Part shown: positions 1-64,000 of the stretch, in pieces
How the letters are laid out: each line of letters begins with the position of its first letter
Numbering within the stretch: position 1 is the first letter of the stretch
Assembly: GCA_019751815.1 (NCBI GenBank)
Contig: JAIEMW010000004.1
Location: forward strand, 229,933-293,932
DNA length: 64,000 nt
Direction: 5' to 3'
Origin: Cyanobacteriota bacterium
GTDB lineage: Bacteria; Cyanobacteriota; Vampirovibrionia; Vampirovibrionales; Vampirovibrionaceae
The notes under the pieces: generated by a model
The model's input: only the letters and a program-made list of their open reading frames with translations
Told to the model about the DNA's origin: nothing
Database searches by the model: none
Program-made: the position numbers and the translations under genes

Positions 1-965
1 CCAGAACTGGTTTGCACACTGATTTTTTCCAACTTACCCTCTCTCCCTATCTCAAAATTGAGGATGACCAGGCGAGTCGCCGCCCCTCGAGGAGGATGCC
101 AATTTCGGGCCAGACGCCGTTTCAGTTCAGCAACATAGGGTCCAAACTCATTTTGCAGTGCATTGACACCGGGTGTTTTAGCAGCGCCCGCTTCTGGGTT
201 GAGAGGACGTTGGCCTGTTGCAGTGCCGATATGCAGTGCCCCTTCTGGGCTGATTAACAAAGGGCTTGCCGCTTGCGCTGCTTGGGCAGCAGCGGGGTTG
301 GAAGAAGTAACGACGGGCCCACTCGGGCTGTTTTGCGCCGTTATTTGCTGTGTGATAGATGTCATATTTCTGATATCACTCTGCTTGGCAAGTTTGGGGG
401 GAGTAAACCCAAGTAGATAAAACCCTTTGGGGCTTTGCGTTGTAATTTTGGGCTTCGGGGCCTGTTGCTCTGGTTTTGGCTGTTGCTCTGGTTTGGGCTG
501 TGATTCTTGTTGCTGCTTGGGCTGTGCTTGCTGCTGTTTAACTTGCTGCTGAGGTTTTTGAAAGACCGGCTGCTGCGGCAGTTGTGTTTCACTCTCTTCG
601 GGAGAAACTTCACGAGCTGGGTCTGGTTTTCCGCCGGCCTCTTGATTGTTTGCTGCAGAAAATTGAGCGGTGACGGGAGGTTTCACCTGAGTCTTGGGCA
701 CAATAATAAATTCAATATCTTTGGGTTGGTTTATGGGAGGCTTCATGAACCAGTCAAATAAATGCAAATTGAGGTGAAATAGGAAATTGAGCAGCCACAA
801 CACAAGCGTCAGAAGGGCCAGCCACGCAACGGGTGCCAGCAAATGCATGCCAAAGGAGATTCCCACCGAATAACGAAAGGGTAACTCACCCTCACTGGTA
901 GTGAGAGCGATGCTTCGCTTGAGATTATGAGCCGGACTGGCTAATTGAGAGGCAGATTGAGGCAT
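1..965 (-). CDS. TonB/TolA-like envelope protein, C-terminus cut by window edge
   Basis: The frame is open from an ATG at 965 to the window edge (321 codons). The protein has a cytoplasmic N-terminus, one hydrophobic segment at about residues 36-64, then the motif KDIEFIIVP, a long Pro/Gln/Lys-rich linker (about 100-170), and the start of a TonB-type C-terminal domain (FGPYVAELKRRLARNW, about residue 274 onward). This is the layout of periplasm-spanning energy transducers of the TonB/TolA family. A paralogue with the same KDIEF motif and C-terminal domain lies at 25199-26401. No exbB or exbD is visible in the window, so the energising partner is unknown. The family call is good; the receptor or cargo is not predictable. 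Confidence 0.8.
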   Translation of the reverse strand, partial: MPQSASQLASPAHNLKRSIALTTSEGELPFRYSVGISFGMHLLAPVAWLALLTLVLWLLNFLFHLNLHLFDWFMKPPINQPKDIEFIIVPKTQVKPPVTAQFSAANNQEAGGKPDPAREVSPEESETQLPQQPVFQKPQQQVKQQQAQPKQQQESQPKPEQQPKPEQQAPKPKITTQSPKGFYLLGFTPPKLAKQSDIRNMTSITQQITAQNSPSGPVVTSSNPAAAQAAQAASPLLISPEGALHIGTATGQRPLNPEAGAAKTPGVNALQNEFGPYVAELKRRLARNWHPPRGAATRLVILNFEIGREGKLEKISVQTSS

Positions 966-984
966 GGATTGACTCTGATATTAA

Positions 985-1015
985 CAGAGGCACGCCTGAT
1001 GACGACGTGCCTCTG
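985..1015 (-). terminator. Terminator-like hairpin after the glycine-zipper protein gene
   Basis: A perfect 10-bp inverted repeat (CAGAGGCACG at 985-994, CGTGCCTCTG at 1006-1015) lies between two minus-strand genes. Read on the minus strand it is followed by TTAATAT, a poor U-tract, so it may be a weak terminator or an mRNA-stabilising hairpin. Confidence 0.5.
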
Positions 1016-1040
1016 GAGGAAAGTTTAACACAGGAGGGGA

Positions 1041-2048
1041 CTAGCCACCGTAATTATAGTTATACGGCTGTTGCTGATTAGGATCAGGCTGTCCGTACTG
1101 CTGATAAGATCCGGGCTGCTGTTGATTATACCCACCCTGTTGTGCTGGATAACCATATCCAGGGGCGTAATTATTGGGTTGATAATTGGGTGCATAGCCC
1201 TGATTGCCGTAACCACCTGCTGAAGGAGCAGTGGTTAAGGGTTGATCCAGGACGATATTGACTGGTTGCCCTGCTGGCAAGACCGCTTCTTCTCCTTTTT
1301 TGAAGGCAGCATACAAGGCACCGCTACCAGCACCCACGGCTGTTCCAAAGACTGCACCCCGCCCAACACGACCACCTGATAGCGGTCCTAAAGCTGTTCC
1401 AAGGGCAGCTCCCAAGCCAGCACCAACCCCCGTATTGAGAGCGGCTTTACCAAGGCGTCCTTTGGTGGTACCGCCACGAATAATGCCTGAGCCGTCTTCA
1501 GTCTGAATACGAGCTGACAGGGGGACACGCTGTCCGTTGGGAGTGGTGGCTCCGGTAAAGCGAATCACGAGTTCACCCGGTTTCCCAGTCCGGCCAGCTG
1601 ACTGTGAAGAGACCACTTGACCTTCCAGCTGACTGCCGGCAGACAGGATGACGGCGCCGCCTGCGGCTAAATCTGACCCTAAAGTGGCCGTGATTTGTTG
1701 CCCAGGATAGGCATTTTGACTGCTAAGAGGGGTTTGAAGACTGGCAGTGATGAAGCTTCCTGCAGGGGCAGTGACCACACGCCCTTGCAACGGGGGAAGA
1801 TTTTGAGCCAAGGCCGGTGCAACTTGAGGGTTAAAAGCAGGAGCCGGGTTATAGCCTTCTGTCTGTGTCAGCGGCGGCAAAGCTTGAGAGGACTGGCTAG
1901 CCTTCGGAGTGGTGACCGTTGCCGGTTTACTGGCCGTATTGGTCTGCTTGGCAAAGCCGGGCAAACTGAGACTGAACAAACTGATCAGGGTCACGCCTGT
2001 CAATCCAGTGACCAGTAATCGTTGTGTGAAGGGATAACGATGCACCAC
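1041..2048 (-). CDS. Secreted glycine-zipper protein, unknown function
   Basis: 335 residues. Residues 1-33 look like a Sec signal peptide (basic start, hydrophobic core, cleavage near GFA-K). A mature domain (about 95-190) contains GSQLEGQVV and a GELVIRF strand pattern, followed by a Gly/Ala-rich glycine-zipper segment (about 205-245, repeated GxxxG spacing) able to insert in or oligomerise at a membrane. The last 55 residues are Gln/Tyr/Pro/Gly-rich low complexity. The start is GTG, seven bases after AAGGAG on the minus strand. I do not recognise a named family. Periplasmic or outer-membrane location is inferred from the signal and zipper. It lies 75 bp upstream of the TonB-like gene on the same strand. 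Confidence 0.75.
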   Translation of the reverse strand: MVHRYPFTQRLLVTGLTGVTLISLFSLSLPGFAKQTNTASKPATVTTPKASQSSQALPPLTQTEGYNPAPAFNPQVAPALAQNLPPLQGRVVTAPAGSFITASLQTPLSSQNAYPGQQITATLGSDLAAGGAVILSAGSQLEGQVVSSQSAGRTGKPGELVIRFTGATTPNGQRVPLSARIQTEDGSGIIRGGTTKGRLGKAALNTGVGAGLGAALGTALGPLSGGRVGRGAVFGTAVGAGSGALYAAFKKGEEAVLPAGQPVNIVLDQPLTTAPSAGGYGNQGYAPNYQPNNYAPGYGYPAQQGGYNQQQPGSYQQYGQPDPNQQQPYNYNYGG

Positions 2049-2411
2049 AGTAAAACTCCTTATGATTACAATTCAATAGGGGGACAAGAGGGGGTACAAG
2101 AGCCACGTTTACTAGACGGCAGGCACTCTGGTTTTGTTCCCAAGGCAATTCTCCCCCACACTATAAACAAAGCACTGGTCAGAATCCAGTAAAAAACTAT
2201 CTGCCCAAACAAGGTGCTCAAGAGAAAAGAACATAAAATTGTAGCTTTGGTGTTTTTTCCCGAAACATACAATAACCTTTGCAAAAGTCCTGTATTTGCC
2301 AACGGTTCGCACATGCCTTTGCATTTCCCCGTTAAGTTGAATGGTATTCTATTATATATATGGGACGATATCTGAAGACGTCTCACACCACCTGCACCAC
2401 CTGTCAGACCG
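2049..2411. other. Divergent intergenic region, 363 bp
   Basis: This gap separates two divergent genes and should hold both promoters. The only clear signal is an AT-rich tract at about 2345-2361, shortly before the plus-strand gene, which could serve as a -10 region. No RNA gene or convincing small ORF was seen. Confidence 0.4.
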
Positions 2412-3179
2412 ATGGACACCCGGCAGCCCGTGTACTCTTTTGAACTACTTTTAAATCAAATTCAGCACTTGCCTATGTGGGGTAAGCAAGTTTTGTATGC
2501 CTTGCTGCGGCAAGAGCTGGAATCATCAATGGCAAAAACCACAATGGATTCTTTCTCTCACGAAGATTTATTGCCCTTATACAGGCCTCAACTCACTCAT
2601 GCTGGCACACGAGAGCTTGACAGCAATACCGGAAAAGTGTCTACAGGGACGCTTAAACTTTTAAAACTGTCTCAGCAAAATAAAACGGTGATTGATATCT
2701 GTATGTCCAGCGCCTGGACCTTGGAGCAGTGTGCCATTTATCTATTGGAAGCCATGGATAAAGAGCTCGCCCTTCGGCCCAGTTCTGGGATTATTATGGG
2801 GACGATTAATTATTTGGCCAACCGGATTCGTCTTGGCGAGTACCTGGTGAAAATTGGTCGGCTCAGTGTGGAGCAACTGGACCAAGCGCTCCGCACCCAG
2901 CGGTATATTGAAGAATCTCTGGGTGAAAAAACAGGGATTGCCAACGTCCTGATTAATCTTGGCTACATCAATAAGCTCGATAGTGAAGCCATTCTCTTCT
3001 TTAAAGAAGAGAGTAAAAAACCCTTCAAACCTCTTCCTATTAGCCCTCAGCCAACAGGCGGAGCCGCAGCCGGCCCGATGATCGATGCGGCGACCTTCGA
3101 GAAACTTCAGCGCGAACTGCTGGTGGCCCGAGAGCAAATCAGGCAACTGCAAATCACGAATCAGCAACAGCGGCGCTAG
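2412..3179 (+). CDS. MshEN (GspE N-terminal)-domain protein, possible c-di-GMP receptor
   Basis: 255 residues. Residues 138-200 resemble the N-terminal domain of type II secretion/pilus ATPases. The first half (RLGEYLVKIGRLSVEQLDQA, then LRTQ) nearly fits the published 24-residue MshEN c-di-GMP motif; one hydrophobic position after the Gly is Arg. The second half (about 176-200) keeps the hydrophobic spacing but has lost the RLG and final Gln. No ATPase domain follows; instead there is a short Pro-rich linker and a C-terminal coiled coil (about 225-255). The N-terminal 120 residues are unrecognised and include LLLNQIQHLP, also seen in the protein at 7028. A GGDEF/HD-GYP protein in the same window (53399) makes c-di-GMP binding plausible but unproven. 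Confidence 0.6.
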   Translation: MDTRQPVYSFELLLNQIQHLPMWGKQVLYALLRQELESSMAKTTMDSFSHEDLLPLYRPQLTHAGTRELDSNTGKVSTGTLKLLKLSQQNKTVIDICMSSAWTLEQCAIYLLEAMDKELALRPSSGIIMGTINYLANRIRLGEYLVKIGRLSVEQLDQALRTQRYIEESLGEKTGIANVLINLGYINKLDSEAILFFKEESKKPFKPLPISPQPTGGAAAGPMIDAATFEKLQRELLVAREQIRQLQITNQQQRR

Positions 3180-3195
3180 TTTAAGTTACAACCAG

Positions 3196-3660
3196 TTACA
3201 GCAGTCCGCCATAAGCCAGCAGGCCAATGATACCAATTTGCAAGATAAAGGCCAGCCAGGTATTTCGGGTGTAGGCTTTCAGTGATTCATGAAACACCAA
3301 GGGGTCTCCTTCTGCTGCCGAAACCACCATTTTGGGCAAAATCATCAGACCGTTCGCCAGCGTTAGCAGCACCATAATAATCACCAGTACCAGTTTGATG
3401 TGGATCACGGTTGGCAGGTGCTTCATCCCGCCGAGTTGAACAATTCTGTATACACCGCTGGCCAAAGATAAACCCATCAACCACCAGAGCAAGTTCTGGC
3501 ACTTTTCGGTTGTCTGCAGCAGCAAGCCTGTCGGTTTTTCGTACTGTTGCCATGTGGGTTTAATAATCAGTAGCCAAGAGGCCAATACCCCTGTCCACAG
3601 CATCACGATCACCACGTGAAACCCGGCATTCAACGTCATCAAGATTGCAGGAATATTCAT
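3196..3660 (-). CDS. CopD-like four-helix membrane protein
   Basis: 154 residues, almost entirely hydrophobic, with four predicted membrane helices (about 7-30, 55-75, 85-108, 133-152). Its size and helix pattern resemble small CopD/DUF-type integral membrane proteins, including a His in helix 1 (NAGFHVV) and a His in the second loop (PTVIHIKL) that could bind haem or metal. No signal peptide or soluble domain is present. It converges on the MshEN-domain gene with only 16 bp between stop codons. The CopD assignment is a fold-level impression. Confidence 0.55.
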   Translation of the reverse strand: MNIPAILMTLNAGFHVVIVMLWTGVLASWLLIIKPTWQQYEKPTGLLLQTTEKCQNLLWWLMGLSLASGVYRIVQLGGMKHLPTVIHIKLVLVIIMVLLTLANGLMILPKMVVSAAEGDPLVFHESLKAYTRNTWLAFILQIGIIGLLAYGGLL

Positions 3661-3988
3661 ACTGAAGACCTTTCCTTGCTCAAAAAACTTCCTTAAAAAA
3701 TCTACTTGGGAGCGCTGCGATTACGCGAACGATCTGGGCGACCACTCTTGGCAAAAATTCCCTATTACAGTCTCACAAAGCCAGTGATTCGTCTTAATTC
3801 TTTTTTAGTGCTACTTAAAACATGGTTAATCTTTTTATTAACCGTTGTAACAAAAATGAGGCCAAAAACCCGCATGGCGAGATCATCTAACACAAAACCT
3901 CGCTCGAAAGGTTTCATGCTCATGAGTAACAGGGGTATATTCTATTCACTTTTTAGGGGAACTACTCGTTTAGGGGGGAATTCATACT
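3661..3988. other. Divergent intergenic region with a perfect inverted repeat
   Basis: 328 bp between divergent genes. It holds an AT-rich block and a perfect 7-bp inverted repeat GGTTAAT (3824-3830) / ATTAACC (3837-3843) with a 6-base T-rich loop, which may be an operator or a leader hairpin of the gene at 3989. No convincing gene was seen here. Confidence 0.35.
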
Positions 3989-4318
3989 ATGGGGTTAGCA
4001 GCCAGCCACGCAAGGCTTCAAATGCTCACCGCCCGAAAGAGCGATCTAGAGCTGACTGGGCAAATGATCAGCCAAGCACGACAGTACTTGGCCAACATGA
4101 CCAGCCAAATGTTTAACAACAGTGCCAACTTAGATCCTGACGGTAAAGAAGCCAAACAGCTCAACCAACGGGTCCAAGCACTTCAGGCGAAAGATAAATC
4201 CTTAGAGCTTCAGCTCAACCGGGTTGATTCTCAGCAGAAAGCGGTTTCGACTGAAATGGAAGCGGTCAAAAAAGTCGTCGACAAAAACATTGCGATGACC
4301 TTCAAAACGTTTATGTAA
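3989..4318 (+). CDS. Small coiled-coil protein, unknown function
   Basis: 109 residues beginning MGLAASHARLQMLTARKSDL. The sequence is strongly helical, with a Gln/Lys/Glu-rich coiled-coil stretch over about residues 50-100 and no signal peptide or membrane segment. A purine-rich AGGGGGGAA lies about 8 bases before the ATG and supports the start. From memory, proteins opening with a similar MG-AASQARL-TAR pattern recur in Melainabacteria, but I cannot verify this without a search. It stands alone between divergent and convergent neighbours. No function is proposed. Confidence 0.6.
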   Translation: MGLAASHARLQMLTARKSDLELTGQMISQARQYLANMTSQMFNNSANLDPDGKEAKQLNQRVQALQAKDKSLELQLNRVDSQQKAVSTEMEAVKKVVDKNIAMTFKTFM

Positions 4319-4359
4319 CGAGATTAAAGCGACGCGCGAAACGCTTAGGCTACCAATGG

Positions 4360-4875
4360 CTAGTCTGCGTTTGACATCGCTTCCAATGTTTGAATAATCT
4401 CTTCTATTCGCTGCCAGTTGGCCTTGCCTTGTTGTTCAAAGCCACAGCCAGGGTGATAGATCGTGTCCTTGTGCGGAAACGGGTAAGTCCTGCAACCGAC
4501 AGGGCGGTCTTCGTGTACCCCGCAGCGACCATCAGCAAGCACAAAACGACATTTAAAAAACGAAACGTTGTCTGGATTCCCGCCACCAAGTTGTGTTGTC
4601 TGTTTGACACGATCCACAAATTCAGGGGCCATCTCAACCACTTCTTCTGTTGTTGCATAGGGCTCAAAGACAGAGAGAAAGTCACGTGCCATCTCGGCAC
4701 CAGGCTCATCGCCCATCAGAGAGAGTTTGCGGATATCATCCACGTTCAAAGACCCTTTAAACGTGGCAATTCGACAGCAGATACCACGCTGTTTACACAG
4801 GTGTTGTGGGAGTTTCATCAGTTTTTCGACCTCTTGGGCAAACCCCAAGGGACTTGGCTTCTCTGGGCCTGTCAT
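4360..4875 (-). CDS. YkgJ-type cysteine-cluster protein
   Basis: 171 residues of the YkgJ/UPF0153 family (putative zinc or iron cluster proteins of unknown reaction). Visible ligands are CKQRGICC near the N-terminus, then C in FKCRF, C in DGRCGVHEDRPVGCRTYP, and PGCGFE; this CxxxxxCC ... C ... C ... C ... C pattern is the family signature. No signal peptide, so it is likely cytosolic. A second family member (4908-5522) lies just upstream on the same strand, 32 bp away, so the pair is probably co-transcribed after local duplication and divergence. The physiological substrate is unknown for the family. Confidence 0.8.
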   Translation of the reverse strand: MTGPEKPSPLGFAQEVEKLMKLPQHLCKQRGICCRIATFKGSLNVDDIRKLSLMGDEPGAEMARDFLSVFEPYATTEEVVEMAPEFVDRVKQTTQLGGGNPDNVSFFKCRFVLADGRCGVHEDRPVGCRTYPFPHKDTIYHPGCGFEQQGKANWQRIEEIIQTLEAMSNAD

Positions 4876-4907
4876 ACCATTACCAACAATTGCTTACCCA
4901 TGTCTTC

Positions 4908-5522
4908 TTACCAATGATCTGACCCAAACATCTTCCAGGGTTTCAGTTTTTCTGCAACAAGGGCTCTCAAATCATCCAAGGTTGTTTCCGGACGCAACGG
5001 GTGGGTTTTCCCGTCTGGCGACATCTGCTCCAGCACGTAGGCACTGCGTTTCATGTCGCGAATCATGCGCTTTTGGTTCTCGCGCTGCTCAAACTGCCAA
5101 CCCTCAAACCCACAACCAGGAGGCATAGCAGACCAACCATGGGCTGGCGCCTCACGGCAACATCTCGGACGCCGTTCATAAATACCACAGAGCCCCTCTG
5201 CAGTGACAAAACGGCAGTGGTAAAAGGTCACATCTTCCAGCTTCATATCGTCTCGGGAGGCCACAATGTTTAAGACCTGCTCCACCTGGTCTGGGACAGC
5301 CTCACGAGCCGCTTCTATCGACTCATAGGGCTCAAAAATTTCGAGGAAGTCGACGGCTTCTTTGTCCCCATTGGCCACCATTTCCTGCAACTTGGTATAG
5401 GAAGAATACGTCGTGGCAGACCGGCAACACCGACCGCATTTATGGCAAAAGTCGGGTAAGGGTCCTTGCCCCTCACCGCCCAGCAGGTCTGAATCTGTGC
5501 CGTAATAATTGAGGTCGTACAT
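4908..5522 (-). CDS. YkgJ-type cysteine-cluster protein, second copy
   Basis: 204 residues, same family as the gene at 4360: CHKCGRCCRSAT near residue 27, YHCRFVTAEGLCGIYERRP, RCCREAP, and PPGCGFE. Compared with its neighbour it has an extended C-terminus (about 165-204) that is charged and helical, and an extra Cys (RCC rather than GC). The Cys layout suggests a bound Zn or Fe-S centre; this is family knowledge, not shown here. It follows the tag gene by about 60 bp on the same strand, so upp, tag and both YkgJ genes could form one minus-strand transcript. Confidence 0.8.
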   Translation of the reverse strand: MYDLNYYGTDSDLLGGEGQGPLPDFCHKCGRCCRSATTYSSYTKLQEMVANGDKEAVDFLEIFEPYESIEAAREAVPDQVEQVLNIVASRDDMKLEDVTFYHCRFVTAEGLCGIYERRPRCCREAPAHGWSAMPPGCGFEGWQFEQRENQKRMIRDMKRSAYVLEQMSPDGKTHPLRPETTLDDLRALVAEKLKPWKMFGSDHW

Positions 5523-5581
5523 CGTGATCCCAGTATAGCGAATTTTTGTCGTGAATTTTCACGCGTCGGCTGTCATCAATT

Positions 5582-6187
5582 TCATTTCGACCGTAACCCG
5601 GAAAAATGCAATTTCAATTCCGCATGGCGGAAACAGCCGGTCAGATGGTCATTCACCATCCCCACAGCCTGCATCATGGCATAACAGATGGTGGAGCCCA
5701 CAAAATTGAAACCCCGTTTTTTCAAGTCCTTACTCAATGCATCCGAAAGCGTTGTTTTGGCCGGGAGTTGACTGAGATCGCGCCAATGATTCACCAGCGG
5801 CACCGGCTTGAGACCCGGACCCGGTGACATAAAAGACCATAAATACGCGTCAAACGTACCAAATTCCTCTTGGACTTTGAGAAACGCCCGGGCATTCTGG
5901 ATAGCTGAATTGATTTTAAGCCGGTTTCGGATGATACCAGGCTCACTCAGCAAGTCGTTTATCTTGTCACTGTCGTAACGGGCAACCAGGACGGGATCAA
6001 ACCCATCAAACACCTTGCGGTAGCAATCCCGTTTTTTTAACACGGTATCCCAACTCAGACCCGCTTGAGCCCCTTCTAAAATCAGGAACTCAAACAGCCC
6101 TCGGTCATCATGCAGGGGGACACCCCACTCTGTATCGTGATAGGCAATAGATAACGGGTTTTTTGCCCATTCACACCTTTCAAGCAT
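5582..6187 (-). CDS. tag: DNA-3-methyladenine glycosylase I
   Basis: Removes 3-methyladenine from alkylated DNA (base excision repair). The protein begins MLERCEWAKNPLSIAYHDTE, matching the family's N-terminal zinc Cys and His, and ends with the partner ligands in VNDHLTGCF. FLILEGAQAGLSWDTVLKKR is the family's substrate-pocket helix, and NWG-type residues follow the usual order. I chose the ATG at 6187 because homologues start at M-ERC-W; upstream in-frame starts would overlap the end of upp. With this start tag begins 13 bases after the upp stop, consistent with one operon. Length is about 201 residues, near the usual 187-195. Confidence 0.9.
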   Translation of the reverse strand: MLERCEWAKNPLSIAYHDTEWGVPLHDDRGLFEFLILEGAQAGLSWDTVLKKRDCYRKVFDGFDPVLVARYDSDKINDLLSEPGIIRNRLKINSAIQNARAFLKVQEEFGTFDAYLWSFMSPGPGLKPVPLVNHWRDLSQLPAKTTLSDALSKDLKKRGFNFVGSTICYAMMQAVGMVNDHLTGCFRHAELKLHFSGLRSK

Positions 6188-6200
6188 TGTCAAAATTGAT

Positions 6201-6881
6201 TTAAACCGTACCAAAAGTACGGTCTCCGGCATCGCCCAGACCCGGGACGATGTAGCCCTTCTCGTTCAGTCTTTCATCGAGTGCCGCGGTGACAATTTGA
6301 ATACCAGGGTGGGCTTTGGTGAGATGCTCTACCCCTTCTGGAGCAGCAATCACGGAGACAAAGCGGAGATTCTCGACGCGCACCCCAAGCTTTTTGATGA
6401 TATCGACCGCAGCCACGGCTGAACCGCCTGTGGCCAACATCGGATCCAAAATCAAAATACGGGCCTGGCTATAATCAATCGTCGAGGGAAGCTTGTTATA
6501 GTAAGTCACCGGCTTTAAGGTCTCTTCATCACGGTAAAGGCCAATATGGTAAACACTGGCAGTGGGCAAGAGCTCTGTGGCCACACTGGCCAGAGCCAAA
6601 CCGGCCCTGAGAATGGGGGAAATAATCAAGGGCACTTCGGGGGCCAGCACATGGGCTTCTGCCTTACAGATAGGGGTTTCAATAATTTTTTTGGAGAGGG
6701 GCAAATCCGCACAGGCTTCTTGCAGAATAAAGGTTGCAATTCGTTTGAGCGCAGAGCGGAATAGCTCATTGGACGTTTGTTGATCCCGCAAAATAGACAG
6801 GTTATGCTGCACCAGAGGATGGGTACAGACGGTGACTGAGGCGTTGGTGGCTTGATTGGATGTGGTTTTGGCAGTGGACAT
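6201..6881 (-). CDS. upp: Uracil phosphoribosyltransferase
   Basis: Salvages uracil to UMP using PRPP. The 226-residue protein carries the type I PRTase PRPP loop LILDPMLATGGSAVAAVDII (about residues 142-161), preceded by the SPILRAGLAL segment, and ends with the uracil-binding region IVPGLGDAGDRTFGTV typical of Upp. The N-terminus after a short variable stretch reads THPLVQHNL, the canonical family start, so the ATG at 6881 adds only about 20 residues. First gene of a probable upp-tag operon; the 146 bp upstream gap faces a divergent gene and must contain both promoters. Confidence 0.95.
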   Translation of the reverse strand: MSTAKTTSNQATNASVTVCTHPLVQHNLSILRDQQTSNELFRSALKRIATFILQEACADLPLSKKIIETPICKAEAHVLAPEVPLIISPILRAGLALASVATELLPTASVYHIGLYRDEETLKPVTYYNKLPSTIDYSQARILILDPMLATGGSAVAAVDIIKKLGVRVENLRFVSVIAAPEGVEHLTKAHPGIQIVTAALDERLNEKGYIVPGLGDAGDRTFGTV

Positions 6882-7027
6882 GGTGATACTATCCTCTTTT
6901 TGGTTACCTGACTGTTTTAGCCTGTCGATTGTAGCACCGTTCTAATTCCACAAAAAGGGCAGGCAAAAAGCGTGGGCACAAAAATACTTGCCCAGGTTTT
7001 TATAACTCTGCAAGCACTTTCTACAAC

Positions 7028-7834
7028 ATGTCAGAGATCGAAACACCGATGGTCCTAACAGGCAACCCAAACATAAGCTCCACATATTTTACCAGCCCCT
7101 TCCCGGCCAGACCCGGTTACACTGGCTACTACCCAGGGGGGTATTATCCGGGATTGCAAACGGTCCAAGCTGCGCCAGTCCTGAAAAGCCCGCCTGAAAT
7201 CGAGTATGCCAAAATCCTCTTGCAGCAAATTCAGCATTTACCAGGCGATGAAGCTTATTTACGGCAACTCGGGGTAGATATTCTCTTTCAAAACGGGATG
7301 GAAGCCGCCCGTCTGATTGCCAGTAAAAATATTCACGTGGATTTTGGTGATATGGGAGATAGTTTGGCCCATGCCCATTGGGAGAAAGAGACCAACCGGA
7401 TCATCATTAACCAAAAATACCGGGGCGATTTTTCAAGACCCACCCTGTATGCCATCTCTGAGGCGATCTATCACGAAGCAGGCCACGCGGCCCGGCTGGG
7501 GGATGATCAGAGTTCTCTCCAAGAAGAAATTAATTGTCTGGCCCTCAATACGCTGGCTCACCGGTTTCACCTGGCCACCGATCCCAGTTATGTTCAAACA
7601 GTCAGTACTTCTCGGCTTATTTCTGACGGGGTAGCCCTGTACAACCGACTATTTTTTGATGCCGACCCGAGCAAGCAGGCCCTGGTGAGACGGGTGATTG
7701 AAAAATACGGTGAACTCCCCCCGGAAAGTCCAGATCACCGAGTTCCGCTGACTGCTAGCACCGTACCACTGACAGATCGGGTATTGCGCCAGATGAAAAA
7801 CCAGAATGGCTTAGTATTGAATCAGCAGGCCTGA
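7028..7834 (+). CDS. Putative HEAGH zinc metallopeptidase, unassigned family
   Basis: 268 residues with a HExxH motif, YHEAGHAARLGDD (His149, Glu150, His153), inside a predicted helix, followed by Glu166/Glu167 that could supply the third zinc ligand as in gluzincins. No signal peptide, lipobox or membrane segment is visible, so it appears cytosolic. The first 55 residues are Pro/Tyr/Gly-rich and probably disordered. LLQQIQHLP at 64-72 recurs in the MshEN-domain protein at 2412. I do not recognise the family. The HIT gene follows after 18 bases on the same strand, so the two may be co-transcribed. Peptidase activity is inferred only from the motif. Confidence 0.6.
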   Translation: MSEIETPMVLTGNPNISSTYFTSPFPARPGYTGYYPGGYYPGLQTVQAAPVLKSPPEIEYAKILLQQIQHLPGDEAYLRQLGVDILFQNGMEAARLIASKNIHVDFGDMGDSLAHAHWEKETNRIIINQKYRGDFSRPTLYAISEAIYHEAGHAARLGDDQSSLQEEINCLALNTLAHRFHLATDPSYVQTVSTSRLISDGVALYNRLFFDADPSKQALVRRVIEKYGELPPESPDHRVPLTASTVPLTDRVLRQMKNQNGLVLNQQA

Positions 7835-7852
7835 GCATGCTAGCGTTGGAAT

Positions 7853-8251
7853 ATGAGCACTGAGAGCCTGGATACACCACAGAATACTTCCGAAGAAAAT
7901 TGCCTGTTTTGCCGGATGGTTCGCGGGGAAATCCCCGTTGAACCAATTGCTACAGGAGACGCTACAGACTTGGACACACTCGTGTTTAAAGATCTCTATC
8001 CTCAGGCCCCTGTTCACTGGCTGATCATCCCCAAGCATCACACTGCAGACGTTCGCCATGAAGGCTTAGCCCCAGCGTTATCTGCTCGTATTGACCATCA
8101 GCTATTTGAGTCCGCTCGAAGAGCCGCCAAAGCCCATAATATTAGTCAGTTTCGACTGGTCCTCAACACTGGGGCAGATGCCGGGCAAAGCGTGTTTCAT
8201 CAGCATCTGCACTTATTGGCAGGTCGACCGTTTTCCTGGCCCCCCGGGTAA
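7853..8251 (+). CDS. HIT family nucleotide hydrolase/transferase
   Basis: 132 residues of the HINT branch of the histidine-triad superfamily, which hydrolyse nucleoside phosphoramidates or dinucleotides. The signature HQHLHLLAGR near the C-terminus is the His-x-His-x-His triad; the N-terminal CLFCRMVRGEIP is the CxxC seen in many HINT proteins, and HWLIIPKHHTADV is the expected core strand. Length fits the family (110-140). It starts 18 bases after the putative metallopeptidase gene. Precise substrate unknown. Confidence 0.9.
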   Translation: MSTESLDTPQNTSEENCLFCRMVRGEIPVEPIATGDATDLDTLVFKDLYPQAPVHWLIIPKHHTADVRHEGLAPALSARIDHQLFESARRAAKAHNISQFRLVLNTGADAGQSVFHQHLHLLAGRPFSWPPG

Positions 8252-8363
8252 ATTGAAGAATTGGCACGGGGACACATGACTTTTCGTCCCTTTGTGTTAC
8301 GATGTGTTTCGTTTTCATCCATAATACGCCCTAATAATACGCCCCAGAAAGAGGTGAATCCCT

Positions 8364-8549
8364 TTGGCAGAGATTCAAGTACAACCCGGAGAGAGCATTG
8401 AAAGCGCCCTAAAACGCTTCAAGAAAAAAATCCAAAAAGCTGGTATCCTCTCCGAAATTAAACGCCGCGAGCGCTATGAAAAGCCCAGTGTGCGCAAAAA
8501 GCGCAAATCTGAAGCCGCCCGCAAACGGAGCCGTCGCTCACGCGGTTAG
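8364..8549 (+). CDS. rpsU: 30S ribosomal protein S21
   Basis: 61 residues, very basic, matching bS21: the N-terminal [18 protein letters not shown] motif, then [19 protein letters not shown] and a terminal Arg/Lys/Ser tail. bS21 sits near the 3' end of 16S rRNA in the 30S subunit. Initiation is at TTG, preceded by a good AGAGGTGA ribosome binding site about 8 bases upstream; the family N-terminus begins immediately at this codon, so TTG is the likely start. It stands outside the main ribosomal cluster and ends in a shared terminator with the Mla operon. Confidence 0.93.
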
Positions 8550-8583
8550 TTCTCAATTCACCTCGAAGTAATCTCAAACCACT

Positions 8584-8618
8584 AAAATAGCCTTTAGCAG
8601 ACGCTAGGGGCTATTTTT
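8584..8618. terminator. Bidirectional intrinsic terminator between rpsU and mlaD
   Basis: AAAATAGCC (8584-8592) pairs with GGCTATTTT (8609-8617). The U-tract follows on the plus strand, and the leading A-run gives one on the minus strand, so the element can serve both convergent transcripts. Confidence 0.85.
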
Positions 8619-8635
8619 GATCGCACTTTTTTAAA

Positions 8636-10000
8636 CTAGAACAGCAAGCGGAACAGGGTGAAGCGTCCGTTGAGCTTTTTGGAGAATTGCTTGAGATTTT
8701 CTGTGGTCTCACGCGTATCCTTCACAATCCCCTTCAGATCTTTCCCGTCATCCGCTGACAGCTGCTCCACATGATCCAACACCTTGGACAGTTTGGTGAG
8801 TGACCCGTTCAACTGGGTCACACTGTTATCGAGGCGGCTTTGAAGTTGCTTATCTTCGGCAGTGTGTTTAAGCATCGATACCAACTCAGACGAGTTCTTG
8901 GCGGTATCTCGCGAGAGGGCAATGGTTTCTTTGAGCGCTGGATCTCGCATAATTTCTGCCAACGCCTTGGTTGATTGCTGAACAGAGGTGGCGGTCTCGA
9001 GCAAGTCCTTCTTCAGGTTGGGATCCCCAATCAGACCGTTCACATTTTGGCTGATCTGAATCAAATTTTTAGACAACCCGTCACTGGTCTTCACCAATTG
9101 TTCCAGATCGTGCCCAGCGCCCTTAAACAATTGATTGGCCGAATCCAAGACTTCTGTCGCTCGGGCCGTCAGGATTTCCGTGTTTTTGAGGGTGCCGTTG
9201 AGAGTCGCAATCGTCTCATCCGATAGCAGTTCATTGATTTTATCGTTGGTCAGTCTGAGGGCCTCAGCCGATTCGAGCTGAATCTCTAAGAATTTTTTAA
9301 TCCGAAGCGGGTTTTCAATCGTAAAGGCCAGGTTTTTATCCGGTAGGCGAAGAACATCTTCGACCTTACGGGGCAAAATGCGGAGATAATACTGCTGCTG
9401 ATTGGACAGAGCCAACTCAAAAATGGGATCCACGGGGAGTTCTGACCCAGGGCGTGTGATACGGTACGAGAGTTTATGACGGATCAAATTATCGTCCCGA
9501 AAGGTTTCGACCCGCTCCACCCGGCCCACATCCACCAGGCCCTCTTGATACAGAAACTTGACGGGAATGCCTGCTTTGATTGTTTGGGTGGGCATTTTAA
9601 AGGTGGTAAGCAAGATTTCTCGAAGCTGAGGCGGTGTGATTTCCAGGAATTTTTCGCCAATAATACCGGACTGCTGAATAGAAAGCTGAGAGCCTTTAGG
9701 AACTTTGATTTCTGGGGTATTGATCGTGAATTTGACGGCCACATAATATTTACCGTCTTTTCGGGTGGGCTGAATTGTATCAATAAAGCCAATGCGAATC
9801 CCCATAATCTGGACTGCAGCACCTTCTCTCATGCCGTCCACGTCCTGAAAGAAAACCGTATAGGTATCCCCGGTGGTTAATCCTCGTCCGCGCAGCCAAA
9901 TCATCACAAAAACCAGTAGAAGCACACTCACCAAAGCCAACAAGCCTACTTTAACTGTGGCACTTCGTCGCTTCATCAGGGTTTCAATTGATCGGGGCAT
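8636..10000 (-). CDS. mlaD: MCE-domain lipid transport protein (MlaD-like)
   Basis: 454 residues. An N-terminal membrane anchor (about 15-36) is followed by an MCE domain (about 45-125: FFQDVDGMREGAAVQIMGIR, then GIIGEKFLEI), the substrate-binding module of Mla lipid ABC transporters. A long, mostly helical C-terminal region (about 220-440) with heptad-like patterns should extend into the periplasm, as in the longer cyanobacterial/plastid TGD2-type proteins rather than the short E. coli MlaD (183 residues). AGGATAATGT places a Shine-Dalgarno six bases before the ATG. Last gene of the ubiA-mlaE-mlaF-mlaD operon. Lipid substrate unknown. Confidence 0.88.
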   Translation of the reverse strand: MPRSIETLMKRRSATVKVGLLALVSVLLLVFVMIWLRGRGLTTGDTYTVFFQDVDGMREGAAVQIMGIRIGFIDTIQPTRKDGKYYVAVKFTINTPEIKVPKGSQLSIQQSGIIGEKFLEITPPQLREILLTTFKMPTQTIKAGIPVKFLYQEGLVDVGRVERVETFRDDNLIRHKLSYRITRPGSELPVDPIFELALSNQQQYYLRILPRKVEDVLRLPDKNLAFTIENPLRIKKFLEIQLESAEALRLTNDKINELLSDETIATLNGTLKNTEILTARATEVLDSANQLFKGAGHDLEQLVKTSDGLSKNLIQISQNVNGLIGDPNLKKDLLETATSVQQSTKALAEIMRDPALKETIALSRDTAKNSSELVSMLKHTAEDKQLQSRLDNSVTQLNGSLTKLSKVLDHVEQLSADDGKDLKGIVKDTRETTENLKQFSKKLNGRFTLFRLLF

Positions 10001-10073
10001 ACATTATCCTAGATATTTAACTGTTTAGGGGGTTCCGTTAAAAAAATAGACCGCCCTTTCGCTCATTATCATA

Positions 10074-10101
10074 CCGGAAAATACGGGCCGGAAAATACGG
10101 G
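10074..10101. repeat. Tandem 14-bp duplication in the mlaF-mlaD gap
   Basis: CCGGAAAATACGGG occurs twice head to tail (10074-10087 and 10088-10101) just after the mlaF stop. It looks like a recent slippage duplication. No function is implied. Confidence 0.8.
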
Positions 10102-10109
10102 GTCACGGC

Positions 10110-10871
10110 TTATACCAAATCTCCCGTCATCGGGCCAATCAAACTGGATGTGGCAAACTGCAGTGCATAGGGATTATCTGATACTTCCAGCTCATCGGGT
10201 GTTCCCAGCCAGCGGACTTGACCGCCATGGAGGAGGCAGACCCTATCTGCAGTCCGGTGAATCGTAGAATGCTGGTGAGTGACCACCACACTGGCTGCCC
10301 CAAGCTGATCTCTCAGGGTGAGAATGTAGTTCTCAATCACGGTTGAGGCAATGGGATCCAACCCCGCCGTGGGCTCATCGTAAAAAATGATACGAGGATT
10401 GCTAACAATGGCTCTTGCAAAGCTAACTCGCTTCTGCATCCCACCAGAAAGCTCATTGGGATAGCGCATTTCAATGCCGTCCAGACCGACCAAGTGCAAT
10501 TTTTCTTTGACCAGCGCGATGATCTCCGGATCGCTCAATTTGGGTTTGAGCGGACCGCCTTTTGGGGCATCATCCGACTCTTCCATCAACGAAAACGCCA
10601 CATTCTCAAAAACAGTGAGGGAATCAAACAACGCCGAATACTGAAACACCATGCTGTAGTTGGGATCGTAGAGGTGAATATCCCCGGCATCTGGCGTATC
10701 CAGTCCACACATCAGGCGCAATAATGTACTTTTCCCGCAACCGCTGGTACCAATAATCGCCAAAACTTCCCCTTCATGAACCTGAATGGAAATATCATCC
10801 AGCACAATGCGCCCGCCATAGGCCTTTGTCAGGTTTGAAACATCAATTAATACAGGGGCTGAGGGATTCAA
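10110..10871 (-). CDS. mlaF: Mla-type ABC transporter ATPase
   Basis: 253-residue ABC ATPase with Walker A GTSGCGKSTLLRLMCGLD (about 42-59), Q-loop VFQYSAL, signature LSGGMQKRVSFARA, Walker B IIFYDEPTAGLDP and switch His in VVTHQHST. The LSGGM variant and the Asp-Pro-Ile-Ala-Ser sequence after Walker B are typical of the MlaF/Mkl group that powers phospholipid transport with MlaE and MlaD. The start codon is TTG, eight bases after AAGGA; alternative starts would truncate the first strand. It lies between mlaE and mlaD on the minus strand. Confidence 0.93.
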   Translation of the reverse strand: MNPSAPVLIDVSNLTKAYGGRIVLDDISIQVHEGEVLAIIGTSGCGKSTLLRLMCGLDTPDAGDIHLYDPNYSMVFQYSALFDSLTVFENVAFSLMEESDDAPKGGPLKPKLSDPEIIALVKEKLHLVGLDGIEMRYPNELSGGMQKRVSFARAIVSNPRIIFYDEPTAGLDPIASTVIENYILTLRDQLGAASVVVTHQHSTIHRTADRVCLLHGGQVRWLGTPDELEVSDNPYALQFATSSLIGPMTGDLV

Positions 10872-10906
10872 ATACGGCTTCCTTAATCGGTATTATCGCT
10901 ATTTTA

Positions 10907-11758
10907 TTATTCTGACCCATAAACCAGAAATGTGATGAAATAATCCATCAGGGCCACACTCACAAAGCACCATACTACCGCTCGGGTAGTCGCGGTACCC
11001 ACTTCTTTGGCCCCACCCTGGGTGGAAAGACCAATAGTTGTAGACAAAATCGAAATCGTGTAACCAAATATCGCGGACTTAAAGAGTGCTGTCCAGATAT
11101 CTTTGGGCTCAGTCTGTTGCCAGACAGAATCCAAAAAGGTATACCAGGGGATGTCTGCTAACCACTGGCTAATGGCCATTCCCCCAACAATCCCGCTGGT
11201 GCAGGTAATAATCGTCAGCAGGGGCATGGCCAGTACGGCTGCGACGACACGAGGCATAATCAAGTAGCGAATCGGGTCGACGTGGAGAACCCGCAAGGCA
11301 TCAATTTGTTTGGTAATCTGCATGGTGCTCAGTTCTGCCGTATAAGCAGACCCCGCCATGGCCACCACAGCCACAGCTGTCATGATTGGACCCAACTCTC
11401 TGAGCATGGCAAGGGAGACAAGCGCGCCCACATAGCTAGAAGCACCTTGTCGTGCCATTTCCGTTGCCACCTGAAGCGCAATCACCATCGCTGCAAACGT
11501 GGAAACAATCAAGGCAATCCCCAACGTGGTCACCCCGACAAAGGACATTTGCGGGAACACATGTCGCCACTGAAGCTTTCCCTGAGCAATATAGCGCAGA
11601 ATGTCTCCGGTGATTTCGACGGAGAGGCCAATCTGAAAAAACGCTTTGTTCAATCTTCGGCGCAACAGCTCATAAATGGCCTGTGTATAGGGCAGCAATG
11701 CCGGACCGTAATGTGTCCCGTCTACATGAGGATAGTGTTGAAGTCGTTTATATTTCAT
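10907..11758 (-). CDS. mlaE: Mla-type ABC transporter permease
   Basis: 283 residues, MlaE/TGD1-family permease with about five membrane helices. The conserved core AGSAYTAELSTMQITKQIDA matches the family's GS-AAELG-M-V-EQIDAL motif. It should form the inner-membrane dimer that works with the MlaF ATPase and MlaD. The ATG overlaps the TGA of ubiA (ATGA, four bases), so translation is likely coupled. About 50 extra N-terminal residues, polar and helical, precede the first membrane segment, as in cyanobacterial homologues. Confidence 0.92.
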   Translation of the reverse strand: MKYKRLQHYPHVDGTHYGPALLPYTQAIYELLRRRLNKAFFQIGLSVEITGDILRYIAQGKLQWRHVFPQMSFVGVTTLGIALIVSTFAAMVIALQVATEMARQGASSYVGALVSLAMLRELGPIMTAVAVVAMAGSAYTAELSTMQITKQIDALRVLHVDPIRYLIMPRVVAAVLAMPLLTIITCTSGIVGGMAISQWLADIPWYTFLDSVWQQTEPKDIWTALFKSAIFGYTISILSTTIGLSTQGGAKEVGTATTRAVVWCFVSVALMDYFITFLVYGSE

Positions 11759-12657
11759 AGGGCCACCAACTTATCCAGAAGGATCAACACAAAAAACAGC
11801 ACACTGATTTGACCGTTCACGACAAAAAACGCTTCATTTACTTTTTCCAGAGAGGTCAGGGAAACCAGCGCATGTTGTTGCAGCAGTTTCCAACTTAAAA
11901 ACAACAACCCCAGCCAGTAAAATATACCCACTGTCTGGGGATAACCCAGCCCAAAAGAAACCAAACACAGTAGCATCAGCCCATGAAAGAGCTGACTCAC
12001 CTGTAACGCACGGCCCCGGCCCAGCCAAACAGGGATACTGTGCAAGTGATGCTCGCGGTCGAAGTCTTCGTCTTGACAGGCATAAATCACATCAAAGCCG
12101 GCCACCCAAAACATCACGGCCAAACCGAACAAAACAGCCCATCCAGACCAAGCACCGGTTAAAGCAATCCAGGCCCCAACAGAAGAAGAGCCGAGTGCCA
12201 CGCCCAAAACCAAATGCGCCAGTGGAGAAAATCGTTTAAAGAGCGAGTACACTGTCAAAATAACAAAAGCAACGGGCAACAAGGCTTGGCATAACGCAGG
12301 CAATTGGTATGTGGCCACACACAGCCCTAGCGCTGCAGCAAGCGTGAGCCCCCATGCTTCCCATTGGCTCATTCTGCCTGCGGGTAAACTACGGTTCTGT
12401 GTTCTGGGGTTTTTGGCGTCAATCGTGGCATCCAACAGTCGATTCATCGCCATCGCATAGGTGCGCCCTGAGATCATCGCCAGAATCACCCAGCCGACTG
12501 TTTCCAGAGGGGGCCAATGATTTGGAGAGGCGAGCAATAAGGCAGACAAGGCAAAGGGCAATGCAAACACGCTGTGTTCAAACTTGATAAATTCCGACCA
12601 CTCTTTCAGTCGGCCGAAAACACGATTTTCATTGCTTTGTCGTTGGAACGTCGTCAT
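11755..12657 (-). CDS. ubiA: UbiA-family prenyltransferase (UbiA/MqnP type)
   Basis: 300 residues with eight or nine membrane helices. The first Asp-rich motif is NRLLDATIDAKNPRTQNRSL (about 91-110), the form found in UbiA and the menaquinone enzyme MqnP; the second is DVIYACQDEDFDRE (about 188-201). These bind the Mg-prenyl diphosphate and attach the prenyl chain to an aromatic acid in quinone synthesis. Whether the substrate is 4-hydroxybenzoate (UbiA) or a futalosine-pathway acid (MqnP) cannot be told from sequence. First gene of the operon with mlaEFD, overlapping mlaE by four bases. No clear Shine-Dalgarno before the ATG. Confidence 0.85.
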   Translation of the reverse strand: MTTFQRQSNENRVFGRLKEWSEFIKFEHSVFALPFALSALLLASPNHWPPLETVGWVILAMISGRTYAMAMNRLLDATIDAKNPRTQNRSLPAGRMSQWEAWGLTLAAALGLCVATYQLPALCQALLPVAFVILTVYSLFKRFSPLAHLVLGVALGSSSVGAWIALTGAWSGWAVLFGLAVMFWVAGFDVIYACQDEDFDREHHLHSIPVWLGRGRALQVSQLFHGLMLLCLVSFGLGYPQTVGIFYWLGLLFLSWKLLQQHALVSLTSLEKVNEAFFVVNGQISVLFFVLILLDKLVAL

Positions 12658-12764
12658 ATCAAAAAAAAGGGTTCTGTCTCACTGACCTTTGGTTTACCCT
12701 AGTCCTTCATCTTACTGTAAACTGTTTTGCTTTAAATTGTTTTACTCTCAAAAGGACACCTCTC

Positions 12765-13907
12765 TTGGCTTACTGTAGAAGAAATGGTTGCCTTACGGCT
12801 TGCTTTAAAATTATCTTGTTTGTGGCTCTGGTTTTTTCGTGCTGTCATACCGGGTTTGCGGCGGAAAAAACCCCGCTAAAGCCACAAGCTCTCTCACCGT
12901 TCACCAATGAAGAAGAGCGCAATATTTCTATCTACAAAAAACTTAGTCCCACAGTGGTTAACATCACCAGTACCAGCATTACCATGGATGCATTCTATAA
13001 CGCCATACCACAACAAGGAACAGGCTCTGGTGTTTTTATTAGCCCAGATGGATATATCATTACAAACGCACACGTCGTCGAAGACAGCCGCAGTTTAGAA
13101 GTCACGCTCCTTAACGGAAAAACCTACAAAGCAACGCTGATCGGGCTTGATATCAATACCGATACAGCACTCATTAAAGTCACCGACCCGGCCACCCGTT
13201 TTCCGGTGATCCCTCTGGGTGATTCTGATCAGCTCCAAGTGGGGCAAACTGTCTTTGCCATTGGCAACCCCTTTGGCCTAAAAAGCACGATGACGATTGG
13301 CATTATCAGTAGCCTTGGGCGGCAACTGAAAGCAGAAAACGGCCGCACGATGGATCATATTATTCAGACGGATGCGGCGATTAACCCCGGCAACTCAGGG
13401 GGGCCGCTCATTGATTCTCGTGGCCGCCTGATAGGCATTAATTCTGCCATTTTTAGTCCCTCGGGGGCCAATGCCGGCATCGGGTTTTCTATTCCCGTCA
13501 ACACGGCCAACCGGGTCGCCCAAAACCTCAAGCAATACGGCCGGGTGATTCGTCCCTTTTTGGGCGTGGCCATGCACTTAGAGATTAACCCTTTCTTGGC
13601 CCAAGCCTTAAATCTCCCGAGCAACCGGGGTTTACTGGTGGCCCGCGTGGTAAAGGACAGTCCAGCCGATAAAGCTGGCATTCGCGGCGGCACTCAGCTG
13701 GTGCGCGCTGGAAACCGGGTCCTTGTTTTGGGCGGCGATATCTTAACCCATATAGACAATCAACCCATTGTTTCCACCGATCAGTTTCTCAATATGTTAG
13801 AATCCAAACGTGTTGGAGATCGGGTAACCCTCTCGCTTATCCGCAATCACCAACCACTCAAGATTGCTGTCATTTTAGAAGAACGACCCGTCCAACCTCA
13901 GGAGTAA
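12765..13907 (+). CDS. HtrA/DegP-type periplasmic serine protease
   Basis: 380 residues. An N-terminal hydrophobic signal (about 13-32, cleavage near GFAA) directs export. The S1C protease domain has the complete triad: His103 in TNAHVVED, Asp133 in NTDTALIK, Ser211 in NPGNSGGPLID. A single PDZ domain follows (about 265-370: GLLVARVVKDSPADKAGI). One PDZ and this length fit the DegS/HhoA group rather than two-PDZ DegP. Initiation at TTG is supported by AAAGGACA about ten bases upstream. The response regulator begins nine bases after its stop, so the protease and regulator are likely one transcript, suggesting envelope-stress wiring. Confidence 0.93.
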   Translation: MAYCRRNGCLTACFKIILFVALVFSCCHTGFAAEKTPLKPQALSPFTNEEERNISIYKKLSPTVVNITSTSITMDAFYNAIPQQGTGSGVFISPDGYIITNAHVVEDSRSLEVTLLNGKTYKATLIGLDINTDTALIKVTDPATRFPVIPLGDSDQLQVGQTVFAIGNPFGLKSTMTIGIISSLGRQLKAENGRTMDHIIQTDAAINPGNSGGPLIDSRGRLIGINSAIFSPSGANAGIGFSIPVNTANRVAQNLKQYGRVIRPFLGVAMHLEINPFLAQALNLPSNRGLLVARVVKDSPADKAGIRGGTQLVRAGNRVLVLGGDILTHIDNQPIVSTDQFLNMLESKRVGDRVTLSLIRNHQPLKIAVILEERPVQPQE

Positions 13908-13916
13908 CAGACCCCC

Positions 13917-14633
13917 ATGGCAAAAATAGTGGCTGTCGATGATGATCCCGCCATTCTCGAATTGGTTCAGATCAACCTAGAAATCCAAGGGCACGAAGTG
14001 TTTACTGCCCCCGATGGAACCAAAGGCCTTGCACTGGTGCAACAAGAGCGCCCCGCACTTGCCATTTTGGATGTGATGATGCCCGAAGTAGACGGTTATA
14101 CCGTTTGCCAGCGGATTCGCAAAAACCCCGGCACAGAAACCACCCCCGTGTTGCTTCTCACCGCGCTTGGCGTGCTGGATGACAAGGTGAAAGGTTTTGA
14201 CGCTGGAGCCGATGACTATTTGGTGAAACCCTTTGAAATTCCTGAGCTGCTTGTTCGCGTTCGCGCACTGTTACGCCGCTCTGGGGAACCATCGACAGGC
14301 TCTAGTCTGCCAGAAGTTCTTTCTGTGGGAGATATCACCCTGATTCCAGAAAATTTGGAAGTGAAGTTACTGGATCAACGGGTTAAACTCACCCCGACCG
14401 AATTTGAGATATTAAACTGCCTGGTCCAAACCCACGGACAGGCGATCTCACTTGGCAAGCTGCTGCAAGATGTTTGGGGATACGCCCCGGATGATGATGT
14501 AGAAACCATTCGTGTCCATGTCCGCCACCTGCGCTCCAAACTGGAAAAAGCCAGCCCGAGCAAGCAGTATATTGAAACCATCTACGGGGGCGGCTACCGG
14601 CTGATCCCGGAAGGGCTGAGCAAAGGAAAGTAG
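13917..14633 (+). CDS. OmpR/PhoB-family response regulator
   Basis: 238 residues. Receiver domain 1-120 has the acidic pocket (Asp8-Asp10), phospho-acceptor Asp52 in ILDVMMPEVDG, Thr82 and Lys104 in DDYLVKPFE. The winged-helix output domain (about 135-232) contains LTPTEFEILNCL and the recognition helix DDVETIRVHVRHLRSKLE, then YGGGYRLIPEG. It resembles cyanobacterial RpaA/RpaB-type regulators in general form but cannot be assigned to one. No histidine kinase gene is adjacent; its partner must lie elsewhere. Tight spacing (nine bases) to the HtrA protease upstream suggests co-expression. Confidence 0.92.
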   Translation: MAKIVAVDDDPAILELVQINLEIQGHEVFTAPDGTKGLALVQQERPALAILDVMMPEVDGYTVCQRIRKNPGTETTPVLLLTALGVLDDKVKGFDAGADDYLVKPFEIPELLVRVRALLRRSGEPSTGSSLPEVLSVGDITLIPENLEVKLLDQRVKLTPTEFEILNCLVQTHGQAISLGKLLQDVWGYAPDDDVETIRVHVRHLRSKLEKASPSKQYIETIYGGGYRLIPEGLSKGK

Positions 14634-14655
14634 CCCAGAGCAATCGGGTCATGCA

Positions 14656-14684
14656 TTGACATTGATTTTTCCTTTGGCTACCCT
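14656..14684 (+). promoter_or_regulatory. Candidate promoter of the str operon
   Basis: A perfect -35 TTGACA (14656-14661) is followed after 17 bases by TACCCT (14679-14684), a weak -10. Two ATCGAT palindromes separated by AT-rich sequence lie just downstream. Start-site mapping is not available. Confidence 0.45.
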
Positions 14685-14773
14685 AAACATCTATCATTTA
14701 TCGATTTTATCGATTTATTTCCTTTTCTGGGTGTCCGCGCCAGTATTTTTAAAAGCCTACAGGAGGTTTTTCC

Positions 14774-15181
14774 TTGCCTACGATTTCTCAGTTGGTCCGT
14801 CGTGAACGCAAACGGGTGATCACCAAAACCAAGTCACCGGCCCTCAAATCCAACCCTCAAAAACGGGGCGTTTGCACCCGGGTGTATACCACCACCCCTA
14901 AAAAACCCAATTCTGCGCTACGTAAAGTGGCTCGGGTTCGTTTGACCAACGGGTTTGAAGTGACTTCCTATATCCCTGGTGTTGGCCACAACCTGCAAGA
15001 ACACTCTGTGGTTCTGATTCGCGGTGGTCGGGTGAAAGATTTACCCGGTGTTCGGTATCACATTGTGCGCGGCACATTGGATGCAGCCGGTGTTCAGAAA
15101 CGCAACCAGTCTCGCAGCAAGTACGGCACCAAAAAAGATGCCGCTGCCCAAGCCGCTGCTGCTGGCAAAAAGAAGAAGTAA
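14774..15181 (+). CDS. rpsL: 30S ribosomal protein S12
   Basis: 135 residues, uS12 of the decoding centre. The signatures [20 protein letters not shown] and [16 protein letters not shown] are intact; the lysines whose mutation gives streptomycin resistance in E. coli (Lys43, Lys88 region) are wild type. The C-terminus carries a short Ala/Lys extension (about 123-135). Translation starts at TTG, preceded by a strong AGGAGGT. First gene of rpsL-rpsG-fusA. Confidence 0.97.
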
Positions 15182-15230
15182 GCCCCAAGAAATAAGCTCA
15201 CACATAATAAGAAAGAAGGGATAGTCCTCA

Positions 15231-15701
15231 ATGCCTCGTCGCTACAAACCTGCCAAACGTGTTCCGCTTCCAGACCCTATCTATAACGATGTGGATGTGG
15301 CGAAATTTATTAACCGCTTAATGACACGTGGCAAGAAGAGTGTGGCAGAACGGATTTTCTACACCGCCTTAGAATCTCTCCAAAGCCGAATCCAAGAAAA
15401 GCCCCTGGAAGTGTTTCACAAAGTGTTGAAAAAAGTGAAGCCCTTGGTCCGAGTGAAAGCCCGACGGGTGGGTGGTTCTACCTATCAGGTGCCGATGGAA
15501 GTGCGTGAAGATGAGGCTGTGGCCATTGGATCGCGTTGGTTGATTCAATATGCTCGTAAGCGAAATGGTCGCTCGATGGCTGAAAAGCTTGCCGCTGAAA
15601 TGTTAGATGCATACAACGGCGCTGGATCTACGATTAAGAAGCGAGAAGAAATGCACAAGATGGCTGAGGCCAACAAAGCGTTTGCACATTACCGTTTCTA
15701 A
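15231..15701 (+). CDS. rpsG: 30S ribosomal protein S7
   Basis: 156 residues, uS7, a primary 16S rRNA binder that nucleates the 30S head. MPRRYKPAKRVPLPDPIYND and KVKPLVRVKARRVGGSTYQV match the family end to end, and the C-terminus (EMHKMAEANKAFAHYRF) is complete. It follows rpsL after 49 bases and precedes fusA by 86 bases, where a 7-bp GC-rich hairpin lies. In E. coli S7 represses its own operon by binding mRNA; no equivalent site could be proven here. Confidence 0.97.
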   Translation: MPRRYKPAKRVPLPDPIYNDVDVAKFINRLMTRGKKSVAERIFYTALESLQSRIQEKPLEVFHKVLKKVKPLVRVKARRVGGSTYQVPMEVREDEAVAIGSRWLIQYARKRNGRSMAEKLAAEMLDAYNGAGSTIKKREEMHKMAEANKAFAHYRF

Positions 15702-15712
15702 TGTATTATTTT

Positions 15713-15734
15713 CCGGGTCGCGTCAGTGACCCGG
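15713..15734 (+). promoter_or_regulatory. Intercistronic hairpin between rpsG and fusA
   Basis: CCGGGTC (15713-15719) pairs with GACCCGG (15728-15734), loop of eight bases, 12 bases after the rpsG stop. The following CTTGTTATT is a poor terminator tail, so it is more likely a processing, stabilising or feedback element, or a weak attenuator. Confidence 0.45.
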
Positions 15735-15787
15735 CTTGTTATTATCCACTTTGTATAGAATCCACACAGACATAAGGAAAACAGACC

Positions 15788-17884
15788 GTGGCCAGAAAGA
15801 CGCCGATTGAACGTTACCGCAACATAGGTATTGCCGCCCACATTGACGCAGGAAAAACCACCACCACTGAGCGGATTTTGTACTACTCCGGGAAAATTCA
15901 CAAAATTGGTGAAGTTCACGAAGGGACTGCCGTTACCGACTGGATGGAACAAGAGCGTGAACGGGGTATTACCATTACCTCTGCCGCGATCACAACATTC
16001 TGGAAAAACCACCAGATCAACATTATCGACACCCCCGGCCACGTTGATTTCACCATCGAAGTAGAGCGCTCTTTGCGTGTTTTAGACGGTGTGGTTGCTG
16101 TTTTCTGTGCCGTTGGTGGGGTTCAATCTCAATCTGAAACCGTCTGGCGCCAAGCCAACCGTTATATGGTTCCTCGGATGGTGTTTGTGAACAAGATGGA
16201 CCGCACCGGTGCTCGTTTCGACCGTGTGGTGGATCAGATCAAGACCCGTTTGGGTGCCAATGCTCACCCGATTCAGCTGCCGATTGGTGCTGAAGACCAA
16301 TTCACTGGGGTGGTGGATCTGATGGACAACTGTGCCTACATCTACCAGAACGATATCGGGACAGAAGTCGAAAAATCTGAGATTCCAGCCGATTACGTTG
16401 AAGCGGCCAAAGTCGCCCGGGAATCCCTGATTGAAGCCATTGTGGAAACCGATGACGCCCTGATGGAAAAATACCTGAACGGGGAAGAAGTTTCTACGGA
16501 AGCCCTGAAAAAAGCACTGCGCAAAGCGGTTTGCGATGTGAAAATTGTGCCAGTTACTTGCGGTACTGCCTTTAAGAACAAAGGGGTTCAGCTGTTACTG
16601 GATGCCATTATTGATTACCTGCCCTCACCGATTGAAGTGCCCCCCATTCAAGGCCTCAAGCGTGATGGTACGCCAGTAATCCGCAAGAGCGATGACAAAG
16701 AACCCTTTGCTGCACTTGCTTTCAAGATTATGACCGATCCCTACGTCGGCCGACTTACCTTCTGCCGAGTCTATAGCGGTCACCTCGATGCGGGTAGCTA
16801 CGTCTACAACGCCACCAAAGACAACAAGGAACGGGTCAGCCGCTTAATCCAGATGGAATCCAGCGACCGTATTGAGATTCCTGAAGTGAACTCTGGGGAT
16901 ATCTTCGCGGTGGTTGGTCTGAAAAACACCACCACGGGTGACACCCTCTGTTTGGAAAATGATCCGGTCATTCTGGAATCGATTCACATTCCTGAGCCCG
17001 TGATTGAGGTTGCCATTGAACCAAAAACCAAGGCCGATCAAGAGAAACTCTCCAATTCCTTGTCCAAATTGGCTGAAGAAGATCCCACCTTCCGCGTCCG
17101 AGTCGATGAGGAAACGGGTCAGACCGTCATTGCCGGGATGGGCGAACTTCACTTGGAAATTATTGTTGACCGTCTGCTGCGGGAATTTAAAGTGGATGCC
17201 AACGTCGGGAAACCACAGGTGGCTTACCGTGAAACCATCACCAAGACCGTTGAGATTGAAGGCAAGTACATCCGTCAATCGGGTGGTCGGGGTCAGTACG
17301 GTCACGTCTGGCTGCGCCTGGAGCCCCAAGAGCAAGGTGCTGGCTTCACCTTTGAGAACAAGATTGTCGGTGGTGCCATTCCCAAAGAATTCATCAACCC
17401 GGTTGGTAAAGGGATTGAAGAGGCTATGCAGGGCGGTGTTATCGCTGGCTACGAGCTGATCGATCTGAAAGCCACCCTCTTTGACGGTAGCTACCACGAT
17501 GTTGACTCAAGCGAGATGGCCTTTAAGATTGCCGGTAGTATGGCCCTGAAAGCCGGGGTGCCCAAAGCAGGCCCGCAATTGTTAGAGCCTGTGATGAAAG
17601 TGGAAATCGAAGTGCCTGAAGACTTCCTGGGCGATGTGATTGGGGATCTCTCCAGCCGTCGTGGACGGGTTGAAGGCATGGAGCCAATTGAAGGCACTGG
17701 GACTCAGAAAATCCGGGCTATGGTGCCGCTCTCTGAGATGTTTGGCTATGCCACCGATATCCGCAGCAAGACCCAAGGCCGAGGCACTTTCTCGATGGAG
17801 TTTGAGCACTACGAGCCAATGCCAAACAACATTGCTGAGCCGCTGATCGCGAAATTTAAAGGTCAAATGGCCCAAACCACGTAA
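15788..17884 (+). CDS. fusA: Translation elongation factor G
   Basis: 698 residues, full-length EF-G, the ribosome-translocating GTPase. G1 [16 protein letters not shown]2 region [10 protein letters not shown]3 DTPGHVDF and G4 NKMD are all present, followed by domains II-V ending [15 protein letters not shown]. The start is GTG, seven bases after an AAGGAAAACAGACC purine tract, and the family N-terminus ([14 protein letters not shown]) begins at once. In most bacteria tuf follows directly; here fusA ends two bases from an oppositely transcribed deaminase-like gene and tuf lies 10.5 kb away. Confidence 0.98.
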
Positions 17885-17886
17885 AT

Positions 17887-19428
17887 TTATAAATCACTGG
17901 TTTTTGTATATTGCACCGGGAGAAACTCCCGCAATGTCCGAACCTCTATACGAGCCTGAATGCGACCTCTCTCTGGGGTCGCATTTGTTTTTTTGTCTTT
18001 AGTGTTTTTGTCTATCAGGGCAATCAAGATATCATCCCGCCCAGAGAGCTTCCACAAGGAGGTCAGGCTCTCATAGCGCGGTAGCTTGTGGTCAGTATCG
18101 CTGTAATAGGCTACCATGGCCAAGTCTTTCGCGGGTTTTTTATCGGATTTTTTCTCGCTGTTTTTCTCCATCGCGACTGGGTGAGAGAGCCCCATCAGCC
18201 CATAAGCAACCGTAAAGACCAGTCGCAGGACGTGGGACAACACACGCTTTAAGGGCTGCCAAATCGTCGAATTGTGAAGTGTTTTTTGCCACTGAGCAAA
18301 GGCTTCTTCCAGCTTTTGATACTGCGGTGGGCTGAGGGCTTTGGAAACCGCATCCATATCTGCCGATAAGTAAACACTGTGCTTAGGATAGAGACTGGCG
18401 CCCCGTGTCACAGAATAAGGATGACCCTCTTGGGGTCGATTCTCTTTCTTGTCCTTGCTTTCAGCAGGCATCATCAATACAGAAGCCCCTGTTTGAATTT
18501 CAGCCCTCACCCCACGGTCAAACGCATTGCCTTCTTCCCAGGCTTTACGGGCTTCCTCAAGCATATCTCGTGTGAGTTTTGCTGGGGTGTATCCGGGATA
18601 GTCTTTTTTTAGCGTGGCCATTCGGGTGTTAAACACGGCTTTCGCTTGCTCTGAAAACGCCACCGGCAGTGCGCGAAGCGAAGAGTCGATTCGAGAAGCA
18701 TCGGGTGTCGAATGATCTGCTTGTTTCGCTCTGTCCTGAAAAAACGGGAGTACAGAGGCCATGGGCTTCACCACCACTTCCAATCGACCGCCCGGGGCCT
18801 TGCGGCGAAGATAAATCATCTGGGTGTCGGGATGCACCACCGGGTAGGCCGCCTCAAAGCTTTCCAGACACACCTGGCAAGGAGAGGCATTCATCCATTT
18901 GGGGTTTAAAAAATCAAAGCCCACCACCGCCATGGCATCCACCCGGGGTTGTTTGTCTTTCAGTTCACTAGGCCAGCGCTTAAACACTTGTTTCAGTGTC
19001 GAGCGCTCAGCGCAGATAAAATTATCCGGGCCAAAGGCGATGTTGGTATCGGCCAGAATCCGGTGAGGTTTTGGCTGATGGTGTTTGTTTTTGCTATTGC
19101 CGGTGTGAACCCAGACACTGGCACCCCAGCTTCCGCCCACATCTCGGTTTCGTTTGATTTTCATCGACTGGTGAGCTTGCAAGAAGGCGCTTTTCAGTAA
19201 ACGTTTGACAGTTTCGGGCTTTACAGCCTCAGGGCGAACGGCTTCTGATGTGCCCTCATACACGATGGGCAGGGCGAGTAGTTGCTCTAGCAGCGCTGAG
19301 GCACGAGGCATTGCCGTGGTTTTATCCACTCCGTGGTGATGGGGGACAGCGCGATCACGATTATGGCGATCAAGGCTAGCACCGGCAAACGCGGGGAGGC
19401 GATTGGAAATTAAAGGAGACAAAAGCAC
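17887..19428 (-). CDS. Cytidine-deaminase-fold protein B, unknown substrate
   Basis: 513 residues. The N-terminal half has a zinc-deaminase signature: TNIAFGPDNFICAERSTLKQ (Cys ligand and catalytic Glu in CAE) and SPCQVCLESFEA (PCxxC), as in tetrameric cytidine deaminases. The C-terminal half repeats part of the fold without zinc ligands (MVAYYSDTDHKLPRYESL ... DDILIALI ... VRTLREFLPVQY) and aligns with the ends of the two paralogues at 19570 and 21074. It also carries unique insertions, including a hydrophobic stretch around LSHVLRLVFTVAYGLMGL. The near-N-terminal FAGASL recurs as FSGASL in the 19570 protein. The GTG start is uncertain. Cytidine/cytosine chemistry is inferred from motif only; the biological role is unknown. 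Confidence 0.65.
   Translation of the reverse strand: MLLSPLISNRLPAFAGASLDRHNRDRAVPHHHGVDKTTAMPRASALLEQLLALPIVYEGTSEAVRPEAVKPETVKRLLKSAFLQAHQSMKIKRNRDVGGSWGASVWVHTGNSKNKHHQPKPHRILADTNIAFGPDNFICAERSTLKQVFKRWPSELKDKQPRVDAMAVVGFDFLNPKWMNASPCQVCLESFEAAYPVVHPDTQMIYLRRKAPGGRLEVVVKPMASVLPFFQDRAKQADHSTPDASRIDSSLRALPVAFSEQAKAVFNTRMATLKKDYPGYTPAKLTRDMLEEARKAWEEGNAFDRGVRAEIQTGASVLMMPAESKDKKENRPQEGHPYSVTRGASLYPKHSVYLSADMDAVSKALSPPQYQKLEEAFAQWQKTLHNSTIWQPLKRVLSHVLRLVFTVAYGLMGLSHPVAMEKNSEKKSDKKPAKDLAMVAYYSDTDHKLPRYESLTSLWKLSGRDDILIALIDKNTKDKKTNATPERGRIQARIEVRTLREFLPVQYTKTSDL
17959..17994 (+). terminator. Intrinsic terminator of the str operon, inside an antisense gene
   Basis: AATGCGACC (17959-17967) pairs perfectly with GGTCGCATT (17977-17985), followed by TTTGTTTTTTTG. 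It is oriented to stop fusA transcription about 75-110 bases after its stop codon, and it lies entirely within the C-terminal coding region of the minus-strand deaminase-like gene. Confidence 0.85.
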
Positions 19429-19492
19429 CCAGAAAAAACCTCTAGCATTTTGAATCTGTCACTGAAAAAACCAAGCCCGCCTCGAAATTGTC

Positions 19493-19528
19493 ACAAAAAA
19501 CAACGCCCTCTCAATTTTAAGGGCGTTG
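19493..19528 (-). terminator. Intrinsic terminator of deaminase-fold gene A
   Basis: On the minus strand CAACGCCC and GGGCGTTG (19521-19528 and 19501-19508) form an 8-bp stem with a 12-base loop, followed by TTTTTTG. It ends the transcript of the gene at 19570-20955, so the next gene (B) probably has its own promoter. Confidence 0.9.
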
Positions 19529-19569
19529 TTTAACGTTATCGTTATTTTGTTTTCCGCTTTTGGCGATGT

Positions 19570-20955
19570 TTACGGAGTGGTCCCTGAAGTGCTGGTACCA
19601 GATCCTGTAGCATTCCCTCCTGCTACCGCAAAAGCTTTCTTCCCGCTGAGATCTTTGGAAGAGGTGTAAATGTAGGTCATATAATCCTGAATCGTGCGGA
19701 CCTGCAGTGTCTCATTCTCAATCACCACCACCAGCGTATCCACCCCGCCGCGGTCTTGAGAAAGCCGGCCCAAATTGGGGATATGCGGGACATTGTCATC
19801 ACCGTAGTAAGCCAGCGCTTGGAGTTGCGGGGGTTGCGCGCCGCCTTTTTTGGCTGCAGAGACCAGCCCAATGTAAGCGGTTCCCAAATCGGCGTCCAAG
19901 GGCCAACGACGACTCCAATCCATCCGCTCAGAAGACGTAGACTCTAAATTACCTTGCCCGTCTCTCACCAAAACAGCTGCACCCAAGGGTTTTTTAGACA
20001 ATTCAGCATAACCGCTTGTCTTGTTGCCGAGATACGCCACTTGGGCCTCTGCCATTAACTGAGCCAATTGTCTGGTCTGAAGTCCTTTTGCAGCCAAGGC
20101 CACTTGGGCTTTGGCAGAGACATTCACAGGCAAGCCCAATACTGAAGGTTGTGTTGTGAGAGAAGGCTGTTGTTTACCCCAAAACGGCAGGTAATCTGCC
20201 AAGGTTTCCACACGCAGCGCAAACGCACCGGATTGCGGATCTTTCTCCAGGCTGAAGACCTGTGTTTCGGGAGAAAAATATGTCTGTGTGGTCATCCAGC
20301 CTTGACAGTCTGCACAGTACTCCATCGCGCTTCGATCGGTGCCAACCGGTTTGTAACTGGAAGAGTACATCCGGGTCACTTTCATCCCTTGGACCAGACC
20401 CTCTTTTTTGGCAGGGTCCTGCACTGCCGCCTGAACCGTGGGGACATCCATCCTATCCAGTGCCTGGTTAAAGGCGTTGGTCATCGCAGAGCGCTCCCCG
20501 CAGAAGATGTTATCGCGGGTATGCTCAATGTTGGTGCCCAAACCAAAGGTGCCATTGGCCATTTCAAAGCCGCTGTTATAGTAGCGAAGAGAGAAATTAC
20601 CCACTGCCTGATTTTTAAGTCCGTGTTCATAGGTTTGCAACACTTTGCCAATATGCTGCGCCTTATCCCGTTCAATTTCTGCAATTTGTGTCGGGTTCAG
20701 ATGCGGGCTGGTCACTCGCAGTGTGACTTGAGCAGGATCAATACTGTAACGCTGCAGCAGCACCGGAATGGCTTCAGCACCAAAACGAAGTTGAGGGGCA
20801 AGAACTTTGGCGTTCTGGCTGAAGGCACTGGGGGTAAAGACCTGGCCTGCTGGAGGCTGCGGCAGTGAATATTTCCGAGGATTGACTAAAGAAGCACCGG
20901 AAAACGCCGCATTAAACCGCACACGCGGCAATGATACGCTCATGGATGTACTCAT
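19570..20955 (-). CDS. Cytidine-deaminase-fold protein A, two-domain, unknown substrate
   Basis: 461 residues. The catalytic-type domain has TNIEHTRDNIFCGERSAM (Asn/Glu of the ribose-binding NxE motif, zinc Cys152, catalytic Glu154) and EYCADCQGWM (Cys214, Cys217), i.e. all three zinc ligands of cytidine deaminases, but 60 residues apart instead of about 35. The second half (about 300-432) reads like a degenerate deaminase repeat: KKPLGAAVLVRDGQ, then SSERMDWS, and IPNLGRL where a PCxxC would be. This mirrors E. coli Cdd's catalytic plus inactive halves. The tail is Gly/Ser/Thr-rich. AGAGG upstream supports the ATG. No signal peptide. Family and substrate are unrecognised. Confidence 0.65.
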   Translation of the reverse strand: MSTSMSVSLPRVRFNAAFSGASLVNPRKYSLPQPPAGQVFTPSAFSQNAKVLAPQLRFGAEAIPVLLQRYSIDPAQVTLRVTSPHLNPTQIAEIERDKAQHIGKVLQTYEHGLKNQAVGNFSLRYYNSGFEMANGTFGLGTNIEHTRDNIFCGERSAMTNAFNQALDRMDVPTVQAAVQDPAKKEGLVQGMKVTRMYSSSYKPVGTDRSAMEYCADCQGWMTTQTYFSPETQVFSLEKDPQSGAFALRVETLADYLPFWGKQQPSLTTQPSVLGLPVNVSAKAQVALAAKGLQTRQLAQLMAEAQVAYLGNKTSGYAELSKKPLGAAVLVRDGQGNLESTSSERMDWSRRWPLDADLGTAYIGLVSAAKKGGAQPPQLQALAYYGDDNVPHIPNLGRLSQDRGGVDTLVVVIENETLQVRTIQDYMTYIYTSSKDLSGKKAFAVAGGNATGSGTSTSGTTP

Positions 20956-21073
20956 GAATGAACCTCTCTCTGGGTTAAATCTCTCACTATCTATTTACAC
21001 ACACACATTATTTCCGGGGCTTACCCCTACTGAGACAAAAATAGTATAAGGGGTGGTCAGAGACAAGCCCATG

Positions 21074-22249
21074 TCATTGTTTATTTACAGAAGAAGCGTA
21101 GACAAAGGGCAGTTCCTCATTCAGGGTACGGACGGCAATGACGGGTTGATTTTGATTGTTTTGGCGAAAGGCGGGGCGAATCATGAGCGTATCCAAGCCC
21201 CCCAAACCTTGAGACAAGCGGCCCAAAGAAGGAATTTCCGGCGGGGTAGCGTATCCCATATAGGCCAAGGCGACGACGCGAGAGGAAGTCTCGTTTTTCA
21301 TCTCCTGACTTTTCAGTGCCTGACTTAAAGCCGCATGGGCCGCCGTTAAATCTGCCGCAGAGGGCCAACGCGGGGTCCAATGCAGTTCTGGGACACTCTC
21401 TATATATGCCGTTCCGGCCACATTTTTCACCATCGCCGCGACAGAAGGCATCTGGGTTTTGGATACAACCCCTTGTGCCTGCATTAACAGATTTCTACAG
21501 TCATCTTCGCTTATTAAAAGCCTGGCCATTGCAGCCTTTGCTTTGTCTGAGACGTCCAGTGGGAGTTTCTCTAGCAACGCTGTTGTGATACACCCGGCGT
21601 TTATTTTGCTCTGGCGGGTTTGTCCCTCGTAATCCTTCAACACCCGCACACGGAGCTTGTACGTACCCGTATTTGCCTCTTTTTCTAGCGTAAGTACCTG
21701 GGTTTCTGGAGAAAAAAACGATTGTTTGGCCATCCAGTTTTGGCAATCGGCGCAATAGACACCGACACGGTCTGTGCCAATTGGTTTAGCACTGGTGGAG
21801 TACAAGCGTTTTACCCGGTTCTCTTTCAGTAGCGTCGTCGCTCCGCGTTTTAATTTTCCCAGTGTCGCTTTATCCAGGGCTTGATTCCAGGCCATCACCA
21901 GGGCAGAACGCTCCCCGCAGAAAACTTCTTACCGGTCCAGCTCCAAATTGGTCCCCAGTCCGGTCGCCCCGTTTTGTAATTCGACCGTTGTGGCGTAAAA
22001 CCGCCCAGAATGGTTACCCAATAAGGCATTTTTCTGGGCATGCTCATTGGCCTGTAATAAGCGACCAATGATACGGGGTTTATCAGCCTCAATGGTCTCC
22101 AAATCAGCCTGGGTGACAAAAGGACTTTCTGTAAAGACCGTGACTGTCTTGGGATCAATGGCATAGCGCCGCAACAGCCTGAGCGCAGGCTCTGCACCAA
22201 AGGTCAAGAAATCAGTCCGAGACACGCAGGCGGGGTTCAGTCGAAGCAT
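21074..22249 (-). pseudogene. Cytidine-deaminase-fold gene C, interrupted by an in-frame TAA
   Basis: The third paralogue. Upstream part: TFGAEPALRLLRRYAIDPKT ... GLGTNLELDR; then a TAA at 21931-21929; then, in the same frame, EVFCGERSALVMAWNQAL ... VYCADCQNWM ... and the degenerate C-terminal half ending LNEELPFVYASSV. Alignment with protein A puts the stop at the Asp of TRDNIFCGER, so one codon separates an otherwise complete deaminase-like protein of about 391 residues. No frameshift is needed. The start is taken as the ATG at 22249, ten bases after AGGA; 22258 is the alternative. It could be a nonsense pseudogene, a sequencing error or stop-codon readthrough. Confidence 0.7.
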
Positions 22250-22352
22250 CCGAATCATTTCCTGGAAGTTCACACACACTGCTACTAATTTAGCATAAAG
22301 CGTTGGCATAAAGAGTTTTTGAATAAAATAACTTGTTTTATGATGGTGGGTG

Positions 22353-23522
22353 ATGAACCAGCAATCCCCCATACAAAACCAAAATATTTTAGCCCAAAAC
22401 AGTTTAACCCAAGCCGCGTTAGGCACTCCGGAGCGTCCTTTTTTAATGATTCCGGGCCCGACGCCGCTGCCTGAGGCTGTTCGAGCCGTTTTGGGAGAAC
22501 CGGCCATTGGTCACCGCAGTGCCGAATTTAAAACTGTACTGGCCCGAGTCTTTGCCGGGTTACAGTGGGCATTTCAAACCCAAAACCCTGTCCTGATGTA
22601 CACTGCCAGTGCCACCGGGGCGATGGAAGGGGCGTTTCAAAATACCCTCAACCCCGGCGATCAGATTGTTGTTTTGTGCTGCGGGGTGTTTAGCGCTCGT
22701 TGGGCGGATATGGGCGAAAGCCTGGGCCTTCAGGTCACGCGCATTTCTGTCCCTGCAGGAGAGCCCAACACCGTTGAATCACTCGAAGCCGTCTTGACAG
22801 CAGATACGGCCCGTAAAATTAAGGCCGTGGTGCTTACCCACAGCGAGACCTCGACCGGCGTCTTAAACCCGCTGGAAGCAATGGCCAAAGTGGTGAGAGC
22901 CCACGGCGCCCTGTGCATTGTTGATGCCGTCACCAGTTTACTGGCCACGCCTTTTTACACAGATACTTGGGACTTAGATTTGGTTGTCAGCGGCAGCCAA
23001 AAAGGCTTTATGATACCACCAGGCCTTGCCTTTTTGAGTGTAGGACCAAGAGCCTGGGAAGCTTTTGAGCGCTGCACACATCCAGGGTATTACTTCAACT
23101 TTGAACGAAACAAAAAAGCCCAGCAGGACAACAATACGGCTTATACCCCAGCCACCCCGCAATGTTTGGCGCTTGATGTTGCCCTTTCACTGATGCAACA
23201 AGAAGGACTGGAAGCCATTTGGGCCAGACATCAGAAGCTTCAAACCCAGATTCGAGATGGGGTAGAGGCCCTGGGGCTTTCTTGTCTGGTCCCTCATACA
23301 CAGTATGCCAGTACTGCCGTGACTGCTGTTTACCCGCCTGTTGGGGTTTCGGTCTCTAGTATTCGCACCTATATCAAACAACATTACGCGATGGCCATTG
23401 CCGATGGACAGAAAGAACTGAAAGGCAAAATTTTCAGGATAGGCCACCTGGGACATATTTCCAGTACCGATGCAGAACGGGTGCTGGGCGCCCTTGAAGC
23501 GTTTTTAAAAGAAGATCGCTAG
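22353..23522 (+). CDS. Class V aminotransferase (serine/alanine-glyoxylate type)
   Basis: 389 residues, PLP enzyme of the alanine-glyoxylate/serine-glyoxylate/serine-pyruvate group. LMIPGPTPLPEAV opens the fold; YTASATGAMEGAFQN binds cofactor phosphate; VDAVTSLLATPF has the PLP-ring Asp; VVSGSQKGFMIPPGLAF holds the Schiff-base Lys in SQK. RIGHLG near the C-terminus supplies the substrate-carboxylate Arg. The gene is 18 bases upstream of serA, so they likely act together in serine metabolism. In that setting it may use phosphohydroxypyruvate or glyoxylate; sequence alone cannot decide. ATG at 22353 is used; a GTG directly before it is also possible. Confidence 0.88.
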   Translation: MNQQSPIQNQNILAQNSLTQAALGTPERPFLMIPGPTPLPEAVRAVLGEPAIGHRSAEFKTVLARVFAGLQWAFQTQNPVLMYTASATGAMEGAFQNTLNPGDQIVVLCCGVFSARWADMGESLGLQVTRISVPAGEPNTVESLEAVLTADTARKIKAVVLTHSETSTGVLNPLEAMAKVVRAHGALCIVDAVTSLLATPFYTDTWDLDLVVSGSQKGFMIPPGLAFLSVGPRAWEAFERCTHPGYYFNFERNKKAQQDNNTAYTPATPQCLALDVALSLMQQEGLEAIWARHQKLQTQIRDGVEALGLSCLVPHTQYASTAVTAVYPPVGVSVSSIRTYIKQHYAMAIADGQKELKGKIFRIGHLGHISSTDAERVLGALEAFLKEDR

Positions 23523-23540
23523 AAAAGACTGAATACCCGC

Positions 23541-25196
23541 ATGTCCACGAAATCTCCTTCTCAAAACTCTCCCTCTCAAAAACCCACTGTGCTGATCACC
23601 GATCAAATTCATCCAGCCGCTGGCGAGATTTTGGCCGATGTGGCGACCGTCGTCTATGAGAGCACCTTATCTTCTGATGTTCTAAAAGCCCGCTTGGCAG
23701 AATTTGACGGGATTTTAATTCGCAGCGCCACTCACATCCATAAAGACCACCTGAGTACACCGGGATCAAAACTGAAAATCATTGGTCGTGCCGGGGTGGG
23801 TGTGGACAATGTAGACTTACAAGCCGCCACCGAAGCAGGTGTGATTGTCGTTAACTCTCCTGAAGGCAACACCATTGCTGCAGCAGAACACACATTGGCG
23901 ATGATGCTTAGCCTAGCCAGACGGATTCCTCAAGCAGACGAGGCTTTAAAACACGGGAAATGGCAACGCAGCCAGTATACCGGGGTAGAACTTTTTGGTA
24001 AAACACTTGGGCTAATTGGCCTGGGAAAAATTGGTAGCCGGGTTGCCACTAGCTGCCTTGCCTTGGGAATGGAAGTCCTTGTGTTTGATCCGTTTTTAAA
24101 GCCCGAACAAGCAGAAGCCATGGGGGTTTCTTTGGTCACACTCGAGGTTATCTGGAAGCGAGCGGACTTTATCACCATACACGCCCCCAAAACGGCTGAG
24201 ACCACTCATTTACTGAATCAAGAAACGCTATCCCAGTGCAAAAAAGGGGTGCGCATTATTAACTGTGCCCGTGGCGGCATTATTGATGAAGCCGCCTTGC
24301 TCACCGCAATTCACAGCGGGCATGTTGCCGGAGCCGCACTGGACGTCTTTGAACAAGAACCTTTGCCCGCAGAAAGTACCTTATTCAAAGACCTATCCGA
24401 CGCCCAACATCTGGTACTGACCCCTCACCTGGGTGCCAGCACGGAAGAAGCGCAAGTGAATGTGGCACTAGATGTGGCCCATCAGTTAAAGGCCTTTTTT
24501 GAGTCTGGTGTGGCCAAAAATGCAGTAAACATGCCCAGTTTGCGCAAAGAGATTCTGGATCCTGTTCGTCCGTATCTGCTATTGGCAGAAATACTGGGGA
24601 AGCTTTGCCGTCAAATTACTGAAGGACCCGCCCAATCGGTTGAAGTGATTCTTAAAGGCGCGATTTCTCCCCATCAGCCAGCGCCGCTTACCCTGGCCGT
24701 TTTGAAAGGCCTTCTCTCCACCAGTCACGAGGGGGTGAATTTTGTGAACGCCCGCCTGATTGCCGATCGGCTCGGGATTGAGATCACGGAGTCCAACCGA
24801 CCCAGTGTGCACGACTACATGAATGCCCTGGAAGTGATTTTAACCACGCAAACACCAGAAGGAGCCCAACGGGTGAATATCTCGGGCACGTTGATTTCTG
24901 AAGGACACCTGCGCATTACGGATTTAAACGGCTACCCCCTTTCCTTAGAGCCCAGCGCCCATTTACTGCTCACTCCTCACTTAGACCGCCCCGGCATGGT
25001 CGGCAAAGTGTCTACCCTATTGGGTGAAGCGGGAGTGAATATTCAAGCGCTTCAGGTCACCAGAAAAGCAGGCAGCAATATCGCCGGAGGGCAATCTATG
25101 ATGGTCTTTAATTTAGATTCTGCGCTGCCAGAATCAATGCTCACTGAAATTTCATCAATCGATGGACTCTTTGACGCTCGCTATTTAAGCCTTTAA
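23541..25196 (+). CDS. serA: D-3-phosphoglycerate dehydrogenase
   Basis: 551 residues. Oxidises 3-phosphoglycerate, the first step of serine synthesis. The NAD-binding core has [13 protein letters not shown]; active-site residues appear in [14 protein letters not shown] (Arg), DVFEQEPLP (Glu) and LTPHLGAST (His). After the catalytic core come the allosteric substrate-binding domain (about 330-465) and a C-terminal ACT domain ([20 protein letters not shown], about 480-551), the long type found in Bacillus, mycobacteria and cyanobacteria. It follows the aminotransferase closely, and its stop is two bases from the stop of the convergent TonB-like gene. Confidence 0.97.
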
Positions 25197-25198
25197 GC

Positions 25199-26401
25199 TT
25201 AGCGATAATTTAAAGCGCCATTTCCCCCGCGGAAAACGTTGTAGTCAAAGGTGAATTCAACAGCCAAATCATTGTCCGGGTGGCCCACCGGCAAGGGACG
25301 AAAGGGTGCTGATAGCTTGACCGCTTCAAGTGCGGCATGATCGGCTTCCACAAAGCCAGAGGTGCCTTTCACATTGAGTGACAGCAGTCGCCCGCTGCGG
25401 TCAATCCGAAAGATTACCACCACCTTTTTGCTCTCTTGCGCTTGCGGCGGCTGCCAATGGCGTTTGATTCTGCGTTGGAGTTCTGCCATATAGGCGCCGT
25501 AATCGGGATCGGGCAAGGCATCGACGCCAGCTCGGCCACCACCGCCACCTGCAGACCCTGTTTGGCTGTAAGACCCACGTCCACCTGAGCCACTGGAACC
25601 ATACCCTCCACGGGTACCAGGCAGGCCGCCCCCGCTTGAGACGCTACCAGGAATTTGAGACGGTCCGACACTCCCACTGGCAGAAGACGCACTGCCAGAA
25701 CCTGATCCCGGTGTGTGGACAATCGGACCCGTAGCGATCAGTTTTGGAGACGGGGCCGAAGGCATTTTAATTAAAGGCGCAATCGGATTGGGCGGCAGCG
25801 TGGGCGCCTTGCTCACAGCCGGGGTCCGGGGTGTCGGCAGCTTTGGCGCGGGAGGGGGATCCGCTGTTACTTTGGGCGTCGGGGGTGTGGGTGGTGTGGG
25901 CCGTGTCACAGGGGTGGGTCTGCGAACAGGTTGTTGCTGTGCTTTGGGCTGTGGTTGCTTTGGCTGTGGTTTCACCTGCGGGCGGGGCTGTTGGCGGGGG
26001 GCTGCTGCGGATCGCTTGGGAGAAGGGTTTCCTGCCTTTTGCACTGTTTCTGCCTGTGGTTGCTTGGTTTTGACACCACCTGAACGGGTCGCATGCTCAG
26101 CGCGGTTTTTGGTGTGTCTATCTCTGGGCGGGGCTTTGGGATTTTCCACCAACACAAATTCGATGTCTTTTTTGAGATCGGGCGGATTAAACAGGGGGAT
26201 ATTGATTCCCAGCAATTGAAGAATCCAAAACAGTAAGAACCCCAGACCCACCACAAAGAGATGGGTCAGCACTGCCAAAATAACGGCCGCTTCAAAGCTT
26301 AAGGTATGGGTGTCATCATTGGCCATGGGGACTGAGGCGGCCATAGCCATCCCCCCTGGACGAAATCCAGAACCCGCAGGTCGGTTCTCATTGGGAGTCA
26401 A
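25199..26401 (-). CDS. TonB/TolA-like envelope protein, complete copy
   Basis: 400 residues. A cytoplasmic N-terminus is followed by one membrane helix (about 38-65), KKDIEFVLVENPKAPP, a very long Pro/Lys/Gln/Ser/Gly linker (about 95-290) and a TonB-type C-terminal domain beginning YGAYMAELQRRIKRHWQPPQ, with VIFRIDRSGRLLSLNV typical of the fold. It is paralogous to the truncated gene at 1-965. TTG at 26401 is supported by AAGGA ten bases upstream; internal Met18/20/26 are alternatives. It probably links an inner-membrane motor to the outer membrane; no motor genes are nearby. Confidence 0.82.
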   Translation of the reverse strand: MTPNENRPAGSGFRPGGMAMAASVPMANDDTHTLSFEAAVILAVLTHLFVVGLGFLLFWILQLLGINIPLFNPPDLKKDIEFVLVENPKAPPRDRHTKNRAEHATRSGGVKTKQPQAETVQKAGNPSPKRSAAAPRQQPRPQVKPQPKQPQPKAQQQPVRRPTPVTRPTPPTPPTPKVTADPPPAPKLPTPRTPAVSKAPTLPPNPIAPLIKMPSAPSPKLIATGPIVHTPGSGSGSASSASGSVGPSQIPGSVSSGGGLPGTRGGYGSSGSGGRGSYSQTGSAGGGGGRAGVDALPDPDYGAYMAELQRRIKRHWQPPQAQESKKVVVIFRIDRSGRLLSLNVKGTSGFVEADHAALEAVKLSAPFRPLPVGHPDNDLAVEFTFDYNVFRGGNGALNYR

Positions 26402-26536
26402 CTCAATGCTATCCTTATCTCAAGATCCCTTGTGACTCGAATGACTCGCGTTCGCGTTGCCTTATTATAAATGATTACGGCTCCAGTTAAAGTCGTTTAA
26501 CTTCATTTTTTGTTCCCAAAGCAGGTGATAAAGACA

Positions 26537-27550
26537 ATGGCCCCAACTCACCCTGAGACCTCCCCTCAACCTTTAGCAGTGGAGACCCGTGGTACTCACA
26601 TTGAAAACCAACATCAAGGTTGGGTGATTATTTGCGATGAAAACGGCAGTGTCAAACAACACACTGAAGGGGCTTTGGAACAATCCGTTTTTCTACGGTC
26701 AGCGGCCAAACCGTTTCAAGCATTGCCGCTGCTGAAACGTAAGCTTGAGAAAAAATTCACCACTGAACAACTGGCAATAGCGTGCGCCTCTCATACAGGG
26801 ACAGATTACCATTGCGCATTGGCACAGAGTATTCTCGATCTGGCTGATTTAAGTGCCACTTCACTCCAATGTGGCCCCCACTATCCATTAGACAGTGAGA
26901 CACGAACGCAGTTTATCCAGAAAAACATCACGCCTCAGGCAATTCACAATAATTGTTCTGGGAAACATGCTTCGATGCTGTTCACCTGCGTCCAAGCTGG
27001 CTGGGATCCCAGTCAGTACCTAGAAAAAACTCACCCTTTGCAGCAAGAAATCGCCCGTGGGATTCAACACTACGGCGGACTATCACAACCTGCAGACACG
27101 GCGGTTGACGGCTGCGGGGCCCCCGTTTTTTATCTTCCCATGCAGGCAGGAGCAAGATTGTTTGCTGCTTTAGCCACACAGAAGATATTTCAGCCTGTGG
27201 TCGAGGCCATGACAAAACACCCCGAAATTGTGGGCGGAACTGATAGAATTGATAGCTTGTTGATGCAAGCCTCTGGGGGTCGATTACTGGCCAAAGTGGG
27301 TGCTGATGGCTTGATTGGGATTACCCACTTAGAGAAAAATCTGGGCTGCATCATTAAAATTGCCGACGGATCAGAACTGGCCAGAACAGTTGTGAGTGTT
27401 GAGTTCTTATTATCCTTGCAATGGTTGAGCCAAGAGATGCTTTCAGGCTCTGTGCTAGGGACGTATTACCAGAGGGCATGTTTACGGAAGAACACACAGG
27501 AAAAAGTGGTTGGCGAGATTGTTTCTCGCTGGAGAAAATCTCTTAACTGA
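26537..27550 (+). CDS. L-asparaginase II family (Rhizobium-type, zinc)
   Basis: 337 residues of the Asparaginase_II family (R. etli type, unrelated to E. coli AnsA/AnsB). Known catalytic and metal residues are all present in order: Ser-x-x-Lys in FLRSAAKPFQA, Ser in CASHTGTDYH, zinc Cys/Lys in NNCSGKHASM, zinc Cys in VDGCGAPVF, and Lys in LLAKVGADGL. It should hydrolyse asparagine to aspartate and ammonia in the cytosol. I chose the ATG at 26537 because AGGTGAT sits seven bases before it; an upstream TTG in frame (26510) has no such site. It is a single-gene unit followed by the tRNA promoter. Confidence 0.9.
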   Translation: MAPTHPETSPQPLAVETRGTHIENQHQGWVIICDENGSVKQHTEGALEQSVFLRSAAKPFQALPLLKRKLEKKFTTEQLAIACASHTGTDYHCALAQSILDLADLSATSLQCGPHYPLDSETRTQFIQKNITPQAIHNNCSGKHASMLFTCVQAGWDPSQYLEKTHPLQQEIARGIQHYGGLSQPADTAVDGCGAPVFYLPMQAGARLFAALATQKIFQPVVEAMTKHPEIVGGTDRIDSLLMQASGGRLLAKVGADGLIGITHLEKNLGCIIKIADGSELARTVVSVEFLLSLQWLSQEMLSGSVLGTYYQRACLRKNTQEKVVGEIVSRWRKSLN

Positions 27551-27613
27551 TACAACCAGTAGCACAAGGGCCGTTTTGTTTTGTCTGATTTGCATTCATT
27601 TTGGATCCATCAG

Positions 27614-27641
27614 TTGACGCATCTGTTTGCTCGGAGATAAT
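27614..27641 (+). promoter_or_regulatory. Promoter of the Thr-Tyr tRNA unit
   Basis: TTGACG (27614-27619) and GATAAT (27636-27641) are separated by 16 bases and lie about 40 bases upstream of the first tRNA. The match to the sigma-70 consensus is five of six at both boxes. Confidence 0.7.
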
Positions 27642-27682
27642 CCTGTTTAAGCAATGCAAAGGCATCCTTTGTTTCTGCATCT

Positions 27683-27754
27683 GCCGGTGTAGCTCAACGG
27701 TAGAGCAACGGTTTTGTAAACCGTAGGTTGCGGGTTCGAATCCCATCGCCGGCA
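27683..27754 (+). tRNA. tRNA-Thr (anticodon UGU)
   Basis: 72 bases forming a cloverleaf: acceptor GCCGGTG/CGCCGGC with one G-U pair, D-arm with AGCTCAACGGTAGAGC, anticodon loop TTTGTAA (anticodon TGT), T-arm GGGTTCGAATCCC, discriminator A. CCA is not encoded. First in the cluster upstream of tuf. Confidence 0.96.
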
Positions 27755-27797
27755 TTGTCTTTACTTTCATGTCCCAAAAAACTGGGCCCAAAAAGCT

Positions 27798-27878
27798 GGG
27801 TAGGTGGCCGAGTGGTTAAAGGCGGCAGACTGTAAATCTGTTCCTTCGGGTACGCTGGTTCGAATCCAGCCCTGCCCA
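27798..27878 (+). tRNA. tRNA-Tyr (anticodon GUA)
   Basis: 81 bases with acceptor GGGTAGG/CCTGCCC, anticodon stem AGACT/AATCT region presenting GTA, a long class II variable arm (TTCCTTCGGGTAC), T-arm TGGTTCGAATCCA, discriminator A and no encoded CCA. The long variable arm is expected for bacterial tRNA-Tyr. Confidence 0.96.
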
Positions 27879-27888
27879 CAGTTTTTTA

Positions 27889-27927
27889 GGCGCCGGTCTT
27901 CTGTGATAGAAAGCCGGCGCTTTTTTC
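27889..27927 (+). terminator. Intrinsic terminator after tRNA-Tyr
   Basis: GCGCCGG (27890-27896) pairs with CCGGCGC (27914-27920), followed by TTTTTTCTTT. It separates the first two tRNA genes from tRNA-Thr(GGU) and tuf. Confidence 0.9.
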
Positions 27928-28039
27928 TTTGCAGATTTGCACAGTAGACAGGCAAAAAACGTTTATGTTACCTTGATAGCTCATTTCTCCCCGTCTCCCC
28001 CGAAGACACAACAGGACCACCTTTATCGTTTGCTTTTTT

Positions 28040-28111
28040 GCCCATGTGGCGCAGGGGTAGCGCATCCCCTTGGTAAGGGGAAGGTCACGAGTTCAAATCT
28101 CGTCATGGGCT
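28040..28111 (+). tRNA. tRNA-Thr (anticodon GGU)
   Basis: 72 bases with a perfect acceptor stem GCCCATG/CATGGGC, anticodon stem TCCCC/GGGGA with loop TTGGTAA (anticodon GGT), T-arm CGAGTTCAAATCTCG and no encoded CCA. The base after the acceptor stem is T, an unusual discriminator for tRNA-Thr. It lies 254 bases before tuf. Confidence 0.94.
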
Positions 28112-28123
28112 TTCTTTTCCCTC

Positions 28124-28152
28124 TTGTTTGTGTTTTCCTTTTGGGCAATAAT
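28124..28152 (+). promoter_or_regulatory. Candidate promoter for tuf and the S10 genes
   Basis: TTGTTT (28124-28129), a 17-base spacer and AATAAT (28147-28152) lie between tRNA-Thr and tuf. The 5' leader of about 200 bases that would result contains a small hairpin (AGAGAC at 28230-28235, GTCTCT at 28245-28250). Transcription could also read through from the tRNA. Confidence 0.4.
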
Positions 28153-28365
28153 CTTCTGTCCAGATTACATGGACGGAGTGTCCAGTTCGGTTTCTCCCTT
28201 TTCTGTCTGCCAACGTTTCTTTCACCCAAAGAGACTTCGGCGTTGTCTCTCCCCCCTCCGGCTGGAAATTCGGTTTTCCCTTTTGTTGGTTTTCACATTT
28301 TCTCAGTATCAATTATTTTTTATTCCTACACTTATCTAGCTAGTTAAAAAGGAGATTCGCTTCTT

Positions 28366-29580
28366 ATGGCCCGTCAAAAGTTTGAACGCAACAAACCCCA
28401 CGTCAATATTGGGACCATTGGTCACGTTGACCACGGTAAAACCACATTGACTGCCAGTATTACCGCTGTTTTGGCCGCTTCTGGTAAAGCCGAATTCAAA
28501 GCCTTCGATCAGATTGACTCTGCTCCTGAAGAAAAAGCCCGTGGTATCACCATTGCAACCGCTCACGTGGAATACGAAACCGAAAACCGCCACTACGCCC
28601 ACGTGGATTGCCCAGGCCACGCCGACTACGTGAAAAACATGATTACCGGTGCCGCCCAAATGGACGGTGGTATCCTGGTTATCGCTGCTACCGATGGTCC
28701 TATGCCCCAGACCCGCGAGCACATTCTGCTGGCCCGTCAGGTGGGTGTGCCTCAGTTGGTCATCTTCCTCAACAAATGCGATATGGTGGATGATTCTGAG
28801 CTGCTCGACCTCGTTGAGATGGAAACCCGCGAATTGCTGAGCAAGTACGAATTCGACGGAGACAATATCTCCATCATTCGTGGCTCTGCTTTAAAAGCCC
28901 TGGAAAAAATGATTGCTGACCCCAAAGCTGCTCGCGGTAGCGATCCTTGGGTCGACAAAATTTGGGAATTGATGGACGCCGTCGATGCCAGCATCCCCAC
29001 ACCAGAGCGTGCAGTGGATCAACCGTTCTTGATGCCGATTGAAGACGTCTTCTCGATCACCGGTCGTGGTACTGTTGCCACCGGTCGTGTGGAACGTGGC
29101 CGCGTCAAAGTGGGCGACGAAGTTGAAATCGTCGGCATGGGCGACACCAAGAAAACCGTTGTCACTGGTGTTGAAATGTTCCGTAAATTGCTGGATGAAG
29201 CAATTGCCGGAGATAACATTGGTGCCTTGCTCCGTGGTGTTGATAAAGACGAGATCCAACGCGGTCAAGTGTTGGCAGCTCCTGGTTCAATCAAACCCCA
29301 CACCAAATTTAAAGCCAACGTGTACGTGTTAACCAAAGATGAAGGTGGTCGTCACACCCCATTCTTTGGCAACTACCGTCCACAGTTCTATGTTCGTACC
29401 ACCGATGTGACCGGTACCATCAACCTGCCTGCCGGCGTTGAGATGGTGATGCCTGGTGATAACATCGTGATGGATGTGGAACTCATCACCCCTGTTGCCA
29501 TTGAAGCCGGAATGCGCTTCGCTATTCGCGAAGGCGGCCGTACCATTGGTGCTGGTGTTGTTGACTCTATCGTCTCTTAG
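28366..29580 (+). CDS. tuf: Translation elongation factor Tu
   Basis: 404 residues, complete EF-Tu, which delivers aminoacyl-tRNA to the ribosome. G1 [12 protein letters not shown]2 [13 protein letters not shown]3 [12 protein letters not shown] and G4 NKCDM are intact, with domains II and III ending [21 protein letters not shown] precedes the ATG. It begins the second half of a str-S10 cluster, directly followed by rpsJ, but is separated from fusA by 10.5 kb of other genes. The upstream tRNA-Thr recalls the E. coli thrT-tufB arrangement. Confidence 0.99.
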
Positions 29581-29613
29581 TAATTTGACGCTGAAAGTAG
29601 GAAGTTAAGGAAT

Positions 29614-29961
29614 ATGGCCAACACTAAAAAAGCAAGTGCCCGTAAGAAGGCCCCCAAGCAAAACCGGGTCCGGATTCGCTTGCAATCCTTTGATCATCGA
29701 TTAATTGATGCTTCTGCAGAGAAAATTGTCGATGTTGCCAAAAATGCCCAAGGTAAAGTAATTGGCCCTATTCCCCTTCCCACGCAGCGTCAAGTCTTCT
29801 GTGTCCTGCGTTCTCCTCATGCGGATAAAAAGTCTCGTGAACACTTTGAAATCCGTACACACAAGCGCCTGATTGACATTCTCGACCCTGGTCAAGACTT
29901 TGCCAATCAACTCAGCCGTTTGGATCTGCCCGCCGGGGTTGATATCGAAGTGCGCTTGTAA
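29614..29961 (+). CDS. rpsJ: 30S ribosomal protein S10
   Basis: 115 residues, uS10 of the 30S head, also NusE in antitermination complexes. [20 protein letters not shown] and [20 protein letters not shown] are the family core; the C-terminus [13 protein letters not shown] is complete. A Lys/Ala-rich N-terminal extension of about 15 residues precedes the usual start. It lies 33 bases after tuf with AGGAAT before its ATG, so is likely co-transcribed. Confidence 0.97.
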
Positions 29962-30012
29962 TACATTGGGTATCCTTCTTTTTTAAGTCTCCAGTGGAAA
30001 GGTTTTTTTACC

Positions 30013-30690
30013 GTGGTTTTTCCAGGTTTTATTGGTCAAAAAGTGGGCATGACCCAGATCTTCGATGATAATGGACAGGCATTGCCAGTCACTGTCATTG
30101 AACTCTGCCCTCTCACTGTTACTCAGCTGAAGACCCCCGCCAACGATGGGTATGCTGCGGTACAGGTTGGTTATCAAAACGCCAAAGAAAAGCACCTGAC
30201 AAAGGCAGAAATTGGCCATCTCAAAAAAGCCCAGACAGAAGAAAACACCGGTCTTGTGCGCCGTCTGCAAGAATTTCGCGTCAGCGACAGCGATATTGCA
30301 CAATACACGTTGGGTTCTGCGATTGACCCCTTTGTGGATGGTTCTTTTTTAAGCGCCGGCTCCAAAGTGGATGTCAGCGGTCTTTCTATCGGGAAAGGCT
30401 TTCAAGGCAACACCAAGCGTTGGAATCATCACCGCGGTCCAATGAGCCACGGTTCCAAATCCCACCGTCTTCCTGGCTCTATTGGGGCAGGTACCACGCC
30501 GAGCCGTGTCTTCAAGGGCTTGAGAATGGCTGGTCGGATGGGCCACAAACAAGTGACCACACAACAGTTACAAGTGGTTCGAGTCATCCCAGAAAAACGG
30601 GTTGTCTTGATTCACGGCAGCGTGCCCGGGGTTGAAGGAACGTTCATCACGATTCGTCCTTCGTTGGGCCTCAAAAGACGGGCGCTCTAG
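30013..30690 (+). CDS. rplC: 50S ribosomal protein L3
   Basis: 225 residues, uL3, which reaches into the peptidyl-transferase region. The start is GTG (GTGGTTTTTCCAGG), after AAAGGT, and the family opening IGQKVGMTQIF follows. The loop RGPMSHGSKSHRLPGSIGAG contains the Gln/His area near the catalytic centre and is normal. Between rpsJ and rplD in the standard S10-operon order. Confidence 0.97.
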   Translation: MVFPGFIGQKVGMTQIFDDNGQALPVTVIELCPLTVTQLKTPANDGYAAVQVGYQNAKEKHLTKAEIGHLKKAQTEENTGLVRRLQEFRVSDSDIAQYTLGSAIDPFVDGSFLSAGSKVDVSGLSIGKGFQGNTKRWNHHRGPMSHGSKSHRLPGSIGAGTTPSRVFKGLRMAGRMGHKQVTTQQLQVVRVIPEKRVVLIHGSVPGVEGTFITIRPSLGLKRRAL

Positions 30691-30757
30691 TATTTCCAGT
30701 TTCATTTATTCGTTATTAGATAGTGTTACTAAGCAGAACGGTTGAGTTTCGTGTCCT

Positions 30758-31423
30758 ATGGCAACTGAATTAAGAAAAGTTACACCCGACGGCAAAGAAG
30801 CCGGCACCATCTCAGTTTCTGAGACAGTGTTTGACATTGCTCCCAATATCCACGTGATGCACCAGGCCGTTCGACGAGAACTCGCCAATGCCCGTCAAGG
30901 CAGTGCTTGCACCAAAACTCGCGCAGAAGTGCGAGGGGGGGGCCGTAAACCTTGGAAGCAAAAAGGCACCGGTCGTGCCCGTGCGGGTAGTATTCGTTCC
31001 CCGTTATGGGTAGGTGGTGGTGTCATTTTTGGCCCCAAACCTCGTGATTACAGTTTCAATCTCCCCAAGCGTGTTCGCCGTTTGGCCTTACGCTGCACAC
31101 TGTCTAGCGTGAAAGAAAAAATACGGGTGGTGGAAAGTTTCACCTTCTTGAAAGAAGCCAAAACCAAAGTGGTTGCTGCCTTTTTAAACAGCCTGTTCAC
31201 CCCAGAGCAAAAATCTGCCAAGCGTCCCCCCAAGGTGCTGATTTTGGCCGATTACAAAAATCCAGAGAACACCAATTTGTTGTTGTCTGCTCGCAATATT
31301 CAAGGGGTCAAGATTAGTCTGCCGCACAACCTGAGCGTTCGGGATTTGCTGGATTCAGACTGGGTGATCACCACGCAACAAGCCATTGATGAAATTAACG
31401 AGAGGTACGCTGATCATGGCTAA
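30758..31423 (+). CDS. rplD: 50S ribosomal protein L4
   Basis: 221 residues, uL4, lining the exit tunnel. RQGSACTKTRAEVRGGGRKP followed by WKQKGTGRARAGSIRSPLW is the tunnel loop, wild-type in form. In E. coli L4 also represses the S10 operon at its leader; no such leader can be recognised here because rpsJ follows tuf directly. The 3' end overlaps the start of rplW by eight bases, so translation is coupled. Confidence 0.96.
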   Translation: MATELRKVTPDGKEAGTISVSETVFDIAPNIHVMHQAVRRELANARQGSACTKTRAEVRGGGRKPWKQKGTGRARAGSIRSPLWVGGGVIFGPKPRDYSFNLPKRVRRLALRCTLSSVKEKIRVVESFTFLKEAKTKVVAAFLNSLFTPEQKSAKRPPKVLILADYKNPENTNLLLSARNIQGVKISLPHNLSVRDLLDSDWVITTQQAIDEINERYADHG

Positions 31424-31712
31424 TGCCGCCACGCTTTATGACTTGCTGAAACGCCCCATCGTCAGCGAAAAGACCACGCAGTTGGCCGAAATTGGACAGT
31501 ATGTATTTGAAGTCCGTAAAGATGCCAACAAAGTAGAGCTGAGCAAAGCCTTTGAACTGGCCTTCCCTGGTCGCAAAGTCAATGCTGTTCGACTGATTAA
31601 GATTCCCCCACGTGATAAACGGGTGGGACGCCGTGTGGGCAAGACACCCGAACGCCTCAAGGCAGTTTTCTCCATCACGGGTGATCCGATTGAATTATTT
31701 ACAGAGGTATAA
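31416..31712 (+). CDS. rplW: 50S ribosomal protein L23
   Basis: 98 residues, uL23, at the tunnel exit where trigger factor and SRP dock. LLKRPIVSEKTTQLAEIGQY and RRVGKTPERLKAVF are the expected motifs. I chose the ATG at 31416, inside the end of rplD, because GAGAGGT lies about nine bases upstream and the family N-terminus fits; a start at 31386 would add ten residues without support. Confidence 0.95.
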   Translation: MANAATLYDLLKRPIVSEKTTQLAEIGQYVFEVRKDANKVELSKAFELAFPGRKVNAVRLIKIPPRDKRVGRRVGKTPERLKAVFSITGDPIELFTEV

Positions 31713-31718
31713 GTAGCT

Positions 31719-32549
31719 ATGGCCATTCGTACATTAAAACCCACCTCTGCCGGAACCCGGGGCATGTCCCGTCTGGAGAGTTCAGATATCACGACCAACA
31801 AGCCTCACAAGCCGTTGCTTCGCAAGTTGACGAAGCATTCTGGTCGCAATTCTTATGGGCGCATCACCTGTCGTCATAAGGGCGGCGGGCACAAACAGGC
31901 CTACCGTGTGATTGATTTTCGTCGGAATAAATTTGATATTCCTGCCGTAATCAGCACGGTTGAGTACGATCCCAACCGCAATGTCCGCATTGCGCTGGTG
32001 ACGTATGCCGATGGTGAAAAGCGCTATATTTTATTACCTGAAGGGCTTAAAGTGGGTGATCGCGTTATCAGCGGTCCACAATCCGATATTAAACCGGGTA
32101 ATGCGCTGCCACTGAAATCGATCCCTCTGGGTACACAGGTTCATAATATCGAGCTCGTGCCGGGTCGGGGTGGACAAATGGTCCGTACCGCTGGTGGTTC
32201 CGCTCAAATTGTGGCCAAAGAAGGCGATTATGTCACGCTACGCTTACCCAGTTCTGAGATGCGCTTGGTGAGACAAGGTTGCTACGCCACTATTGGCGTT
32301 CTAAGTAATCCCGATTTTAAAAACATGACTGTCGGCAAAGCCGGTCGTACCCGCTGGAAGGGGATTCGTCCCACGGTTCGCGGGGTGGTTATGAACCCGG
32401 TGGATCACCCTCACGGGGGTGGTGAAGGTAAGGCACCTATTGGCCGTCCTAGCCCTGTCACACCTTGGGGTAAGCCAACTCTGGGGTACAAAACCCGTAA
32501 ACGTAAGCACGAAACCAACAAGTATATTGTCCGTCGTCGGACCAAATAA
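31719..32549 (+). CDS. rplB: 50S ribosomal protein L2
   Basis: 276 residues, uL2, needed for subunit joining and peptidyl transfer. [20 protein letters not shown] and the C-terminal [20 protein letters not shown], including the conserved His of HPHGGGEG, are intact. It starts six bases after rplW, indicating tight co-translation. Confidence 0.98.
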
Positions 32550-32582
32550 CAGCGAATCAAGTAACAGGAGCGCCTTGACTCT

Positions 32583-32867
32583 ATGGCACGTTCACTCAAA
32601 AAAGGACCTTTCGTCGATGACCACCTCCAGAAAAAGCTGGACGGTCTGAATAACACCGGTGACAAGCGGGTGGTGAAGACCTGGTCACGCCGTTCGATGA
32701 TTACCCCCGATATGATTGGCCACACCATTGCGGTGCACAACGGCCAAAAGCACGTGCCAGTTTATGTCACAGAACAAATGATTGGCCACAAACTGGGTGA
32801 ATTTGCACCCACCCGATTCTTCCGCGGTCACGCGGGCACTGACAAAAAGGCCAAAGCCAAGCGCTAA
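32583..32867 (+). CDS. rpsS: 30S ribosomal protein S19
   Basis: 94 residues, uS19 of the 30S head at the A-site finger contact. [20 protein letters not shown] and [20 protein letters not shown] match the family from end to end. Standard position between rplB and rplV, spacing 33 and 42 bases. Confidence 0.97.
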
Positions 32868-32909
32868 GAAATAAGCTCAAGCAAACAGTAAATAAGGACT
32901 GCTTTTAAA

Positions 32910-33251
32910 ATGGAAGCCACCGCCAAGCAAACTTACATCATTATGTCTCCCCGCAAAATCCGCCGGGTGATCAACACCATTCGTGGGAAACGGGTGCCTG
33001 AAGCGTACAATATTCTACGCCTGATGCCTTACCGTGCCGCCTATGTGGTGCTCAAAAAGTTGGTGGAAGCCACCCATAACGCACAGCTAAAATTTGGCGC
33101 CAGCCCTGATCAGCTGGTGATCAACAAAGTCTTCGCCGATGAAGGTCCCGCTTACAAACGGTTTAAGCCACGGGCCCAAGGGCGGATGTATCGTCGTGAA
33201 AAACCCACCTCCCACTTGACGATTCACGTCAAAGTGGCAGGCTCACCATAA
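32910..33251 (+). CDS. rplV: 50S ribosomal protein L22
   Basis: 113 residues, uL22, whose hairpin forms part of the exit-tunnel constriction. YIIMSPRKIRRVINTIRGKR at the N-terminus and RFKPRAQGRMYRREKPTSHL in the hairpin are characteristic and of normal length, so no macrolide-resistance insertion is seen. It follows rpsS and precedes rpsC by 25 bases. Confidence 0.97.
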   Translation: MEATAKQTYIIMSPRKIRRVINTIRGKRVPEAYNILRLMPYRAAYVVLKKLVEATHNAQLKFGASPDQLVINKVFADEGPAYKRFKPRAQGRMYRREKPTSHLTIHVKVAGSP

Positions 33252-33276
33252 GCGGCTAACGAGGAGAAATACCCCC

Positions 33277-34188
33277 GTGGGACAAAAGGTTCATCCAAGA
33301 GGCATACGACTCGGCATTATCCAATCCTGGGATAGTAACTGGATTGCCGATAAGAAGAATTACGCCAAATACGTCAAAGAAGACGACACCATTCGCCGCT
33401 TTTTGCATAAAAAGCTGAAAAATGCCGCTTTGAGCCGTGTTGAAATCGACCGAAAAGCCCAACGGCTGATTATTCGCTTGATTACCGGTCGTCCCGGTGT
33501 GGTTGTTGGTCGTGGCGGCCAAGGCTTGGACGTTCTGCGCCAAGAGCTCCAGACCCGGACCAACCGCAAAGATATTCGTCTCGATGTGATCGAAGTGGCC
33601 CGCCCCGATGCGGAAGCCCAGTTGATTGCTGAATCCATTGCGCAGCAACTGGAAAAACGGATGCCCTTCCGTCGCTGTATGAAGCAAGCGATTCAACGCG
33701 CCATGCGCTCTGGAGTCAAAGGAATCAAGGTGATGGTCGCTGGTCGTTTGGGTGGTACCGAGATTGCCCGAACTGAGTGGGCCAAAGAAGGTCGCATTCC
33801 GCTGCACACCTTCCGTGCTGATATCGATTACGGCTTTTCTGAATCACTCACCGTCTTTGGGATCATTGGCGTGAAAGTCTGGATCTTTAAAGGCGAAGTG
33901 ATGCCTGGCGAAAAAGTGACACCCAACGTGAAACTTCGCACCAATGAAGGTGAAGAAGGCAATGCGGGTGGTAACCAAGGCGCTGGCCTGCAAGCAGCAG
34001 GTGGTCGTCGTGGTCGCGGCAATAATCAGCCCGGCGGACGTGCTCCCGGTGGTCCTGGTGGCCCCGGCGGTAATAGACCTGGCGGCGGTGGCGGTCGTGG
34101 GCGCGCTGGCAAAGTGGTCACCAAAACCATCGATGATATCGCCCCAACAGAAACCGCTTCTGCTCCTGAGCCCGAGAAAAAAGACTAA
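33277..34188 (+). CDS. rpsC: 30S ribosomal protein S3 with a Gly/Arg-rich tail
   Basis: 303 residues; bacterial uS3 is usually 210-240. Residues 1-220 are a normal S3 with the KH domain (RPGVVVGRGGQGLDVLRQEL) and the mRNA-entry domain ending IFKGEVMPGEKVT. The last 80 or so residues are a low-complexity Gly/Pro/Arg/Asn tail with GRRGRGNNQPGG and GGGGRGRAG repeats and an acidic end (EPEKKD). The start is GTG after GAGGAG. The extension resembles RGG-type RNA-binding tails, though this is inference from composition. Confidence 0.96.
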   Translation: MGQKVHPRGIRLGIIQSWDSNWIADKKNYAKYVKEDDTIRRFLHKKLKNAALSRVEIDRKAQRLIIRLITGRPGVVVGRGGQGLDVLRQELQTRTNRKDIRLDVIEVARPDAEAQLIAESIAQQLEKRMPFRRCMKQAIQRAMRSGVKGIKVMVAGRLGGTEIARTEWAKEGRIPLHTFRADIDYGFSESLTVFGIIGVKVWIFKGEVMPGEKVTPNVKLRTNEGEEGNAGGNQGAGLQAAGGRRGRGNNQPGGRAPGGPGGPGGNRPGGGGGRGRAGKVVTKTIDDIAPTETASAPEPEKKD

Positions 34189-34240
34189 GCAAGTATCCAT
34201 TCATCCCCCCGTATAGAACTCATATAGGATTGTTAAACCG

Positions 34241-34693
34241 ATGTTAATGCCGAAACGAACCAAATACCGCAAGCAGATGCGCGGCACCATGAAGGGTACA
34301 GAAACCCGAGGAACCACCGTGCATTTTGGCTCTTTTGCCTTGCAAACAACCGATCCGGGTTGGTTAACCAGCCGCCAGATTGAGGCAGCCCGACGGGCAA
34401 TGACCCGTAGCGTTCGCCGGGGCGGCAAAATTTGGATTCGTATTTTTCCGGATAAGCCTGTTACTCAGAAGCCCGCAGAAACCCGGATGGGTTCTGGAAA
34501 AGGGAATCCAGAGTACTGGGTAGCCGTTGTGAAACCGGGCAAAATTCTCTTTGAGATGGACGGCATTTCTGAAGCCGTTGCTGTTCGGGCCCTTGAACTG
34601 GCGGCACAAAAGCTGCCTATCCGAACCAAAATTGTTGTCAAAGACCGTTTACTTGAAGGCGCAGGAGGTGCTGATACTCATGAAAATAACTGA
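34241..34693 (+). CDS. rplP: 50S ribosomal protein L16
   Basis: 150 residues, uL16, near the A-site tRNA elbow. [19 protein letters not shown] at the N-terminus and [20 protein letters not shown] contain the usual conserved region, including the Arg that is hydroxylated in E. coli (near RMGSGKG). It overlaps rpmC by 14 bases, implying translational coupling. Confidence 0.97.
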
Positions 34694-34874
34694 GCTGCGC
34701 AATCTCAAAGCAGATGAGTTGTTAAAAGAATTAGAAGCCTCACAGAAAACGTTATTTGAGGCTCGCTTCAAAAAGTCACTCAATCAACTGGAAAACACTG
34801 CGGTCTTTCGCACGCAGCGTCATAAAATTGCTCAAATTAAAACCATTCTCCGTGAACAAGAACGCGCCAATTAA
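34680..34874 (+). CDS. rpmC: 50S ribosomal protein L29
   Basis: 64 residues, uL29, at the tunnel exit beside L23. [20 protein letters not shown] and [20 protein letters not shown] are the two family helices. The ATG at 34680 lies within the end of rplP and is preceded by AGGAGGT, a near-perfect ribosome binding site, which fixes the start. Confidence 0.95.
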
Positions 34875-34891
34875 TAAAGGTCTCACGCACT

Positions 34892-35143
34892 ATGCCCAAG
34901 AAAGAAATTGTCGGTAAAGTTGTCTCCAACAAAATGAACAAAACCATTGTGGTGGCCGTTCAGGAAAAGCAACCCCACACCAAGTACGGTAAATACCAAA
35001 GCAAAACCGCCAAGTTTAAGGCACACGATGAAAACAACGAGTGCAGCGTTGGCGATGTGGTCAGCATTGTGGAATGCCGTCCGCTGAGCAAAGAAAAAAC
35101 CTGGCAGCTCAAAACTGTCCTGGAAAAAATCCAGGAAGCCTAG
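34892..35143 (+). CDS. rpsQ: 30S ribosomal protein S17
   Basis: 83 residues, uS17, a primary 16S rRNA binder. [20 protein letters not shown] and [20 protein letters not shown] with [11 protein letters not shown] are the OB-fold signature. It sits 17 bases after rpmC in the standard order. Confidence 0.97.
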
Positions 35144-35194
35144 TTCATCAAAAGCCGAGTTTTAAGAAATCGAATTAATTAGGAACCCAGTCCC

Positions 35195-35557
35195 ATGATT
35201 CAGCCCCAAACAAGATTAACGGTTGCCGACAACACCGGCGCACTCGAACTGATGTGTATTCGGGTCCTCAGCGGTGGTGAGTATGCCAGTATTGGCGATA
35301 CCGTGGTTGCCGTTGTGAAAAAAGCCCAGCCCAACGCGGGTGTGAAAAAGTCAGATATCGTCAAAGCCGTGATTGTCCGGACCAAATTTGGTTCCCGTCG
35401 TTCTGACGGATCCACCATTTCCTTTGATGACAACGCTGCTGTCATCATCAACAAAGACGGTAACCCACGAGGCACACGGGTTTTTGGCCCTATCGCCCGT
35501 GAACTCCGTGAAAAGAATTATATGAAAATCGTCTCACTTGCCCCCGAAGTCCTTTAA
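35195..35557 (+). CDS. rplN: 50S ribosomal protein L14
   Basis: 120 residues, uL14, forming an intersubunit bridge. [20 protein letters not shown] and [20 protein letters not shown] match the family; the length is two residues below the usual 122. Standard spc-type position between rpsQ and rplX. Confidence 0.97.
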
Positions 35558-35572
35558 GGAGCTGTACTACCC

Positions 35573-35959
35573 ATGTTAACGCGTCAAAAATCAGTCAATA
35601 AAAAAAGCAGTGCGCCTGCTCCGGCAAAATTTCATGTCAAAAAAGGGGACACTGTGATGGTGATTGCCGGTAAAGACAAAGGCAAGACCGGCACGGTAAA
35701 ACGGGTTCTGTCCGACAAAAATCAGGTTTTGGTTGACGGATTGAACTTGGTGAAAAAAGCCGTAAAGCCCAACCCCATGGCCGGAGACCGCGGCGGAATC
35801 ATTGAAAAAGAAGCCCCATTGCATCTGTCCAAGGTGATGTTGTACGATTTAAAATCGTCTCAGCCAACCCGCATTCGTCGTGGGACAGCCCAAGACACCA
35901 GTGGAAAAACCAAGCGCGTCCGTATCGCCAAGAAGTCCGGCGAGCAGCTTGACGACTAG
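35573..35959 (+). CDS. rplX: 50S ribosomal protein L24
   Basis: 128 residues, uL24, an early 50S assembly protein. The KOW motif is visible in VMVIAGKDKGKTGTVKRVLS, then GGIIEKEAPLHLSKVMLYD. About 18 polar residues precede the usual N-terminus and a charged tail follows, so it is slightly longer than the 102-105 residue norm. It begins 15 bases after rplN. Confidence 0.96.
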   Translation: MLTRQKSVNKKSSAPAPAKFHVKKGDTVMVIAGKDKGKTGTVKRVLSDKNQVLVDGLNLVKKAVKPNPMAGDRGGIIEKEAPLHLSKVMLYDLKSSQPTRIRRGTAQDTSGKTKRVRIAKKSGEQLDD

Positions 35960-36016
35960 ACTCCACAAAGACTAAATTTTTATGTTAGCCCCCAAGACAA
36001 GACGAGATTAACCCTT

Positions 36017-36598
36017 ATGGCCACCCTAAAAGAACGTTATGAACAAGAGACCACCAAAGCCCTGATGAAAGAGCTGGGGTATGATAACCAGTATCAGGTG
36101 CCTCGCCTGGTGAAAGTTGTGGTCAATGTTGGCTTGGGCGATGGTGCCCAGAATGCCAAAATTTTTGACGGCGGGATTCAGGAATTAACCTCGATTACGG
36201 GTCAAAAACCTGTGGTCACCCGCGCCAAAAAGTCTATTGCTGGTTTTAAAATCCGTAAAGGCATGCCGGTGGGCGCCCGCGTCACACTGCGCGGCCAACG
36301 GATGTTTGATTTTCTGGCCAAACTGAACGAGATTGCCATTCCCCGGATTCGCGATTTCCGCGGTCTGAGTGATAAAGGCTTTGACGGCCGGGGCAACTAC
36401 AACCTGGGTCTCAAAGATCAGTTGGTGTTCCCGGAAATTGAGTACGACAAGGTCCAACGACTTCGCGGGATGAATGTCACCATTGTGACCACTGCCGTTC
36501 AAGACTCAGACGCCAAAGCATTACTGGCTCATCTGGGCTTTCCTTTCAAAAAAGCGGGCGCTGACAAGCAGCAACCCCCGCAGTCAGCCGCCTCATAA
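36017..36598 (+). CDS. rplE: 50S ribosomal protein L5
   Basis: 193 residues, uL5, which binds 5S rRNA and contacts P-site t[23 protein letters not shown] and [20 protein letters not shown] with EIEYDKV are family signatures. The last 12 residues ([11 protein letters not shown] region) are an extra low-complexity tail. Between rplX and the S14 gene. Confidence 0.97.
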
Positions 36599-36625
36599 AC
36601 AGACGTTATCTAGGAGAATTCTTTC

Positions 36626-36832
36626 GTGGCCAAATTATCCATGATTTTAAAAGAAGAAAAGCGGCAAAAACTGGCTGCTAAAGGTCAGTTGCCAAAAATC
36701 AAGCTCCGTAATCGCTGCAGTTTGTGCGGCCGTCCACGGGCGTACTACCGACTGTTTGGAATCTGTCGGTTGTGTCTGCGGAAACTCTCTCACGAGGGCA
36801 AATTGCCCGGCGTGACCAAGTCCAGCTGGTAG
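36626..36832 (+). CDS. rpsZ: 30S ribosomal protein S14, zinc type
   Basis: 68 residues, uS14 with two CxxC pairs ([11 protein letters not shown] and [13 protein letters not shown]), the C+ zinc-ribbon form; the end LPGVTKSSW is canonical. Photosynthetic cyanobacteria usually carry the longer zinc-free form, so this distinguishes the lineage. The start is GTG after AGGAGAA; the N-terminus is about seven residues longer than the 61-residue norm. Confidence 0.95.
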
Positions 36833-36869
36833 TCAAAAGTCCATTGAAACTGAAGAGAACCCATCACCG

Positions 36870-37271
36870 ATGAATACAGATCCCATCGCCGATTTTCTGA
36901 CCCGCATCCGTAATGCTTGCCGGGTGAGTCTTCCCAATACCGAAGTCCAATCCTCTAAGCTCAAGATTGAAATGGCTAAATTGCTTCTGCGAGAAGGCTA
37001 TATTCGTGGTTACGAGCTTCGAGATCAAGACGGCCGTAAAGACCAACTTCTTCGTGTTCTATTGAAATACGATGCCTTGGGCTTTCCTGCCATTCGCAGC
37101 ATCCGTCGGGTTAGCCGACCGGGTCTGAGAAAATATTACCGTGTGGATAACATTCCCCGCATCCTTTCTGGGGCCGGGATTGTTGTACTGTCCACCAACA
37201 AAGGTCTCCTCACTGACCGCGATGCCCGTCGCGAGCGTGTTGGTGGTGAAGCCCTCTGCACCATTCAGTAA
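36870..37271 (+). CDS. rpsH: 30S ribosomal protein S8
   Basis: 133 residues, uS8, a central-domain 16S rRNA binder and, in E. coli, the repressor of the spc operon. MNTDPIADFLTRIRNACRVS and the C-terminal GIVVLSTNKGLLTDRDARRE with GGEALCTI match the family. Spacing of 37 bases from rpsZ. Confidence 0.97.
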   Translation: MNTDPIADFLTRIRNACRVSLPNTEVQSSKLKIEMAKLLLREGYIRGYELRDQDGRKDQLLRVLLKYDALGFPAIRSIRRVSRPGLRKYYRVDNIPRILSGAGIVVLSTNKGLLTDRDARRERVGGEALCTIQ

Positions 37272-37323
37272 ATACGAGTCAGTCAATTTAGTATTCAATC
37301 AATTAGAGGTGAAATAACCGGTA

Positions 37324-37863
37324 ATGTCCCGAATTGGAAAAGCCCCCATCCCCATTCCTGATAAAGTTGAAGTGACCATTCAGGATCAGCAAGTGACCGT
37401 GAAAGGCCCTCTCGGCACATTGACCCGCACATTTCGCCCTGAAGTGAAGATTGAGCGCGAAGGCAATGTGATTACCGTCACTCGTGTCAACGAAGAGCGT
37501 CTGTCTCGCTCCTTACATGGTCTCAGTCGAACCCTTCTCAACAATATGGTGCAAGGCGTCTCTGTTGGCTTCACCAAAAATCTTGAGATTGTCGGCGTGG
37601 GTTACAAAGCCGCCGTTCAAGGCAATAAACTTACATTGGCGCTAGGTTACAGCCATCCTGTTGAAATCATTGCCCCTGCCGGTATTGAGATCACCGTGGA
37701 AGGCAATACCAAGCTCCAAGTCAAAGGGGCGGACAAGCAAACAGTGGGTGATATTACCGCACTGATTCGCAGCAAACGCCCACCTGAGCCCTACAAAGGC
37801 AAGGGTGTGAAGTATGCGGGTGAAAAAATCCGTCGTAAAGCTGGTAAAGCCGGTAAGAAATAA
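37324..37863 (+). CDS. rplF: 50S ribosomal protein L6
   Basis: 179 residues, uL6, near the sarcin-ricin loop. MSRIGKAPIPIPDKVEVTIQ and the second-domain end RPPEPYKGKGVKYAGEKIRR are canonical. Position rpsH-rplF-rplR follows the usual spc order. Confidence 0.97.
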   Translation: MSRIGKAPIPIPDKVEVTIQDQQVTVKGPLGTLTRTFRPEVKIEREGNVITVTRVNEERLSRSLHGLSRTLLNNMVQGVSVGFTKNLEIVGVGYKAAVQGNKLTLALGYSHPVEIIAPAGIEITVEGNTKLQVKGADKQTVGDITALIRSKRPPEPYKGKGVKYAGEKIRRKAGKAGKK

Positions 37864-37896
37864 GCACAAGATTTATTAAGGAGCGCGTCCCACGCC

Positions 37897-38265
37897 ATGA
37901 TTACCAAAGCAAACCGAAAAGAAAATACGCGTAAGCGCCACTACCGCCTGAGAAACCACCTGGCCGGCACCACTGAGCGTCCCAGATTGGCTATCTACCG
38001 AAGCGGCAAACATATCTATGCCCAAGTCATTGATGATTCCCAGTCAGTCACCTTGGCTTCTGCCAGCTCCATTGATAAAGAACTGCGGGCCAAGCTGAAA
38101 ACGGGTGCCAATTTAGATGCCGCCAAAGAGGTCGGTGCCTTGGTCGCCAAACGTGCCAAAACCAAAGGGATTGAAAAAGTCGTCTTTGACCGCGGTGGCA
38201 ACTTATACCACGGCCGTATTAGCGCCCTTGCTACTGCTGCTCGCGAAGCCGGTCTGGACTTCTAG
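37897..38265 (+). CDS. rplR: 50S ribosomal protein L18
   Basis: 122 residues, uL18, which binds 5S rRNA with L5. [20 protein letters not shown] and [20 protein letters not shown] match; the C-terminal AAREAGLDF is complete. In other bacteria rpsE, rpmD, rplO and secY follow. Here the ribosomal run ends, and the rplR stop overlaps the stop of a convergent unknown gene (CTAG). A weak stem (GAAGCC/GGaCTTC, 38245-38262) followed by TAGATTTTT at the very end of rplR may act as terminator. Confidence 0.97.
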
Positions 38266-39596
38266 ATTTTTCTTAAATCCAAAACACAGATGGCTTCAAC
38301 CACCTGCTGAGCCAACCGGATTAACGGAACCACTTGGCCTTGCCCAGGTGAAATTCTGACAACACGCTCAGGTAAAGCGGTTTTTTCTTGTGCGGACTCA
38401 GATAATAGGCTCTTTTTACTGGGCTCTGGCAGTGCTTTCATCAAAAGGCTATTTGCGGGATTTTGGGCAGCATTGGCTGCGAGCGTTTTCTGAAGCACTT
38501 GTTGAATCACAGGCACAAATGCCTTCGCTTCAGAGGAGTAGCCCACTTCCATCAAGAGCGCCCCGTTGGCATCTGTTTCTAAGGCGATGCGGTAGCTGCC
38601 CAATTGAACAGTTTGGATAAAGACTGACAGGTTAGAGATACTCCCACCGCCACTGCCGGTCGGGCGGTCGTCCTGAAGATATTCAGCGATGTGCAGACGA
38701 AAGGGCACCTGATCCGCTAGAGGATACCAGGGCAGAAAGGCGAGCAGCTTGGCTTTGAGATCGGACGACTGGACCGCACCTGTAGAGCCAGCCAGTCTAT
38801 TGGCCGCCTGGACGCCTGTCAATGGGTCGTCTTGAAGAGCAGAATCTTGTTGAGAAGAGGGTTCCAGGCGCTTTTCTTTCAGGATATTTTGACCTTGGGC
38901 TTCAAACACGATTTTTTGCACCCCGTTTTGGCCCAAAACCTCTTCTAATAATTGCCGGACTTGACCTTTGGGTAATTTTTCTTCTGGAGAGAGTCGCTGC
39001 GCCACTTGAGTCAGATCCACTTCCAGTTGATTCAATCTCTCTGGAGACAGTGTTTTAGCAAAGCCTGTCTCATCTTGAATTTGATACCGGGCTACCGTGG
39101 AGCGGGCTTGATAAAACGGAATTCTCACCTGTGGAAATATGGTAGGCAACGGATTTGGTCGCGGCCTATCGGGGCGGGTCATGCCTAAAGATTGCGGGGA
39201 TATTCCGTCAAACACAGAATCTCGCTGCGCTGGGGTGAGCGGCCCAGTGATTGGCCGAGACGGGGCCTGCATGCCTGAAGTGACGCTACCCGGGCGACCA
39301 CCATTGGTGTTTCCACCCAGGTTGCCTCCTGTGTTCCCCCCCATATTGCCTGGATTGCCTTGAGAAGGACTGGTCACCATTTTTCCGGCAGCCAACATCC
39401 CACTGGCGGTGGCTGTAGAAACTGCTGTATTGGGTCCAGCAGTCGGTAATTTGTTTTGTGCTGCTTGAGACAAAGAGCCAGTCGTACTTGTGGCCACATT
39501 GACCGAATTAGGGCCCTGTGGCGATTGAGGAAGGAGATTCCTACTGCTCAGGTTTCTCACTTCTGGTAGTCTTGAATCTGGCTTTATGGGTTCCAT
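38262..39596 (-). CDS. Unknown low-complexity two-part protein
   Basis: 444 residues with no recognised family. The first 150 are Gly/Asn/Pro/Ser-rich, including a [15 protein letters not shown] run, and presumably disordered. From about 150 it looks folded: [19 protein letters not shown], then LTPERL-type helices, a [21 protein letters not shown] segment, and [20 protein letters not shown] followed by [10 protein letters not shown], an alternating beta pattern. No signal peptide or membrane helix. AGGA eight bases before the ATG at 39596 decides the start; an ATG at 39605 has none. Its neighbours are rplR (convergent, overlapping stops) and another unknown gene on the same strand. Confidence 0.6.
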
Positions 39597-39635
39597 AGCT
39601 GCCATCCTAACTGAAAGCGATTCTGAAAGAAAATC

Positions 39636-39675
39636 CCAAGGACAGCGATTTGTGTTCCCCCGAAGCTGTCCTTGG
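39636..39675 (-). terminator. Terminator-like 11-bp hairpin
   Basis: CCAAGGACAGC (39636-39646) pairs perfectly with GCTGTCCTTGG (39665-39675), loop 18 bases. Read on the minus strand it is followed by GATTTTCTTT, so it likely ends the transcript of the gene at 39757-40302. Confidence 0.65.
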
Positions 39676-39756
39676 CCGTTCCAACTGGTAGACCCGACGT
39701 CCCTTGAGGATCGATATTGGATCTACGTTTCGTTTCCACCCCTAATTGACCCCTTA

Positions 39757-40302
39757 TTACTGTTTTGCCTGTTGTTGCTGAGCCTGAGGAGGCTTTTGAC
39801 CGCCTCGAGCCTGCACATCGGCTTGTGTATCTCGCAGCGCTTTGGCTGCTTGTGATATTGCACTATTGGACATATTTTTAACCTGGTCCATTTCGGACAT
39901 ATTGCCCATTCCCAAGGACTGCTTTAGCTGAGACAGCCATCCAAGAATAGACGTAGTCCCCCCGAGAATGCCTTGTTGCTGTAAAATCGCGTTAGTAGAA
40001 TCGTAGGCTTGTTGAGAGCCCTGGGTGTTTTGCAGGCCGCCTGCCGCACCTAGACCAAACCCGGCTCCAAAATTGGCACCGGCTGGACTTTGAGCGTTAA
40101 CACCAAAAATCCCATTCAGACCTTGATTCGCTCCACCACCAAGCCCTTGCACTTGGTACTGGTTGAGAAGATCTGCGGTAGTTAGCCCCCGCTGTTGGGC
40201 ATAGTTTCCTGGGTTAACCCCGGCAAACACCCCGTAGCTATTCATTAGTTGACGGTATTGGGCATAGGGATCTTGTCCAAAACCACCATTCACTGTTGCC
40301 AT
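39757..40302 (-). CDS. Unknown Gln/Gly-rich small protein
   Basis: 181 residues, Gln, Gly, Ala and Asn-rich, without signal peptide, membrane helix or recognised domain. The N-terminus (DPYAQYRQLMNSYGVFAG) and the region 115-155 (ILGWLSQLKQSLGMGNMSEM) look helical; the rest is low complexity, ending in a Pro/Gln tail. A GGGAGGA tract lies about 12 bases before the ATG. It is followed by a hairpin terminator and then another unknown low-complexity gene. The two might be functionally linked, but nothing in the sequence shows how. Confidence 0.55.
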   Translation of the reverse strand: MATVNGGFGQDPYAQYRQLMNSYGVFAGVNPGNYAQQRGLTTADLLNQYQVQGLGGGANQGLNGIFGVNAQSPAGANFGAGFGLGAAGGLQNTQGSQQAYDSTNAILQQQGILGGTTSILGWLSQLKQSLGMGNMSEMDQVKNMSNSAISQAAKALRDTQADVQARGGQKPPQAQQQQAKQ

Positions 40303-40597
40303 GTTATTTCCAATCCTCCCAGAGCAGCAGCCACCCGGCTGAGCTCATTAATCTCTACTGATTCATTTCTACTCAGACAAAACTCAGACAAAAACACCAC
40401 GAAGTAACATGTTGATAGGCATCACACCCGTGACAATGACTTAAACACACACCCCATCAGAGATAACGATTGATGATATGACGATTGTTTGTTTGGGAGA
40501 GAGATTAACCTCTCTTGTCAAAATAAAAACATTCAAAACGAGGGAATTGCCCGCCAAAAGCTTAAGAGAATCTAAAAAAGAAATTTTCAGAAAAAAA

Positions 40598-40644
40598 AAG
40601 GAAGCCCATAAAGGCACGAAAAAAGAAAGGAAGCCCATAAAGGC
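40598..40644. repeat. Two direct copies of an 18-bp element downstream of minE
   Basis: AAGGAAGCCCATAAAGGC occurs at 40598-40615 and 40627-40644. The second copy is part of the minE terminator stem; the first has lost the pairing partner, so it looks like a duplicated and decayed terminator arm. Confidence 0.8.
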
Positions 40645-40648
40645 TTCC
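40617..40648 (-). terminator. Intrinsic terminator of the min operon
   Basis: On the minus strand GGAAGCC and GGCTTCC (40642-40648 and 40629-40635) form a 7-bp stem with a six-base loop followed by TTTCTTTTTT. It lies about 40 bases after the minE stop. Confidence 0.85.
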
Positions 40649-40688
40649 AGAGGATAGTCGGTTGATGATTTACCTAGAAAAACAAATG

Positions 40689-41000
40689 TTAACTGGCGGC
40701 CCGGGCCCGAAGCACCGGAATATTGGCCACCAAGGCAATGGTGTTGGATTCACCCTCTAAATTGAGCTCAAGGGCATCTTTGTCAATTTCCACGTACTTG
40801 CTGATCACTTCCACCAGCTCATCTCTCAGCGTTTCCATCATTGTCGCTGACAGTTGAGTGCGATCGTGCATCAGCACCAACTTGAGGCGGTTGCAGGCCT
40901 CATTTTTGGGCGTGGCAATCGTATTTGTGCTGAAACCCGTCCCCACCGAGGTGATCGGCGCAGGTGCCAGCTCTTGAAATAAACGACGTAACCAACTCAT
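40689..41000 (-). CDS. minE: Cell division topological factor MinE
   Basis: 103 residues. The N-terminal MSWLRRLFQELAP is the membrane-targeting helix; the anti-MinCD helix contains ACNRLKLVLMHDRTQLSATM, and the dimer domain follows (VEVISKYVEIDKDALELNLE). It stimulates MinD ATPase and confines MinCD away from midcell. Last gene of minC-minD-minE; start 39 bases after minD. Slightly longer than the 88-residue E. coli protein. Confidence 0.95.
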   Translation of the reverse strand: MSWLRRLFQELAPAPITSVGTGFSTNTIATPKNEACNRLKLVLMHDRTQLSATMMETLRDELVEVISKYVEIDKDALELNLEGESNTIALVANIPVLRARAAS

Positions 41001-41039
41001 GGTCTTAAACTCCTTATCTTCTCTAAGCTTTATCGTTCT

Positions 41040-41876
41040 CTAAGCTGATTTCGAGCGGCTAAACAGACCCATCACTTTTTCCATGAAGGTCAATGGGGCA
41101 TCCAGGTTTAAATAAGGGACATCTTCACCAGCAACACGGCGGGCAATATTGCGGTATGCCTGACCAGCCAGAGACTCATCCATGTTGACCACGGGTTCGC
41201 CCTTGTTGGTGCTGACAATAATGTCTTTGTCTTCTGGAATCACACCCAATAGCTTAATCGAGAGGATTTCCAAGACATCATCAATGTCCATCATATCGTT
41301 GGTCTTAATCATACTGGGGCGTACCCGGTTGAGCACCAGCTTGTAGTTGGTGATCTCTTCCTTGGCTTCCAGCAAACCAATGATGCGGTCTGCATCACGG
41401 ACCGCAGACATCTCAGGTGTACATACCACAATGGCCTCTGTTGCAGCAGCAATGGCGTTTTGAAACCCTTGCTCAATGCCAGCGGGGCTGTCCACCAAGA
41501 CGAAGTCGGCTTCTGTCTTGAGTTGGGCAATCAGCTTTTTCATTTGCTCCACAGACAGCGCGGATTTATCCCGGGTTTGGGCCGCAGGAAGCAGGCTCAA
41601 ATTGGGCAAGCGCTTGTCTTTTACCAGGGCTTGAGTGAGCTTACAGCGCTCTTCCACAACATCGACAATGTTGTAGACAATGCGGTTTTCCAGCCCCATC
41701 AAAATATCGAGGTTGCGCAGCCCGATGTCTGTATCGATCAAGACCACTTTGTGACCCATCCGGGCCAATCCGGTCCCAATGTTGGCGGTGGTGGTGGTTT
41801 TACCAACCCCTCCCTTGCCGGAGGTCACCACAATCACGCGAGCCTCCTTTTTGCTACTACTTTTTGCACTAACCAT
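41040..41876 (-). CDS. minD: Septum-site determining ATPase MinD
   Basis: 278 residues, deviant Walker A ParA/MinD-type ATPase: VTSGKGGVGKTTTTANIGTG, switch I DTDIGLRNLDILMG, and VDSPAGIEQGF. The C-terminal amphipathic helix (FMEKVMGLFSRSKSA) is the ATP-dependent membrane anchor. It recruits MinC and is cycled by MinE to block polar division. Normal length and position, 35 bases after minC. Confidence 0.97.
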   Translation of the reverse strand: MVSAKSSSKKEARVIVVTSGKGGVGKTTTTANIGTGLARMGHKVVLIDTDIGLRNLDILMGLENRIVYNIVDVVEERCKLTQALVKDKRLPNLSLLPAAQTRDKSALSVEQMKKLIAQLKTEADFVLVDSPAGIEQGFQNAIAAATEAIVVCTPEMSAVRDADRIIGLLEAKEEITNYKLVLNRVRPSMIKTNDMMDIDDVLEILSIKLLGVIPEDKDIIVSTNKGEPVVNMDESLAGQAYRNIARRVAGEDVPYLNLDAPLTFMEKVMGLFSRSKSA

Positions 41877-41911
41877 AGTTCGACTGTCCTCTCTGTTTAT
41901 TGATTGACTAA

Positions 41912-42931
41912 CTAATTGGTAACTTCCTGAAAGACCTGGATCTCCCCGTCAGACACCCGGGCAACTTCGCCCAGACGACTGGGATCCGCGTCTTTCACGT
42001 CCTTGTGGTAATGCACCCGGTCCGGACGCCGGGCGATGTATTCAGCAATGCGAAGCTGAATGGCTTCAATCCGCAATGCTCTGATTTCAGCGTGGTACTC
42101 TCCCTGGCAACCCGCATGGGCAATCCCACGAAGCTCACCCCACACTGTAATATCCCCTCCAGCAACGATTTCGCTACCTTCGTGAACATCTCCTATAATA
42201 AAAATATGTCCCTCAGCGCGAACCACCCGACCGGAGCGGATATTTTGCTTGAGGTAGAGCGTGGGCACCGTCTGCACATCATTTTGATGGGAGGTGACAT
42301 CGCTTTGAATCACCTGTGATGTGTTTTCAGAGAGCGCTTCTGCTGTTTTCTGACTATCACGCTCTCGCTCAATAGCCTGCTCTGTTGGCTTTTCGCCAGG
42401 CAAGGATACCAACGAGTCTTTATTAATCCCCGAATTTTGGCCTAAACTCGAGAGGCTTCGACCCAATAATTCATCCACAGACCCTCGGCGCTCATTAAAC
42501 AGCTGTATTGGTTGAGTCCCATGACTTTTCTGGGAAAGTCCACCTGCTTTTTGAGCGGCTATTTTAGTCTCGGGCGGTTTTTCTTTGACAAACAAACCTG
42601 AGTCCAATGCTGCCTGTTGTGTTTGCGGCAGACTGGCATAGATCACACTGAGTTCTGCCCCGGCCTTTTCCACCAATAACTGAATTTTGGTGAGCACATT
42701 GGGCGTAATCAGAAGATTTCCCGTCTCTAACTCAATTTTGACAGACCCACTGGTCGGCGTGGGCAGACCTTCCAAAGCCAACTCCAATAACTTAAGGGCT
42801 TGGGCAGAATTGGGGGCTGCACCTAAGCCGATTTGAACAGTACACACGGCTGCTTGCTCTGACTCACTATGCGTTGTGCTTATACTGGATGACACAGCGT
42901 TCGACACAGTATTCTTCGACACGGTATTCAT
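41912..42931 (-). CDS. minC: Septum-site determining protein MinC
   Basis: 339 residues, versus about 230 in E. coli. The C-terminal beta-helix domain (about 230-325) is clear: NIRSGRVVRAEGHIFIIGDV, GSEIVAGGDITVWGELRGIA and the RIEAIQLRIAEYIAR end, which dimerises and binds MinD. The N-terminal FtsZ-inhibiting domain is divergent (about 25-115), and a Gln/Ser-rich linker of about 100 residues joins the two. It inhibits FtsZ assembly at the poles. First gene of minCDE; GAGGGAG precedes the ATG. Confidence 0.9.
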   Translation of the reverse strand: MNTVSKNTVSNAVSSSISTTHSESEQAAVCTVQIGLGAAPNSAQALKLLELALEGLPTPTSGSVKIELETGNLLITPNVLTKIQLLVEKAGAELSVIYASLPQTQQAALDSGLFVKEKPPETKIAAQKAGGLSQKSHGTQPIQLFNERRGSVDELLGRSLSSLGQNSGINKDSLVSLPGEKPTEQAIERERDSQKTAEALSENTSQVIQSDVTSHQNDVQTVPTLYLKQNIRSGRVVRAEGHIFIIGDVHEGSEIVAGGDITVWGELRGIAHAGCQGEYHAEIRALRIEAIQLRIAEYIARRPDRVHYHKDVKDADPSRLGEVARVSDGEIQVFQEVTN

Positions 42932-43111
42932 CAGTGACGACTCCCTCTTGATGGTGATTATTTTTTTGTCCCGACTGGGTGACGGTTTAGGATAGAAAGG
43001 TGTGGAGAGTATTCATGTATTTGTTTATTCAACAATCAATGTAGGCATTATACACAAGAGTATTTTAAAATCGCTAGCACTGTTACGGTATTTAAAGGTA
43101 ACGTCTTTGCA

Positions 43112-43145
43112 ACAAAAGAGCCCCCACCCATCAGTAGGGGCTCTT
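43112..43145 (-). terminator. Intrinsic terminator after gdhA
   Basis: AAGAGCCCC (43116-43124) pairs with GGGGCTCTT (43137-43145). On the minus strand the stem is followed by TTTTGTTG, suited to ending gdhA; on the plus strand it is followed by CGGTTTTT, so it may act both ways. Confidence 0.8.
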
Positions 43146-43184
43146 CGGTTTTTAAGTTATATAGAAAGAGACTAAATCCAGGTT

Positions 43185-44519
43185 TTAAGGGTACAAGCCT
43201 CTCAATGCCTTGGCTGCAGCAACCCGGCCCACGCCAAGCACCATGGCCGCGGTGCGTGGATCCATATCTTGCTCCTGGGTCAGGTTATATACATCGTCAA
43301 AAGCACGTCCCATCAGGTAATAAAGCTTATCAACGACCTCTTGCTCGCTCCAAAAGAGATGTTGGATATCCTGCACCCACTCAAAGTAAGAGACCACCAC
43401 CCCACCGGCGTTGGCCAAAATACCCGGGATCACATACACGCCTTTATCGCGCAGGATACTGTCTGCTTCTGGGCTGACAGGACCGTTGGCCCCTTCTGCC
43501 AGAATTTTGCACCGAATTTTATCGGCATTTTTCGCGGTAATCACATTGCCGAGTGCAGCAGGCACCAGCACATCCACATCCAGCTCCAGCACTTCATGCC
43601 CGTCTATCTTTTGGGCATTATCAAAGCCCACCACAGTGCCTTGTTCTCGCACAAAATGCAAGAGACTGGGGATATCTAACCCGGCTGGATTGTAAATGGC
43701 ACCGTGGACATCACTGACACCGACCACCTTAATCCCTTGTTGGTGGAGATATTTGGCCGTAATACTGCCCACATTACCAAAGCCTTGCACAGCCGCCGTG
43801 GCGGTTTCTGGATTAATGGCACGCACTTGTCGCTCGATCGCCCGTTTCACAATATAGGCAACTCCGCGGCCTGTGGCCTCAACCCGACCTTGTGTACCGC
43901 CCACGCTGACAGGCTTGCCGGTGACAACACCGGGAACCGCAAAGCCAACAAAGTTGCTGTAGGTGTCCATAATCCAGGCCATGGTCTGCTCATTGGTGTA
44001 CATATCAGGGGCAGGAATGTCTTTTTCCGGGCCAATAATGGATAAAATTTCCGTGGTGTAGCGCCGGGCCAGGCGTTCCATTTCACCTTGGCTCATTTCC
44101 TCAGGGAAACAGCACACACCTCCCTTTGCACCGCCGTAAGGCAGGTTCAACAGCGAGCATTTCCAAGTCATCCACATCGCCAGTGCAGACACTTCGCCGA
44201 GATTGACACTGTGATGGAAGCGGATCCCGCCCTTTGTTGGCCCGAGCGTTTGATCGTGCTGAACGCGGTAGCCCATAAATGTTTTGGTCTGCCCGTTGTC
44301 GAGTTTAATCGGCACGGAGACGATCAATGACTTTCTGGGATAGCGAAGCCTTTCATGAATCCCGGAATCGAGATTCATCCGGCGGGCCACTTCATCGAGT
44401 TGCCGTTGGGCAATCATAAAACTCTCATCGTTATACTCGTACATTGAGTGGTGTCTCCATCCTTCGGTATTGTGGCTGGCAGTATTTTGACCTGAGTTGA
44501 ATTGCACTTTGACAGACAT
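43185..44519 (-). CDS. gdhA: Glutamate dehydrogenase
   Basis: 444 residues of the Glu/Leu/Phe/Val dehydrogenase family. The substrate-binding and catalytic region reads GPTKGGIRFHHSVNLGEVSA then NLPYGGAKGGV with the active-site Lys, and PAPDMYTNEQTMAWIMDTYS. The Rossmann motif is VQGFGNVGSITAKYL (Gly-x-Gly-x-x-Gly variant GFGNVG). It interconverts glutamate with 2-oxoglutarate and ammonia. NAD versus NADP preference cannot be fixed. A 25-residue N-terminal extension precedes the usual start; GAGGGAG lies upstream of the ATG. Confidence 0.94.
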   Translation of the reverse strand: MSVKVQFNSGQNTASHNTEGWRHHSMYEYNDESFMIAQRQLDEVARRMNLDSGIHERLRYPRKSLIVSVPIKLDNGQTKTFMGYRVQHDQTLGPTKGGIRFHHSVNLGEVSALAMWMTWKCSLLNLPYGGAKGGVCCFPEEMSQGEMERLARRYTTEILSIIGPEKDIPAPDMYTNEQTMAWIMDTYSNFVGFAVPGVVTGKPVSVGGTQGRVEATGRGVAYIVKRAIERQVRAINPETATAAVQGFGNVGSITAKYLHQQGIKVVGVSDVHGAIYNPAGLDIPSLLHFVREQGTVVGFDNAQKIDGHEVLELDVDVLVPAALGNVITAKNADKIRCKILAEGANGPVSPEADSILRDKGVYVIPGILANAGGVVVSYFEWVQDIQHLFWSEQEVVDKLYYLMGRAFDDVYNLTQEQDMDPRTAAMVLGVGRVAAAKALRGLYP

Positions 44520-44623
44520 GAAAGCACTCCCTCATTTCAGCTATGAACACATTTGACTCCGCACATAACCCTAAATAGAATGGACACGATTATGCTCTCT
44601 TCAAGCCAGAAAGGCAAGCCAGA

Positions 44624-44875
44624 TTGCGCTTAGACAAGTACCTCAAAATTTCTCGCCTGGTGAAACGCCGCACTGTGGCCAATGAGCTGTGTGACCACGG
44701 CCATGTCCAGATCAATCACAAGGTGGCCAAAGCCAGTACCGAAATCAAGATTGCCGATGTGATCACGCTCAAAATAGGGGCCAAGGTATTAGAGGCCCGG
44801 GTCTTGATAGTGCCCACTAAAGCCGTCTCCATTCAAGAAGCCGAAACCTTGTTTGAATGGCTCAACACTCCGTAA
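44624..44875 (+). CDS. S4-domain RNA-binding protein (Hsp15/RqcP-like)
   Basis: 83 residues made of one S4 domain: RLDKYLKISRLVKRRTVANE, then HVQINHKVAKASTEIKIADV. This size and motif match the RqcP/YabO and Hsp15 group, which bind stalled 50S-tRNA complexes in ribosome-quality control. Initiation is at TTG, since the family start (RLDKYL) follows at once. It stands upstream of eno, which starts 66 bases later. Confidence 0.85.
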   Translation: MRLDKYLKISRLVKRRTVANELCDHGHVQINHKVAKASTEIKIADVITLKIGAKVLEARVLIVPTKAVSIQEAETLFEWLNTP

Positions 44876-44914
44876 GTCCCTGCTTTTGTTTCATGCGCCT
44901 TGAGACTATAATAA

Positions 44915-46300
<1,386 letters not shown>

Positions 46301-46334
46301 AGGTCAGCCTGTTTTTTTAGGAGAAAATAAACCG

Positions 46335-46808
46335 ATGAAAATCATTGTCAGTGGACGTAATATCGATCTCACCAAAGCCCTGAAAGACCGGGTGACGGAA
46401 AAGTTTAACCGTCTGCGTGAGCATTTTGACTTTATTCTGGAAATTCATATTTTCTTGAGTGTGGAGAAAAACCCCAGCATTCGAGAAAATCAGCGGGCCG
46501 AGGTGACCATTCACGTAAGCGGGGCCGTGATTCGGCTGGAAGCCACCTCTGTCGATCTATACGGTAGTATCGATAGGCTGTTCGAAAAAGCCGAACGGAG
46601 TCTTGGCAAGCACAAAACCAAGCTACTTCACCGGGCCAAATCAGGCCGCAGTGCTGGCGGAGAATCCATTCGAAGACAGGCAGAAGCCCTGGAAAACGCG
46701 GCCGTTGCCACTGCTGAGTTGGACGATGCCGCCGATCTGGACACTGATTTAGACAATGAGTCCGAGTTTTTCTACACGTATTCTGAAACATCAGAGACTG
46801 AAGAATAA
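46335..46808 (+). CDS. hpf: Ribosome hibernation promoting factor (HPF/RaiA family)
   Basis: 157 residues. MKIIVSGRNIDLTKALKDRV through about residue 100 is the RaiA/HPF domain that occupies the tRNA and mRNA channel of idle ribosomes (LREHFDFILEIHIFLSVEKN, KAERSLGKHKTKLL). The C-terminal dimerisation domain of long HPF is absent; instead the last 50 residues are acidic and disordered (DLDTDLDNESE). AGGAGAAAATAAACCG before the ATG at 46335 fixes the start; an upstream in-frame ATG overlaps eno without support. Confidence 0.88.
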   Translation: MKIIVSGRNIDLTKALKDRVTEKFNRLREHFDFILEIHIFLSVEKNPSIRENQRAEVTIHVSGAVIRLEATSVDLYGSIDRLFEKAERSLGKHKTKLLHRAKSGRSAGGESIRRQAEALENAAVATAELDDAADLDTDLDNESEFFYTYSETSETEE

Positions 46809-46952
46809 GCCGGCTCTCAAAACTCACTTATCAAAAAATCACTTTATCTAAAAATCATCTATTGGGTCGACTTCCCTTTGGGTAGACTCACACTGTAAGA
46901 TGGAGTGAATTTTGTAAAACGAACCAACAAATGACAGGAGTGTGCTTCAACA

Positions 46953-47348
46953 ATGATGCAAGAAGTGGATGTTTCCTCTGATGAGAAGCTATGGGCGGGG
47001 CTTAACTACGCCGGCTGGATTCTATGCTGCGGTCTACCAGTCTCTAGTATCGTGATCTATTTTATGAAACGAGAAGAGTCTGAATACGTTGCCTTCCAAT
47101 CACTCCAGGCCATTGTTGTTGGTTTGTTGATGACCATCATTAGTTTTTCTCTCGGCTTTGGTGGCGGCTTATTGGGCGCCATCAACCCGACACTGGCCTT
47201 GATCACCACCCCCCTATCCCTGGTTTTTAGCCTGATTACTTTTGGCGTTTGGGTGTTTGGTATGTTTATGACCTTTACTGGACGTGAATTCCAACTACCT
47301 GTAATCGGTGAGTTTGTGATTAACAACTGGATGGGCGGCAAAGAATAA
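46953..47348 (+). CDS. DUF4870 membrane protein
   Basis: 131 residues with three hydrophobic segments (about 18-38, 52-80, 85-110), opening with DEKLWAGLNYAGWILCCG and containing ESEYVAFQSLQAIVV, the signatures of the DUF4870/Tic20-like family. An AGGAGTG tract lies upstream of the ATG. The family is widespread but without an established function. It converges on the DUF58 gene with eight bases between stops. Confidence 0.85.
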   Translation: MMQEVDVSSDEKLWAGLNYAGWILCCGLPVSSIVIYFMKREESEYVAFQSLQAIVVGLLMTIISFSLGFGGGLLGAINPTLALITTPLSLVFSLITFGVWVFGMFMTFTGREFQLPVIGEFVINNWMGGKE

Positions 47349-47356
47349 CTGTTTTA

Positions 47357-48856
47357 TTACAGTTTATTCTTGAGTTTCATGCTGAGATAGGCATGAATCA
47401 CCTGCTCATCGAGCCGTTCTGGGCTACTATCAATCACCACCGCACCCAAGTGCCGCTGTAGGTCTTTGAGACCCTTATCACGCTGTGCCACTAAATCCAT
47501 GGCGCTGGCTTGACGGTAAACTTCCCACTCCATTTGCGGCATTGGGTTGATATAGCCGTCCAAAGCCCCCAGATCCGACATCGTGACAACCACCAGCAAG
47601 TGTCGACCACCCAAGGCCCTTAGACTTCGCTCCAGCACCCGGGAAGCAACCGGATCGATTAAATCGGTGAACAACACCACCAATGAGCGCCTTCTCAGTT
47701 GCCTGGACACACTCAGAAAAACCCGCTCATAGTCCGGTTCTGCCTGATTTGGTTTGACATCATAGATCTGCTCAAGAATCAGTGGCATTTTGTGTTTACC
47801 CGAAGTCATCGGCACTTGCGCTAGCACTTGATTAGAAAAGACCGTCAGACCGACCATATCTTTACGGGCCAAAGCCACATTCGCCAAAGCCAACGACGCA
47901 TTGAGTGCCCAGTCAAACTTTTGGAGTCCCGCCACACGACTCAACATCTTACGACCGCCATCGATTAGCACCATAATGGGCTGGTCAACCTCTTGCGAAA
48001 ATTGGCGAATCACCGGTGTGTCAACACGCGCAGACGCTCGCCAGTCTAGTTTTCGGCTATCATCTCCCGTAATGTAGTATCGTAAGCCGTCAAACTGTGA
48101 ACCTTCCATTCCCAGACTGCGTTTTCGTAGTTCGCCAACAGAAAGACTCCGCGAAAACTTAATCTGCAGTTCACCAATACGCTTGATATCAGGATAAACG
48201 TTGACCCGTTCCGGGCGACCGAGTTTACGAACAAACCAGAGCAAGCCCCAGCGACTTTTAAGTTTGACATGGGTCCGGCTAAAGCGATACTCCCCACGGT
48301 CTTTGGGAATCACTTGATAACTCATCTGAAAGCGAGAGAGTGGCTCTACCCGAAACGGAGCGTCAAAGCGCAACACATCTTTCTTTCCGTCCACCCAGGC
48401 GTAAAACAGTCGCCACCACCAGGCCCGTTGCTGTTTTAACACGGATTCTGGAGGAATCACCTCAAAACCAACCGGGGTCGCATCACTCACCGCCCCCAGA
48501 ACGGGGACATTGGCGTTATTAACAATGCTAATCACCACTGTATTGGGCTTACCGATAGAAAGTTTATCTCCCACGCTGCGCCTTAGCTCTATCTGAGTGG
48601 TACTATCGGAAACCAAAAAACCATCCACCAACAAAGCAAAGCACACGGCCATATTGAATAAAATAGCAACTGTGGCAAGTAGGGGCACCGAAAAGCTAAG
48701 TGTCGTGAGGACCAAGGGAAGTGCCATCAAGAAAAACACCCGCCGAGAGGGTATGGCCTTGGCGCCAAACCCCAGTAACAAGATAGTGATGAGCAAATAC
48801 ACGATTTCTGCACCAGGCGAAAGCAATGTATTGGATGAAAATATGGAATCCATCAC
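47357..48856 (-). CDS. DUF58-domain membrane-anchored protein
   Basis: 499 residues. Two N-terminal membrane helices (about 12-32, 38-75) precede a beta-rich domain and the DUF58 hallmark YITGDDSRKLDWRASARVDT (about 258-277), then a von Willebrand-A-like fold starting MVLIDGGRKMLS with a MIDAS-like Asp. In many bacteria DUF58 genes sit beside MoxR ATPases; none is adjacent here. It is three bases from the upstream DUF429 gene, suggesting co-translation. The function of the family is unproven. Confidence 0.88.
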   Translation of the reverse strand: MMDSIFSSNTLLSPGAEIVYLLITILLLGFGAKAIPSRRVFFLMALPLVLTTLSFSVPLLATVAILFNMAVCFALLVDGFLVSDSTTQIELRRSVGDKLSIGKPNTVVISIVNNANVPVLGAVSDATPVGFEVIPPESVLKQQRAWWWRLFYAWVDGKKDVLRFDAPFRVEPLSRFQMSYQVIPKDRGEYRFSRTHVKLKSRWGLLWFVRKLGRPERVNVYPDIKRIGELQIKFSRSLSVGELRKRSLGMEGSQFDGLRYYITGDDSRKLDWRASARVDTPVIRQFSQEVDQPIMVLIDGGRKMLSRVAGLQKFDWALNASLALANVALARKDMVGLTVFSNQVLAQVPMTSGKHKMPLILEQIYDVKPNQAEPDYERVFLSVSRQLRRRSLVVLFTDLIDPVASRVLERSLRALGGRHLLVVVTMSDLGALDGYINPMPQMEWEVYRQASAMDLVAQRDKGLKDLQRHLGAVVIDSSPERLDEQVIHAYLSMKLKNKL

Positions 48857-48859
48857 GAT

Positions 48860-49681
48860 TTAACGCCGGTAAGTGCGTCGCTTAGACATCGGTAAGCGAC
48901 TTTTGGGGGAGACCAACATCCGCCCGTCCGGATCATTTTCTGTCACAAATTCTCGCCCTGTTTGGCCTTGGTAGACAGAAAATGCCAAATAAGCCGCTAT
49001 CATTGCATCCAGAACAGAACTGGGAGCCAGATTATTGGGCATATTCACAAGCTCTAAGCGCATTTTAATGGCCATCTGCAGCGCTCGACAACCCTGCGGG
49101 GTTCTTGTCCGAAATGGAATTTCCAGATCGTAAAGCATTTTGGCCTGTTGACCGAAGAAGTAACCCACTGTGGCCCCGTGTTGTACCAATTGATCGTACA
49201 ATTCCCAAGTTCTATCAGAGCAGCGTGCCGCATAGCTGGCAGAAGCACCCAGTGTTTCTGGTGTATCCACCATCAACTGTGAGTCTTCGTAAGTAATATA
49301 GGGCAGTTTTGCAAGATCTTCGTCTGGCTGCAAGGGCCTGGTCCAGTCTTGCAAATGAAGTGGTTTGCGCTTTAACACCAGTGGGTGGTATTTCATCTGT
49401 TCCTGACGCCATTTTCCGGGAATATTGAGATTTTTTGGCACATCAATCATCACAATACAGTTTTTTAAGGGCATGTAGGATTTTAGATATTGGATAATGC
49501 TGTCATCGGTGGACAGTTTGTCCATGCGCATTAGTTGCCGTTTACGATCTAATGCGACAAGACCTGTCTCCAGAGAGTCACTAGGCGCAAGATCCAACCC
49601 AATAAAGGCCAGTTTATCCCCGTGCTGAAACCAGTCTGAGGAGTTTGCGTTACTGAGATCACTATCGTTACTGGGAATCAT
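48860..49681 (-). CDS. DUF429-like protein
   Basis: 273 residues. The pattern IGLDLAPSDSLETGLVALD, VMIDVPKNL and a C-terminal SSVLDAMIAAYLAFS resembles DUF429, a ribonuclease H-fold family with conserved acidic residues in these three strands. No signal peptide or membrane helix. The C-terminus is basic (SKRRTYRR), which could contact nucleic acid. It is followed after three bases by the DUF58 gene. Assignment is from pattern, so moderately confident; activity unknown. Confidence 0.65.
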   Translation of the reverse strand: MIPSNDSDLSNANSSDWFQHGDKLAFIGLDLAPSDSLETGLVALDRKRQLMRMDKLSTDDSIIQYLKSYMPLKNCIVMIDVPKNLNIPGKWRQEQMKYHPLVLKRKPLHLQDWTRPLQPDEDLAKLPYITYEDSQLMVDTPETLGASASYAARCSDRTWELYDQLVQHGATVGYFFGQQAKMLYDLEIPFRTRTPQGCRALQMAIKMRLELVNMPNNLAPSSVLDAMIAAYLAFSVYQGQTGREFVTENDPDGRMLVSPKSRLPMSKRRTYRR

Positions 49682-49797
49682 TGGCGTTGGTCATCATTTT
49701 TATTTTTGAACATGTTCTGGGTATCATAACCCAAGCAAGCCCACCCAAGTAAGCCCAATTGTTTACAAGCCTCTGACACACAAAGGAACCCCACTCA

Positions 49798-50898
49798 GTG
49801 CTGAAAGCCGGAATTGTTGGACTCCCCAATGTGGGAAAATCAACACTATTTAATGCGCTCACCTCTTCATACCAGGCTGAAAGTGCAAACTACCCCTTCT
49901 GTACCATTGAACCCAACGTGGGGATAGTCAAAGTTCCAGATGCTCGTCTAGAGGCGTTGATTAAACTGGTTAACCCAGAAAAAATTACGCCTGCTGCCTT
50001 TGAGTTTGTGGATATTGCCGGATTAGTCCGCGGGGCCAGCAAAGGGGAAGGCCTTGGCAATCAATTTTTAGCCCATATTCGAGAAGTCGATGCCATTGTT
50101 CAAGTGGTTCGTTGCTTTGAAGATGACAACATCACCCACGTCGACGGCAGTGTCGATCCCCTACGAGATTTAGAGACCATCCACATCGAGCTGTGCCTGG
50201 CAGACAGTGGTTCTTTAGACAAGCGCATTGAACGGCTTCAAAAGCAAGTCAAGCAAAAAGACAAGGACGCTGAGGCCCAAATGGCTGTTTTTTCCAAAGT
50301 AAAGCCGTTGATCGATAACGGAGAGCGGGTCTTGCCCAGCGAGTTTAGCCCAGAAGAGCAAAAGATTCTCAAACAATCACAACTGCTCTCCATCAAGCCA
50401 GTTCTCTTTGCCGCCAATTTATCCGAAAGTGATCTGGCAAACCCAGCCCAGAACAAGCACTATCAAATACTGCAAACCTACTGCCAAGAACACCACATTG
50501 GATTAGTGCCGATTTGTGCCGAAATTGAAGCCGAACTCACCCAATTGGAAGCAGCTGAAAAGCAGGATTATCTCGATAGCTTGGGCGTAAAGACCTCTGG
50601 GGTGGATCAGCTCATTCAAGAGGCCTTTAAAACCCTGGGTCTGGTCAATTACTTTACTGCTGGAGTAAAAGAAGTCCGCGCCTGGCCCTTTGAAGCAGGA
50701 TTTACCGCCCCACAATGCGCTGGCATTATCCACACAGACTTTGAAAAAGGCTTTATTCGCGCTGAGGTCACCGCCTTAAATGATTATGTCGCCTGCGGGG
50801 GAGAAAAAGGCGCGAAAGAAAAAGGCCTCACCCGCCTGGAAGGCAAAGACTACCTGATGAAGGACGGGGATGTCGTTTATTTTCGCTTTAACGTCTAA
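49798..50898 (+). CDS. ychF: Ribosome-binding ATPase YchF
   Basis: 366 residues, OBG-family protein that prefers ATP. G1 [18 protein letters not shown]3 [20 protein letters not shown], and the altered G4 NLSE (in place of NKxD), which is the mark of the YchF branch. The C-terminal TGS domain ends [12 protein letters not shown]. The start is GTG after AAAGGAACCCCACTCA. Normal length of about 363; divergent from the DUF429 gene. Confidence 0.97.
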
Positions 50899-50934
50899 AC
50901 TCAACCAAACAAAGCCCGCCGCACTGGGGCATGC

Positions 50935-52068
50935 ATGATAGAATCCAGTGATTATTTTTATGCAAACCCCATGAAAGAAATACCGCCCATGCCCGCACCG
51001 AGTTCGACCCTTGCCAAAACCCTGCCGCAGACCATGCAGGCGATCCAAAAACCCGCTGCAGCCTCTGGCTTTGCGCTCATCGAAGCTGAACGCCCTGAGC
51101 CGGGTCCGGATGATGTGCTGATTCAAGTGTCTCTGGCATCCATCTGCGGGACTGATTTACACATCACCCAGTGGGACGAGTGGAGTGCTTCTCGGATTAA
51201 GCCCCCCCTGATTTACGGACACGAGTTTTGCGGTGTGGTCGCAGCCATTGGCCGTAATGTGGACAACGTCAAAGTGGGCGACTTTGTCTCTGCGGAAATG
51301 CACCTGCCGTGCAGAACATGCCGGCAATGTATGACCGGAAATTTCCATATTTGCGAAAAAGTGGAAATTGTGGGCATCGACCGCAACGGCTGCTTTGCCA
51401 ATTATGTAGTCATTCCGCGCTGGCAAATCATCAAACTCCCCGCTTCAATCACACCCGAGGTAGGGGCCTGTTTAGACTCTTTGGGTAATGCGGTTCATGC
51501 CGTCTCCAAAGGCAATGTTTCCGGAAAGACCGTCTATGTTGTTGGCTGCGGACCCATTGGCTTGTTTTCCATCCGTGTGAGTAAAGCGCTGGGCGCTACC
51601 CGGGTGTTTGCCTCGGATATTTCTCCGTACAGGCTAGAAATGGCGAAGACGGCTGGCGCTACACACGTCCTTGATGCCAGAGAATGCAACCCTTCTGACT
51701 GGATGCTAGAGGCCACGCAAGGTCGCGGGGTCGACGTGGTGCTGGAAATGTCCGGGAATGAGCGGGCGATCAACGATGCCTTTCAAGGTCTGGCCTTGGG
51801 CGGAACGATGGTACTGCTCGGCATTCCACAAGGCAATGTTTCGCTGAATTTAAACCGCGATGTGATCTTTAAAGAAGCCACTGTCCTTGGGGTTAACGGT
51901 CGAGAGATGTTTCAAACTTGGTTCTTGATGTTAGAACTCCTTGAATCGGGACGACTGAATATTGATTTTATTATGACCCACCGCTTTGCGTTGAGTGAAT
52001 TTGAGACGGCCATTGAGCTGATCGCCTCTGGCAAAAGCGGCAAAATATTGCTCGAACCTTCTTTTTAA
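50935..52068 (+). CDS. tdh: L-threonine 3-dehydrogenase
   Basis: Zinc-dependent medium-chain dehydrogenase that oxidises threonine to 2-amino-3-ketobutyrate. Catalytic zinc region ICGTDLHITQWDEWSASRI and GHEFCG, structural zinc CRTCRQCMTGNFHIC, Rossmann motif VVGCGPIGLFSIRV. The downstream kbl gene (41 bases later) performs the next step, supporting the assignment over other dehydrogenases. The longest frame gives 377 residues, about 35 more than E. coli Tdh; ATGs at 50971, 50989 and 51034 are alternatives and none has a good ribosome binding site, so the start is unresolved. Confidence 0.93.
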   Translation: MIESSDYFYANPMKEIPPMPAPSSTLAKTLPQTMQAIQKPAAASGFALIEAERPEPGPDDVLIQVSLASICGTDLHITQWDEWSASRIKPPLIYGHEFCGVVAAIGRNVDNVKVGDFVSAEMHLPCRTCRQCMTGNFHICEKVEIVGIDRNGCFANYVVIPRWQIIKLPASITPEVGACLDSLGNAVHAVSKGNVSGKTVYVVGCGPIGLFSIRVSKALGATRVFASDISPYRLEMAKTAGATHVLDARECNPSDWMLEATQGRGVDVVLEMSGNERAINDAFQGLALGGTMVLLGIPQGNVSLNLNRDVIFKEATVLGVNGREMFQTWFLMLELLESGRLNIDFIMTHRFALSEFETAIELIASGKSGKILLEPSF

Positions 52069-52109
52069 ATCCCTTCTTTTAAAACGACACACGAAGGACA
52101 CTGCCCGCC

Positions 52110-53333
52110 ATGACAAGCACAAATCAAGCAGAAACCCCTCAGGCATTAAAAAGCCACCGTCTGGACTTTCTGGAAGCAGAGTGCCAGGAACTTAAAGAGC
52201 AACATCTTTTTCAGTCGCTTCGGGTAATGAGTTCAGCACAAGGGGCCAAAATTCAGCTAGACGGCAAATCGGTCATTAATTTATCTTCCAATAACTATCT
52301 GGGTCTCAACACCCACCCCAAACTGATTACCGCGGCCAAAAAAGCCATCGATGACTACGGCGTGGGCACCGGTTCTGTTCGCACCATTATTGGCACCATG
52401 GATATCCACCAGGCCTTTGAAAAACGACTCGCCCAGTTTAAGCATACTGAGGCAACGCTTGTGCTTCAATCTGGCTTTACGGCCAACAATGCGGCTGTTA
52501 CCTCCATTTTGGGCGAAGGGGATGTTGTGATCAGCGACAGCCTGAATCATGCCAGCATCATTGATGCCTGCCGTCTGCTGAAGAAGGTTCCTCGTTATGT
52601 CTATGCCCATGCGGATATGACTGAGCTGGAAGCACGGCTAAAAGAAACACAATCTGCCCGTAGACGGCTGGTGGTGACAGATGGGGTGTTTTCGATGGAC
52701 GGAGACATTGCCCCGCTACCAGAGATTGTGGCGCTGTGTGAACAGTACAACGCGATTGTGATGGTGGATGACGCCCACGCCAGTGGGGTATTCGGTAAAA
52801 ACGGTCGCGGTACTGTCGATCATTTTAATCTCCACGGCCGTGTGGATATCCAAATTGGCACGCTATCCAAAGCCATTGGCGCCCTGGGCGGTTACGTGGC
52901 ATGTACGCAAGCCATGCGCGATATCATGATCAACCGGGCTAGGCCCTTTTTGTTCAGCACCTCTGCCCCCCCTTCGGTCGTGATGACCTGTATGGCAGCA
53001 CTTGATCTGCTTGAAACTGACACGGCGCTGATCGATCAGCTTTGGTACAACACCCGCTATTTCAAGGCTGGGCTCAAGTCCATCGGTTACAACGTTCAAA
53101 GCGATTCACCCATTATCCCGGTGATTGCAGGCACCAGTGAAAAAGCCCACCGTCTCAGTGAGCGGCTCTTTGAAGAAGGGGTCTATGTTCGATCGATAGT
53201 TTACCCCACCGTTGCTCTTGATAAGGCCCGGGTTCGAGTGATTTTAAGCGCCACCCACACGCAAACACAGCTCGATCAGGCCATCGCTGCCTTTGAAAAA
53301 GTCGGAAAAGAGTTGGATCTGATTGGCCCATAA
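52110..53333 (+). CDS. kbl: Glycine C-acetyltransferase (2-amino-3-ketobutyrate CoA ligase)
   Basis: 407 residues, alpha-oxoamine synthase family. Cofactor-binding VMVDDAHASGVFGKNGRGTV, Schiff-base Lys in QIGTLSKAIGALGGYVA, and SNNYLGLNTHPKLI near the N-terminus. Splits 2-amino-3-ketobutyrate with CoA into glycine and acetyl-CoA. With the upstream tdh it forms the threonine-to-glycine pathway. BioF is the main alternative within the family, but the tdh context favours Kbl. Confidence 0.94.
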   Translation: MTSTNQAETPQALKSHRLDFLEAECQELKEQHLFQSLRVMSSAQGAKIQLDGKSVINLSSNNYLGLNTHPKLITAAKKAIDDYGVGTGSVRTIIGTMDIHQAFEKRLAQFKHTEATLVLQSGFTANNAAVTSILGEGDVVISDSLNHASIIDACRLLKKVPRYVYAHADMTELEARLKETQSARRRLVVTDGVFSMDGDIAPLPEIVALCEQYNAIVMVDDAHASGVFGKNGRGTVDHFNLHGRVDIQIGTLSKAIGALGGYVACTQAMRDIMINRARPFLFSTSAPPSVVMTCMAALDLLETDTALIDQLWYNTRYFKAGLKSIGYNVQSDSPIIPVIAGTSEKAHRLSERLFEEGVYVRSIVYPTVALDKARVRVILSATHTQTQLDQAIAAFEKVGKELDLIGP

Positions 53334-53362
53334 GAAGCAGGCTTCTGGCGCCTGATTTTTGC

Positions 53363-53368
53363 TATAAT
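53363..53368 (+). promoter_or_regulatory. Extended -10 promoter element of the GGDEF/HD-GYP gene
   Basis: TGC-TATAAT (TATAAT at 53363-53368), an extended -10, lies 30 bases before the GTG start of the next gene. No strong -35 is visible. A small stem-loop (AGAAG/CTTCT) sits just upstream. Confidence 0.6.
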
Positions 53369-53398
53369 AGCCCTACGAAGTATCGAGAGTCTGGAGTT

Positions 53399-55390
53399 TT
53401 GGTGGTTTTGGCTATCCCTTCCATCCCACGCGTTGTCACGGCTTTGGGGCGAACCTTAGACCGGTTTGCATCCGATCTCATTCGCGTGGAAAAAAACCGT
53501 CTCAACCGCAAAGAGCATCCGCTGCCGATGTACCCTCACCGGACATCCATTCCGGAAGAAGATATTAAATACTTACTGACCGCCACAAAAACCCTGGAAG
53601 ATGTCTGGAGCTTTTTTCTAAAACGGCTGAAAAACGGCTCTGCGATTGATTTTCTCTGCCTTTCCGTACTGGATGAGAGTGGCGATTTTGTGCGCTTGCA
53701 ATTTATTTATCCTGAACGAGCCGATAACCCACTTGATGGCCCGATTCTATCCATGTCCCAGCGAAATAATCACTTGATACAGGCGTATCAACGAAAAGAC
53801 ACCACATTCACCTCTCGTTGGCAGGATTTAGGAGAAGAAATAGAACCTTATCTGTCCTCTGAGATAACGGAACAGCAGTCACTCAACCTGTTTAGCATCC
53901 CCTTTATTGCCGGGAACCGAACCATTGCCCTCATTACGATTGGGTTTCAAGAGGTAGACGCCTTTTCTCAGGCCAAGCTATCTTATCTCTATCAATTGCG
54001 CGACCAAATTGCGCAACTGGTCTGGAATTTAACCTTGCAAGACCGGATGAAAAACCAGGTTCAGGTAGACAATATGACCGGTCTGCTGACCTACAGTTAT
54101 TTTCAGCGTGTTTTAGAGCAAGAAGTCGAAAAAGCACAGACTGCAGGCAGTTCAATCAGCGCCATGATTCTGGATATCAATAATATCCAGGATTTAAATG
54201 ACTCTCTCGGTCACTCTGTGGGTGACGAGGCCATTTGTTATCTGGCCTCTAGCGTGCGCCGTTGTATTCGAGGGGTCGATACTGTCGCCCGTTACGGTGG
54301 AGACGAAGTGGTGGTTTTACTGCCAGATGCCGACACGCAAATTGCCGATGAGATTGCGGACCGCTTTATCCATAGTTTCCGCGATCATTTACCCCCACAT
54401 CTCAGTCATTTATCAATCAGTTTGGGCTATGCCACCTATCCTGATGAGACCCGGCAAAGCATGGGCCTGTTAAAACTGGCTGATCAAGCACTGCATTTAG
54501 CAAAATTCAAGGGCTCAAAAACCGGAGAGTCCATCGCTGTTGCCAGTCGAGAAGTGAACAGGCTGAATGAAAAGACTGTCCTCGAAGTGTTTGCCTCCCA
54601 TGTGGCGAAAAAGTACAACAGTCACAAGCTCTATAACGAGCTGATTCGCCGAATAGAGCATCCCAGCGAAACAGATACGGAAGCACCCACCACTGAGCAT
54701 TTAATGCTAGAGACCATCGGCTCTTTGGCAGGGGCCTTAGACGCCAAGGACAAGTACACCCGGGGGCATTCTCAGGTGGTGGCAAACTATTCTGTGGCAC
54801 TGGCCCATGCGCTCAAGCTTTCTGCAGAGGAAGTGGAGCAAATTCGACTGGCTGCTTTTCTACATGACATTGGAAAAATTGGGATCCCTGAGTCGATTCT
54901 CTGCAAAGCAGGGCCTTTGAATGAGAAAGAATGGGAAATCATGAAGCAGCACCCCGTAATTGGGGCACGTCAAATTCTGGCGCCCGTGACTGCACTAAAG
55001 GGCGTGATCCCGATGGTGGAATTTCACCACGAGAACTGGGACGGTACAGGGTATCCCAGCGGACTTTCGGGCGAAGACATCCCACTCGGGGCCAGAATTG
55101 TCTCGATTGTGGATGCCTTTCACGGGCTTACCTCTGATCGCTCCTACCGCAAAGCGTTACCCATAACAGAGGCGGCTCATATCATCCAGAGCGGGGCAGG
55201 CAGTAAATGGGATCCCAGCCTGGTAGAAAAATTTATCAAAATTTTAAATGTGGTTTCGCCCAAAATCCCCTCTATTGCAGACAGCCCCTCGCAAGGCGAG
55301 GATAAAGAAACCCCTCAAGAAACCGTGCAAGAAACCGGTTTAGAGACGCCGCTCGGACAATTATCTCTGGTGGCCAGTAAAAGCGCCTGA
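53399..55390 (+). CDS. GAF-like / GGDEF / HD-GYP cyclic-di-GMP enzyme
   Basis: 663 residues, cytoplasmic (no signal or membrane helix). Residues about 50-215 look like a GAF sensor; about 225-385 a GGDEF domain with DINNIQDLNDSLGHSVGDEA and RYGGDEVVVLLP; about 425-620 an HD-GYP domain with AAFLHDIGKIGIPESILCK, HHENWDGTGYPSGL and DAFHGLTSDRSYRKA. HD-GYP is a c-di-GMP phosphodiesterase and all its signature residues are intact. The GGDEF signature reads GGDEV; the Phe-to-Val change is outside the catalytic Glu/Asp, so synthase activity is uncertain. GTG start, eight bases after TCTGGAG. Likely a bifunctional or phosphodiesterase enzyme. Confidence 0.93.
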   Translation: MVVLAIPSIPRVVTALGRTLDRFASDLIRVEKNRLNRKEHPLPMYPHRTSIPEEDIKYLLTATKTLEDVWSFFLKRLKNGSAIDFLCLSVLDESGDFVRLQFIYPERADNPLDGPILSMSQRNNHLIQAYQRKDTTFTSRWQDLGEEIEPYLSSEITEQQSLNLFSIPFIAGNRTIALITIGFQEVDAFSQAKLSYLYQLRDQIAQLVWNLTLQDRMKNQVQVDNMTGLLTYSYFQRVLEQEVEKAQTAGSSISAMILDINNIQDLNDSLGHSVGDEAICYLASSVRRCIRGVDTVARYGGDEVVVLLPDADTQIADEIADRFIHSFRDHLPPHLSHLSISLGYATYPDETRQSMGLLKLADQALHLAKFKGSKTGESIAVASREVNRLNEKTVLEVFASHVAKKYNSHKLYNELIRRIEHPSETDTEAPTTEHLMLETIGSLAGALDAKDKYTRGHSQVVANYSVALAHALKLSAEEVEQIRLAAFLHDIGKIGIPESILCKAGPLNEKEWEIMKQHPVIGARQILAPVTALKGVIPMVEFHHENWDGTGYPSGLSGEDIPLGARIVSIVDAFHGLTSDRSYRKALPITEAAHIIQSGAGSKWDPSLVEKFIKILNVVSPKIPSIADSPSQGEDKETPQETVQETGLETPLGQLSLVASKSA

Positions 55391-55419
55391 GCGGGCATGC
55401 CTCTGAGCGAGCATGTCAG

Positions 55420-55448
55420 TTGACAGGGCCAAAGGGCTTCCCTACAAT
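55420..55448 (+). promoter_or_regulatory. Strong promoter of the rpoZ-like gene
   Basis: Perfect -35 TTGACA (55420-55425), 17-base spacer and -10 TACAAT (55443-55448) lie just upstream of an AAGGAG ribosome binding site and the ATG at 55481. The best sigma-70-type match in the window. Confidence 0.85.
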
Positions 55449-55480
55449 GGGACTCCAGACAAAGGAGAACCCAGCGCATT

Positions 55481-55714
55481 ATGACAACCACCATCACCCA
55501 GATTACCTGCGATTTGAATGAGCAAGTGGATAATCGCTACGCCCTTGTGCTCGAAATTGCTGAAACTGCCAAAAAATTGCTTGAAGATGCCAAAGAAAAG
55601 CAAGGTCTGGACCTGTTCTCCTCTTCCGGCAGTACGTCCCCAGAAAAAGTGATTTACCAAGCCTTGATTATGAAGGTCAGCGAAATTGATATTGGCAACG
55701 GCCTGATCGGCTAA
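55481..55714 (+). CDS. rpoZ: Candidate RNA polymerase omega subunit
   Basis: 77 residues. VDNRYALVLEIAETAKKLLE resembles the omega core (NRYxLVxxAxxRAxxL) that wraps the C-terminus of the beta-prime subunit, and EKVIYQALIMKVSEI fits the following helix (xKPVxxAIxEI). Length is in the usual 70-90 range. A near-consensus promoter and AAGGAG site suggest strong expression, as expected for a core subunit. The Arg-rich part of the motif is missing (ETAKKL instead of RRARQL), so a diverged omega or an unrelated small protein both remain possible. Confidence 0.55.
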   Translation: MTTTITQITCDLNEQVDNRYALVLEIAETAKKLLEDAKEKQGLDLFSSSGSTSPEKVIYQALIMKVSEIDIGNGLIG

Positions 55715-55750
55715 GCTGGCCGTTAACGCCTCATCCCATTCATTGTCTCT

Positions 55751-55879
55751 GTAAATCTTCCCAACTCGCCTCTAGGCAAGTGTTGAAACAATGATTATAA
55801 TAACAATTAACGGAAGTCGTTGATTCGTTACGTCAAGGATTTACTAAGTCTTGCATAGAGGCTTGGTCTGCCTATTTGC
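55751..55879 (+). ncRNA. Candidate structured RNA (long bulged hairpin)
   Basis: Nested complementary segments occur in order: GTAAAT/ATTTGC (55751-55756, 55874-55879), CCAA/TTGG (55761-55764, 55863-55866), GCCTCTAGGCAAG/CTTGCATAGAGGC (55768-55780, 55850-55862, one mismatch) and an inner hairpin TAACAATTAACG/CGTTGATTCGTTA (55801-55812, 55818-55830). The shape is a rod with internal loops, but no known RNA family (6S, SRP, tmRNA, RNase P) could be assigned. Strand is set by the terminator at 55933 and could be wrong. Confidence 0.5.
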
Positions 55880-55932
55880 TTTCCGTTTTGCATCCAATTT
55901 TTACACTATTGAAAACTCAACTGATTCCAACG

Positions 55933-56013
55933 AAAACCGGAGCCGTTTGCGCCTGATTGCCAGAGTTTCTTTCTGGATATTTGTTTCTCGTGCCGCCCCG
56001 CTCCGGTTTTTTT
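55933..56013 (+). terminator. Terminator with a long structured loop
   Basis: AAAACCGGAGC (55933-55943) pairs perfectly with GCTCCGGTTTT (56000-56010), followed by a total of seven T. The 56-base loop has its own small hairpin (CCAGA/TCTGG). It may end the rpoZ-like transcript or a small RNA from the same intergenic region. Minus-strand use is also possible. Confidence 0.7.
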
Positions 56014-56047
56014 AGAAATCTCCATCTCGTTATCCGTTGATATTTTT

Positions 56048-56245
56048 ATGGAGACAATGACTCGCATGAAGTTCATGAAATATGATGCATTGGACACAAC
56101 CGTTGGCACCTACGGTCATCACAAAGTTCCCAAGTGGTCTTTGAATCACAGCCAACTGTCAGACTATCTTGGCCATCAGGATTCGGTTTATGAGGATCAC
56201 GTTCGAGAGGAGATAAATCTTGAGTGGTCTATAGAACCTGCCTAA
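56048..56245 (+). CDS. Possible small protein, unknown
   Basis: 65 residues, hydrophilic, with balanced composition (MKFMKYDALDTTVGTYGHHK; LNHSQLSDYLGHQDSVYEDH) and an acidic, Trp-containing end. No signal peptide or recognised motif. Three ATGs compete (56048, 56057, 56066); GGAG at 56050-56053 suits the later ones. It sits between the terminator at 56013 and the TPR gene and could be translated from its mRNA. Evidence for expression is thin; it may be chance. Confidence 0.35.
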   Translation: METMTRMKFMKYDALDTTVGTYGHHKVPKWSLNHSQLSDYLGHQDSVYEDHVREEINLEWSIEPA

Positions 56246-56320
56246 TTCCAATTTTGCCTTAACCACTTGGATCCGGGGCACTTGTCTTAGACTCCATGTG
56301 TCCTGTAGGATAGGGTCCTG

Positions 56321-58306
56321 ATGAAAGATTTTTTTGGACAATGGCCCTTCCTCAAATGCTTGGATCAAATCGGTCGCTACAACCGCCTGGTTGAAGACTA
56401 TAAGCGTGCGATTGACTCGGCCCCGGATCATGCCATTGCCTTTATCAATTGGGGCATCAATTCTGCCCAGGCCGGGCAGATGGAAGAAGCGCTCGAAAAA
56501 TTTGAAAAAGCCACACTGATGGCCCCTAACCGTGCAGAAGGCTACACCAACTGGGGCGTGGCCCTTGCCAAAATGAACCGACTGCCTGAGGCGATCGAAA
56601 AATTTGAGACCGCGGCCTCTCTGGCTCCTGAGAATGTGAACACCTTCATCCTTTGGGGAGCTGCATTACTAGAACAAGGCGATGAAGAAGGTGCCAAGAC
56701 CAAGTACCAACAAGCCATTGAGCTGGCGCCTGATAATCCAGAGCCTTACGTAAATTGGGGTATTTCTCTGGCCCGCTCAGGCGAGTATCAAGAGGCTATT
56801 CAGCATTTTAAAACTGCCCTGGCCCTGCATAATTACCAACCCCAGGTTTATTTCCTTTGGGGCGCTGTGCTAGCCGAACTCAACGACTTTGAAGCAGCGA
56901 TTGAGAAGTTTCGGATCACCTTGCGCTACGTACCAGGCCATGCGGATGCGCACTACTTTTGGGCTGTCGCGCTCAACAGGCTAGGAAAATATGAGGCCGC
57001 GGTTGAAAAATCTGAAGAAGCCCTGGCACTCAACCCCGGTAAGCCCGAGATTTATCTCAATTTAGGCGACGCACTGGCCAACTTAAGCCGCTATGATGAC
57101 GCCATCGTCCATTATGAAAAAGCGCTGGAAATCAATTCTACCTTGGCTGAAGCCCACCTCAGCTGGGGAACAGCGCTCACAAAATCAGAAAAAGCCTTGG
57201 AAGGACTTGCCCATTTTGAATGGGTGGCCGCCCACGAACCTGAAACCCCAGGTCTTTGGCACCATTGGGCAATGGCCTTATTGAAAGCCCAACAGTATGA
57301 CCAGGCACTTGAGAAATTTGAAAAAGCCCACGAGGAAGACCCAGACTATATTGACACCCTATTGAATTGGTCTGTCGCTCTCTTACGGGTAGGCCGTACC
57401 GAAGAAGCACTTGCCAAACTGGCAGAGGTAGAGCAAAAAGATCGCTGGAACCCTCTACTTCACTTTTTACTGGGTACTCATTATATGGGACTCTCCCACT
57501 ATGAGAAGGCGATCGTCCATTTCCAAAAAACCCTGGATGAACTCCCTGAGCACGAAGATGCCGCCATAAATCTGGCCATCGCCCTGTGTGAATCTGGGCA
57601 AACCCTGGATGCCATTCGACAATTACGCCCCTGGATCCGCAAACACCCTAATTCAGTTCGTATTCATTTTTTCTACGCCATGATGCTATACCGAAATGGG
57701 GATTTAGACGATGCGCTGGAGAAATACGAAACCTGCCTGAGGTTAGACCCCCACTTCACCCAAGCCACGGTCGCCCTGGTCGAAGTGCTGATTAAGAAAA
57801 AAGACTACCAAGGTGCATTGTCCCGTCTAGAGACGTTATTAACTGAACAACCCTCTCATGCAGCCGGCCTGTTTCTCACCGGGCTGTTGTATATTCGCCA
57901 GGCGCATGATTGGCCAAATCCTTCCGACCCATCGTCTCAAGAAACCATTCAACGTCTTTTTATTCACGCAGGAGACTACCTGGATCAAGCCCTGGTGCAA
58001 GAACCCAAACAAATTGACGCCCGGGCAAACAGGGCCTATGTAACCGGTCGACTCCAAGGACTGGAGGCAATGGAATTGGCCTTTAAAACCATTTTAGAAG
58101 AGATATCGGGCGAAATGAGTATCGTGCCACCCTCAGATATTGCCAAAGCCCCCCAGAATAACCACCAAGAGCAGGCCATGTTGCTGTTTCACTGGAGTGA
58201 GGCACTGAAGCACATGGCCGAAGAGACCCGTGCGGCTGAAAAAAAGTCGGAAGCTCTGGCTCTAGACCCAAGCCTGGAGAAAAATCTGGCGCTCTTCTCT
58301 CTTTAA
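56321..58306 (+). CDS. Large tetratricopeptide-repeat protein
   Basis: 661 residues made almost wholly of 34-residue TPR units, at least a dozen, from about residue 35 to 560. The units share NWG or xWG after the first helix (AFINWGINSAQAGQMEEALE; YTNWGVALAKMNRLPEAIEK) and A-ALxxxP at the end, showing tandem duplication. No signal peptide, membrane helix or catalytic domain. TPR arrays are protein-interaction scaffolds, so the partner decides the function and cannot be read from sequence. AGGATAGGG precedes the ATG. Neighbouring genes give no functional hint. Confidence 0.88.
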   Translation: MKDFFGQWPFLKCLDQIGRYNRLVEDYKRAIDSAPDHAIAFINWGINSAQAGQMEEALEKFEKATLMAPNRAEGYTNWGVALAKMNRLPEAIEKFETAASLAPENVNTFILWGAALLEQGDEEGAKTKYQQAIELAPDNPEPYVNWGISLARSGEYQEAIQHFKTALALHNYQPQVYFLWGAVLAELNDFEAAIEKFRITLRYVPGHADAHYFWAVALNRLGKYEAAVEKSEEALALNPGKPEIYLNLGDALANLSRYDDAIVHYEKALEINSTLAEAHLSWGTALTKSEKALEGLAHFEWVAAHEPETPGLWHHWAMALLKAQQYDQALEKFEKAHEEDPDYIDTLLNWSVALLRVGRTEEALAKLAEVEQKDRWNPLLHFLLGTHYMGLSHYEKAIVHFQKTLDELPEHEDAAINLAIALCESGQTLDAIRQLRPWIRKHPNSVRIHFFYAMMLYRNGDLDDALEKYETCLRLDPHFTQATVALVEVLIKKKDYQGALSRLETLLTEQPSHAAGLFLTGLLYIRQAHDWPNPSDPSSQETIQRLFIHAGDYLDQALVQEPKQIDARANRAYVTGRLQGLEAMELAFKTILEEISGEMSIVPPSDIAKAPQNNHQEQAMLLFHWSEALKHMAEETRAAEKKSEALALDPSLEKNLALFSL

Positions 58307-58351
58307 AGCCTTTTTTTCGTAAAACCAATTCTCTCGGGATCACCTTTTCAC

Positions 58352-58357
58352 TATAAT
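58352..58357 (+). promoter_or_regulatory. -10 element upstream of the Ycf23-like gene
   Basis: A perfect TATAAT (58352-58357) lies 43 bases before the ATG at 58401; no good -35 is visible 17 bases upstream. Confidence 0.5.
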
Positions 58358-58400
58358 GACGGTTCCTCGTATTTCATTTATTCGTTAGCAGGAGACTTTA

Positions 58401-59201
58401 ATGTCTATGACACGTGAATTCACCCAACCCCAAGCCCGCCAAGCTTTGGTAAAACAAGCCTTTGCCGCTAAAAATGCTGTCAAAGTGATTGCTGGCATTG
58501 CCAATACAAACCAAACCCATGTTTTAGCCCTTGTTGAGGCGGCCAATCGCACTCTGCCAACAGCCATTGATATCGCCGCAGAGCCCTCGTTGGTCTCAGC
58601 CGTCAGAGAAGCGACCGAACTGCCCGTATTCGTCTCCTGTATTCAACCGGCTCGTTTGGCCCGCGCTGTCGAGCTGGGTGCTGATGTGGTTGAACTCGGC
58701 AACTATGATGCACTCTACGCCGAAGGCCTCTTCCTCAGTCATGACGAAGTCCTAGCACTCAGCAAAGAAACCGTCACCTTGATCCAGGGACGTGCCTTGG
58801 TCTGTGTGACGATTCCAGGTCACTTGAGTGTGGATACACAACGCCGCTTGGCCGTAGAACTTGAAGCCCTTGGTGTTGATTTTATCCAGACAGAAGGCGC
58901 TGCCCGCACCGTTGCTGCACAACCCCAAATTCAAGAGTTGAGCGCTTCTGAGAAAGTGCAAATCACCCTGAACAATACCGAAAAACTGGCCCGTGCTACC
59001 CGCCTTCCTGTGATGACTGCCAGTGGCATCACCCCTGAAACTATCTCTGCAGCCTTTGCTACAGGAGCTTCTGCAGTTGGAGTGGGTTATTTCGTCAATC
59101 AACATCAATCTGTGGACGCGATGACAACCGCCATGACACAAATCTTGCAGGCCGCTCAACTCAAATCAGAGAGCAAAACTGCCGCCACTCTCGCGTCTTA
59201 A
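58401..59201 (+). CDS. ycf23: Ycf23/DUF561 family protein
   Basis: 266 residues of the DUF561/Ycf23 family, a TIM-barrel-like family found in cyanobacteria and red-lineage plastid genomes. AVKVIAGIANTNQTHVLALV, AIDIAAEPSLVSAVREAT, LPVFVSCIQPARLARAVELG and VELGNYDALYAEG follow family order, and VDFIQTEGAART fits the downstream conserved motif. The biochemical function is not established. AGGAGAC precedes the ATG. It is a single-gene unit ending in a strong terminator. Its presence supports a cyanobacterial affinity for the organism. Confidence 0.88.
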   Translation: MSMTREFTQPQARQALVKQAFAAKNAVKVIAGIANTNQTHVLALVEAANRTLPTAIDIAAEPSLVSAVREATELPVFVSCIQPARLARAVELGADVVELGNYDALYAEGLFLSHDEVLALSKETVTLIQGRALVCVTIPGHLSVDTQRRLAVELEALGVDFIQTEGAARTVAAQPQIQELSASEKVQITLNNTEKLARATRLPVMTASGITPETISAAFATGASAVGVGYFVNQHQSVDAMTTAMTQILQAAQLKSESKTAATLAS

Positions 59202-59233
59202 ACCTGTTCTCATCGAGTTTTTCTCTCAAACAG

Positions 59234-59270
59234 AAACCCACTGTGCTACACACGTCACCAGTGGGTTTTT
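59234..59270 (+). terminator. Intrinsic terminator after ycf23
   Basis: AAACCCACTG (59234-59243) pairs perfectly with CAGTGGGTTT (59259-59268), followed by a T-run. It is about 30 bases after the stop codon. Confidence 0.92.
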
Positions 59271-59475
59271 GATTTTGGATCTTTTTAGAATAAAGGCGAC
59301 AACGGAAGATATACGATATGCATTCTAAAATGCCAAACCCAGACTGAGCCCGGAGGAAAGTGCTTGGGTAAAAAATCAAGTTAACTTTATTAAAAAATTG
59401 AGAAAAGTCGTTTCCCTTCTCTGACAAGCCAAAGCGGTTTCTCACTGATTTTCACAAAAATTCATTAGGGTGAAA
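59271..59475. other. AT-rich spacer between ycf23 and the uppS promoter
   Basis: About 200 bases with no recognisable gene, RNA or repeat on either strand, between the ycf23 terminator and the promoter at 59476-59505. Minus-strand reading frames here lack a ribosome binding site and family features. Confidence 0.4.
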
Positions 59476-59505
59476 GGGACACAAAGCCGGTGGTTTTGTT
59501 ATAAT
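59476..59505 (+). promoter_or_regulatory. Promoter upstream of the small RNA/attenuator and uppS
   Basis: A perfect -10 TATAAT (59500-59505) with a weak -35 GGGACA (59476-59481, spacer 18). Transcription would begin near 59512. Confidence 0.6.
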
Positions 59506-59511
59506 AAACTT

Positions 59512-59615
59512 CGCTTAAGGCAAAAACACAACGCAAATCATCAGCTTTACCCAAACAAACACATCAACTACACTTGTTCGTTGACTTTTACAGTTTGGTA
59601 GAGCTGTTTTTTTTT
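59512..59615 (+). ncRNA. Candidate small RNA or attenuator leader of uppS
   Basis: The predicted transcript from about 59512 ends in a strong intrinsic terminator: CAGCTTTACCCAAAC (59542-59556) pairs with GTTTGGTAGAGCTG (59593-59606) with one wobble and one bulged C, then nine T. The 36-base loop holds a second hairpin TCAAC/GTTGA (59564-59568, 59580-59584). A roughly 105-base RNA or a premature-termination leader of uppS are both consistent. No short leader peptide was identified. Confidence 0.55.
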
Positions 59616-59659
59616 GCTTATTTTACTTATCCTCTCTTACGTACCGGAAATAAACGACC

Positions 59660-60376
59660 TTGCTAGCACAGAGCCTTCTAGAAACTCAAACACTCCGTCA
59701 GCAGAGTGAACTCAACCATGTGGCGATCATCATGGACGGCAATCGACGCTGGGCAAAATCGCGTCTACTCCCCACTGCGGCAGGGCATAAGGCAGGAGTG
59801 GACGCACTGACTCAACTGGTCCGGTATTGTGGAGAAATCTATTTGCCAGCCCTCACTGTTTACGCATTTTCAACTGAAAACTGGCGCCGTGACACAGATG
59901 AGGTCTCCACCTTGATGAACCTATTTGTACAAGCACTGGCCAGAGAGATTGATGCACTCCACGAGAATCAGGTTCAGCTTCGCTTTATTGGGGATCTCAG
60001 CGGTCTGCCCGAAGCTGTTGCCGCTGCACTCCACGCGGGTGCTGAGCGGACTCAGTTCAACACCGGGCTTCGCTTTCAGGTTGCCATTAATTACGGCGGC
60101 CGCAACGAGATTATTCGTGCCGCAAACAAAGCGCTTGCCTCTGGAAACGGGCTGACAGAGGAAATGCTCGAGCAGCATTTAGACACCGCGGGACTGCCGC
60201 CGGTGGATCTGCTCATTCGCCCCGGGGGAGAGTGCCGGATTAGCAATTTTTTGCTCTGGCAAGTAGCTTACAGCGAATTATGGCTGACAGACACGCTCTG
60301 GCCAGAATTTACACCAACCGTTTTTGCTGAAGCCATTGCCGCCTATGCCGATCGAAAAAGACGTTTCGGAAAATAA
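59660..60376 (+). CDS. uppS: Isoprenyl transferase (undecaprenyl diphosphate synthase)
   Basis: 238 residues, cis-prenyltransferase that makes the C55 lipid carrier of peptidoglycan. VAIIMDGNRRWAKSR has the catalytic Asp and diphosphate-binding Arg; TVYAFSTENWRRDTDE and INYGGRNEIIRAANKAL are family motifs; RPGGECRISNFLLWQ-VAYSEL closes the site. The start codon is TTG, reached 45 bases after a strong terminator-like element, so expression may be attenuated. Ribosome binding site weak (GGAAA). Confidence 0.95.
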   Translation: MLAQSLLETQTLRQQSELNHVAIIMDGNRRWAKSRLLPTAAGHKAGVDALTQLVRYCGEIYLPALTVYAFSTENWRRDTDEVSTLMNLFVQALAREIDALHENQVQLRFIGDLSGLPEAVAAALHAGAERTQFNTGLRFQVAINYGGRNEIIRAANKALASGNGLTEEMLEQHLDTAGLPPVDLLIRPGGECRISNFLLWQVAYSELWLTDTLWPEFTPTVFAEAIAAYADRKRRFGK

Positions 60377-60384
60377 GAAAATAA

Positions 60385-61185
60385 CTAGTGTTGAAAGAAA
60401 AATACCGGTGCATTACCACCCGCTTTTTCAGCCACAGGGAAAAAGCACGCCTGTGCCACCAGATAAAGCCCTAAGCTCATCAGCAATACGGTGCTAAAAC
60501 GGCTCATAAAAATAGGCCAACGGCTTTGTTTGTCGAACCAGACTGAGACCACATCACGGGCGCGAATCAGCACAATACCAAGTACCATCAAGACCGAGCC
60601 AAGGCCAAAGCTAAATACCAACAGATACAACAAGGCCTCGGGAAGTTTTCCAAAGCCTCCCAGTGTCATAGAGGTAATGAGCGCCGCAAGGGCAATTGGA
60701 CAAGGGCTAACACCGCTGGCAAACCCGAGTGAGAACACAGTTTTTAGTGAACGTGGGGTTGCTTGCTCCAGTGGCACAATCACCTCTGGCTGAATATCAT
60801 CGTGATGGGTATGTTGAATATGACATTCACACTCGTTGGCATCCCTATCCTGCACAAAACGCCGCCAAAACAGGTTCAAGCCAATCGAGAAGATGATCAC
60901 CCCGGACAGCACTTCCATTCCCCGCAGCAGAGGGCCCTGTTCTTTAAGGAACTGGGAAAGGAGCAGTGCTATAGTGAGACCCAAAACGAAGACAGATAGA
61001 GTATGACAGACGGTTACCACCAACCCAAGGACAACTGCATCACGAATTCGGCCCTGTGTACTGGTCAGATAGGCGGCTACCAAAGTTTTTCCATGACCGG
61101 GTTCTAAGGCATGAGCCGCCCCCAGCCCGAAAGCCGTGGCAAAAAAGAAAACAGGCTCTAACAATGAAGCGATGGGAGCGAGCAT
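60385..61185 (-). CDS. NicO/RcnA-type nickel-cobalt exporter
   Basis: 266 residues, six membrane helices. GAAHALEPGHGKTLVAAYLT is the hallmark of the NicO/RcnA family; a His-rich cytoplasmic loop (CECHIQHTHHDD, about 118-130) should bind metal; ASGVSPCPIALAALI is the second conserved motif. Members export nickel or cobalt; the metal here is not determined. It converges on uppS with eight bases between stop codons, and RidA lies upstream on the same strand. Confidence 0.88.
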   Translation of the reverse strand: MLAPIASLLEPVFFFATAFGLGAAHALEPGHGKTLVAAYLTSTQGRIRDAVVLGLVVTVCHTLSVFVLGLTIALLLSQFLKEQGPLLRGMEVLSGVIIFSIGLNLFWRRFVQDRDANECECHIQHTHHDDIQPEVIVPLEQATPRSLKTVFSLGFASGVSPCPIALAALITSMTLGGFGKLPEALLYLLVFSFGLGSVLMVLGIVLIRARDVVSVWFDKQSRWPIFMSRFSTVLLMSLGLYLVAQACFFPVAEKAGGNAPVFFFQH

Positions 61186-61227
61186 GAACGTTATTTCAGG
61201 ACCCTTCTAGTCATTAACTTTCTAGTA

Positions 61228-61707
61228 TTAAGCTTCTGGGGCTCGAACTTGCAGAATCAATTCCACTTCCACAGAGGCATTCATTGGGAGACTGGCAACA
61301 CCAACGGCAGAGCGGGCATGTTTACCAATATCTTCACCCAGCAAAGCAACCAAGCGGTCTGAGGCCCCGTTCATCACTTGGGGTTGTGCAGTAAAGCCGG
61401 GCTCACTACTAACAAAACCGGTCACTTTGACCACTTTCTCGATACAGTGTAAGCTCCCCAGATGGCTTTTGGCGACATTCAGGGCATTTTCCACACAGAG
61501 ACAGGCCGCCGCTTGACCGCGAGAAATAGCCTCTGGATCGTCTTTGCTTAACGCACCCGTTGCCTGCAACTGTCCGTCCTTCAACGGCAACATGCCGGAC
61601 GTAAACAGGAAATCGCCCACACGAACAGCGGTGACATAATTGCCCACCGGACTGGGAGGTGGGTTTAAGCTTGCTTCAAATGCGACAAGAGTTGAAGTGT
61701 TTTGCAT
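61228..61707 (-). CDS. RidA/YjgF family enamine/imine deaminase
   Basis: 159 residues, longer than the usual 128. YVTAVRVGDFLFTSGMLPLK and ARSAVGVASLPMNASVEVEL give the fold and the conserved Arg that binds the substrate carboxylate. RidA proteins destroy reactive 2-aminoacrylate-type intermediates made by PLP enzymes such as threonine dehydratase. I chose the ATG at 61707, nine bases after AGGAG; an in-frame TTG at 61731 would place that site inside the gene. Subgroup (RidA proper versus Rid4-7) not assigned. Confidence 0.9.
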   Translation of the reverse strand: MQNTSTLVAFEASLNPPPSPVGNYVTAVRVGDFLFTSGMLPLKDGQLQATGALSKDDPEAISRGQAAACLCVENALNVAKSHLGSLHCIEKVVKVTGFVSSEPGFTAQPQVMNGASDRLVALLGEDIGKHARSAVGVASLPMNASVEVELILQVRAPEA

Positions 61708-61737
61708 TGAATTGGACTCCTGTACTGACAAAACTGA

Positions 61738-63051
61738 TTAAGAAAGTGTTAGGCTGGGCTTTTCGCGAATGCTTTGGAGCATGAGAGCTGACGCCAGCAC
61801 CATCACACCACCCACCAGCATCGCCACCCCAGTTTGATTATCATACAGGGCAATGAGCTGCCCCACCAGAAGGTTACTGAGGACCCCAGGGGCCGCGATA
61901 AAGATATTGAAGGTGCCCATCAAGACGCCCTCTTTGCCGCCAGGGAGATAATCACTCAGCAGCGCAAAGGGAACCGATAATGTGGTGGCCCAGCCAATTC
62001 CCATCAAACCCATCAAGGCCATTGCCCACATCGGGGTGGGCGCAAACCATAGGCCGAGCAGTCCGCCTGAGAGACAGGTCAAACCGAGGGTGTGTACCCA
62101 TTTTTTAGAGAAGCGCCGGACCAAAGGCCCAATCGCCATCGAAAAGACAAAGCAGACGATATTAAAGACCGCATAGCATTGGGAGACCCACTGGACACCT
62201 GTTTGGTACCCGGGGTCTTGCGGAGTTTTGGCCCCAAAAATCTGGTGAGGAATAAAGACAGACACATACACAAATAAGCACATCAGGCCAAACCAAGTCA
62301 TACTATGCATAAAGCACAGTTTTTTGGCATCTTGGGGAAGTGCATTGAACGTCGTCAGCGGGTCGACCACAATAGACCGCCACAACAGTTTAAACATATT
62401 GGGTGCAGCCTCTTTTTTCTCACTATTTTCTTGGATAACTGGGGTTTCCGGGGTCAGCAGAATGGTGGCCCCCATCGCAAGGAGAATCGCCATGGCCCCG
62501 AGATTAAACAGAGTGTCTAACTGAGTGAGTTGAGAGCTCACCCAAAACGCAATCACTGAGCCCAGTCCAATGGTAGCGCTCATGTAGGCATAGGCTGCAG
62601 CTTGCTGTTGTTTTGGCACCACATCTGGCACCAAGGCCCTGTAGGGTCCCTGAGTAATATTAAGACTGGCATCCAGAATCCAAAGCAAGACAGCAGCCAT
62701 TAGTAAGGAGCTAGAGTGGGGCATAAACACCAAGCTCAAGGCTGTTAGACAAATACCCAGTAGTAAAAACGGGCGACGACGGCCCCAACGGCTCGTACAG
62801 CGGTCACTCAAGGCACCAATCATCGGTTGCACAAAGACCCCGGTCACAGGCCCCGCGCAAGAGATCAGTCCCGTCAGTCGGGGATCAGAGCCCAGGCGCT
62901 CCAGCAGAGGACTCATTTGTCCCATCTGAATCGCCCAACCAAATTGAATCCCTAAAAACCCAATGCTCAGGGCGAGCAGGCGCCAGAAGTTCCAGACTCG
63001 GGGCTGGATTTTTTGGTCGTGTTGCTGATTGTCCAAGAGGGCTTGCGCCAT
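61738..63051 (-). CDS. GPH/SLC45-type sugar transporter (MFS)
   Basis: 437 residues with twelve membrane helices. The cytoplasmic loop ALSDRCTSRWGRRRPFLLLG is the mark of the GPH cation symporter and SLC45 (plant sucrose transporter-like) branch of the MFS. A second motif, GWAIQMGQMSPLLERLG in helix 1, fits the same group. It probably imports a disaccharide with a proton; the sugar is unknown. Upstream it is divergent from the XRE regulator, which may control it. Confidence 0.85.
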   Translation of the reverse strand: MAQALLDNQQHDQKIQPRVWNFWRLLALSIGFLGIQFGWAIQMGQMSPLLERLGSDPRLTGLISCAGPVTGVFVQPMIGALSDRCTSRWGRRRPFLLLGICLTALSLVFMPHSSSLLMAAVLLWILDASLNITQGPYRALVPDVVPKQQQAAAYAYMSATIGLGSVIAFWVSSQLTQLDTLFNLGAMAILLAMGATILLTPETPVIQENSEKKEAAPNMFKLLWRSIVVDPLTTFNALPQDAKKLCFMHSMTWFGLMCLFVYVSVFIPHQIFGAKTPQDPGYQTGVQWVSQCYAVFNIVCFVFSMAIGPLVRRFSKKWVHTLGLTCLSGGLLGLWFAPTPMWAMALMGLMGIGWATTLSVPFALLSDYLPGGKEGVLMGTFNIFIAAPGVLSNLLVGQLIALYDNQTGVAMLVGGVMVLASALMLQSIREKPSLTLS

Positions 63052-63319
63052 AAAAAAGAGTGTCCTTTGTCATCGCCATATTTGTCATCGCCACACTTAA
63101 AGCAGTGGACAGCATACCGCAAACATGTCTGACCCAACATGTCACGGTCATCGCAGCCAGCAAAACCGAGTATTTACCACGCTTGCAAAGCGCTGGGGTG
63201 TATTACGATTACTTTTTGAAACACTTGATACCTACCGAAAAACGCGCTTGTCTGGCATTTTATCCTGTTATTTTTTTGATTTACGTTGTGTTTTGCCCTC
63301 ATTAAAGTGTGCCATTACG

Positions 63320-63742
63320 ATGAAACCCTCTGAACGAAAACTCGGGCTCGAAATTCAACTGTTTATGTTGAGAAACAGTATCACCCTGGAACGGCTCTCC
63401 AGCGCCCTGGGAATGACATCTGAAGGACTTTCTAACCTGCTTCATGGTCGTCGGCGCTTTAAGGACGACACGCTCAAAAAATTACTGGCCACCTCGTATT
63501 TTGACGGTACTGGGATCACACTGCAACAGCTGAAGGCGTATCGGGCCATGGACGAATATACGGCGGAAGAATTGTTATTGGCCGTGACAGAGTATTTAAA
63601 AAACACGCATTTAAAAAGCCCTCCTCAGGCTTCCCCCCATAGCGCTCTGCACATCACGCATTCTGTGCAAGAGGCTTTTTGGCAGGAAGTGACCCGGCAG
63701 CAATCTGGACTGAACCCCCTGTGGATTAAAAAACGCTCTTAG
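63320..63742 (+). CDS. XRE-type transcriptional regulator
   Basis: 140 residues. Residues 5-60 form a helix-turn-helix of the Cro/CI type: LGLEIQLFMLRNSITLERLS then ALGMTSEGLSNLLHGRRRFK. The remaining 80 residues are helical and unassigned (AEELLLAVTEYLKNT). I chose the ATG at 63320 because the domain begins there; upstream in-frame sequence is not conserved in character. Divergent from the sugar transporter, a likely target. The stop overlaps that of the partial gene at the window edge. Confidence 0.75.
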   Translation: MKPSERKLGLEIQLFMLRNSITLERLSSALGMTSEGLSNLLHGRRRFKDDTLKKLLATSYFDGTGITLQQLKAYRAMDEYTAEELLLAVTEYLKNTHLKSPPQASPHSALHITHSVQEAFWQEVTRQQSGLNPLWIKKRS

Positions 63743-64000
63743 AATGGTCCACGCTCATTCAGCCCGTAAGCGGGCAGTAAGGTTTTAATGCGCTCATACA
63801 CGAGGTTGGTGTATTTCACCAGTTTTTCCATCTCGTAGGATTCTTGTAGACCCAATGGATTCGTACCGTATGGCATACCATGTCCTGGAGACTTCTCAGG
63901 CAGCAAGGGATCTCGCATCACATAGAGTTCTCGCACTCTGGCATCAAGCTGATCGCGGCTTTGTGAAAAAAGTCGACCCGCCAAATCAAGGTTTGGCTCA
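63739..64000 (-). CDS. Unknown protein, N-terminus beyond window
   Basis: 87 visible codons, open to the right edge, ending LVYERIKTLLPAYGLNERGPF. The fragment is polar, with RELYVMRDPLLPEKSPGHGM and no recognised motif or membrane helix. Its TAA overlaps the stop of the convergent XRE regulator by two bases. The true start and most of the gene lie outside the window, so no family is proposed. Confidence 0.55.
   Translation of the reverse strand, partial: EPNLDLAGRLFSQSRDQLDARVRELYVMRDPLLPEKSPGHGMPYGTNPLGLQESYEMEKLVKYTNLVYERIKTLLPAYGLNERGPF

Follow-up and report, generated by a model that had tools for sequence, protein, structure and literature searches.

What are the three homologous reading frames that lie between fusA and an aminotransferase gene in a non-photosynthetic cyanobacterial relative of the class Vampirovibrionia, and, if they are relatives of cytidine deaminase (Cdd), a nucleoside-salvage enzyme, what might they act upon? 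The window (the whole stretch of 64,000 nucleotides that was analyzed) carries rpsL (14774), rpsG (15231) and fusA (15788) on one side of the frames and tuf (28366) on the other, placing them, as originally predicted, inside the str-S10 region. The gene order is fusA (15788-17884) – A – B – C – aminotransferase gene (22350-23522); A, B and C together occupy 17887-22249 and all are read from the reverse strand. Promoter and terminator counts across the region were at chance level only. The features are as follows (the evidence is given in brackets):

17887-19428, reverse strand: gene A, 513 aa, two-domain Cdd-like protein (sequence; weak PF00383 match, E 0.06; member of the family profile)
19003-19014, reverse strand: CAER codons of A (sequence)
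18868-18879, reverse strand: CxxC codons of A, PCQVC (sequence)
19570-20955, reverse strand: gene B, 461 aa, two-domain Cdd-like protein, the best-preserved copy (sequence, profile, hhalign, AlphaFold2, Foldseek)
20788-20955, reverse strand: residues 1-56 of B, N-terminal tail with F-x-G/A motifs (pLDDT mostly below 50)
20170-20694, reverse strand: domain 1 of B, residues 88-262, putative catalytic Cdd domain (hhalign)
20491-20502, reverse strand: C152-G-E154-R155 of B, predicted zinc cysteine, catalytic Glu and Arg56 equivalent (family conservation)
20305-20316, reverse strand: C214-x-x-C217 of B, two predicted zinc cysteines (family conservation)
19660-20133, reverse strand: domain 2 of B, residues 275-432, degenerate Cdd domain lacking zinc ligands (hhalign)
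19903-19920, reverse strand: domain 2 loop of B, D346-W-S-R-R350-W351 (family conservation; aligns with the Cdd E-N-A-S-Y-G loop)
21074-22249, reverse strand: pseudogene C, homologue of B, 41 percent identity (in-frame stop; genome search; tree)
21929-21931, reverse strand: in-frame TAA of C, three codons ahead of CGER (21908-21919)

Translated with table 11, both A and B have normal frames and ends, which gave no reason to consider recoding of the TAA in C. C is a pseudogene as sequenced, a decayed third copy, because of the in-frame TAA just before CGER: it reads LELDR, stop, EVFCGERSA, the TAA cutting the N-terminal part off from the active site. The genome search reports the same lone stop. 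Beyond it the frame is open for 274 codons, which suggests either a recent loss or a sequencing error; the tree branch of C measures 1.15 against 0.63 for B. The original prediction of three tandem, same-strand paralogues of 390-513 residues therefore holds for the homology of the frames and for the lengths of A and B, the only intact copies, but not for C as an intact protein of 390 residues. The Cys-x-Glu motif followed by CxxC was read correctly: CAER and PCQVC in A, CGER and YCADC in B (where the P of P-C-x-x-C is Y), and the same letters in C beyond its stop, with 45, 62 and 55 residues, respectively, from the first motif to the second. The phrase KPVGTDR, proposed as common to the three, occurs in B and (as KPIGTDR) in C and is missing from A.

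Scans of A, B and C against Pfam and NCBIfam reached no model at its cut-off, so that ordinary annotation would probably label them hypothetical; that they belong to no recognised family had been anticipated. Some members of the wider family do match TIGR01354 directly (E about 1e-8), although all those tested fall far below its curated cut-off of 113.65 bits (B scores 13.1 bits, the best members about 36). When a 25-member family profile was run against all PDB sequences it returned eleven cytidine deaminases with E-values between 3e-7 and 0.016, with a metagenomic Cdd (7zob) as best match; nothing but Cdds appeared below E 2, the next entry being a designed protein at E 2.1. In profile–profile alignments (hhalign) with 30 canonical Cdds from the same class, domain 1 reached 98.6 percent (P 7e-16) and domain 2 98.1 percent (P 8e-14), both nearly end to end; domain 1 against domain 2 gave 96.7 percent, where thirteen unrelated neighbour families used as controls gave 3.7 percent at most. 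AlphaFold2 models B with a whole-chain mean pLDDT of 82 and a pTM of 0.77, mostly confidently at residues 61-430, and the best Foldseek matches of this model in the PDB are cytidine deaminases, B. subtilis Cdd first (E 8.5e-6), in agreement with the deaminase fold that had been proposed.

Judged by profiles and predicted structure, then, A and B are relatives of cytidine deaminase, mainly of the homotetrameric type, and by the profile alignments each protein is a tandem duplication of the Cdd domain. The shared C-terminal region remarked upon originally is the second, degenerate deaminase domain, and it is this duplication that accounts for most of the extra length. The family is an undescribed variant of cytidine deaminase in which neither fold nor chemistry is new; our literature search found no paper on it. 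A relationship to TadA or RibD was considered and rejected: the family profile matches Cdds alone, and in the window's genome TadA (L037) has a gene of its own, as RibD probably does (L038, a third PF00383 protein). The same genome also encodes a 285-aa Cdd of the E. coli type (L039). A phage or defence gene was likewise rejected: searches of PADLOC, PHROGs, phages, plasmids and viral contigs came back empty, and the best viral structure match is only at E 0.036. Toxin deaminases gave no match, and the Imm42 match of one member (E 0.023) is at chance level.

The putative active site is best described from conservation over 54 family members, in the numbering of B. N142 is invariant (54/54); C152, C214 and C217 are each present in 53, E154 in 49, R155 in 52, and L256 and P257 in 52. 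Alignment with CDA_F14, from a study of metagenomic Cdds, equates these with Asn42, Cys53, Glu55, Arg56, Cys88, Cys91 and the C-terminal L-P. Most homologues thus retain the Cys-x-Glu and CxxC residues on which the original reading depended. The exceptions include four members of one genus (g6) that read CDLR and have lost the catalytic Glu. In CDA_F14, Tyr24 is a substrate contact and the ribose is held by Asn42 and Glu44; one neighbouring subunit contributes Ala46 and Tyr48 and another Phe126, and the beta3-alpha3 loop determines the substrate range of Cdds (PMC9897663). The equivalent of Tyr24 (position 124) is Arg in 34 of the 54 members; that of Glu44 (position 144) is still Glu in 16, among them B, whereas 35 have Asn there, and in A this sugar-binding Glu is replaced (N-I-A); that of Phe126 has been lost from domain 1. 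The zinc motifs are 44-69 residues apart, where the canonical Cdds of this class have 33-48. The longer spacing noted originally is thus confirmed, and the view, based on length and motif spacing, that these are not ordinary Cdds is supported. Part of the added length lies between the C-x-E-R helix and the next strand and part in the stretch ahead of CxxC, which in B holds KPVGTDR.

Domain 2 has no zinc ligands, and yet the aromatic residue lost from domain 1 has a counterpart here: a Phe126-like F/Y430 is found in 47/54 members, following P427 (48/54). Where Cdd has E-N-A-S-Y-G, domain 2 carries D-W-[TS]-[KR]-R-W, with R350 in 52/54 and W351 in 48/54. An aromatic kept in domain 2 and gone from domain 1 would be expected were domain 2 to stand in for a neighbouring subunit, a pocket role that is suggested by alignment, not geometry.

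Comparison with known enzymes helps to place this arrangement. With the homotetrameric Cdds (TIGR01354; B. subtilis 1jtk/1ux1 and CDA_F14, 7zob) the family shares the fold, the three-Cys zinc site of C-x-E-R and P-C-x-x-C, the Asn42 and Arg56 (R155) equivalents and the C-terminal L-P motif. It differs in being duplicated within one chain of 390-513 aa with a zinc-less second copy, rather than a single-domain subunit of a homotetramer, in its longer motif spacing, in having mostly Arg at the Phe/Tyr24 position, and in the Asn that most members (although not B) have at that of Glu44. The E. coli-type enzymes (TIGR01355; 1ctt; L039) also combine a catalytic N-terminal and a zinc-less C-terminal domain in one chain; however, their zinc site is His-Cys-Cys (H-A-E) where the family has Cys at 152, the profile match is weaker (95 percent versus 98 percent for the homotetrameric type), and domain 2 of the family has a conserved D-W-x-x-R-W loop of its own. 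Whole-chain superposition on them is poor (Foldseek rmsd 17-19, and 18.7 over 399 columns for B against the dimeric 1ctt), which the alignment or the model may account for; domain packing in the modelled B may differ from that of dimeric Cdd. A two-domain Cdd in genomes of the bacterial family f8 (L072-L079), with both domains resembling the homotetrameric type, likewise joins an active to a degenerate domain, with E-L-L-P-like ends on both, but is about 300 aa long and far nearer canonical Cdd (TIGR01354 E about 1e-19). It coexists with the studied family in two genomes (G046 and G058) and is a possible intermediate architecture. Blasticidin S deaminase, which acts on a modified cytosine nucleoside, has a fold like that of the homotetrameric Cdds and its structure (2z3j) matches B at 7e-4; it is a single-domain protein and a weaker match than Cdd, and nothing here establishes the same substrate.

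Members of the family were found in 45 of 382 genomes of the class Vampirovibrionia, and among 292 genomes sampled evenly across the phylum all carriers belong to that class, consistent with the lineage restriction predicted at the outset. An alignment of the family proved too diverse for contig scans and a gut subset was used instead: its motifs, which would miss members as divergent as B, identified 37 loci among 84,980 species, mostly labelled Candidatus Gastranaerophilales; a scan with a single protein gave no match. Among annotated neighbours, the recurrent ones are housekeeping genes. Within the window's bacterial family, fusA and/or the aminotransferase gene and serA flank the homologue in six genomes. 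In gut genomes rpsJ and the S10 genes come directly after the homologue in eight loci and no more than a few genes away in several others (names from sequence). Both placements lie at an edge of the str-S10 block and so point to vertical inheritance. Just upstream of the homologue in about half of the gut loci there is a pair of chromate-transporter-like half proteins (also named from sequence), seen in L119-L155, for example at L137:6436-6987 and 6983-7537. Two genomes of the window's bacterial family that do not have the gene (G001 and G004) offer no clean empty site, because the fusA–aminotransferase–serA order is also absent.

The tree joins A to a homologue from another genus (G002; support 100/99) and B to C (99/94), with long branches and modest deep support. 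The lineage-specific expansion originally envisaged is thus not simply a local one, only B and C forming a local pair. Branch lengths of 0.4-1.7 mark the family as fast-evolving. Variation in form was also seen: the second homologue of G010 is split over two overlapping frames (L036:8081-8968 and 8950-9861) and is probably a frameshifted copy, and two homologues from family f8 (L023:8149-10296 and L024:7634-9322) are extended at the N terminus by roughly 120-270 residues relative to B.

The explanation that best accounts for these data, and one that we consider reasonably probable, is that of a Cdd-derived, duplicated family in which domain 1 catalyses, domain 2 completes the pocket and the substrate is not plain cytidine. 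Domain 1 would be a zinc hydrolase, its three cysteines holding the zinc, E154 shuttling protons and R155 tuning the zinc site, while N142 (together with E144 in B) would hold the sugar. The reaction that we infer for it is deamination of a cytosine-type nucleoside or of a close analogue. The zinc-less domain 2 would supply what a neighbouring subunit gives in tetrameric Cdd, namely the aromatic of Y430 and the rebuilt D-W-x-x-R-W loop, and two chains could assemble into a Cdd-like pseudo-tetramer. The substrate is probably something other than plain cytidine, such as a modified pyrimidine nucleoside, given the Arg in place of Phe/Tyr24, the longer stretch between the motifs and the presence of an ordinary Cdd in most carriers: a separate Cdd was found in 34 of the 37 searched, the exceptions being G014, whose weak fragment is not counted, and two genomes with no match (one of them incomplete). 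For most carriers this rules out a stand-in for a missing Cdd.

The same counts weigh on the view that A and B are ordinary cytidine or deoxycytidine deaminases, which add capacity for pyrimidine salvage on the substrates of Cdd. We think this unlikely, although A and B do have the full set of catalytic residues, the homology is specifically to Cdd and G010 has two family copies with no canonical Cdd detected; a second Cdd of the usual kind sits poorly with the separate enzyme in nearly all carriers checked, with a changed base-contacting residue and with the longer region between zinc motifs. Given fast evolution, the CDLR of one genus and broken copies in two genomes, some members may be dispensable or lack enzyme activity. 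That these features, with the missing zinc ligands of domain 2, reflect a pseudoenzyme or nucleoside-binding regulator throughout, the fold being retained for binding and catalysis lost or irrelevant, seems improbable: retention of E154 and the three zinc cysteines at the frequencies given above, across several bacterial families, would not be expected were catalysis useless. Least probable is an enzyme that deaminates RNA or DNA, either to edit it or as a toxin against competitors. Fast evolution, longer loops and translation genes alongside favour it indirectly, but the homology is to a free-nucleoside Cdd and not to TadA, APOBEC, DYW or toxin deaminases, the N-x-E/N sugar motif is retained, and the searches for defence, phage, plasmid and viral relatives were empty. 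RNA and DNA, which had been listed among the possible substrates, therefore find no positive support in this analysis.

The N-terminal tail of B deserves separate mention. It contains AAFSGASL and, just past residue 56, QLRFGAEA; F-x-G/A tails are seen at the start of B (20755-20955) and in homologues L026, L028, L103 and L104. Low-complexity tails of a similar kind, with F-x-G/A at the end, also open unrelated proteins of these genomes, for example SVSFGRAL (4-alpha-glucanotransferase), TPSFKGAN (a 5'-nucleotidase-like protein) and LHFAGKK (PRPP synthetase); such tails occur at L166:7568-8749, L180:2256-3908, L123:8475-10334, L154:7149-9032 and L177:7278-11078. Counted with a crude pattern, the N-terminal rate of the motif is 18/190 in G000, against 4-6 percent in internal windows, and 6/136 against 2/362 in G194; named gut loci show no N-terminal excess over internal windows by the same pattern. 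The tail is possibly a class-specific sorting tag. G000 also encodes two PRPP synthetases, of which one is ordinary (331 aa frame) and the other is longer and carries the F-x-G/A tail (loci L185, G000:C2:108264-108638, with the gene at L166:7568-8749, and L184, G000:C1:612734-613084), a pair that parallels the ordinary Cdd alongside the deaminase family. We regard as rather unlikely the more elaborate proposal of a class-specific family of duplicated Cdd derivatives that has moved to another substrate, such as a modified pyrimidine nucleoside, and is routed by a class-specific N-terminal F-x-G/A peptide that it has in common with other second-copy metabolic enzymes.

Under the favoured reading of a duplicated, Cdd-derived enzyme, the family is an added and unannotated branch of the cytidine deaminases. 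It provides a case of duplication in which one half lost its zinc and apparently became the partner that completes the pocket, with intact, Glu-less and broken copies all present within one bacterial class. It also offers targets in poorly known bacteria, the gut Gastranaerophilales included. Since nucleoside drugs can be substrates of bacterial cytidine deaminases, extra Cdd-like enzymes in gut bacteria are of interest.
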